DNA of 27,777 nt. Source: a virus. The stretch lies in the IMG/VR virus record IMGVR_UViG_3300046007_005432, positions 1-27,777 of that record; one strand, 5' to 3'. The position numbers and the translations under genes were made by a program. Below are positions 1 through 27,777 of this stretch, piece by piece; positions within the stretch are counted from its first letter, which is position 1, and each line of letters opens with the position of its first letter. The notes under the pieces were generated by a model, which saw only the letters and a program-made list of their open reading frames with translations, was not told where the DNA came from and ran no database searches.

Positions 1-915
1 GTCGGTGTTTAACCACGTAGATGAATTCTTGCTTCCATTGTTCCAAGTTGAAGAGTTCTTTCCTCCGTTTTCCCACGTTGATGAGTTCTTTTGCATACCA
101 ATCCAGCCACCCAATCCAAAGAATGTGAGAACAAACTCACCAGCATCAGCAATGATTCGGTATGCTTGGTTTAAACGGAGAACGGCATCGAATCCAGTGA
201 GAATAAATGAACCAACGTCTGCTATTAGTTTTCTACCGAACAACAAGTTTGCATCTTGCCCTGTGAGTGTGAATGTTCCAACATCTGCTGTCATCGTATA
301 ACCAGATGGTTGTTCTGCTAGCATAATAGAAACACCAGTAAATTGTCCGTTTGCACGGGTAAATGTAAGTGTTTCTGCACCCGCTGGCGATGTGGCTTGA
401 TTTCTGTCGAACAATCCAAGACCACCATAAGTACCGTTTTCTACACGCTTAGTTGTGTTAGTTCCCGCACCAATAGTGGCACCGTTATCATTCCAACCAA
501 CCATGATTGCCCAAGCACCAGCAACAGAAGATGTTGCAGTCACAGACAAAGATGTTCCCGAAGTTGCTGCATTATCGCCAGTAGCGTTTGGCTGTGTCGC
601 GCTTGCACCAGAATATGAACCAACGACAGATGCAATCAGGTTGTTTGCAGAACTTTTGGTTACGACGACGTTGTTACTTCCACTAGCGGGTGATGAAAGT
701 CCATACATTCGCAGTGTTCCTCCTCCGCCCGCGATTCCTCGTGAGTGTAACTGTGTCATTGAGACACCAGCATAGGTAACTCCTGTTACAAATGAACCGT
801 AGTCAATAACTCCTACAATCAAATAGTTTGATGTAGAAGAATTGTTAAAAGCATATGTAAGACTTGTACCAGAACCAGCATAGCCAGAACCAGACGCTAC
901 AAATGCTACCGCCAT
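1..915 (-). CDS. Virion protein with C-terminal repeats, partial
   Basis: An open frame runs from the ATG at 915 through the left edge with no stop, so at least 305 residues are present and the C-terminus is missing. The N-terminal ~200 residues are Gly/Ser/Thr/Ala-rich with beta-strand periodicity, typical of phage fibre or tail-surface proteins. Around residues 215-280 there are three copies of a block reading roughly ADVGxFxLTGxDA. Close to the edge are three tandem decapeptides of the form KNSSTWxNGx, encoded by 30-nt repeats. The start lies 1 nt after the stop of the preceding gene, so translation is probably coupled. Position at the end of the head operon fits a tail, fibre or receptor-contacting protein. 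No enzymatic domain is recognised; the exact role is inferred from composition and position. Confidence 0.8.
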   Translation of the reverse strand, partial: MAVAFVASGSGYAGSGTSLTYAFNNSSTSNYLIVGVIDYGSFVTGVTYAGVSMTQLHSRGIAGGGGTLRMYGLSSPASGSNNVVVTKSSANNLIASVVGSYSGASATQPNATGDNAATSGTSLSVTATSSVAGAWAIMVGWNDNGATIGAGTNTTKRVENGTYGGLGLFDRNQATSPAGAETLTFTRANGQFTGVSIMLAEQPSGYTMTADVGTFTLTGQDANLLFGRKLIADVGSFILTGFDAVLRLNQAYRIIADAGEFVLTFFGLGGWIGMQKNSSTWENGGKNSSTWNNGSKNSSTWLNTD

Positions 916-916
916 G

Positions 917-1327
917 TTAAGCGTTCGTTAGGAATCCAGTCGAAGCGTTGAAGTCTACTGTGAATGTCTCACCAGAAGCTACCGTGATTGAAGAGCCGTA
1001 GTCGTAGTAAGCGATAAGGTTGTCTGACGCAGAAGTATCGTTATAAACAACAACGTAACGGAATGGACCGACAGAACCACCAGAAGCAGTGAGAACCAAG
1101 TCAGCAAGAACTAGTTTGTATGTTCCCGATGTCTGTGCAGACGAAGTCGTTGTTATGTTTCGTGACGAACAGTTTGTGTACGAAATCTCTGTAATTTGAG
1201 AAAGCGTAGCGTCTGTTGCGTTCGGGGCTGTGTTTGTAAGAGCGACAACGAGTTGGTCTGAACCAAGGTTGTGTACCTTTTCAGCGAGTGCTTCTACGAA
1301 CGGTTGGAATTTTGTAAATGTAGCCAT
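917..1327 (-). CDS. Small virion-associated protein
   Basis: 136 residues. It opens with MATFTKFQPFVEALAEKVHN, a start I associate with a widespread phage family found beside connector and tail genes. The rest is short beta-rich segments (YKLVLADLVLTASGGSVGPF, then a FTVDF strand near the end), compatible with a decoration, head-completion or tail-surface protein. It sits 3 nt after the connector-like gene and 1 nt before the repeat-bearing virion protein, inside the structural operon. No catalytic motif is visible. The A-rich ATTAAAAT before the ATG has no Shine-Dalgarno. A structural role is likely from context; the precise one is unknown. Confidence 0.75.
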   Translation of the reverse strand: MATFTKFQPFVEALAEKVHNLGSDQLVVALTNTAPNATDATLSQITEISYTNCSSRNITTTSSAQTSGTYKLVLADLVLTASGGSVGPFRYVVVYNDTSASDNLIAYYDYGSSITVASGETFTVDFNASTGFLTNA

Positions 1328-1330
1328 ATT

Positions 1331-2047
1331 TTAATCGTAATCTATGTAAGTACTGACAAGTTGCATCACACGGTCTTTCTGCTTTGAGCCGTACTGTCGG
1401 CGAAGACGAGACTCAAAGTCAGCAATAATGTCTGCATATGCCTTTGCCTGTGGCATTTGCTTTGAGATTGCGTACTCCATAGCAGGACCGTATGCAAGCA
1501 TTGCGTGGAATGTGTAATCGAATCCAGGAATAACTGTTCCAGTGTTCCAATCAGATGTGGTGAAGTGTTTTGGACTACGGCTCCACATTGCGCGGATATA
1601 ACCACCGTTGGTTACATCAGTAGCATCTGCGCGAGGGTAGATAAAGAATGAAAGTCCTTCAGTGTCGTACACAGGACTTGCCTTTGAGTAGTACGAGTCG
1701 ATTTGTGTATCGTTACCAAGTCCTTCCACAATCTCACCAGCGTCGATTGGGGTAGCACGATAAGGGTTTGTACCGTCGTAACAAATATCAATACGCTTAA
1801 TGTTCAACACCTGCTCTGAAACAGGAATCGCGTAGTCGCGCTGTCCTGCAACAAGAGGTGTAGTCAAAATCGCATAGTCAGACCAGTTTGGGTCGTCATA
1901 GTCTGACTCATCTTGCGAATCAAGAATCATACCCACGACCTTTTCGAGCCAGATGTTTGCGTCAATGACGCGAGAAGCAATAGGGTACGCAGTTGTATCT
2001 GCGCCCGTTAATTGTTCGATTTTTGAATTGATGTCTCCTAAGGTCAT
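1331..2047 (-). CDS. Head-tail connector-like protein
   Basis: 238 residues. It begins MTLGDINSKIEQLTG, then a helical stretch (ANIWLEKVVGMILDSQDES), a beta-rich middle (ILTTPLVAGQRDYAIP) and a helical C-terminus (YADIIADFESRLRRQYGS). This order and length resemble head-tail adaptor or tail-accessory proteins of podo- and siphophages (P22 gp4-like in general organisation). The segment AGQRDYAIP is the sort often seen in such connector proteins. It lies downstream of the capsid genes, as expected, though three glycosyltransferase genes intervene. A 35-nt imperfect inverted repeat directly abuts the ATG. The assignment rests on pattern and position; a structure search would be needed for a firm family name. 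Confidence 0.55.
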   Translation of the reverse strand: MTLGDINSKIEQLTGADTTAYPIASRVIDANIWLEKVVGMILDSQDESDYDDPNWSDYAILTTPLVAGQRDYAIPVSEQVLNIKRIDICYDGTNPYRATPIDAGEIVEGLGNDTQIDSYYSKASPVYDTEGLSFFIYPRADATDVTNGGYIRAMWSRSPKHFTTSDWNTGTVIPGFDYTFHAMLAYGPAMEYAISKQMPQAKAYADIIADFESRLRRQYGSKQKDRVMQLVSTYIDYD

Positions 2048-2082
2048 GGAAAATAGGTTATCTGCCCGATAATCCTATTTCC
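2048..2082 (-). other. Hairpin abutting a start codon
   Basis: The plus strand reads GGAAAATAGGTTATC, a 5-nt TGCCC loop, then GATAATCCTATTTCC. The arms pair over 14 positions with two single-base bulges. The hairpin ends exactly at the ATG at 2047 of the connector-like gene. It fills most of the 49-nt gap after the GT2 gene. It could tune translation of the connector gene relative to the upstream glycosyltransferases, or act as a processing site. There is no U-tract, so it is not a simple terminator. Confidence 0.5.
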
Positions 2083-2096
2083 AATTATATATCCGA

Positions 2097-2735
2097 TTAT
2101 AGGTACTTCTTCTTCCAGTCACCATTAATCGCGTCCATACGAGAGTTGTATGCACGAAGATTGTTTGCTTCACGAGTTGTACGGAATGGGTGCTTCATAA
2201 CTGCATCGTGGTCCATTGCAACAACAGCAAGTTTGTTCTCACAGAAGAAATTGTATCCAGCCATCTCTGCGCGGTGTGCAATCTCAACATTCTCCCACGA
2301 CCAACCTTTATTGAACTCTTCATCGAATCCACCTACATCATAGAAAAGAGAACGTGGAGCAGACGCGAAATCAATCTCCCATTGGTCTGGTCGAACCTTC
2401 CCATTAACGTGCTTGCGCCAATCCCACTTAGCGCGTGCATCATAGAACTTTGCCTTTCCAACAGGGAATGTGTACCCCTTCATATCGTGGTCAAGTTTCG
2501 CAATACGTTCAAGAGCATCGTCGGGAATCTTAATACAGTCTTGGAGCATCACAATAATGTCTCCTGAACACTGACGAATGAGCCGATTCCAGTCAGATGG
2601 AAGTGTCCACTCTCCGTTTCTCAGTCCCAATACCACATTCCACTCGAAGTCCTTAAATGTTTGTCTCTCCAAACACTCCTGTGTCATATCGAGATATTCT
2701 GGTCGAATCGAAGGAGTAATTACGGAGATTTTCAT
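2097..2735 (-). CDS. Family 2 glycosyltransferase (GT-A fold)
   Basis: 212 residues. The N-terminus MKISVITPSIRPEYLDMTQE is the first beta strand and nucleotide-binding turn of GT2 enzymes. It is followed by LERQTFKDFEWNVVLG and, near residue 65, GDIIVMLQDCIKIP, where the usual DxD is replaced by LQDC. The segment FDEEFNKGWSWENVEIAHRA near residue 140 matches the acceptor region (GFDE..  W E..E) of GT2 proteins, with the E/D residues normally serving as base. It would transfer a sugar from a nucleotide-sugar, cytoplasmically. It is translated 3 nt after the GT4 gene. Family is clear; substrate is unknown. The degenerate DxD may alter metal binding. Confidence 0.85.
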   Translation of the reverse strand: MKISVITPSIRPEYLDMTQECLERQTFKDFEWNVVLGLRNGEWTLPSDWNRLIRQCSGDIIVMLQDCIKIPDDALERIAKLDHDMKGYTFPVGKAKFYDARAKWDWRKHVNGKVRPDQWEIDFASAPRSLFYDVGGFDEEFNKGWSWENVEIAHRAEMAGYNFFCENKLAVVAMDHDAVMKHPFRTTREANNLRAYNSRMDAINGDWKKKYL

Positions 2736-2738
2736 ATC

Positions 2739-3677
2739 TTAATTAGACAACTTTTTTATAACAAAGTCAAGACTATCTGCGTAGTGTTGTGCTGTCCATT
2801 TGGATTGAACATATGCAATACCACGCGCCTTTTCCTCATCAGACCAATTCTCAATAATGTCAGCAACAGCGGTCTTGATATGCCCGACGCTAGGCTCAAC
2901 AATAAGTCCCGCACCGCTTTCTTCGATGTACTCGCGATTCTTCGGACTATCAGTCATACAGACAACAGGGATACCGCACGACATTGCTTCGAGAGTTGCG
3001 CGTTGTCCGCCACCCCAATAATCAGCAGACTGAACAAGAACATGCGATTGGTTTAGGTAATCACAGATGTCTTCTGCCCTACTCTCTTCAATTACGGTTG
3101 AGCCGCACTCTTTACATTTATCGAATGGATACGGGTCTTCTTTCTGATGACGACCAACAACAATAGCGTCAGCACCAAATGCTTCACCAAGTAACCACTG
3201 TCTCTTCCATGATGCAGATGTTCCGTGATGAATAGCTTTCCACTTCTTTGGAAGTTTCTTTGGTTTCATCACCTTATCGTTGATTCCAAACGCGGTGTAC
3301 ACCTCTACACCAAGTTGTGAGAACTCATCGAAGTTAATCTTTGACTCTACACAGACGATATTGAAACCGTCTACCCATTCCTTTTGAATCGGACCACCAG
3401 CGAATAGAAGAGCCTTCTTTATCGTGTTCTGCCTTACTTTATTGTAGTGTGGCGCGTTGCTACCGTTTATGGTGCAAGGTGCTTCCCAATAAAGAATCAC
3501 ATCTACACCTGATATGTTGTCCCACGGTTCATGGAATGAAATGTCGTATTTCTTCGAGAGTATACGCACTGCTTCACGAAGTCCGTCGTTCCACTGGTTG
3601 AATATCTTTTCGTTCGATACTCCCTGCCAGACAAACGCAATCTTACTTCTCGTAGATTCTGATTTCTTCTTGGGCAT
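2739..3677 (-). CDS. GT4-like glycosyltransferase (GT-B fold)
   Basis: 312 residues. After a basic leader (MPKKKSESTRSK) comes the first strand IAFVWQGVSN. The C-terminal half carries the nucleotide-sugar site of GT4 enzymes: LVQSADYWGGGQRATLEAMS followed by CGIPVVCMTDSPKNREYI, in which the E of LEAMSCG is the expected donor-binding glutamate. The protein is shorter than usual GT4 enzymes (350-400 aa), mainly in the N-terminal Rossmann domain, which also holds a CKECG stretch. Its start overlaps the end of the preceding gene by 35 nt. I kept this start because the next residues are the core strand and no later start is available. Likely transfers sugar to a virion or host-surface acceptor; the acceptor is not known. 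Confidence 0.85.
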   Translation of the reverse strand: MPKKKSESTRSKIAFVWQGVSNEKIFNQWNDGLREAVRILSKKYDISFHEPWDNISGVDVILYWEAPCTINGSNAPHYNKVRQNTIKKALLFAGGPIQKEWVDGFNIVCVESKINFDEFSQLGVEVYTAFGINDKVMKPKKLPKKWKAIHHGTSASWKRQWLLGEAFGADAIVVGRHQKEDPYPFDKCKECGSTVIEESRAEDICDYLNQSHVLVQSADYWGGGQRATLEAMSCGIPVVCMTDSPKNREYIEESGAGLIVEPSVGHIKTAVADIIENWSDEEKARGIAYVQSKWTAQHYADSLDFVIKKLSN

Positions 3678-4062
3678 ATTCGAGGTCTTTATATAGATTA
3701 CCCTTCATCTCACGCACGCGAGATAGTTCAAAAGCGTCTTCTTCAGACTGTGTATCTTCAAACTTCTCTGAAATACCGCCTTCCATTTCCTCCATCTTCT
3801 CGTATTCAGACATCAACTGTTCAGCCTTCTGACGAACCTGAACATACTCCCAAAGATGTTGAACCTTATCGGTGTTCTTTGAGTTGATAGCCTTGATTAT
3901 AATGTGCTTTGGGTCTGGCTTATCTTTGATGTACGCAATAATATCCTTAATCTTTGCGAAACGAACTGGGTCTTCCAAGTCCATTTGGTTTGCACCAATC
4001 CACTCATAAACATCAGCAAAGAACTTAATGTCTATTCCTTGCAGTAGTGATTCGTTACTCAT
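3643..4062 (-). CDS. Unknown acidic helical protein
   Basis: 139 residues, highly charged and predicted mostly helical, with a coiled-coil-like second half (EQLMSEYEKMEEMEGG, later REMKGNLYKDLEYAQEEI). No known family recognised. The start overlaps the stop of the 766-aa fusion protein by 4 nt (ATGA type) and its 3' end overlaps the GT4 gene by 35 nt, so all four genes are translated as a block. The context suggests an accessory or scaffold factor for the glycosyltransferases, but the sequence does not show this. Confidence 0.75.
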   Translation of the reverse strand: MSNESLLQGIDIKFFADVYEWIGANQMDLEDPVRFAKIKDIIAYIKDKPDPKHIIIKAINSKNTDKVQHLWEYVQVRQKAEQLMSEYEKMEEMEGGISEKFEDTQSEEDAFELSRVREMKGNLYKDLEYAQEEIRIYEK

Positions 4063-6359
4063 ATAGCGTCATTATACCTTTTAGCGATTGATTCCCAAGT
4101 AAAGTTTTCGTCAGCCCACTTCTTCATCTCTGAACGGTCACCAATCTTCTTTTTAAGAATCTTCACGCAAGCATCTACCCATTCTTGTTGTGCCTTTTCG
4201 TCTTTGAGACCGAATGGTGCGTCATACATCTTAGGGTCTACCGCAACCTTTACTCCATACTTATTTGATTCTTCCAGCGCGCCGTAGTTTGTTGTTACAG
4301 GAATCGCACCACCAGATTGACCCTTCTTAACTGAGATACAATCAATTTCGGAGAACACAGTTGGGTAAGCAAGAATGTTTGCTCGGTGGTACAACTTCGC
4401 AACTTCTCCCTGTGAGAGACGACCAAGTACTTCGACACCTGCATCTTCCATTTCTTTAACAATATGTGCCTTCAAGTCCATCATCTTCTGATTGTCTGAA
4501 TGCGCGTTGTCGTAGATGTCCCAACCATATGCCCACTGAAGACGTGCTTGCGGTACCTTTTCTTTTACACGCTTAAACAGTGCAGGAAGAGTATCGAGAG
4601 AACGTTCTGGTGACGAAGTGTTGACCATAAGGTATTGGTCCTTCTCAATCTCTTCAACAACAGAAATCGTGTGTCCGTTTGGAATCACAGCAAACTTCTC
4701 GTCTGAGACGTTTGGGAACAAACTGCGGTGGTAGTGTGTTTTTACTAGAATCTTGTCAATCTTTGCGAGGCGTTCCTTCGTGAATTCTTCTGGTGATACA
4801 ACGTCGTGCAAATCTACAATTACTTTACCTGAGTTGAGTCCGTAATCGCACAACTTAGGACTGCGCCACAGGATTGTAACGTCTTGCTTGTCTCGTACAT
4901 TGTAAGCCCAGAATGGTTTCCAAATGACACCATCTGATTCCATCTCTGTACGACCAATGTTTGCGTACACAGTTACATTCCAACCGAGTTTCTTCAAGTG
5001 CTTTGACAAGTGGATTACAGATTCTTCTGAACCACCAACACCCTTTGTCTTGAACATTTCAGGGTTCCATTCGTGGGTCGTGAAACCACAATAAAATACC
5101 AAGTCTTTACCCGACGATGTTTCCTTTACGAAAATCTGATTATAGAGAGAACACACGGCAGGGTGAGAGCGTTCCTCGACAGTGAATCCATCAAGAATCT
5201 TCTTAACCTTTGCTTTATCCTTTTCTCCTACAAGAGATTTAACTTTTTCAGCGATTGCTTTGTCTTTGTTTTCTTGCTCTTTCATCGCGTCAAGCATCTC
5301 CCCCAACTTCTTGTTCTCTGGGTAGATTTTCATGCACGCTTCAAGTGGCGGAATCGCAAGTGACGGTTCGTTGAGTGCAAAGTAGCATTTCGACAAGAGC
5401 ATCAAAGGGTTGTAGTCGTAATCGCGTGGATTGAATACAATCATCGAGTGATACGAAGGTTTCTGTTTGAGACCGTGCAATAGATAACGCTTTGCTTGCT
5501 TAAAGTTCCCCCAAGCGTAGAACATATTTCCTGTTTGTAGATATGCGTCAGGCATCTCTGGGTTCTGACCCATAGCCAAGTACATATGTTTCTTCGCATT
5601 CTCCTTGTCGCCAAGCGCATCGTAACAACCAGCCATACGCATAAGCGCAAGATACTTCTCGTCGTCTGATTGCGATTCTTCGACGAATGAAATAAAAGCA
5701 GTAATTGCTTCTTTCCAACGACCAAGACCAGAGAGTGTATTCGCTACGTTCCAATAGTTGCGTGGGTCGTTTGGATTCTCTTCCAACGATACCTTAGCAA
5801 TACGAAGATTGCGCTCAAGATTCTCTCCCGCTCGCTTCTCGGTCGTAAGGTGAATACGGTCAATGCCTTCAATAAATCGAATATCCAAATCACGCTTAGG
5901 CATGAGGTCTTCGTGGATTTTACCAACCCATTCAGCAGCACCGCGCTTAATAACCATTGTCTTCTTGTGAGCAACAGTTGGTTGCTTGTACTCGTCAAAG
6001 TCGTAGAGGTACCACATCGCGTAACCGTCTGCCTTTGATGATTCAATGGTGTCTCGTAGTTTATCGAGTCCCTTGAATACGTCGTCAGCATCGCACCACA
6101 TGATGTAATCTACTGATTCAGGTACGAGTGCGAACGCATTGTTGCGTGCCTTCGCAAAGTCATCTTCCCAACGAGCGAAGACATAACTTGCATTGTACTT
6201 ATCGGCGACCTTGGCGCACGAATCATTCCATGAACCGTCTTTGTTTGAGAAATAGATGTAGATAGCATCTACGTGAGGCTCAACATTCTCCAAGCAACGG
6301 TCGAGAAGTTTTGCTTCTGCGTCATCAGCCTTAACAATAAGTGAAAGAGCAATAAACAT
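4059..6359 (-). CDS. GT2-TPR-GT4 fusion glycosyltransferase
   Basis: 766 residues with three parts. Residues 1 to ~200 form a GT2 domain of the WaaE/KdtX type: MFIALSLIVK start, FAKARNNAF near 68-76 and the metal-binding motif WCDADD at 88-93. Residues ~190-340 hold tetratricopeptide-like repeats (NYWNVANTLSGLGRWKEA, PDAYLQTGNMFYAWGNFKQA). From about residue 420 a GT4 domain begins (KTKGVGGSEESVIHLSKHL); its donor-site helix is replaced by DCISVKKGQSGGAIPV, with E residues before and after. The protein probably adds two sugars in sequence or combines chain start and extension. It starts on a TAATG overlap with the upstream gene and overlaps the next gene by 4 nt. The domains are clear; the acceptor (capsid, tail fibre or host glycan) is unknown. 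Confidence 0.88.
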   Translation of the reverse strand: MFIALSLIVKADDAEAKLLDRCLENVEPHVDAIYIYFSNKDGSWNDSCAKVADKYNASYVFARWEDDFAKARNNAFALVPESVDYIMWCDADDVFKGLDKLRDTIESSKADGYAMWYLYDFDEYKQPTVAHKKTMVIKRGAAEWVGKIHEDLMPKRDLDIRFIEGIDRIHLTTEKRAGENLERNLRIAKVSLEENPNDPRNYWNVANTLSGLGRWKEAITAFISFVEESQSDDEKYLALMRMAGCYDALGDKENAKKHMYLAMGQNPEMPDAYLQTGNMFYAWGNFKQAKRYLLHGLKQKPSYHSMIVFNPRDYDYNPLMLLSKCYFALNEPSLAIPPLEACMKIYPENKKLGEMLDAMKEQENKDKAIAEKVKSLVGEKDKAKVKKILDGFTVEERSHPAVCSLYNQIFVKETSSGKDLVFYCGFTTHEWNPEMFKTKGVGGSEESVIHLSKHLKKLGWNVTVYANIGRTEMESDGVIWKPFWAYNVRDKQDVTILWRSPKLCDYGLNSGKVIVDLHDVVSPEEFTKERLAKIDKILVKTHYHRSLFPNVSDEKFAVIPNGHTISVVEEIEKDQYLMVNTSSPERSLDTLPALFKRVKEKVPQARLQWAYGWDIYDNAHSDNQKMMDLKAHIVKEMEDAGVEVLGRLSQGEVAKLYHRANILAYPTVFSEIDCISVKKGQSGGAIPVTTNYGALEESNKYGVKVAVDPKMYDAPFGLKDEKAQQEWVDACVKILKKKIGDRSEMKKWADENFTWESIAKRYNDAI

Positions 6360-6661
6360 TAGATTTTCTCAGGTAGTGCAAATTCTTTGTAAGTACGGGC
6401 AAACCAAATTACCGCTTCTTTCGCAGAGAACTCTGTTACCTCACCGACATCGAGTTTGTCGTTGATGATGTTGTGGAGAGTTTCAGGCATTTCCATGAGT
6501 ACACGTTTGAGTGCGTACTTTCCTTTTGCTTCTGCAAACTCAGACCGTAGGTCTTTTCGTCTTTCGATTGTCTGTGCAATGAATGCCTTGTACTCTTCTG
6601 GGAACTGTTGCTTGTACTGGTCTACCGCGTCAATAATCTTTTGCTTAGTTGCTTGTCGCAT
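6359..6661 (-). CDS. Unknown small protein
   Basis: 100 residues, basic and helical at the N-terminus (MRQATKQKIIDAVDQYKQQF), more hydrophobic at the end (AKEAVIWFARTYKEF). No family recognised. It is the first gene after the major capsid gene and the structured 6696-6756 element, and its stop shares a base with the start of the fusion glycosyltransferase (TAATG). Position just after the capsid gene would allow a head-associated role, but nothing in the sequence demonstrates this. Confidence 0.75.
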   Translation of the reverse strand: MRQATKQKIIDAVDQYKQQFPEEYKAFIAQTIERRKDLRSEFAEAKGKYALKRVLMEMPETLHNIINDKLDVGEVTEFSAKEAVIWFARTYKEFALPEKI

Positions 6662-6695
6662 GTACTTATTTTCCCACCGACTTTACAAAGCGTCA

Positions 6696-6756
6696 AGTTC
6701 GTTTCCTTTATGAGTTCCCCCACCCATAAAGGATAGGAGGGAGAACACAACGAACT
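6696..6756 (-). repeat. Nested perfect inverted repeats after capsid gene
   Basis: Two perfect nested dyads are present. The outer arms are AGTTCGTT (6696-6703) and AACGAACT (6749-6756). The inner arms are TCCTTTATG (6704-6712) and CATAAAGGA (6725-6733), directly next to the outer 5' arm. The structure overlaps the stop codon of the major capsid gene at 6755-6757. No U-run follows on the minus strand. It most likely stabilises or separates the abundant capsid message from the downstream glycosyltransferase genes, for example as a 3' stability hairpin or processing site. Confidence 0.65.
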
Positions 6757-7678
6757 AGAGAGTCTTCTTGAAGCCAGAGACGAAGAAGTTTGAATCTTGG
6801 TTGTTGACTTCGAGAGTCATAGAACCGTAGATTGTGCGCTTCTTGTATGCACCACTTGAAGGAAGTTCCATTTCCACTGGGCGGTGGAGGTATGCAATCT
6901 TCAACTTCTCAGGGCGAATAGCGAGGACGCGACCAGTAGCGTCAGCAGCTTGTTCAACGTAGCGGTGCTTGATGAACTTAACAGTACCGAACGATGTCTC
7001 GAATGTCGAAACAGTGCGTACGATGTCTGTCATTCCAGGAGTGTTGACAACAACGTTTGTCTTCTGAACGAACGTATCGACAACTTGGCGGAGACCACCA
7101 CCTGTGTAAACGTCGGTAGCAACGTCACCGTTTGAGTTCTCCCAGTTGTCCTTCATGAGTCCATCGAGGATAGACGCAGAGAAGACAGTACCCGAAGTCT
7201 GAGCGGTTGTGTTGGTTGACTTTGAGATTGCAGCGATGATACCGTTCATCTTTGCAGTTGTACCTGAAGCACCCGAGACGAGTGTTGAACGTACGAGGTC
7301 GAACTCTACACCGTTAGAGAAGTCCTTGAGAGCCTTCGTGGTCTGACGGTCGAGTTCATTACCGCCAGTGTAGTGTTCGATGTCCACCTGCTTCTGAGAA
7401 ACGGTGAAGGTACGAGCAACTTCCTCGACGATGTTAGTAAGGCGTACAGGCTGTGAAAGAGCAGCAGATGAGAAATCAGCACCCTGTTGAACAGCGAGTG
7501 AACCAGCAGTAGCAAGAGTATCTGTAAGGAATGAGTGAACCTCATCAATAGCAGTAGTCTTACCAAGAGACTTTTGGATATTATCCTCAGTCGCTGTGAG
7601 AATCTCGATAGCATTCTCTACAACGTCTTCTTTTCGACTTACGTCACCGTAAGTCTGATATGCATTAGCAACAGACAT
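6755..7678 (-). CDS. Major capsid protein, SU10/DUF5309-like
   Basis: 307 residues, the typical length of the SU10-like major capsid family (HK97 fold). Features I recognise from that family are the N-terminal helix (SVANAYQTYGDVSRKEDVVE), the segment LTNIVEEVARTFTVSQKQVD, the helix following (ELDRQTTKALKDF), a Gly/Thr-rich loop (TAKMNGIIAAISKSTN) and the C-terminal strands ending FFVSGFKKTL. It assembles the procapsid around the scaffold with the portal at one vertex. It lies directly after a scaffold-like gene and is followed by a stable nested hairpin. The start has an A/T-rich leader (AATATAAAATT) without Shine-Dalgarno. Confidence 0.88.
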   Translation of the reverse strand: MSVANAYQTYGDVSRKEDVVENAIEILTATEDNIQKSLGKTTAIDEVHSFLTDTLATAGSLAVQQGADFSSAALSQPVRLTNIVEEVARTFTVSQKQVDIEHYTGGNELDRQTTKALKDFSNGVEFDLVRSTLVSGASGTTAKMNGIIAAISKSTNTTAQTSGTVFSASILDGLMKDNWENSNGDVATDVYTGGGLRQVVDTFVQKTNVVVNTPGMTDIVRTVSTFETSFGTVKFIKHRYVEQAADATGRVLAIRPEKLKIAYLHRPVEMELPSSGAYKKRTIYGSMTLEVNNQDSNFFVSGFKKTL

Positions 7679-7697
7679 AATTTTATATTATTTACTT

Positions 7698-8297
7698 TTA
7701 GCCTCGTGACTCACGCATCATTTGCATTGCAATTCTTTCGGCTGTTGCTTGGTCGCCACGTTGAGCAGCGGCAGCAGCTTGTTCCTTCAATGTCTTAATC
7801 TGCTTGAGTTTTGGGCTAGATGTCATTACTGTCTTCAATGCTTCTGTCTTCTCGAAGCCCGAAGCCTTCTCAATGAGAGACTTCAAGGCAGGGACCTCAG
7901 CCGCTTCGCGCGCGGTAATACCGTTTGCTTTAGCGTAAGCGTCGATAACCTCTCGATGCTTCGCAGTTTCGGGATTCTTGTCGTAGAAAAGAATCGTCTC
8001 GAATTCGCTGCGAGGAATAAAATCTTCTTTTGAAATTTCCTCTTTTGCGTCTTGTTTTCGTTTACCTACGAAACCGTAAGTATCCTTAATAGACTTCAAA
8101 GCGGTTTCCTTGCTGGAGAACTTTTTTCCGAGAAAGGCGTTGAGTTCTTCCAACGAAAGAGATTGTGCTTCCTTTTGCTGGGGTGTTTCAACAGCCGTTT
8201 CTGCGTCTGACGGGTCGAATTCGGTTGATTCGGTTTCCACCTCCTCTACGCCGTCCCCACCAGGTAGTGCTTCCTCGGTAATGTTGTCGTTATTCAT
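7698..8297 (-). CDS. Capsid scaffolding-like protein
   Basis: 199 residues, strongly acidic N-terminus (EALPGGDGVEEVETESTEF) and helical, low-complexity remainder rich in A, E, K and Q, ending in a basic stretch after QRGDQATAERIAMQMMRES. This composition and the position directly upstream of the major capsid gene (19-nt gap) are typical of phage scaffold proteins, which line the procapsid interior and bind coat protein through a basic helical C-terminus. The call is from composition and synteny, since scaffolds share little sequence. The leader ACAAATACAT lacks a Shine-Dalgarno. Confidence 0.7.
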   Translation of the reverse strand: MNNDNITEEALPGGDGVEEVETESTEFDPSDAETAVETPQQKEAQSLSLEELNAFLGKKFSSKETALKSIKDTYGFVGKRKQDAKEEISKEDFIPRSEFETILFYDKNPETAKHREVIDAYAKANGITAREAAEVPALKSLIEKASGFEKTEALKTVMTSSPKLKQIKTLKEQAAAAAQRGDQATAERIAMQMMRESRG

Positions 8298-8339
8298 ATG
8301 TATTTGTACAGTGAGACTTGATAAGGGCGAATGGTTAGT

Positions 8340-8367
8340 GCGCCCGATGGGGCAGTTTCGGGTGCGC
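8340..8367 (-). other. Intercistronic GC-rich hairpin
   Basis: The minus strand pairs GCGC + CCCGA with TCGGG + CGC around an AACTGCCCCA loop, with a single bulged A. It lies right after the stop of the small coiled-coil gene and before the scaffold-like gene. No U-tract follows on either strand. It may be an mRNA processing or stability element separating portal-region and capsid-region messages. Confidence 0.45.
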
Positions 8368-8657
8368 TACTCTTCTCTCTCGTACAAGTCCTTGTCTTCT
8401 ACCTCGGTATCATCGAACTCGTGTGCATTTGCCTCGCCCTTAATCTGAGCGAGAATACTTTTAAGTTCTTCGATAAGATTCTTACGAAGTGAAATCTCCT
8501 TTACCGTATCTTCAACAGAAGTAACTGTAAGGTTCATTATCGACTGCAAATCCATAATCTTGTCGATAAAGATTGCTTCAATATGCTTGAACCCTGGGTG
8601 TCCAACCAAACTGTGCATATCTTTTCGTTTTGCTTCTTCTGGTGACAGTGTTTGCAT
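8367..8657 (-). CDS. Small helical protein between portal and scaffold
   Basis: 96 residues, predicted almost wholly helical with a coiled-coil pattern (IFIDKIMDLQSIMNLTVTSV, ISLRKNLIEELKSILAQ) and an acidic tail (DDTEVEDKDLYEREE). No known family recognised. It sits between the portal and scaffold-like genes. A probable promoter lies immediately upstream, with the -10 box only 9 nt before the ATG, so the leader would be about 3 nt. A role in head assembly is inferred from position only. Confidence 0.75.
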   Translation of the reverse strand: MQTLSPEEAKRKDMHSLVGHPGFKHIEAIFIDKIMDLQSIMNLTVTSVEDTVKEISLRKNLIEELKSILAQIKGEANAHEFDDTEVEDKDLYEREE

Positions 8658-8666
8658 CTACTTAAA

Positions 8667-8695
8667 ACTATACAACACAAATTACCACTTGTCTA
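8667..8695 (-). promoter_or_regulatory. Promoter for scaffold/capsid unit
   Basis: Minus strand: TAGACA (-35, 8695-8690), 17-nt spacer, TATAGT (-10, 8672-8667). The predicted start lies about 3 nt before the ATG at 8657. The spacer end and -10 (GTGTTGTATAGT) closely resemble the TerS promoter (GTGTTGTACAGT), suggesting a shared late-promoter type. It overlaps the portal stop codon and could provide extra transcription of the scaffold and capsid genes. Confidence 0.55.
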
Positions 8696-10537
8696 CATCT
8701 GAGCAACAGACATGCGTGGTTGCTTTTGGTCACGTTGACCATTTGAGAACGAAGAAATCATTGCTTCTGCGTTTGTTTGTGAAGGATTTCCAGTAGGAAG
8801 TGAACCCGTCTGTTCGCGAGGAACATTTGGAAGCTCAGGCTTAGGAAGTCCCATCAAATCGAAGATGCGAGGAACAATAACCTCACGATACTCAGGTGTC
8901 ATTTGGAGAACAGTCGTGAGTTTGTCGATTGTTACAGAAATATCGAGGTCTTCATTGGTGATATAGACGTGAGTATCGACTGCACTGGTTACAACGTCGT
9001 CAATAACCTTAATGAAAAGGTCTTTGCGAGCCATAATCTGCTTCTTTGCAACCTCAACAGCTTGCATAATCTGCTCATCGGTAGGAATACGACCATTTTC
9101 GTACTCTTCGTCCATCTTTCGGTTGACTTCGTATACCGCAACACGTTCAACAAGTTTCTCAAACTCGTCTGTACCACCCAACATGCGAACAATGGTGCCA
9201 CATTTAAGGTCATCTGCTACGTGTGGGAGAATATGACGGTCAATCCAGCGTTGGTAGAACAATCCGATGCGTTCAATAATACCTGTGAATGAAGAAGATG
9301 CAGAACGGTTAAGAAGAACTGCGTTGGTAGCAGTTGTTGAAGCAGGAAGTGACTCACCAGTTACAGTTTCAAATGCAGAAGTAATGCGCTGCGCGATGGT
9401 TCGCATGTTCGTCTCGTCTGTATATGACGCTGGTGAAGCCTCTTGCATAACAAGTTGCTCGATGTCGTCCATGTTGTTGACGAGAATTGCACCGTTTGAA
9501 CCAAGGCGTGAAAGTTCTTGAGGTGTGATGTTAGCACCTTTACGAATCTTGAACAGACCCAACTGAGAAACATATGCTCTGTTGTGTCTGATATTGATAT
9601 TGATGTTCAACGACAACTGAATCATAAGTACCTTCTCAGCAATACCCTTGCCGTACCAACGACCAGGCATGTTTGTATAACGAACCTCCTCGTAAGGCTT
9701 GATGATGTTTCCCTCGTTGTCCTTGTTCTTGTTCTGTTCGATAAGATGGAGACGTGGACCGTTTGATTCGAGACCAGAGATTACGATATGTCCATCAATC
9801 TCATCTGTGTCGTCTGACTCACCAGTTACAAGATACTTAGGAATCTTACCCCACATCTCGTAAACATCTACTGACTCAGTTGTTGAATCATTTCCGTTTG
9901 AGAGGTTCTCATCATTAATGTGAAGTCCAGTAACACCTTGTACTCCTTCAGTATTAACCCAACCACTCATGGATTTGAGTTGGTCAGCAAACATCAAAGA
10001 GCGTTCAGTGAAGCGATATGCTGACTGAATCGACTCTGCACTCGGGTCAATGTAGACATTTAGCAAATCAACAATAGAACGCTTCAACGATTGCTTCATT
10101 GGACCCTTACCTTCCTTCCAAGTTTTAAGAACGCAAGTACCGTCAATAGAAATTGTTGACGCAATCTTATCTGCATCTTCACCAAAGTACGTGCCAGTTA
10201 GATATTCACGAACAGACTCACGCACGAGTTCAGTTGTTCCGTAACCCTTGTTGTTCTTTGCGCGGAACTGAATGTTCTTTGTGGATACTTTAATCTTTGG
10301 AGCAATAGTGTCTACAAGTTCTTCAGTAAGTGGATACCAAATCTTCTTACGACGTGTGAGTGGGTCGTATGGTTTATCAAATACACCTGCGTAGTTCTTA
10401 CGGAATGTTTTAATAAGGTCACGCATATCAAAGCGTACCTTGTCAGTAATCTGTACTACTGCGCGTTCATTGACGGTAACTTCGTTATCAACGATAGCAA
10501 TAGCCTCTTTGGAAATCTGCTCTGAAGTAAGTTTCAT
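8693..10537 (-). CDS. Portal protein
   Basis: 614 residues, a common length for podovirus-type portals. Recognisable features include the early basic region (YDPLTRRKKIWYPLTEELVD), LLNVYIDPSAESIQSAYRFT (the wing/stem transition seen in portal proteins), NMPGRWYGKGIAEKVLMIQL and the long helical stretch around FKIRKGANITPQELSRLGSN. It forms the dodecameric DNA channel at one capsid vertex and docks the terminase. It lies directly downstream of TerL with a 21-nt gap, the usual order. The acidic and helical C-terminus ends SFSNGQRDQKQPRMSVAQM. Leader CTATAATAAAAGTAA has no Shine-Dalgarno. Confidence 0.88.
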   Translation of the reverse strand: MKLTSEQISKEAIAIVDNEVTVNERAVVQITDKVRFDMRDLIKTFRKNYAGVFDKPYDPLTRRKKIWYPLTEELVDTIAPKIKVSTKNIQFRAKNNKGYGTTELVRESVREYLTGTYFGEDADKIASTISIDGTCVLKTWKEGKGPMKQSLKRSIVDLLNVYIDPSAESIQSAYRFTERSLMFADQLKSMSGWVNTEGVQGVTGLHINDENLSNGNDSTTESVDVYEMWGKIPKYLVTGESDDTDEIDGHIVISGLESNGPRLHLIEQNKNKDNEGNIIKPYEEVRYTNMPGRWYGKGIAEKVLMIQLSLNININIRHNRAYVSQLGLFKIRKGANITPQELSRLGSNGAILVNNMDDIEQLVMQEASPASYTDETNMRTIAQRITSAFETVTGESLPASTTATNAVLLNRSASSSFTGIIERIGLFYQRWIDRHILPHVADDLKCGTIVRMLGGTDEFEKLVERVAVYEVNRKMDEEYENGRIPTDEQIMQAVEVAKKQIMARKDLFIKVIDDVVTSAVDTHVYITNEDLDISVTIDKLTTVLQMTPEYREVIVPRIFDLMGLPKPELPNVPREQTGSLPTGNPSQTNAEAMISSFSNGQRDQKQPRMSVAQM

Positions 10538-10558
10538 TTACTTTTATTATAGAGCCAT

Positions 10559-12064
10559 TTATTCAAAGTCTGACGAATAGATAATATATTCCTCTGCTTC
10601 GTGTGTATTTTTCGGTTGTGTGTACTTTGCTTCGAGATTCCAGTACGCAAGAAGTGTTCCCATAACCATGTCGTCATGGAATCCATTTGGCGCACCTGCA
10701 CCTTTCTTCGCCGCCTCATCGGTATAACGGAACATCTTCAACTCACCAATTACAGCAGTATCGTAAATCTTTGGGAACTGACGATTAAGAAGGTTCTTAA
10801 AGTTTTCAATAAGGAGTGTCTTATTCTGGAAGTTTGTATAGAAACCAATCTTCTGTGTTTTCTTCTGAAGACGATTAGAGAACACTTCACGCACGTACAA
10901 CTCGTCGTAGACCTTTTTCAAGTCTTCAACAAGAGCCTGACCTACTCCCGTTGCTTCAGGCACAATAAGTGGCTTAGACTTCTTTGAGTACATCATCGCT
11001 AACTGAACAGCCTTCTCGGTAATAGCACGTGTTGGAACGTAGGCAGACCATGTAGCAACTAACTCTCCTGTATCTTTATCAACAACAGCAATAAAGCATG
11101 GGTCGGATTCTCCCAATGAAGGGTCAATACCAATCTGATACTCGTGATTATCTGGCTCAACAAATATCTTAATACCATCGAGTGTACGAATAGGAGTCTT
11201 CGAGTACATCTCCTGGTCACGCATCTGTTCCTCATAGAACACAGTACCTTCAGCCATAATCGACGTATCCCAAATACCGTACACATACCTCTCAACGTAT
11301 ATCTTTGGTTTATTCAATTCAGATTCCAAGAACTGTCTTGAAAGGAATTGCTTATTATCAATCATCGAAGTCTCAACAAGGTGTGAGAACGGTTGTGGTG
11401 CTGCCTTAAAGAAGTTGTATCCCCAATAGTTTGCAGGGTTTGTTGTCATACACATCTGCATGAACGTGTACTTACCACAGACATTACACATTTCATACGA
11501 AGGATTTCCTTGCTTATCGTTTACAACAGTAGCATCTTGTTCAGGTGAGTGCTTACACTGTCTACGACGCATACGAGAGTTAAGAGCATCAAAGACTTTC
11601 TTCTCGATTTCTTCCAACTGGTCAATAAATATAAAGCCGAAGTTGTGAGATTTCAACTCCTGTTCTGCTTTCTTAATATCCTCACCACCACCTTGAAGAG
11701 CATCAAGACCAAAGAACACTGCTTCAGTACCATTGGTGAATATCAACTTAGCTTCACCAACCTTATGTTCATACAATCCAGGAGGACAAATATCAGCAAA
11801 GTCCTTCATAAACGTACTAATCGCATTGGTCTTCGTCTTTCTACCAATAAGAATACGTGTACCAGGAAACCATTGAGTAATCAGAATGAACTTGATTATC
11901 CACGCTGTCGTCTTTCCTGAAGCCATACCTCCCGAGATAAGAGAAAAACGGTTCTTATCTTTAATGAAATCAATCTGTTTCTGATTGAGTTTGATTCCAT
12001 TGAACTCCTTGATGTTTAACTCACCACGGAGCCACGCTTTTCCCATCTCTTCGTAATCCATCAT
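10559..12064 (-). CDS. terL: Terminase large subunit
   Basis: 501 residues. The ATPase Walker A is GGMASGKT at 45-52; Walker B is FIFIDQLEE at about 144-152, with the catalytic acid pair at its end; the coupling motif is MTTNP near 206. The nuclease domain starts at YQIGIDPSLGESD (catalytic D near 314) and has the late acidic motif HDDMVMGT near 465. It packages DNA into procapsids and makes the cuts. Between Walker B and the coupling motif is an inserted putative zinc knuckle (C170, H172, C193, C196), not present in most TerL proteins. The gene begins ATGATG on a 4-nt overlap with the upstream gene. The family assignment is firm. Confidence 0.93.
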   Translation of the reverse strand: MMDYEEMGKAWLRGELNIKEFNGIKLNQKQIDFIKDKNRFSLISGGMASGKTTAWIIKFILITQWFPGTRILIGRKTKTNAISTFMKDFADICPPGLYEHKVGEAKLIFTNGTEAVFFGLDALQGGGEDIKKAEQELKSHNFGFIFIDQLEEIEKKVFDALNSRMRRRQCKHSPEQDATVVNDKQGNPSYEMCNVCGKYTFMQMCMTTNPANYWGYNFFKAAPQPFSHLVETSMIDNKQFLSRQFLESELNKPKIYVERYVYGIWDTSIMAEGTVFYEEQMRDQEMYSKTPIRTLDGIKIFVEPDNHEYQIGIDPSLGESDPCFIAVVDKDTGELVATWSAYVPTRAITEKAVQLAMMYSKKSKPLIVPEATGVGQALVEDLKKVYDELYVREVFSNRLQKKTQKIGFYTNFQNKTLLIENFKNLLNRQFPKIYDTAVIGELKMFRYTDEAAKKGAGAPNGFHDDMVMGTLLAYWNLEAKYTQPKNTHEAEEYIIYSSDFE

Positions 12065-12345
12065 AGGCTTTTTTCAATAAATACACGAACATGGTCAGGA
12101 AACTCCAGCAACTCGTGTCGGAGTGATGTGCCTTCCTTTAAACACTCACGCCACATAGACACACAAAGATTCGCGCGTTTCTTTCCCCAAACAAGAGCAT
12201 GGAACCCAGTATTGGGAACAGGATACTGTGACGCTTCATCTCGATATTTACCGTTTGATTCCCACTGGGTTAGTTTCTTTCTGTCAAAGTCTGTAATCTC
12301 AACAGTAAAACTCTTAGGCACAAAGTATTCGTAGACAGTACTCAT
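12061..12345 (-). CDS. Unknown protein upstream of TerL
   Basis: 94 residues, mixed alpha/beta and rich in aromatic residues (VYEYFVPKSFTVEITDF, TGFHALVWGKKRANLCVSMW). No known family recognised. It is locked into the packaging operon by 4-nt overlaps at both ends: its start overlaps the preceding stop and its stop overlaps the terL start. Translational coupling is therefore likely. Function unknown. Confidence 0.78.
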   Translation of the reverse strand: MSTVYEYFVPKSFTVEITDFDRKKLTQWESNGKYRDEASQYPVPNTGFHALVWGKKRANLCVSMWRECLKEGTSLRHELLEFPDHVRVFIEKSL

Positions 12346-12680
12346 GCTGTTATCTTACTCCAAACATCTTTAATAAAATCCACAACAGTAGATTCAAACC
12401 TCCACACAACAGTAAAGCCAAACAACGATAAAGAGTTACATTCAAGCTCGAAGTTCTCCTTGCTGTTTCTCACAGACACACGTTTACCATCTCCCCACAG
12501 AGAGAACGAATACAACTCATCAAGCTTTGTATCGTAGTACCAGAGATACTTTCCAAAGAACAAGAAAGAATATTCAGTCCACTTGAAGTTATCTACCTTT
12601 GCATTCTGTATCTTGACAAAGTTCATTTTGTGTTGTGTAATATTTCTTAATTTGGAAAATTTATAGAGACCACTCCCCAT
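12342..12680 (-). CDS. Unknown protein after TerS
   Basis: 112 residues if translated from the ATG at 12680 (MGSGLYKFSKL), which lies just after the TerS stop; an ATG at 12626 would give 94 residues. An earlier ATG at 12728 reads through the TerS C-terminus and looks like a shadow. The protein is aromatic and beta-rich (YSFLFFGKYLWYYDTKLDEL, later LFGFTVVWRFESTVVDFI). No family recognised. It overlaps the next start by 4 nt. Confidence 0.7.
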   Translation of the reverse strand: MGSGLYKFSKLRNITQHKMNFVKIQNAKVDNFKWTEYSFLFFGKYLWYYDTKLDELYSFSLWGDGKRVSVRNSKENFELECNSLSLFGFTVVWRFESTVVDFIKDVWSKITA

Positions 12681-12684
12681 AACT

Positions 12685-13260
12685 TTACCGTTCTCCCTCC
12701 TCCTCGCCGATGTCCCCCTCCCCATCACTCAACACTTCTTGACACTCGTCAACATTCTCTACATAACTTGCTGCCGTATCACCAGCCGTTTTCTCTACCA
12801 CATTACTTGACAAATGTCCAGTTATATTGTCTGGTTCTTTGTCGCTGTTTCCTGATTCTACGGTGATATTTAACAACGGTTGAGTTTTTGTCTCTTCGGT
12901 TGTTAAGTTAACACCGATTTCTTTTGCAAGGACTGCTAGAACCTTTAAAGCGGAGGCGTAGTCTCTATCATTCGTAGCAATCTTCTTGAGAGTGTTCGCT
13001 ACTTCACCGTCTGTAAGGCCTAGAATCTCAATTGCACGCTTCGTTTCACTTCGACTAATCTCGCCTAATGGCTTATGTGCTACATCATACGAAACAGCAC
13101 GTGTTGCCCGTTTGATTATATCTCCCGATACTTTCGCAGCAGTCATTTCAGAATATCCATTCTCCAATAAGGTTTTTTTGGCGTTGTAATTGTTTTTCGC
13201 ATAGTCAGATAGAATCTTACGCGCTTTGTCTACATTCATCGCAGGGACAATATCTCGCAT
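12685..13260 (-). CDS. Terminase small subunit-like protein
   Basis: 191 residues. The first ~110 residues resemble the helix-turn-helix and oligomerisation region of small terminases: NYNAKKTLLENGYSEMTAAK corresponds to the usual 'N..kA...AGYS...A' pattern, followed by an ASALKVLAVLAKEIGVN helix. The last ~60 residues are acidic and low-complexity (SDGEGDIGEEEGER). It is the first gene of the operon that contains terL and portal, as expected for a DNA-recognition subunit. The ATG is 6 nt after a TACAGT -10 box, so the message is probably leaderless; this supports the first ATG over the internal one at MNVDKARK. Assignment is by pattern and synteny. Confidence 0.65.
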   Translation of the reverse strand: MRDIVPAMNVDKARKILSDYAKNNYNAKKTLLENGYSEMTAAKVSGDIIKRATRAVSYDVAHKPLGEISRSETKRAIEILGLTDGEVANTLKKIATNDRDYASALKVLAVLAKEIGVNLTTEETKTQPLLNITVESGNSDKEPDNITGHLSSNVVEKTAGDTAASYVENVDECQEVLSDGEGDIGEEEGER

Positions 13261-13266
13261 ACATTA

Positions 13267-13294
13267 ACTGTACAACACATTATAGGATTGTCAA
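13267..13294 (-). promoter_or_regulatory. Late-operon promoter, leaderless
   Basis: Minus strand: consensus TTGACA (13294-13289), 16-nt spacer, TACAGT (13272-13267), then 6 nt and the ATG at 13260. The predicted start therefore falls on or next to the A of the ATG. Its -35 overlaps that of the divergent plus-strand promoter. This is the only strong promoter seen ahead of the morphogenesis genes, and it lacks the TTATCCACA element found at most other promoters here. Confidence 0.7.
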
Positions 13295-13316
13295 CCTTTG
13301 ACTGAGGTACTATAAA
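13288..13316 (+). promoter_or_regulatory. Divergent plus-strand promoter
   Basis: TTGTCA (13288-13293), 17-nt spacer, TATAAA (13311-13316). The -35 box shares five bases with the divergent TerS promoter's -35 on the other strand, so the two cannot be bound fully by two polymerases at once. The predicted start (about 13322) falls in the GACCCCGTG stem that opens the following structured segment. Confidence 0.5.
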
Positions 13317-13577
13317 GACCCCGTGTTGCACGTTTTAGTTGTCGTGATTCTCCCGTTATATTCATCATTCATATAAACCAGTTGGTTCTTTATCCTTTAC
13401 TCCCTTATGGGGACGATAGGCGCACGGGGTCAGATGCGATGGCGGACGAGTTGCCGCACTATGATGATTTCAGGGGGTCACGATAGCAACAGTATTGCTT
13501 GCTATGTATCCATTATAAACGCTATTCGCTGCATGTATTTATTGACAATTACCTTTTATTGTTGTGTGTTTTGCTGC
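13317..13577 (+). ncRNA. Structured leader or small RNA region
   Basis: About 260 nt without a credible gene. GACCCCGTG (13317-13325) pairs perfectly with CACGGGGTC (13423-13431), closing a ~115-nt domain that contains the small hairpin TCCC-TTAT-GGGA near 13401. Downstream, GCGG/CCGC around 13443-13458 and a second GGGGTC (from 13474) offer alternative pairing for the same 5' arm. A promoter ends just before the 5' arm. This could be a small RNA or a regulated 5' UTR for the small plus-strand genes. Only tiny ORFs occur here and none looks coding. Confidence 0.45.
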
Positions 13578-13622
13578 TGTGGATAACTCATCCATTGACA
13601 CTATCAGGGATAGGGATATACT
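13578..13622 (+). promoter_or_regulatory. Promoter P1 with DnaA-box and tetO-like dyad
   Basis: TGTGGATAAC (13578-13587), then TTGACA (13595-13600), a 16-nt spacer, and TATACT (13617-13622). The spacer holds the dyad CTATCAGGGATAG (13601-13613), which differs by one base from the core of the tet operator (CTATCAGTGATAG). Predicted start is near 13629. The arrangement implies a repressor binding between -35 and -10, and something binding TGTGGATAAC beside -35. Confidence 0.75.
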
Positions 13623-13656
13623 GCATGAGTCCCGAGGTTACTCAATAAACAAACAT

Positions 13657-13833
13657 ATGGACTACAAGCAAGAGCGATTATTTGTTCTAGCGATTGTGCA
13701 GGGTGCTAGATTGCAAAAGAAACTCCCCTTATTCGTCAAAGATGCAATCGAACTGTACTCAGATGCTTGCGGCGATATAACGTGGAAGGATACCGAAAAG
13801 CGAGTCAAAGAAGATTTGAGAATCAACCAATAA
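13657..13833 (+). CDS. Unknown small protein 1 of plus-strand operon
   Basis: 58 residues starting MDYKQERLFVLAIVQGARLQ, mostly helical with charged termini. No family recognised. The frame is open further upstream to 13564, but promoter P1 (start about 13629) lies inside that extension, so the ATG at 13657 is the correct start. It is preceded by the A-rich CAATAAACAAACAT, which recurs before the next gene, and has no Shine-Dalgarno. Confidence 0.65.
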   Translation: MDYKQERLFVLAIVQGARLQKKLPLFVKDAIELYSDACGDITWKDTEKRVKEDLRINQ

Positions 13834-13841
13834 ACAAACGT

Positions 13842-14033
13842 ATGGAAACAAAGCAAAAGATTGAAGCTCGTGTGTTGCGTCCAATCGAAAACAGTGGAAG
13901 CATACACGGCGACTATGGTTACATTCTCAACGGCGTAAAGAGTACGCGAGGATATGCGACACGTAGGGCAGCAAGTAACGCCCTAGAGCGTGCTATTACC
14001 AGATTGATTAATCAACGCAACGATGACCGATAA
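13842..14033 (+). CDS. Unknown small protein with GY-repeat-like motif
   Basis: 63 residues. The ATG at 13842 is preceded by CAATAAACAAACGT, nearly the same leader as the previous gene, which decides this start over the frame-extended one at 13767. The C-terminal half (RGYATRRAASNALERAITRL) resembles a segment of the 121-aa protein encoded at 15181-15546 (GYGYCKTSTALARAISKLI), suggesting a shared small fold. Function unknown. Its end overlaps the next start by 11 nt. Confidence 0.65.
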   Translation: METKQKIEARVLRPIENSGSIHGDYGYILNGVKSTRGYATRRAASNALERAITRLINQRNDDR

Positions 14034-14211
14034 ACTCAAACGCATTGGCCAAGAAGCAACAGCAATCCTAGGCACGGGTAGCGCATGGTGCGAGGTTCGC
14101 GTTCGCGTACTCGATTATAAGCCTGCATACGGTAAAGACCGCTGGACAGTTGAACCAATCAACGGCAAGGGCACAATCACACTCGAAGCCGTACGATTTG
14201 ACACCAACTAA
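14023..14211 (+). CDS. Unknown small protein
   Basis: 62 residues, beginning MTDKLKRIGQEATAILG and then beta-rich (EVRVRVLDYKPAYGKDRW). No family recognised. It overlaps the preceding gene by 11 nt and is followed after one base by the zinc-ribbon gene, so it belongs to the same transcript from P1. Confidence 0.65.
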   Translation: MTDKLKRIGQEATAILGTGSAWCEVRVRVLDYKPAYGKDRWTVEPINGKGTITLEAVRFDTN

Positions 14212-14212
14212 C

Positions 14213-14422
14213 ATGGGAATGTTTAACTGGGTGAGATTCACGGCACCATGCAAAAAGTGCGGAGCAACGCTTGACGGTTTTCAATCGAAGGATTCCGAGG
14301 AGTTAGACCTGCGCACCGTTGAGCCTGAAACCGTGGAAGAGTTCTATGACTATTGCAAGTGCGGCACCATGAACACATACCGCACAATCAAGGCACATTT
14401 TGAGTTAATTGACACTAACTAA
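14213..14422 (+). CDS. Small zinc-ribbon protein
   Basis: 69 residues starting MGMFNWVRFTAPCKKCGATL. A CxxC pair near residues 13-16 and a second Cys pair (YCKCG) near residue 50 form a likely zinc ribbon. Between them is the acidic GFQSKDSEELDL segment. I have seen this arrangement (MGMFxWV..  C..C ..  GFQSKD ..  KCG) in small phage and prophage proteins of unknown function. The start follows the preceding stop by one base; an ATG at 14150 lies inside the previous gene and is rejected. Confidence 0.7.
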   Translation: MGMFNWVRFTAPCKKCGATLDGFQSKDSEELDLRTVEPETVEEFYDYCKCGTMNTYRTIKAHFELIDTN

Positions 14423-14444
14423 TTACCGTGTCCCATTGTGAACA

Positions 14445-14488
14445 TGTGGATAACTCCCCTTGTTGCTATTAGGCATAGGGTATATAGT
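14445..14488 (+). promoter_or_regulatory. Promoter P2 with DnaA-box and tetO-like dyad
   Basis: TGTGGATAAC (14445-14454), TTGTTG (14460-14465), a 17-nt spacer, and TATAGT (14483-14488). The spacer begins with CTATTAGGCATAG (14466-14478) followed by GGG, matching P1's CTATCAGGGATAG + GGG at all but two positions. So two promoters 0.87 kb apart share both the upstream box and the spacer operator. Predicted start near 14495, 20 nt before the ATG at 14515. Confidence 0.72.
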
Positions 14489-14514
14489 ATAAAAGTTAGA
14501 GGTAACAAACAAAC

Positions 14515-14670
14515 ATGAAACTTAAATATCTATTCAATCGTTCTGTATCAGGTCAGCGTACACGCTCCCGCCTTGCTCGCATCATTCGCGATACCTTTAC
14601 GGGTGTTTGTGAATTGGTGACCATTGCAGCAGTGTTCGGGCTTGCAATTCTAGCAATCGTAATTTTCTAG
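14515..14670 (+). CDS. Small membrane protein
   Basis: 51 residues. The N-terminal half is basic (QRTRSRLARIIRD) and the C-terminal half is one hydrophobic segment (LVTIAAVFGLAILAIVIF), giving a tail-anchored membrane protein with a positive cytoplasmic face. It follows promoter P2 with the leader AACAAACAAAC, and ends 1 nt before the next gene. Function unknown; size and topology are compatible with an antiholin-like or superinfection-exclusion protein, but nothing specific supports either. Confidence 0.6.
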   Translation: MKLKYLFNRSVSGQRTRSRLARIIRDTFTGVCELVTIAAVFGLAILAIVIF

Positions 14671-14671
14671 C

Positions 14672-15100
14672 ATGAACTATCCAAAATATGTAAAGTACGA
14701 TAAAGTCGTTTCAGATTATCTCTTCGGTATAGGGGTGCGTAAGTCATGCACATATCTAGGAAAGGGTAAACACTTTGACGATGACAAAGAAAAGAGAGAT
14801 AGATACCAAGTAACATTCACACGCGACGGAGGAAAATTCTTTTCGATTGTGTTTGGTGATTCAATCAACAACACAAACGAAGGATACTCAAAAATTGTCA
14901 GCTCGTACGACGTCCTATCGTGTATCCAGAAATACGAGCCCGCGTCATCGATAGATGAATTTGTAGATGAATTCGGACTCGACGGTGAGAAGACTAGCAA
15001 AATACAGAAACTATACGCGGCAGTTTGCCAAGAGTGGAAAGACGTTTCAGGATTCTTCACGGAAGAAGAGCTTGAAAAATTGCGAGAAATAGCGGTTTAG
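14672..15100 (+). CDS. Unknown phage protein
   Basis: 142 residues. Contains an N-terminal basic/aromatic stretch (YPKYVKYDKVVSDYLFG), a beta-rich middle (RYQVTFTRDGGKFFSIVFGD) and an acidic helical C-terminus (FFTEEELEKLREIAV). No known family recognised. It starts 1 nt after the stop of the small membrane protein, so both genes are co-transcribed from P2. Confidence 0.7.
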   Translation: MNYPKYVKYDKVVSDYLFGIGVRKSCTYLGKGKHFDDDKEKRDRYQVTFTRDGGKFFSIVFGDSINNTNEGYSKIVSSYDVLSCIQKYEPASSIDEFVDEFGLDGEKTSKIQKLYAAVCQEWKDVSGFFTEEELEKLREIAV

Positions 15101-15111
15101 TAATTCGCACA

Positions 15112-15154
15112 AATGCCCTTTACACTAGGGGCATTGATGCGGGATACTACCCGC
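15112..15154 (+). promoter_or_regulatory. Possible promoter between two dyads
   Basis: TTTACA (15119-15124) and GATACT (15143-15148) are 18 nt apart. The -35 box lies in the loop of a perfect 7-bp dyad (AATGCCC 15112-15118 / GGGCATT 15129-15135). The -10 box overlaps a second perfect dyad (GCGGG 15139-15143 / CCCGC 15150-15154). The two hairpins might instead be RNA structures separating genes. The next ATG (15181) follows an A-rich leader. Confidence 0.4.
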
Positions 15155-15180
15155 GCACATTTACAGTTAAATAAAAAACA

Positions 15181-15546
15181 ATGAAAAATCCAGCAAGCCA
15201 GCGTGATGAGATTTTCCTTATTCGTATAGACGGCGATGTTAAAGCCGTACCCGTAACGTACTCACGTCAAGGCGTGGCTACCGCATGGGAGGGATTTAGC
15301 GATACGATACTCGAACGCGCTGGGGGTTATGGCTACTGCAAAACCTCCACGGCACTCGCCCGCGCTATATCAAAGTTGATACTACGGAAGCACGCGGGCA
15401 TCGTACCACCAGAAAAGTTATTCATCGCGGAAGCAATCGCTCGCGCGGGTGGTACGGGTGTCGATAGCGTCATGCGAGTAGCACGCGAGGCGGGTATTCC
15501 CGTGGTAGATTCGTACCGCTACGCCCTAACGAAGTTTTGCGAGTAA
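15181..15546 (+). CDS. Unknown protein, last gene of plus-strand operon
   Basis: 121 residues. The N-terminal part is beta-rich (EIFLIRIDGDVKAVPVTYSR). The middle GYGYCKTSTALARAISKLI resembles the C-terminus of the 63-aa protein encoded at 13842-14033. The C-terminus has an Ala-rich helical region (LFIAEAIARAGGTGVDSVM). No family recognised. The leader TTAAATAAAAAACA lacks a Shine-Dalgarno. An intrinsic terminator follows 36 nt after the stop, so this closes the operon. Confidence 0.7.
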   Translation: MKNPASQRDEIFLIRIDGDVKAVPVTYSRQGVATAWEGFSDTILERAGGYGYCKTSTALARAISKLILRKHAGIVPPEKLFIAEAIARAGGTGVDSVMRVAREAGIPVVDSYRYALTKFCE

Positions 15547-15581
15547 TCCATTGTATAGCACCGAGTCCGCTTTACGCGTAG

Positions 15582-15615
15582 ACCGCTATCCCTTTTCAGG
15601 GGTGGCGGTTTTTGC
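15582..15615 (+). terminator. Intrinsic terminator of plus-strand operon
   Basis: ACCGCTATCCC (15582-15592) pairs with GGGGTGGCGGT (15599-15609) across a TTTTCA loop: 11 pairs, two of them G-U. It is followed directly by TTTTG. G-U pairs hold only for plus-strand RNA, so the orientation is clear. Confidence 0.85.
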
Positions 15616-15997
15616 GTTATTTGCCCGTATAAAGAACGTAAATACATGGGGTGCTACTACCCTACATGATTCATATTTACTTCACGCTACGGGGCGTATG
15701 TGAAGCGTGGCGAAGTGTTGGCGTGCCGTTGTGGTATAGCCGCAACGTAATATCAGGCATACACGCATTACACAACACAATATACACCATGTCAAGATAC
15801 TACACCATACAATTTGACAACATGCAAGTTATGTTGGCTAGTACTTCCACAGAAACATCACCCCCACCCCGACTTCAAATCCAAAAATCGGTAAATGAAT
15901 TTGATACACAGATTTATAGTTTCTACAATTAGTTGGATTTCAAATCGACGCGCGACTACGCTGCGAGAAATGACAACCAACTAGCCGTTTAAAAAAA
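15616..15997. other. Gene-poor intergenic region with hairpins
   Basis: About 380 nt between the convergent ends of the plus-strand operon and the chaperonin gene. Two good plus-strand hairpins are present: CTTCAC/GTGAAG with inner TAC/GTA (15680-15705), and CGTTGTGG/CCGCAACG (15727-15747, one G-U pair). Near the chaperonin end, TAGTTGG/CCAACTA pairs about 45 nt apart. An open frame at 15651-15932 (93 aa) has no leader, no conserved pattern and biased composition, so it is not called; a 47-residue sub-frame from 15789 is equally weak. Confidence 0.5.
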
Positions 15998-17455
15998 CTA
16001 AGCCTTCTCGTCTTCTACTTCTGCAATAAGTATGTCTGTGGTAAGTACCAACGACGCAACCGAACAGGCGTTTTCTAAACCAACCTTTACTGAATCAACG
16101 GGGTCATACACCCATTCAGGGATAGTCTTGGTACCGTTCTCCTTAATCTTTTCGTGCGGTGCCTTGAGAGCGTCTTTAAGAATCTCGAATTGGTCTGCGA
16201 TATTGTATAGAGCAAGTCCACCACCACGCACAACACCAGAACGTGCAGCCATTTTACATGCACACACAGCATCATCAATCTTCAACTTCAAGTAGGTACG
16301 CTCTTGGTGAGTCTTTGCTCCCACCTTAATTGTTGCAACCATGCCCTTCAATGAAGCGATGCGCTCTTCTTGTTGAGCCTTATCGTATTCTGACTTTGGC
16401 TTTACCGCCTTAATCTTTTTGATTTGCTCTGATACATCTGCTTTTGCACCAATAAATGTTGTGCGGTCATCAACAACTGAAAGAGAATCACACGTTCCAA
16501 GCGATGATAGAAGCACATCTTCAAGACGGTCTGTCTCTCGACGAATAAATGTTGCTCCCGTCTTAGCCGCAATATCTTCTGCGAGTTCCATTTGGTATGA
16601 CTCGTAGTATCTAACAGGCAGGATTACAAATCCTTGGTGAATCTTGTTGGCTACACAAGCGGCAATAATTGACGGGTCAAACTCAGGGGCAACAATAATG
16701 AGTGCCGACTCAGGCGTGGTATTCGCAACTTCTTGTGCAATCTTCTGAACCTGCGCAATCGCTGTAAGTTTGTGGCTTGTTACGATAATCTTTGGATTGT
16801 CTTGCTTGAATGTTCCGTCCTTCTTGTTGGCCATCAACGGTGTGTAGAGTCCAAGAGGAATCTCAATACCTTCTTTGTATTCAACCGTTATATCCTTCTG
16901 CTCTGCTTCCTCGACGTTTACTGAACCATCTGCACCGACCTTCTCGACAACATCGGCAACCAATTTTCCAAGTTCTTCGTTCTCCATTGATACACGACCA
17001 ATAGTAGCCAACTCACCCTTCTTCAAAGGACGTGCTGACTTATTCAACAGTTCCTCGACCTGTTCGCGCTCCTTCTCAATCTTGGTGCGAATCTCCAAGA
17101 CGTTGGGCTTCTTTGTGATTACCAATCCGTTATCTGCAATCAAGTCATTGACTGTGTTTGCAAGTTTCTGTGCGATGACAGCAGACGTTGTTGTTCCGTC
17201 TCCTGCACGGTCATTGGTCTTCTGGCACACTTCAATCATGGTCTTAGCACCAAGATTCTGTGCGTCGTCGGTTAGTTCGATTTGCTTTGCGATTGATACA
17301 CCGTCGTTTGTGATGGTCGGTGTACGGAATCTATCGCCGTAGATTGCATTCTTACCGTTGGGACCGAGTGTTCTACCGAGTGTGTCACCAACGAAATTAA
17401 TACCTGCCATTAATGCTGCGCGAGCTTCATTACCAACAAGAATCTTTTTCTTCAT
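15998..17455 (-). CDS. groEL: GroEL-type chaperonin, shortened
   Basis: 485 residues against about 548 for bacterial GroEL. The ATP site is present: LGPNGKNAIYG near 30, TNDGVSIA with D51, AGDGTTTSA with D86, IDDAV with D395, GGG at 411-413 and DP at 451. The apical domain (about 196-378) is near full length. Between the GGG motif and DP the protein is about 40 residues shorter than E. coli GroEL, losing the NAATEEY-type stem loop that contacts the nucleotide base. The C-terminal GGM tail is also absent. It should form a ring that folds phage proteins, possibly the capsid protein, as in other phages carrying GroEL. No GroES is visible in the window. Its own promoter precedes it and there is no Shine-Dalgarno. 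Confidence 0.93.
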   Translation of the reverse strand: MKKKILVGNEARAALMAGINFVGDTLGRTLGPNGKNAIYGDRFRTPTITNDGVSIAKQIELTDDAQNLGAKTMIEVCQKTNDRAGDGTTTSAVIAQKLANTVNDLIADNGLVITKKPNVLEIRTKIEKEREQVEELLNKSARPLKKGELATIGRVSMENEELGKLVADVVEKVGADGSVNVEEAEQKDITVEYKEGIEIPLGLYTPLMANKKDGTFKQDNPKIIVTSHKLTAIAQVQKIAQEVANTTPESALIIVAPEFDPSIIAACVANKIHQGFVILPVRYYESYQMELAEDIAAKTGATFIRRETDRLEDVLLSSLGTCDSLSVVDDRTTFIGAKADVSEQIKKIKAVKPKSEYDKAQQEERIASLKGMVATIKVGAKTHQERTYLKLKIDDAVCACKMAARSGVVRGGGLALYNIADQFEILKDALKAPHEKIKENGTKTIPEWVYDPVDSVKVGLENACSVASLVLTTDILIAEVEDEKA

Positions 17456-17462
17456 ATATTAA

Positions 17463-17503
17463 AAAAATACCACATAAGTGGCATTTCTTCAAGGTGTGGA
17501 TAA
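17463..17503 (-). promoter_or_regulatory. Chaperonin promoter or attenuator
   Basis: Minus strand: TTATCCACA (17503-17495), CC, TTGAAG, a 17-nt spacer, TATTTT, then 8 nt to the ATG at 17455. The spacer contains the dyad ATGCCAC-TTAT-GTGGTAT, directly followed by seven T. Read as DNA it is a promoter with an operator in the spacer giving a nearly leaderless message. Read as RNA it is a perfect short intrinsic terminator at the end of the upstream gene. Both may apply: upstream transcription stops here and a new start serves the chaperonin. Confidence 0.6.
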
Positions 17504-17504
17504 C

Positions 17505-17756
17505 TTACCACTTAACTTTGTTTGCCCAGTACGCGGCAGACATTTTACCCTTACTGATATTCTTTGCGTGTCGTGCTTTGAACGCCTGATTACGCTTTGA
17601 GCCGTCTGGCGAACCAGATACTCCTTGCTGACCGAAACGAATAAGACGCACACGGTCTCCTGCCTTTGCAAGAACCGCATGCGACTTCTTCGAGTTACTT
17701 GGTGTACGTTTTGGCTTGTTGTAGCCTGAGAATTTCTCTCCTCGGTATGTGACCAT
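17505..17756 (-). CDS. Small basic conserved phage protein
   Basis: 83 residues, strongly basic. The sequence opens MVTYRGEKFSGYNKPKRTPS and contains KKSHAVLAKAGDRVRLIRFG, then QGVSGSPDGSKRNQAFKARH and ends KMSAAYWANKVKW. I recognise this as a widely conserved small protein in phages of diverse hosts, usually near structural or replication genes, with no established function. The basic charge suggests nucleic-acid contact. A TATAAT lies 7 nt before the ATG, so this message may also be leaderless, although no good -35 is seen. Confidence 0.8.
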   Translation of the reverse strand: MVTYRGEKFSGYNKPKRTPSNSKKSHAVLAKAGDRVRLIRFGQQGVSGSPDGSKRNQAFKARHAKNISKGKMSAAYWANKVKW

Positions 17757-17772
17757 ACCTTCTATTATAGTC

Positions 17773-17955
17773 TTACTTTACGCAAGAGAGACCATTGCCG
17801 TTCGAGAGAACGTAACACGTTGCCTTAGTTGTCTTGTCCTCAAACTTCTCAACAGTTACCTTACCCTTTGTATAGAGTGCGGTTGAACCGTTTACATCTT
17901 GATAGACGAAGAGTCCTGCGATAACAATAAGTGCGAGTACGATTGCTGTTTTCAT
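17773..17955 (-). CDS. Small membrane-anchored protein
   Basis: 60 residues. The N-terminus MKTAIVLALIVIAGLFVYQD is a signal anchor or uncleaved signal peptide; no lipobox Cys is seen. The rest is a small exported domain with two cysteines (ATCYVLSNGNGLSCVK) that could form a disulphide. No family recognised with certainty; the TCYV...SCVK ending occurs in other small phage envelope proteins. It overlaps the previous gene by 4 nt. Confidence 0.7.
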   Translation of the reverse strand: MKTAIVLALIVIAGLFVYQDVNGSTALYTKGKVTVEKFEDKTTKATCYVLSNGNGLSCVK

Positions 17956-18188
17956 TTGATTTGATATTTAGTTTCTACGTTGTTGTAATATTCACTGACT
18001 AACTCCTGAGCAACTTCTCTGTCCATGATACTAGCAACTATTGACTCTGCGTCAACTTCTAGTGCTTTGAGGAGAGAGATTGCTCCTTCCATTGAGAGAA
18101 AGAACTTACCGCGGTACTCAAACAGAAACTCACTCGGTATCTGGAATCCAGCCTGACCAGTTTGGTCTGAAATGCTCACGATTTGCAT
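17952..18188 (-). CDS. Unknown small protein overlapping HNH gene
   Basis: 78 residues from the ATG at 18188 (MQIVSISDQTGQAGF). The frame is open to 18290, but the extra N-terminal residues are a basic shadow of the HNH gene, so the internal start is preferred. Contents: FLFEYRGKFFLSMEGAISLL and an acidic helix DAESIVASIMDREVAQELVS. No family recognised. Even with the shorter start it overlaps the 3' end of the nuclease gene by 59 nt, unusually long for this genome. Confidence 0.6.
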   Translation of the reverse strand: MQIVSISDQTGQAGFQIPSEFLFEYRGKFFLSMEGAISLLKALEVDAESIVASIMDREVAQELVSEYYNNVETKYQIK

Positions 18189-18543
18189 ATTGGGCTTGCA
18201 AGACCTTGAAGCATTCTTTCTTTTCTTTCTTCCCGTAGCTCGCAGGAGTGCGTGCTTGCTTTTCGAGAGCTTTGTATTCCTTAGTTCCAAGTTGTTTTAG
18301 TTTAAAGTCCCGATAATAACCTTGCTTGTTTCCTTCATGCCTGACGTGACAACCGTAGCACAGCGCGTCACAATTAGAGGGCGCAAAGCGTGTTGCTTTG
18401 TTACTTCTTCCCCAGAAGTGAGAGCATTGCAGTCCAGTTGTAGGTGGCGTATAGACGGTTCCACAGAATACGCATGTCCAGTTGTCTCTCTCTCGAATCA
18501 TCTTCGAGAACAATGCGTCTGCTTTGTCCGTCTTGATTCTCAT
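18130..18543 (-). CDS. HNH/NinG-like nuclease
   Basis: 137 residues. The zinc and catalytic motif is spread across CVFCGT, LQCSHFWGRSNKATRF and CDALCYGCHVRHEG, giving two CxxC-type pairs and the central His typical of HNH nucleases. The stretch QCSHF.GRSN..TRF..  N....C.GCN/H..  GN..  Y is characteristic of NinG-like recombination nucleases of lambdoid phages. It would cut branched or double-stranded DNA in phage recombination or packaging. The ATG directly abuts the stop of the upstream gene. Confidence 0.78.
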   Translation of the reverse strand: MRIKTDKADALFSKMIRERDNWTCVFCGTVYTPPTTGLQCSHFWGRSNKATRFAPSNCDALCYGCHVRHEGNKQGYYRDFKLKQLGTKEYKALEKQARTPASYGKKEKKECFKVLQAQYANREHFRPNWSGWIPDTE

Positions 18544-18846
18544 TTAGAATCCAGGCATCTCTGCGCTAGGTGGATAGTTGTCTACCTTTGGTGCTGGTGT
18601 CTCAAACACTGCTGCAACCTTAGCGAGGTCCGCGTCTTCGACAGGCTCCTCCACTGGCTTTGGACCGAGTTGCACCTTGTCCATATCAATGCGACCTGTG
18701 TACGACTTCTTGTTCGGGTCTTTTGAAAGCCACAATGCACCGATGTCGAGGAACTCACCGTCTTCTGTAATCTGGGACAATCGAAGGTCTGGGTGCGTTG
18801 GCTTCTCCTTCTTGTTGTTCTTTGCGAGGTAAATCTTAATTTCCAT
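18544..18846 (-). CDS. Unknown protein with proline-rich tail
   Basis: 100 residues. The first ~60 are beta-rich (MEIKIYLAKNNKKEKPTHPD, DIGALWLSKDPNKKSYTGRI) and resemble small OB-like or DUF736-type proteins in which 'iGA.W......Y.G.i' recurs. The last ~40 are acidic and Pro-rich (ETPAPKVDNYPPSAEMPGF), like the tail of an SSB. The position beside a recombination-like gene supports a DNA-metabolism role, but the family is not certain. Confidence 0.65.
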   Translation of the reverse strand: MEIKIYLAKNNKKEKPTHPDLRLSQITEDGEFLDIGALWLSKDPNKKSYTGRIDMDKVQLGPKPVEEPVEDADLAKVAAVFETPAPKVDNYPPSAEMPGF

Positions 18847-18850
18847 GTGT

Positions 18851-19270
18851 TTAGAATATATCGTTAATGTTTATGTCTTCTGTACCGTCAACCTTTGCTT
18901 TCTTCATTTCGTCTATTGAAGCGACTGAATCAATCACTCCAATACACATCATTCCGAGAGCGCGACCAACAGCAGAAGTCTCTGCGTTTTCGAGTGCGGC
19001 TTCCATGTTCGCACCCTTTGTACCCATTGTAGCCTGTGAATGACCGCAGAACTTCTGACCTTCTCCCGTGTCTATTGTTGCCTTAACAACGTAGGTTGCG
19101 TTTGTTCCTGGAAGTATCTGAACAACATCAGTTGTAATCGAACCCTTCGGATAATTCTCGTTAAAGAATCTGATGCGGTCTACTACCTGAACGTAGTTCT
19201 TTCCTTTTAGAACGATTGCCTTGTCCTTTAACTGTCTGTGTGATATGTCTTGCATATTAGTAAGGGTCAT
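18851..19270 (-). CDS. Putative Rad52/Erf-like annealing protein
   Basis: 139 residues. LKGKNYVQVVDRIRFFNENY followed by PKGSITTDVV, then a beta sheet and the helix EAALENAETSAVGRALGMM. The combination 'F...NYP.GSI.T...  G......  A.ENAETSA.GRALGM.GIG' is a pattern I associate with short phage single-strand-annealing or recombination-associated proteins. It would bind ssDNA during recombination-dependent replication. It is co-transcribed with a NinG/HNH-like nuclease and an SSB-tail-like protein, which fits. The family is tentative; a profile search would settle it. Confidence 0.6.
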   Translation of the reverse strand: MTLTNMQDISHRQLKDKAIVLKGKNYVQVVDRIRFFNENYPKGSITTDVVQILPGTNATYVVKATIDTGEGQKFCGHSQATMGTKGANMEAALENAETSAVGRALGMMCIGVIDSVASIDEMKKAKVDGTEDININDIF

Positions 19271-19490
19271 TATGGTCGTAATCTGATAAATCTACTCCTG
19301 GATACTGATTCTCTTTCACGTCTCCTTGTGTGATGAAAACATCGTCGTCTGGCTTGTAGTCAAATGCGTGGGAACCCATCGACTCTGCCATATGTGCGGC
19401 TTTCTTCATCTTAAACCAATCCTTTGTGCGTCGTGCTTTGCGTAGCATCGCAACAACCATGTAAGGACTAGGGACAAATGGCTTACGCAT
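19257..19490 (-). CDS. Unknown small protein
   Basis: 77 residues: a basic N-terminus (MVVAMLRKARRTKDWFKMKK) and an acidic, Asp/Tyr-rich C-terminus (PGVDLSDYDHNDPY). No family recognised. It overlaps the next gene by 14 nt and the preceding one by 8 nt, so it belongs to the same transcript. Confidence 0.65.
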   Translation of the reverse strand: MRKPFVPSPYMVVAMLRKARRTKDWFKMKKAAHMAESMGSHAFDYKPDDDVFITQGDVKENQYPGVDLSDYDHNDPY

Positions 19491-19791
19491 ACAACTTGTT
19501 AATGTAGTTTGGAAGATACTCTTTGTGTGATGGGTGGTCTACACCTTCGCCGTCTACAAAGTCTTCGTAACCTTCGATAACAACGTACTCATCGCCGCTC
19601 TCGTCGTACTGAATACTTGATTCAGACAACTTGCGTTCTGTTAGCCATTCCTTACGGCGGTTTGAGAGGTGTTCTGCTGTTTCTTCAGCCAACTTTTCTA
19701 CAATCTCACCGAAATCCTGACCTTGGTATTTATAAATTGACTCTCTGACTGTGGTCGTGTTGTTATCCATGACCTGAATTTTTACAAACAT
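19483..19791 (-). CDS. Unknown acidic protein behind structured leader
   Basis: 102 residues from the ATG at 19791 (MFVKIQVMDNNTTTVRESIY). An ATG further upstream at 19890 lies inside the 23-bp stem-loop leader and would encode an unlikely hydrophobic start, so it is rejected. The body is helical (DFGEIVEKLAEETAEHLSNR) with an acidic middle (DESGDEYVVIEGYEDFVDGE). No family recognised. The A-rich AAATAAAAAC lies just before the start. It is the first gene expressed from the promoter at 19951. Confidence 0.65.
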   Translation of the reverse strand: MFVKIQVMDNNTTTVRESIYKYQGQDFGEIVEKLAEETAEHLSNRRKEWLTERKLSESSIQYDESGDEYVVIEGYEDFVDGEGVDHPSHKEYLPNYINKLYA

Positions 19792-19814
19792 GTTTTTATT
19801 TGTTTTTTGTAATG

Positions 19815-19916
19815 GGCTATTGAACTGACAACCGAGTTCCGTGAGGAACAAATGGAGGAGGTAAGCTCCTCGGAAGACTGGGAAAAACAAAAAACCCAGT
19901 TGTCAATTCAATAACC
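19815..19916 (-). ncRNA. Structured 5' leader with 23-bp GU-containing stem
   Basis: On the minus strand the segment 19916-19894 pairs with 19837-19815 over 23 consecutive positions, four of them G-U. Those four become A-C mismatches on the other strand, so the structure belongs to minus-strand RNA. Inside are GAGGAG/CTCCTC (19855-19871) and TTCCG/CGGAA. A competing hairpin CTGGG/CCCAG (19878-19899) uses part of the long stem, allowing a two-state switch. The promoter at 19951-19924 predicts a start within a few bases of the 5' arm. The element ends 23 nt before the ATG at 19791. A regulatory leader or stability element is likely. Confidence 0.7.
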
Positions 19917-19923
19917 TACTATT

Positions 19924-19965
19924 AGTATAGACGTTCAGAATATGTCGTCAACCGAGTTATCCACA
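19924..19965 (-). promoter_or_regulatory. Promoter P3 with DnaA-box
   Basis: Minus strand: TGTGGATAACTC (box 19965-19957), GG, TTGACG (19951-19946), a 16-nt spacer, TATACT (19929-19924). The first 12 bases are identical to those ahead of P1 and P2. It overlaps the end of the 105-aa gene and drives the structured leader and the genes from 19791 leftward. Confidence 0.75.
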
Positions 19966-20252
19966 GGTTTCTTTGGTTTAACGACCCACCAAAACTTCTT
20001 ATAATTTCCGTTCTTTTTGCACTCGTTGTAAAGGTTCCAACACTCACTCACACTGTTCGCAAGAAACGGATTCTTGTTGATTAACACAGCAATCACTCTC
20101 GGATTCAACGGTTTCAATCCTGTCGATTTTCTCTCATTGTTTATACCTTCGACAAAGGCGTTTATAATTTCATCTCGTGCTGAACGTGCTACTTTCTTTT
20201 GGGACTTGTATCTATCTATCGCATCTCCGAATAAGTTATTTGTTTTTATCAT
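19935..20252 (-). CDS. Unknown basic protein next to tRNA half
   Basis: 105 residues, basic N-terminus and helical middle (KVARSARDEIINAFVEGINN), ending KFWWVVKPKKPVDNSVDDIF. No family recognised. Its ATG follows the 3' end of the interrupted tRNA by a single base, so its message probably has almost no leader after tRNA processing. Its last codons contain the -35 and upstream box of promoter P3. Confidence 0.7.
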   Translation of the reverse strand: MIKTNNLFGDAIDRYKSQKKVARSARDEIINAFVEGINNERKSTGLKPLNPRVIAVLINKNPFLANSVSECWNLYNECKKNGNYKKFWWVVKPKKPVDNSVDDIF

Positions 20253-20253
20253 G

Positions 20254-20287
20254 TTGCCTCGCTAGGATTCGAACCCCGATGACTATT
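20254..20287 (-). tRNA. 3' half of interrupted tRNA
   Basis: Minus strand: AATAG (possible 3' anticodon stem), TCAT variable loop, T arm CGGGG-TTCGAAT-CCTAG, acceptor strand CGAGGCA and discriminator A. The T loop TTCGAAT is canonical. No matching 5' half exists directly upstream, where the HNH gene lies; its stop codon TAG is part of AATAG. The acceptor pairs with TGCCTTG at 21030-21024 (seven pairs, one G-U), where a canonical D arm follows. The two pieces are therefore very likely halves of one tRNA separated by about 0.7 kb. Confidence 0.65.
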
Positions 20288-20882
20288 TTTGGTCTTTCTT
20301 CATTCTTGCTAGTAAAGTATTTCTACCTCTCCATGTATCTGTGATGCTATGACAATTTGGGCAGATAAGACGCATGTTGCTTGCTTTGTTGTTAAACGGA
20401 TTACCGTCTATATGGTCTAGTTCTAGTGATAGTTTTTTACCAAGCCAATCCTCGTTTTGACACATCGAACATTTGCAACCGTGTAATTCTTTTAGTTTAT
20501 TTTTGAAAAGTCTTCTTATGTGACATACGGCTCTTTTCCCATCAAAGTTATCTTCTAGTTCACTTAGACTCATTTGGACTGGAAGTTTTTTTGTTTTGAA
20601 AAGTCCTCTCTTTTTTGCGTTTGTGAGGGTTGCAGAACAGATACCGATTTCCTTTTTTATTTGGTTAAATGTCTTTCCTTGGTCTACCAGTTCTTGAACA
20701 CGAATCCAGTCAAGTTTGCTGTATATAGCAAATGGTCTGCTCTTTGGAAATTTATGGCCAATCTTTTTCGCGTGGTGAGATACTGTCGATTTTGCACAAT
20801 TAAATTCTCTTGTAATTTCAAGGAGGTTTTTTCCTTGTTTAATTCTTTCGATAATCTTCTCTTTAATGTTTCTCTTTTGCAT
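20283..20882 (-). CDS. HNH homing endonuclease with HTH domains
   Basis: 199 residues. The N-terminal half has two helix-turn-helix units: LLEITREFNCAKSTVSHHAK near 20-40 and TFNQIKKEIGICSATLTNAK near 70-90. The HNH nuclease is C-terminal: CKCSMCQNEDW, LELDHIDGNPFNNKASNMRL, then ICPNCHSITDTWRGRNT. The zinc cysteines (two CxxC) and catalytic LDHIDGN are intact. This is the usual layout of free-standing or intron-borne HNH homing enzymes, which cut intron-less or insert-less alleles. It sits inside a split tRNA, just after an intact tRNA-Gln; its stop codon is the boundary of the 3' tRNA half. Codon use appears richer in A/T than the neighbours, consistent with transfer. Confidence 0.88.
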   Translation of the reverse strand: MQKRNIKEKIIERIKQGKNLLEITREFNCAKSTVSHHAKKIGHKFPKSRPFAIYSKLDWIRVQELVDQGKTFNQIKKEIGICSATLTNAKKRGLFKTKKLPVQMSLSELEDNFDGKRAVCHIRRLFKNKLKELHGCKCSMCQNEDWLGKKLSLELDHIDGNPFNNKASNMRLICPNCHSITDTWRGRNTLLARMKKDQK

Positions 20883-20889
20883 ATATTTG

Positions 20890-20960
20890 TTCCATCGGCA
20901 CGAATCGGACGCGCATCTCTAAATCCAAAGTTTAGCGGGCTACCGTTACCCCACGATGGA
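20890..20960 (-). tRNA. tRNA-Gln (anticodon TTG)
   Basis: 71 nt: acceptor TCCATCG/CGATGGA (7 perfect pairs), D arm GGGT-AACGGTA-GCCC with A14, GG and A21, anticodon stem CTAAA/TTTAG around CTTTGGA (T33, anticodon TTG), variable AGAT, T arm GCGCG/CGTGC around TCCGATT, discriminator A. The T loop has C at position 55 where T is normal. The CCA end is not encoded (ACAAA follows). It lies 7 nt upstream of the HNH gene and inside the insert that separates the tRNA halves. Confidence 0.85.
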
Positions 20961-20993
20961 ATACCTATATTATATCGTACCTAGTTTATAGTT

Positions 20994-21030
20994 ACAACAT
21001 AATATAGTCCTGCCGTTAGACGACAAGGCA
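20994..21030 (-). tRNA. 5' half of interrupted tRNA
   Basis: Minus strand from 21030: acceptor strand TGCCTTG, TC, D arm GTCT-AACGGCA-GGAC, T, then ATATT as possible 5' anticodon stem and ATGTTGT as possible loop (T33, anticodon GTT, Asn, if this reading is right). No complementary 3' half follows; 33 nt later tRNA-Gln begins. The acceptor strand pairs with CGAGGCA at 20261-20255. The anticodon stem would have four pairs and one A-G mismatch with AATAG of the 3' half, so the anticodon assignment is weak. Confidence 0.6.
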
Positions 21031-21427
21031 ATACGTAGCTGCACGATTGTACTGGTAGGGAGCAACCCACGGCACATTTATCGGCAATAGAGTAATTATT
21101 TATTACTACTTGATTAAAGTGCAACTACGGTGGTTCAAACACCACAGGCGGGGTCGATACAGATGCAAATGATATTATCTCTCCATGAAATAATCCGTGC
21201 CTTATTGGGTATTACGACACCATCTCACGACCGACCGCCCCTGTGATGTTCGATTATCGTTTTCCCGATGTCGGCAAAACGTTGTTCATACACTTAGTCT
21301 GTGGGGCAACGAGAGGGATACATTATCACCACGCAATCCCGTTGTGGTTCGTCTGCTAGATTACTCGCACCGCCACAGATTAAATGTACGAACGTGTGCT
21401 ACCAACTAATAGTTTACCACCACTGTA
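21031..21427 (-). ncRNA. Structured non-coding region upstream of tRNAs
   Basis: About 400 nt without a credible gene. CAGGCGGGGTCG (21145-21156) and CGACCGCCCCTG (21232-21243) pair with two mismatches, and inside them AGATG (21161-21165) pairs with CATCT (21221-21225), forming a long rod. A perfect hairpin GTGGT/ACCAC (21130-21145) adjoins it. Further left-to-right are CCGATGTCGG, CGATTATCG, and ACCAC/GTGGT (21331-21352). A TACAGT at 21427-21422 preceded by TTATCCCCA suggests minus-strand transcription into the tRNAs. No match to tmRNA, RNase P or group I/II cores is recognised. Confidence 0.4.
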
Positions 21428-21480
21428 TTACTCGCCAATAGGTGCTATGGGGATAACTATTTCACGTGCTTCTTGTGCGT

Positions 21481-21711
21481 TCATTCTTCTTTTTTAGTGC
21501 TAGTAGTGCCTTGTGTGAGTGATGTGATGATGTCTTCCATGTACCTCTTTTTCAAGTGTAGTGCGCTGTTTGGAAACCAAGCATTCGGCATCTCATTTTC
21601 TATCTCCCCAACCACAATTTTCAAAACCTCATCTGCAATGTATTCAACAACTTCTTTCCTAGGGAAAAACCTATCCAATACTTCTATGATTTTGTCTCGT
21701 GGTGTTTTCAT
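21481..21711 (-). CDS. Unknown small protein
   Basis: 76 residues: MKTPRDKIIEVLDRFFPRKE, then an amphipathic helix VVEYIADEVLKIVVGEIENE and a basic, Thr-rich end (SLTQGTTSTKKEE). No family recognised. Its start shares a base with the stop of the upstream membrane-protein gene (TAATG), the last of a tightly coupled string of small genes. Confidence 0.7.
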   Translation of the reverse strand: MKTPRDKIIEVLDRFFPRKEVVEYIADEVLKIVVGEIENEMPNAWFPNSALHLKKRYMEDIITSLTQGTTSTKKEE

Positions 21712-21869
21712 TAGTAGTACATATCAGATACTTCGATAAAAATTACGACCATCAATCCATAGACGGCTGTAAATATTACCCATGATTCTTGTGGAAAGTG
21801 ATTCCACAAAAGGTATCCCCATGAAATGAGCGATGTTGCGAACAGTGCGCCTGATATTCTTAGTTTCAT
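21711..21869 (-). CDS. Small two-helix membrane protein
   Basis: 52 residues, too short for usual ORF cut-offs. Two hydrophobic segments: LFATSLISWGYLLW and WVIFTAVYGLMVVIFI, with a basic start (MKLRISG) and acidic end. Both boundaries are TAATG stop-start overlaps with neighbouring genes, strong evidence that it is translated. Function unknown; small membrane proteins in such phage regions often act in lysis control or exclusion. Confidence 0.65.
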   Translation of the reverse strand: MKLRISGALFATSLISWGYLLWNHFPQESWVIFTAVYGLMVVIFIEVSDMYY

Positions 21870-22174
21870 TACTTCTCGTTAGTTTCTTCTAATTGGAGTA
21901 GGGGCATGGAGAGGATTTCTTTAACGGTTTGGTATTGGCCATTTTCGTGGTCATTCCAAATATCATCGCTAGGCAATGAGTCTGATATACTCTGAATGGT
22001 GTTCCTAACCTCTTTCACAAACTCGCGGTGTTTTGCTTCCTCGTATCGTTTGAATTTATCCATCAAATGCCGAGTCAAAGACGGTGGGTGCGACAGAAAT
22101 CGACCTACGCCGTAGTGTCCTAGGAACGTGTCTAGTTCCTCTCTCAATCGTTGTTCGTGTGTTGGTTGGGTCAT
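21869..22174 (-). CDS. Unknown small protein
   Basis: 101 residues, helical (HEQRLREELDTFLGHYGVGR; KFKRYEEAKHREFVKEVRNT). No family recognised. Coupled by 4-nt overlap to the upstream gene and by TAATG to the downstream membrane-protein gene. Confidence 0.7.
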   Translation of the reverse strand: MTQPTHEQRLREELDTFLGHYGVGRFLSHPPSLTRHLMDKFKRYEEAKHREFVKEVRNTIQSISDSLPSDDIWNDHENGQYQTVKEILSMPLLQLEETNEK

Positions 22175-22347
22175 TGTAGTAGTTCTGCTTCACGCCTTTT
22201 TAATTCCTGTCTAGCCCACGTTCGTTCGGGAAACGGTTTGCGACGACCGTTGTTCGGCAAATCGCACAACCATTGCAGGTAATCAGATGGAACATCTTGG
22301 TACGTCTTTCCCTTGTGTTTACCGAATCTAATAATGCGCTTTTTCAT
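22171..22347 (-). CDS. DUF3820-like small protein
   Basis: 58 residues. The motif FGKHKGKTYQDVPSDYLQWL is characteristic of the DUF3820 group, small basic proteins often found in phages or fused to exonucleases. The rest is basic and helical (RTWARQELKRREAELLQ). It is too short for usual ORF cut-offs but is framed by close gene contacts: 2 nt after the preceding gene and a 4-nt overlap with the next. Function unknown, possibly nucleic-acid binding. Confidence 0.7.
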   Translation of the reverse strand: MKKRIIRFGKHKGKTYQDVPSDYLQWLCDLPNNGRRKPFPERTWARQELKRREAELLQ

Positions 22348-22349
22348 AG

Positions 22350-22727
22350 TTACTTATCCAACCGTGCTTTACGGTCTGCTAATGTTGCTTCGGCTTCTGC
22401 GTCTCGTTCCTTGGCGGTTTTGAATACGTTGTAGTTTTCGTAATGGCAGATATCCATATCGTCTCCCCTCCAAAGGTGCCTACCTCTAAAAGGGATATCG
22501 TCAATGGTGTAATACCATTCATCAACCTCTGGCTTCCACCTCTCTGCTTTGATTGGTGTGAGGTTTGATTCTTCAATTTCAACTTTTACGTTGTTGTACC
22601 AGCAAAGCCACGTTTTTCTGCATCTATTCCCAACAGAATTACAAAACGTGTTTACCAACTCCACCGTCTCTCCCTTTCGTACCACGCAGTCGTTTGTTAC
22701 GAGTGCGAATTGTCCTGATTTGAGCAT
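22350..22727 (-). CDS. Unknown phage protein, beta-rich
   Basis: 125 residues. N-terminal half is beta-rich with Cys residues (VTNDCVVRKGETVELVNTF, KTWLCWYNNVKVEIEESN). The C-terminal half holds EVDEWYYTIDDIPFRGRHLW followed by ENYNVFKTAKERDAEAEATL, a pattern of 'W...gg..W....d......gN.f.t...A..A' seen in many small phage proteins of unknown role. It follows the 39-aa membrane gene by 1 nt. Confidence 0.72.
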   Translation of the reverse strand: MLKSGQFALVTNDCVVRKGETVELVNTFCNSVGNRCRKTWLCWYNNVKVEIEESNLTPIKAERWKPEVDEWYYTIDDIPFRGRHLWRGDDMDICHYENYNVFKTAKERDAEAEATLADRKARLDK

Positions 22728-22728
22728 G

Positions 22729-22848
22729 TTAGTTGGTTAGCATGTTAATTGAAAATGCGTACGTCATTACAATCGCACCAACAGCAAGACAAAGTAGAAT
22801 TGCAATAAGGCAAGCAGTGATTACAAAGTTAAGGATTTTATCGAACAT
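22729..22848 (-). CDS. Very small membrane protein
   Basis: 39 residues: MFDKILNFVITACLIAILL continues into LAVGAIVMTYAFSIN, one long transmembrane helix. It is too short for ORF tracks. The stop lies 1 nt before the next start and the frame is coherent, so a translated gene is likely. Role unknown. Confidence 0.55.
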   Translation of the reverse strand: MFDKILNFVITACLIAILLCLAVGAIVMTYAFSINMLTN

Positions 22849-22857
22849 GTCTATTTC

Positions 22858-23071
22858 TTAATTACCGCCTGTAATGTACCGTCTGGTGTCCGTGCTTCCA
22901 TAAACTCTACTGTTGTCTTCCCATGCGCTACCGTTTGGTAGTGTGAATGCGAAGCAGTGTTCGTTGTGGATTATTCTTGTACCGTCAATCTTGGTGATTT
23001 CTTTGCCTGATACTGCGGTGTTTTTTGGAATACAAGTTGCATACTTTTTGTTTAACCTCTAATACCCACAT
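22858..23071 (-). pseudogene. Small gene with apparent frameshift
   Basis: A frame coding for about 60 plausible residues (YATCIPKNTAVSGKEITKID, IIHNEHCFAFTLPNGSAWED, NSRVYGSTDTRRYITGGN) is open from about 23056 to the stop at 22860 but contains no ATG, GTG or TTG. Two ATGs in other frames join it if one base is changed in an A tract. From 23071 (MWVLEVKQ) one base must be dropped from A5 at 23045-23049; from 23042 (MQLVFQK) one base must be added in A6 near 23022-23027. The second fits the predicted transcription start (about 23063) better. Could be a sequencing error, a recent mutation or slippage. Function unknown. Confidence 0.6.
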
Positions 23072-23115
23072 TGTATACGTTGCCTATAATGTGTAAACAA
23101 TATGGGTGGGGATAA
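23070..23115 (-). promoter_or_regulatory. Promoter with degenerate DnaA box
   Basis: Minus strand: TTATCCCCA (23115-23107, one mismatch), TGTTTACACATT containing -35 TTTACA (23097-23092), a 16-nt spacer and TACAAT (23075-23070). Box to -10 gap is 31 nt, the same as in the promoter at 23982-23937, and both share TGTTTACACATT. Confidence 0.6.
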
Positions 23116-23370
23116 CTAATCGAACAGACTATCTTTTATCTTCATAAGGAATTCAATTTTCTTAGCTAACCCCCCTCTATCGTATTCGTTCTGTGCGTAT
23201 GCAATCTTAACTGCAAGATTTGAGATTCTTGTTTTGATACGTTGTTCCAAATACTCAGAACTAATGCTCTGAATCTTGTATTCAAGTTCTCTCTCTTCGT
23301 TTTTCTCTTGCTCTTTTCTTCTCAACTCCTCCAATTCTTCTTTTGGACTCATTCCTCTTGGGTAAATCAT
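23116..23370 (-). CDS. Coiled-coil protein, unknown
   Basis: 84 residues, mainly one charged coiled coil (PKEELEELRRKEQEKNEERE) followed by a basic helical part (ISNLAVKIAYAQNEYDRGGL). No family recognised. It starts 1 nt after the RHH-like gene and ends at the edge of the next promoter's upstream box. Confidence 0.65.
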   Translation of the reverse strand: MIYPRGMSPKEELEELRRKEQEKNEERELEYKIQSISSEYLEQRIKTRISNLAVKIAYAQNEYDRGGLAKKIEFLMKIKDSLFD

Positions 23371-23371
23371 T

Positions 23372-23548
23372 TTATTTCCGTATTACTCTAACCGCTAATT
23401 CTCTCTCGTCTGCATACATCTCTAAAAACTCTGACAATAGATTTCTCAACGCTTCACATTTAGTTACTCCAACCGTTGCACAAATATTTGAAAACTCTTT
23501 CTCTTCGTCTTTGTGTGTGCGGAATGAGATTGTTCGTGTTGTTATCAT
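23372..23548 (-). CDS. Ribbon-helix-helix-like small regulator
   Basis: 58 residues, too short for usual ORF cut-offs. It begins with a beta strand TRTISFRT followed by two helices (KEFSNICATVGVTKCEAL and LLSEFLEMYADE), the layout of Arc/CopG ribbon-helix-helix repressors. It starts 2 nt after the preceding gene and ends 1 nt before the next. As the only recognisable small DNA-binding protein here besides HTH-containing HNH proteins, it is a candidate for binding the dyads seen in several promoters; this is inference. Confidence 0.6.
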   Translation of the reverse strand: MITTRTISFRTHKDEEKEFSNICATVGVTKCEALRNLLSEFLEMYADERELAVRVIRK

Positions 23549-23550
23549 GT

Positions 23551-23901
23551 TTAATTAAACTGTTGGTCTATTTCAATAAGTTTTTCTATTGGGTTTTCAT
23601 TTTCAAGAACGTACTTTTTGAGTGCTTCTCCTTTTTCTGTGAGCCAACCGCCTCTTGGTGAAGTTCCGTATTCAATACAATCAATAGATACCAGCCACGA
23701 TATACAGAACCACCAAGTTACGTTGTTAATAGAATTATCATCACTAAACCCGACATCTCGTATCTCACGAGAAAAGAAATCTTTTAGGTAATCTCCAAGG
23801 AATGAATCCATCTCGCCGTAAAACAGCAAGCGTGAATTAGAAACCATTTCAGCCAATTCTTTTTCTTCCATACATTTACATTCCACTTCTCGCCATATCA
23901 C
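23551..23901 (-). CDS. Unknown protein with winged-helix-like end
   Basis: 116 residues. The first part is helical and acidic; the middle is aromatic (VTWWFCISWLVSIDCIEYG); the end GGWLTEKGEALKKYVLEN resembles the wing and last helix of winged-helix domains ('y.LTekG..l...l'). It could bind DNA, but the evidence is slight. The promoter at 23965-23937 predicts a 29-nt leader, so the first ATG at 23901 is usable. Confidence 0.65.
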   Translation of the reverse strand: MIWREVECKCMEEKELAEMVSNSRLLFYGEMDSFLGDYLKDFFSREIRDVGFSDDNSINNVTWWFCISWLVSIDCIEYGTSPRGGWLTEKGEALKKYVLENENPIEKLIEIDQQFN

Positions 23902-23936
23902 CGACGAGTTGTGCGTGTTTTATTACTAATACAGTA

Positions 23937-23982
23937 AGTATGTCCCTATACACTAAATGTGTAAACAGTTAGGTGTGGACAA
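23937..23982 (-). promoter_or_regulatory. Promoter with DnaA-box-like element
   Basis: Minus strand: TTGTCCACA (23982-23974, one mismatch), TGTTTACACATT with -35 TTTACA (23965-23960), a 17-nt spacer and CATACT (23942-23937). The box to -10 gap is 31 nt. It serves the gene starting at 23901. Confidence 0.62.
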
Positions 23983-24411
23983 TTATTTAAGCCAAGGAAG
24001 AGGGTTCTGTGTGTTATACGAGAAAGTGAACTCACCGAGAATTTTTAGAGCGTGTTTTTTATCTTTTGCGTGAACAATACCAGAAAAGTTTCTCATGCGT
24101 TTGAGGTGACTGGTATTTTTTTCTTCTACAGAGATAGGAACGGCCTCAGTTGTTTCTTCGTAAAAATAGACACTCTCCCATCTATCATTAGACGAAATAC
24201 CCGACCGACTTCCCTCCGTATATGTTGCCGAAACGTGATACAAAGATTTGTCGTAATTACGAGTGCCAGTGTCCAATTCGTGTTCTTCTACTCGGTAATC
24301 CGTGCTTTCAAATTTGTCTACATATTTTTGTGCAAGTTCGCGCGTACTAAAAACTGCGTTAATCTGGTAGTCAGAATATGAACCAGACGTAACTATATAT
24401 ATTTTGTTCAT
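23983..24411 (-). CDS. Conserved phage protein, unknown
   Basis: 142 residues. The start MNKIYIVTSGSYSDYQINAV followed by FSTRELAQKYVDKF matches a frequent small phage protein in which 'iYiV..G.YSDy.i.gvFst.e.A' recurs; no function is established. The remainder is mixed (TSHLKRMRNFSGIVHAKDKK). It follows the methyltransferase gene by 17 nt and uses the leader TATAAAAACTAAA without Shine-Dalgarno. Confidence 0.75.
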   Translation of the reverse strand: MNKIYIVTSGSYSDYQINAVFSTRELAQKYVDKFESTDYRVEEHELDTGTRNYDKSLYHVSATYTEGSRSGISSNDRWESVYFYEETTEAVPISVEEKNTSHLKRMRNFSGIVHAKDKKHALKILGEFTFSYNTQNPLPWLK

Positions 24412-24428
24412 TTTAGTTTTTATAACTA

Positions 24429-25499
24429 CTACGAGTACAATTTTCTAATAACAGCCTCAACGACATTTGTAGTAACAGCATTGCCTAAGCACTTGTACCG
24501 CTGCGTGTCGCTGACTGATGCAGTCCACCCATCTGGGAAACCTTGCAAGCGTTCGCACTCGGTTGGCGTAAGGCGTCTAATTTTTATTTCTTCACCCCAC
24601 ACAATAGGAGTCTGTCCTCCACCCTGTCCCATTGCAGTCGTGAGACACGGAGATATTCCATCTTCTCTTACTGTCTGATGTTTTTGTAAGCCTCCGACAA
24701 TAAACGGCTGTCTGTTCACACCCTGCATAGTGTTGAGTGTTGGGCTGATACCATCTGCGCTGTACACACGGTCGTTAGAATGCTTTGGCTGGTTTAGTTG
24801 GTGGATGGCATTAGTTTCTTCACCATCTCCTCCGATAGGAAATACTTTTGGTTCGGTGAGTCCTCCAAGATGTCCGACAATGTAGACGCGCTCTCGGTTC
24901 TGCGGCACCCCGAAATCCTTGCTGTTAAGCACTTGCCATTCGACACCATACCCCAGTTCTGCAAGCGTGGAGATGATGGTTTTGAAAGTTCTTCCACCGT
25001 CGTGAGATAGCAGTCCTTTGACGTTTTCCAGTACGAAGTTTCGTGGTTGCTTTTCTTTGAGAATCCGAGCGACTTCAAAAAAGAGTGTGCCCCGTGTGTC
25101 GTCAAATCCAAGGCGTTTACCCGCGATGCTAAATGCTTGGCACGGGAAGCCTCCAACGAGTAGGTCGAAGTCTGGGAGGGTTGTCGCGTCGATTTTTGTG
25201 ATGTCTCCATAGTTGTGATGGGTTGGGTAGTGGGATTGGTAGATTGCTGAGGCGTACTTGTCGATTTCGGAGTAACCAACACATAGTGGTCTTTTGTGAG
25301 CGACGTTTGCAGTGCATTCACCAGTTGGTCTTTCCTCGGTACCAGAATCTTCCCCCTCCTTGGTGAGAAGTCCCTGTCCTTCGTCTCTCGACGGATTCGT
25401 TTTGCTTCCTCCGACCGCACCTCCGTGAGCATTACAAAATGCTTTTTCGATTCCATATGTGAATCCTCCTATGCCAGTAAATAAGTCAAGATATTTCAT
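24429..25499 (-). CDS. DNA (cytosine-5) methyltransferase
   Basis: 356 residues with all main C5-methyltransferase motifs in order: I LDLFTGIGGF (SAM binding), IV GGFPCQAFS (catalytic Cys), VI FVLENVKGL, VIII QNRERVYIVG, IX RRLTPTECERLQGFPDGW, X GNAVTTNVVEAV. Between motif I and the next block lies a ~50-residue Gly/Ser/Glu-rich insert (AHGGAVGGSKTNPSRDEGQG ...), unusual for bacterial enzymes. It methylates cytosine, probably to protect phage DNA from host restriction; no partner nuclease is adjacent other than generic HNH genes. The target-recognition region (about 240-300) gives no clue to the site. A 10-bp palindrome surrounds its -10 box. Confidence 0.92.
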   Translation of the reverse strand: MKYLDLFTGIGGFTYGIEKAFCNAHGGAVGGSKTNPSRDEGQGLLTKEGEDSGTEERPTGECTANVAHKRPLCVGYSEIDKYASAIYQSHYPTHHNYGDITKIDATTLPDFDLLVGGFPCQAFSIAGKRLGFDDTRGTLFFEVARILKEKQPRNFVLENVKGLLSHDGGRTFKTIISTLAELGYGVEWQVLNSKDFGVPQNRERVYIVGHLGGLTEPKVFPIGGDGEETNAIHQLNQPKHSNDRVYSADGISPTLNTMQGVNRQPFIVGGLQKHQTVREDGISPCLTTAMGQGGGQTPIVWGEEIKIRRLTPTECERLQGFPDGWTASVSDTQRYKCLGNAVTTNVVEAVIRKLYS

Positions 25500-25510
25500 T
25501 AAGTTTTATT

Positions 25511-25569
25511 TATTTAACTTAGCCAGTATACAAGTTAAATATTTTCTTGTTTTATTTACCTGTGGATAA
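25511..25569 (-). promoter_or_regulatory. Methyltransferase promoter with 10-bp palindrome
   Basis: Minus strand: TTATCCACA (25569-25561), a 30-nt gap, TATACT (25530-25525). No good -35 is seen, so activation may depend on the upstream box. Perfect arms TATTTAACTT (25511-25520) and AAGTTAAATA (25532-25541) flank the -10 box with an 11-nt centre, a typical repressor operator placement. Confidence 0.62.
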
Positions 25570-25995
25570 CCACAACTGGAACTCTTTAAGGTTGTCTTTC
25601 TTAACTCCAAATAGTTCGTGGAAACTTTTATGACACCGACAACAAAGAGGTGCGAGGTCTTCGTCTTTTTCGTAGCCAAATTCAGACGCTCTATATTTCA
25701 GATGATGCAATTCAATAAAGGCAAAAGAACCACAATTAAGGCACTGACGTTTATGACTCTGAAAGTACAGGTTTTTTCTTTTCTCCCACCACTGACTGTT
25801 TATGTAGATTTCGTATTTACGTGGCGCGCGTCGTTCATATTTACGTAAACCACCAAACACGAACTTCTTTCCCAATCTTCTACATAACTTATTCGCGTAA
25901 TGCTTTTCTCTTTCTGTCAGTTCTTTCTTCTCCAACAATCTATTCAATATCCCTTCAATCCTCTGTATCTTCTTAGATTTAGTAACTGTATTCAT
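25552..25995 (-). CDS. HNH endonuclease
   Basis: 147 residues. A basic, helical N-terminus (RIEGILNRLLEKKELTEREK) precedes the HNH domain: CLNCGSFAF, IELHHLKY, EDLAPLCCRCHKSFHELF. The two Cys pairs and the catalytic HH are intact. It is a different subtype from the 199-aa HNH enzyme (no HTH). Its position next to the methyltransferase raises a restriction role, but phages often carry such solo HNH genes; a homing or packaging role is equally possible. Its 3' end overlaps the methyltransferase upstream box. Confidence 0.85.
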   Translation of the reverse strand: MNTVTKSKKIQRIEGILNRLLEKKELTEREKHYANKLCRRLGKKFVFGGLRKYERRAPRKYEIYINSQWWEKRKNLYFQSHKRQCLNCGSFAFIELHHLKYRASEFGYEKDEDLAPLCCRCHKSFHELFGVKKDNLKEFQLWLSTGK

Positions 25996-26035
25996 AAACT
26001 ATTTTTTCGTTGAGCAAATCTCCCCCAAACCCCCA

Positions 26036-26185
26036 TTACGGTTCGGAACTAACTTTTAGAGATTGCGATTGGAAACTATTTCTCCGCGTCGCTTTAATCC
26101 GTCGAGCAATTTTCGTGCGCTCAACATTACCCCCCACACGCCTACCAAGTAGGTATTCTGTTGTACCGTCGTTCCAAGTATACAA
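26036..26185 (-). CDS. Possible small basic protein, TTG start
   Basis: 49 residues if translated from TTG at 26185: YTWNDGTTEYLLGRRVGGNV followed by ERTKIARRIKATRRNSFQ. The sequence is strongly basic and reads like a genuine protein, but the frame has no ATG and an in-frame stop lies just upstream. After the TAA stop the same frame continues sensibly (WGFGGDLLNEKIV), so it may be a decayed or truncated gene. A TATACT 30 nt after TTATCCACA overlaps the start, which argues against translation from TTG on that transcript. Confidence 0.3.
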   Translation of the reverse strand: MYTWNDGTTEYLLGRRVGGNVERTKIARRIKATRRNSFQSQSLKVSSEP

Positions 26186-26220
26186 CCATTACAGAGGGGC
26201 AAGTCAATGCCTGTGGATAA
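26176..26220 (-). promoter_or_regulatory. Minus-strand promoter ahead of HNH gene
   Basis: TTATCCACA (26220-26212), 30 nt, TATACT (26181-26176); a TTGACT lies at the -35 side but with a 19-nt spacer. The same box serves a divergent plus-strand promoter. It would transcribe toward the HNH and methyltransferase genes, with about 180 nt before the HNH ATG. Confidence 0.5.
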
Positions 26221-26249
26221 GTTGACTTCGTGTCAGATTCAAGTAGTAT
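26212..26249 (+). promoter_or_regulatory. Plus-strand promoter beside DnaA box
   Basis: TGTGGATAAG (26212-26221), TTGACT (26222-26227), a 16-nt spacer, TAGTAT (26244-26249). The -10 is weak. It would feed the same small RNA region as the stronger promoter downstream. Confidence 0.45.
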
Positions 26250-26267
26250 GACTAAGCCATGGTCTAC

Positions 26268-26296
26268 TTGACAAAAGACAAAAGACGTGGTAATAT
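26268..26296 (+). promoter_or_regulatory. Promoter of putative small RNA
   Basis: Consensus TTGACA (26268-26273), 17-nt spacer, TAATAT (26291-26296). Predicted start near 26303. Confidence 0.7.
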
Positions 26297-26302
26297 AAAA
26301 CT

Positions 26303-26427
26303 GTGAACTGTGTTCGCTCGTGCGTTTGGTGATTTGGGAAACTGAATAACCGCGAGGGTAGCGTAAACAAACCCAACCTAGGTAAAAGAAATACCACCCT
26401 CTCCTCTGAACTGGCGGGTGGTTTTTC
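26303..26427 (+). ncRNA. Putative small RNA
   Basis: About 125 nt between a good sigma-70 promoter and a good intrinsic terminator, with no ATG frame of any length. The terminator stem is ACCACCC/GGGTGGT followed by five T. An internal GGGTAGCGTAAACAAACCC can form a GGGT/ACCC hairpin. Targets unknown. It lies convergent to the lysis genes. Confidence 0.6.
26393..26427 (+). terminator. Intrinsic terminator of small RNA
   Basis: ACCACCC (26393-26399) and GGGTGGT (26416-26422) pair perfectly around a 16-nt loop and are followed by TTTTTC on the plus strand. The minus strand also has a T-rich stretch after the stem (ATTTCTTTT), so it may act in both directions. Confidence 0.8.
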
Positions 26428-26455
26428 TATCTACCTGACTTAAATAGTCTATCAC

Positions 26456-26484
26456 GCCAAAAAGAAAAACCCCTTTCGGGGTCT
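26456..26484 (-). terminator. Intrinsic terminator of lysis genes
   Basis: Minus strand ACCCC-GAAA-GGGGT followed by TTTTCTTTTT: a compact GNRA-capped hairpin with a long U tract, just after the lytic enzyme gene. Confidence 0.88.
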
Positions 26485-26505
26485 CTCTGGGGACAACTAA
26501 GGACA

Positions 26506-26910
26506 CTACACAATACCAAGTTTATGAGCGCATACCCAAGCACTGATTCCCTGAACCTCGTAGACGTACTTTGCCATAAGCAAATTATCTTCAAGAGAGT
26601 TCTGGTAATCAAGACCTAGTTCGATTGATTTTTCGTGCCACACCTTTCGGTTAATCTGAGCAAAACCGAAATCGTTTGTTGGAGAAGCCTTTGGCGTACC
26701 GTCTGCCCAAAACTGTTGGTGTCCAGATTCACAACCGAATGTCAGCCACATCTTATCTGCGTCTTTCCCGAAGAGTTCATCAACTAACTGACGAGGTGTC
26801 TTTGGAACTTCAACTACTGGTTGTTCAATTATTGGGGCTTCTGCGTAAACATGATTAGTAAATACAGCCGAGCCAACAATTAAACCAAGAATGAATGATT
26901 TGTATTTTAT
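26506..26910 (-). CDS. Exported lytic transglycosylase/lysozyme-like protein, AUA start
   Basis: 134 residues if started at the ATA codon at 26910, giving KYKSFILGLIVGSAVFTN + HVYAEAP, an ideal signal peptide with AxA-type cleavage. The frame has no ATG, GTG or TTG before the internal ATG at 26751 and an upstream TAG closes it. The mature part has FGCESGHQQFW (catalytic Glu), DFGFAQINRKVWHEKSIELG and NLLMAKYVYEVQGISAWVCA, the layout of SLT/lysozyme-like folds. It cleaves peptidoglycan at lysis after Sec export or holin release. It lies after the holin gene and before a strong terminator. Starting at 26751 would leave 81 residues without the signal but with the Glu. Confidence 0.78.
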   Translation of the reverse strand: MKYKSFILGLIVGSAVFTNHVYAEAPIIEQPVVEVPKTPRQLVDELFGKDADKMWLTFGCESGHQQFWADGTPKASPTNDFGFAQINRKVWHEKSIELGLDYQNSLEDNLLMAKYVYEVQGISAWVCAHKLGIV

Positions 26911-26989
26911 ATATTTGTAGAGAACGTCGAAAACAGTCGCTTCTCGTAACGACGCTATGTCACACTACCCGACGACTAGGCGGGGGTCG

Positions 26990-27208
26990 TTACTTTGCCG
27001 TCCAGACGACCTTCGACTTAGCGGTAATACGTCCGTAGATTACGAGCGCAGCACCGATAAGACCGATTGCCGATTCAATCACGGTTGCAATTTCACCCTC
27101 ACCAATTTCGTATCCATTTGCTTGTGCAAGATACGCGATGAGCATTACTACCGCACCAATGATTGTCTTGGACTCGTATGGGTTCTTTGTTGGAACTTTT
27201 TGAGCCAT
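26990..27208 (-). CDS. Holin
   Basis: 72 residues from the ATG at 27208 (MAQKVPTKNPYESKTI). Two hydrophobic helices, about 15-30 (TIIGAVVMLIAYLAQA) and 42-60 (TVIESAIGLIGAALVIYG), are separated by an acidic turn, and the end GRITAKSKVV is basic. The 'SKT..GA......  G...  IYGRi.A' pattern is common in class II holins. It permeabilises the membrane to time lysis with the adjacent peptidoglycan lyase. A TATAAT is exactly 6 nt before this ATG, so the message is leaderless; this supports 27208 over the ATG at 27214, which would lie upstream of the start site. Confidence 0.82.
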   Translation of the reverse strand: MAQKVPTKNPYESKTIIGAVVMLIAYLAQANGYEIGEGEIATVIESAIGLIGAALVIYGRITAKSKVVWTAK

Positions 27209-27214
27209 ACTCAT

Positions 27215-27254
27215 ATTATAACGCCTACAAGCATACACAAGCGGTTTATCCACA
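27215..27254 (-). promoter_or_regulatory. Holin promoter, leaderless
   Basis: Minus strand: TGTGGATAA (27254-27246) and consensus TATAAT (27220-27215), 25 nt apart; only a poor -35 (around CGCTTG). The -10 is followed by 6 nt and ATG. The box is shared with the divergent promoter for the 27297 gene. Confidence 0.6.
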
Positions 27255-27290
27255 CCCTCGGTTTGTGATACGAAGTTGTACGCCTATACT
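27246..27290 (+). promoter_or_regulatory. Leaderless promoter for zinc-ribbon gene
   Basis: TTATCCACA (27246-27254), TTGTGA, a 16-nt spacer, TATACT (27285-27290), then 6 nt and ATG at 27297. Box to -10 gap is 30 nt. Confidence 0.68.
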
Positions 27291-27296
27291 ATGTGT

Positions 27297-27689
27297 ATGA
27301 AGCGGTACAAGAAGCCATATTGTGCAAAGACTGGACCAAAGAATAGGTGCAAGAAATGTGGTTGTATCTTACACATAGCACGTTGGAGAACCTGCGATGT
27401 TTGTAGCAGGCCAAAGTATCTTTTCAATAAAAAGGATATTGTCGTTACAAAAACAACACGTGAATTTGTTAAACAAGAAAGCCCGTTTGTATCAAAACCA
27501 TACAACATTATTGTCATAGAAAACTACGACGGTTGGCACATAAAAACGTATTATCAATCTGACGTTGTTGAGCAGTATTACGCAAGAAGATTCGGTGCGG
27601 TATTGAAAGTAATTAGTATGTGTAAAAAGAAATACAGTGCGACCGTCGATATTTTTGATAGAAAAACCACACTACCCCCGAAGAGATAG
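27297..27689 (+). CDS. Zinc-ribbon protein, unknown
   Basis: 130 residues from the ATG at 27297 (MKRYKKPYCAKTG). A four-Cys zinc ribbon is present near residues 19-36 (CKKCGCILHIARWRTCDVC). The rest is basic with a beta-rich middle (KPYNIIVIENYDGWHIKTYY) and a lysine-rich end (KKKYSATVDIFDRKTTLPPK). The upstream ATGs at 27276 and 27291 lie in or before the promoter and are rejected. No family recognised; a nucleic-acid binding role is suggested by charge and zinc ribbon. It is the only plus-strand gene in this part of the window. Confidence 0.68.
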   Translation: MKRYKKPYCAKTGPKNRCKKCGCILHIARWRTCDVCSRPKYLFNKKDIVVTKTTREFVKQESPFVSKPYNIIVIENYDGWHIKTYYQSDVVEQYYARRFGAVLKVISMCKKKYSATVDIFDRKTTLPPKR

Positions 27690-27738
27690 TGTGGGTGCCT
27701 AAGGTAGCGACTCCAGTCGGCACTAATCCCCGAGGGGA
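27667..27738 (+). other. Three consecutive hairpins after zinc-ribbon gene
   Basis: CCACACTA/TAGTGTGG (27667-27694, overlapping the stop codon), GTGCC/GGCAC (27695-27723) and the palindrome TCCCCGAGGGGA (27727-27738) follow one another. None is followed by a T tract, so this is not a simple terminator; it could be a structured 3' UTR or the start of an RNA element that continues past 27777. The last 39 bases show nothing else. Confidence 0.45.
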
Positions 27739-27777
27739 AATTCTTGTTGGACAGCAGGTGTCGAAAGTTTGTTGCGA

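Follow-up and report, generated by a model that had tools for sequence, protein, structure and literature searches.

A phage-encoded group I chaperonin from a viral clade that lacks two equatorial segments of GroEL

We analyzed a window of 27,777 bp, the whole stretch of DNA taken from an IMG/VR virus record, and found that its chaperonin belongs to the group I chaperonins (GroEL/Cpn60) as a real and selected variant; the virus infects bacteria and encodes its own protein-folding chaperonin. With moderate confidence, we interpret this protein as a functional, group I-derived phage chaperonin of a viral clade from which two equatorial segments have been removed, probably working as a single ring with an open adenine pocket. 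In particular, the aligned members of this clade were found to be without the interface and hairpin segments and without R452, to have an enlarged loop after helix D in nearly all cases, and to have kept the aspartates.

The gene occupies positions 15998-17455, as an earlier note on this DNA had stated, and we corrected its orientation to the minus strand. Its product matched Cpn60_TCP1 (PF00118) in Pfam with a score of 113.7 bits, above the cut-off of 34.3, and matched phrog_5725 (chaperonin groEL) with an E-value of 9e-84. The NCBIfam GroEL models also matched the protein, and the 289.4 bits obtained with the equivalog TIGR02348 were below its cut-off of 582.1. The gene and the altered regions of its product are as follows:

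15998..17455, minus strand: short-loop chaperonin gene (groEL homologue), 485 aa, matching PF00118 and phrog_5725
16186..16187, minus strand: deletion junction 1, between F423 and E424, without E. coli 427-440, which includes the ring-ring contact E434
16115..16138, minus strand: deletion junction 2, residues 440-447 (NGTKTIPE), without E. coli about 458-488, which includes E461, S463, V464 and the adenine contacts Y478-A481
16151..16153, minus strand: E435, equivalent to R452 by alignment; R452E is among the four SR1 changes (PMC2741606, PMC12696368)
17102..17143, minus strand: enlarged loop after helix D, the site of the A109 ring-ring contact

Upon alignment, 37 residues were found between G413 and D451 of the window protein, compared with 78 in Salmonella/E. 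coli GroEL, so that 41 are missing and the shortening described in the earlier note was borne out. Two blocks were absent, corresponding to E. coli 427-440 and about 458-488, and the residue aligned to 461 was uncertain, as it sits at the edge of the gap. The inter-ring contacts of GroEL are A109, E434, E461-R452, S463 and V464, and the quadruple mutant R452E/E461A/S463A/V464A has separated rings; N479, A480 and A481 are listed as nucleotide contacts (PMC2741606). Because the missing segments hold both sets of residues, the standard interface and the adenine hairpin were lost together, and a single remodelling appears from the alignment to have taken both away. The earlier note had seen only the adenine-hairpin half and had missed that the ring-ring contacts E434, E461, S463 and V464 went in the same deletion. 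Its statement that the stem loop region was lost holds for the β16-loop-β17 hairpin and the neighbouring interface segments, but the GroEL stem-loop proper (residues 34-52) is present.

The same losses were observed throughout 55 aligned clade members (full-length rows with duplicates and truncated ORFs removed, including the window, its sister, L210 and a sequence from a Kaiserbacteria bin). The adenine-binding hairpin Y478-N479-A480-A481 (positions 478-481) and ring-ring positions 434, 463 and 464 were absent in all 55, and none had R at position 452, which was mostly N, E, D or Q (E in the window). The segment from helix D to helix E contained 21-31 residues in most short-loop sequences, compared with 16 in all 83 bacterial sequences. 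None of the 55 members, the window included, carried a GGM-rich C-terminal tail, which agreed with the earlier observation at the window C-terminus, although this tail is not universal in bacteria (48 of 78 Patescibacteria). A diverged version of the missing segment was rejected, as the aligned gap had no counterpart in any short-loop sequence.

The four aspartates were identified by alignment as follows:

17303..17305, minus strand: D51 (E. coli D52)
17198..17200, minus strand: D86 (E. coli D87), within GDGTTT
16271..16273, minus strand: D395 (E. coli catalytic D398)
16103..16105, minus strand: D451 (E. coli D495, ribose contact)

The catalytic and Mg aspartates D52, D87 and D398 of group I chaperonins are thus present as D51, D86 and D395. 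In GroEL, Asp495 contacts the ribose and Asn479 the adenine ring of the nucleotide (PMC3053311); all four aspartates that the earlier note had called catalytic were correctly located, but D451 is a ribose contact and not a catalytic residue. Among the 55 aligned members, D52, D87 and D495 were conserved in every one and D398 in 53.

An AlphaFold2 model of a single subunit, based on an alignment of 50 window and IMG/VR sequences, revealed the three-domain fold of GroEL with a mean pLDDT of 89.7. This gave a structure prediction, as the earlier note had proposed, at the level of one subunit; confidence was lowest in the enlarged loop (pLDDT below 50 at residues 110-115) and at the C-terminus. 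Foldseek matched the subunit model to open GroEL subunits with a TM-score of about 0.8 (0.81 to GroEL 1oel) and, among viral models, to the GroEL of an uncultured marine virus (0.91) and to the AR9 chaperonin subunit (0.89).

A sister gene with 95.5% DNA identity and an identical gap was found on a 42,001 bp contig of another record. The groEL codons of the two viruses differed by 67 synonymous and 3 nonsynonymous changes, a pattern of strong purifying selection on groEL. Additionally, at least 68 viral loci in IMG/VR (66 contigs) had 46 or fewer residues between GGG and DP, nearly all of them 40-43, with 37 in the window and its sister. About 65 further uncultured-virus contigs thus share the shortening besides these two; the further relatives were found with a profile of the C-terminal region, and the numbers of contigs reflect a scan in which 80 loci were kept. 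A frameshift or assembly deletion, which the earlier note had named as a way for its reading to fail, was ruled out by the codon pattern and by this recurrence. Since so many other viruses have lost the same segments, the shortened form is an inherited design and not an error.

In a careful maximum-likelihood tree, from which the loop columns were excluded, the 23 short-loop sequences that were kept formed one side of a branch (100/96; 200/200 bootstrap trees), and this comparison with phage and host GroELs, suggested in the earlier note, placed the clade adjoining those of Patescibacteria. The rows dropped after a first quick tree were L205, L187, L210 and L164, which had long branches or an uncertain placement, and several sequences closely related to rows that stayed in. 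The quick tree united 34 of 35 short-loop rows (95) together with two intermediate-loop sequences, and placed L210 elsewhere; the window was a long branch in both trees. From these sequence comparisons, we infer that the short-loop GroELs share one ancestral remodelling; that the deletion is common to a whole viral clade had escaped the earlier note. The GroELs of L181 and L099, which have intermediate loops (56 and 65 residues) and keep the hairpin, branch beside the short-loop clade and are possible intermediates.

The nearest cellular relatives, judged by distance and by identity (mean about 37%), were the GroELs of Patescibacteria (Minisyncoccota), but their loop is full-length (77-90 residues) and their residue at position 452 is mostly R or K. 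Among the matches listed in a genome scan, one GroEL was of the short-loop type (L222), in a bin labelled Candidatus Kaiserbacteria; the remaining 79 had a normal loop and were nearly all from Patescibacteria where named. Patescibacteria may accordingly be the hosts, as suggested by the nearest tree neighbours and the Kaiserbacteria bin. We put this forward as a hypothesis, because the clade, although closest by path to rows from Patescibacteria, does not branch from within them, and because the genome scan used clade-derived patterns. In 380 Patescibacteria genomes, a single weak relative (26%) turned up for the window capsid protein. The literature was searched for GroEL in Patescibacteria or CPR phages with no relevant result, and a made-up clade-like C-terminal peptide used as the query gave only gapped matches among those listed from deposited phage records. 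Few phages of Patescibacteria are known. Outside the sister, the closest capsid protein (71%) was that of the L108 virus, yet this virus has a different, intermediate-loop GroEL (1981-3447) upstream of its head genes, which suggests gene exchange or fast change.

The surroundings of groEL in the window contained the following features:

17456..17504, minus strand: groEL leader with GTTATCCACACC, TTGAAG (17492-17487), the dyad ATGCCACTTATGTGGTAT (17484-17467) and TATTTT (17469-17464), then ATG
10559..12064, minus strand: terminase large subunit, downstream of groEL (phrog_2, E 2e-27)
8693..10537, minus strand: portal protein (phrog_1216, E 3e-7)
6755..7678, minus strand: major head protein, possible chaperonin client (phrog_1328, E 2e-35)

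The position of groEL just upstream of the terminase, portal and head genes supports, without proving, the head proteins as chaperonin clients; groEL was also upstream of the terminase in L145, L198, L187 and L168. The proposal of a minimal folding ring adapted to virion proteins gained from this location, from the purifying selection and from the kept aspartates. The sister has a different gene upstream but retains about 50 nt of the leader, and the dyad, unique in the window (folding z -4.1), was perfect in the sister and contained one G-U pair in the window. The conserved block of the near leaderless promoter and spacer dyad described earlier is therefore real, but its reading as a promoter is plausible at most: TTGAAG-17 nt-TATTTT has 8 of 12 consensus bases, under the threshold of the promoter scanner, and promoter, terminator-like and operator roles are all compatible. 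The motif TTATCCAC occurred 8 times in the window against 0.8 expected (11896, 13586, 14453, 17503, 19957, 25569, 26220 and 27246), once in the groEL leader; seven of the eight sites read TTATCCACA, the DnaA-box consensus, and they were mostly shared with the sister. Two glycosyltransferase-like proteins (4059-6359 and 2739-3677), one with TPR repeats, adjoin the capsid genes, and a tRNA gene lies at 20890-20960 on the minus strand.

As the earlier note had observed for the window, no GroES was visible: neither the window (27.8 kb) nor the sister (42.0 kb) contained a Cpn10 detectable by Pfam, a local iterated HMM, or alignment and profiles seeded with viral GroES. Other members of the clade do encode one, as far as can be read from records that are mostly fragments and possibly incomplete, though many are 40-43 kb. 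When further short-loop viral records were screened over their full length with Pfam, three gave a Cpn10 match, and viral GroES profiles revealed a GroES gene that overlaps the groEL 3' end in L187 and L182 and one just upstream of groEL in L205 and L210. The L177 record has a GroES upstream of a second GroEL; L305 and L177 are one 42.5 kb contig (G036) with apparently two GroELs, the short-loop one near one end and the GroES-preceded one near the other. Clade-wide independence of GroES was rejected, since at least four members encode GroES beside GroEL, and for the window chaperonin the gene content only suggests the independence that had been proposed. Because a few members encode GroES and none was found in the window or its sister, the lid would be optional in the clade.

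Based on these results, we propose a ring that is driven by nucleotide and does not have the canonical contacts between rings. The subunits would form heptameric rings unable to build the standard staggered double ring, present mainly as single rings and possibly joined by a new weak interface. ATP would be held by way of the phosphates, Mg and the ribose, the base being gripped weakly or not at all, and from this would follow a lower affinity and a looser choice of nucleotide. Phage proteins, most likely the head proteins encoded just downstream, would be held and released in the late phase; a separate ring would also avoid mixing with host GroEL. Most members would probably stay open or use host GroES, and a few bring their own lid.

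It is also conceivable, though somewhat unlikely in our estimate, that the interface was replaced and not lost, so that double rings form via a new surface and the short segment caps the adenine. The chaperonin of phiEL lost the GroEL-type interface, yet its rings still pair, in register and through 1:1 contacts, and it alternates between the double-ring and single-ring states (PMC7185714). By analogy, the loop after helix D, enlarged from 16 to 21-31 residues in nearly all clade members, could form such an interface, and the replacing segment, NGTKTIPEWV, could cap the base, against an open pocket. However, the loop varies widely in length and was modelled at low confidence at 110-115 in the window, a poor fit to a conserved interface.

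We consider it unlikely that the protein is a standard chaperonin with host GroES and host-like cycling, in which the deletion trims only a tolerant region. The GroES genes beside groEL in L187, L182, L205 and L210, the normal host GroES carried by the Kaiserbacteria bin with the short-loop GroEL, and the hydrophobic GroES-binding positions 237, 259 and 263 in most members are consistent with it. The lost positions, however, are the ring contacts and adenine contacts, and conservation of the residues Y203, L234 and V264 does not extend through the clade; the window has Q at L234 and A at L237. A decaying or non-folding relic, or an assembly artefact, would account for the loss of otherwise conserved segments and for the low equivalog score (289 against 582 bits), but is very improbable: it is largely refuted by the synonymous excess and the recurrence, and many diverged contigs share the 40-43 residue loop with intact catalytic residues.

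So far, it is mostly with engineered mutants that the need for a second ring and for an adenine clamp has been probed. A diverse viral clade that appears to have dropped both while keeping the catalytic residues makes the minimum folding ring testable on natural proteins, and the short-loop GroEL provides a chaperonin marker for phages whose hosts may be Patescibacteria. More broadly, and only tentatively, the phages of one large clade, which probably infect Patescibacteria, may have naturally single-ring chaperonins that lack the adenine clamp and recognize only phosphate, Mg and ribose, with a relaxed choice of nucleotide and a lid that is optional; such a minimal chaperonin would have evolved once and been strongly selected.

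Compared with E. coli GroEL/SR1 (R452E/E461A/S463A/V464A), the window protein has the same fold and catalytic aspartates and resembles SR1 in effect, with E at R452 and without S463 and V464. Unlike SR1, it wholly lacks 427-440 and about 458-488 with the adenine hairpin, has no GGM tail and has a larger loop after helix D. The crAss-like GroELs cr108_1 and phi14:2 are likewise shortened (46 and 55 residues), but they were placed elsewhere in the tree and so were shortened independently, and phi14:2 seems to retain the hairpin; a common origin with them was unsupported by the trees. The jumbo-phage chaperonins EL, OBP and AR9 are single-ring or ring-separating and are described as needing no co-chaperonin (PMC7185714, PMC9598537). 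The window protein, known from its sequence and subunit model, is similar to them in being phage-encoded with a GroEL fold and a remodelled ring interface. However, the stretch between GGG and D/N is 68 residues long in the OBP chaperonin and 97 in that of PBS1, the nucleotide pocket of phiEL is reportedly conserved, and the clade to which the window protein belongs is GroEL-like and comes from phages that are apparently small (contigs up to about 44 kb).
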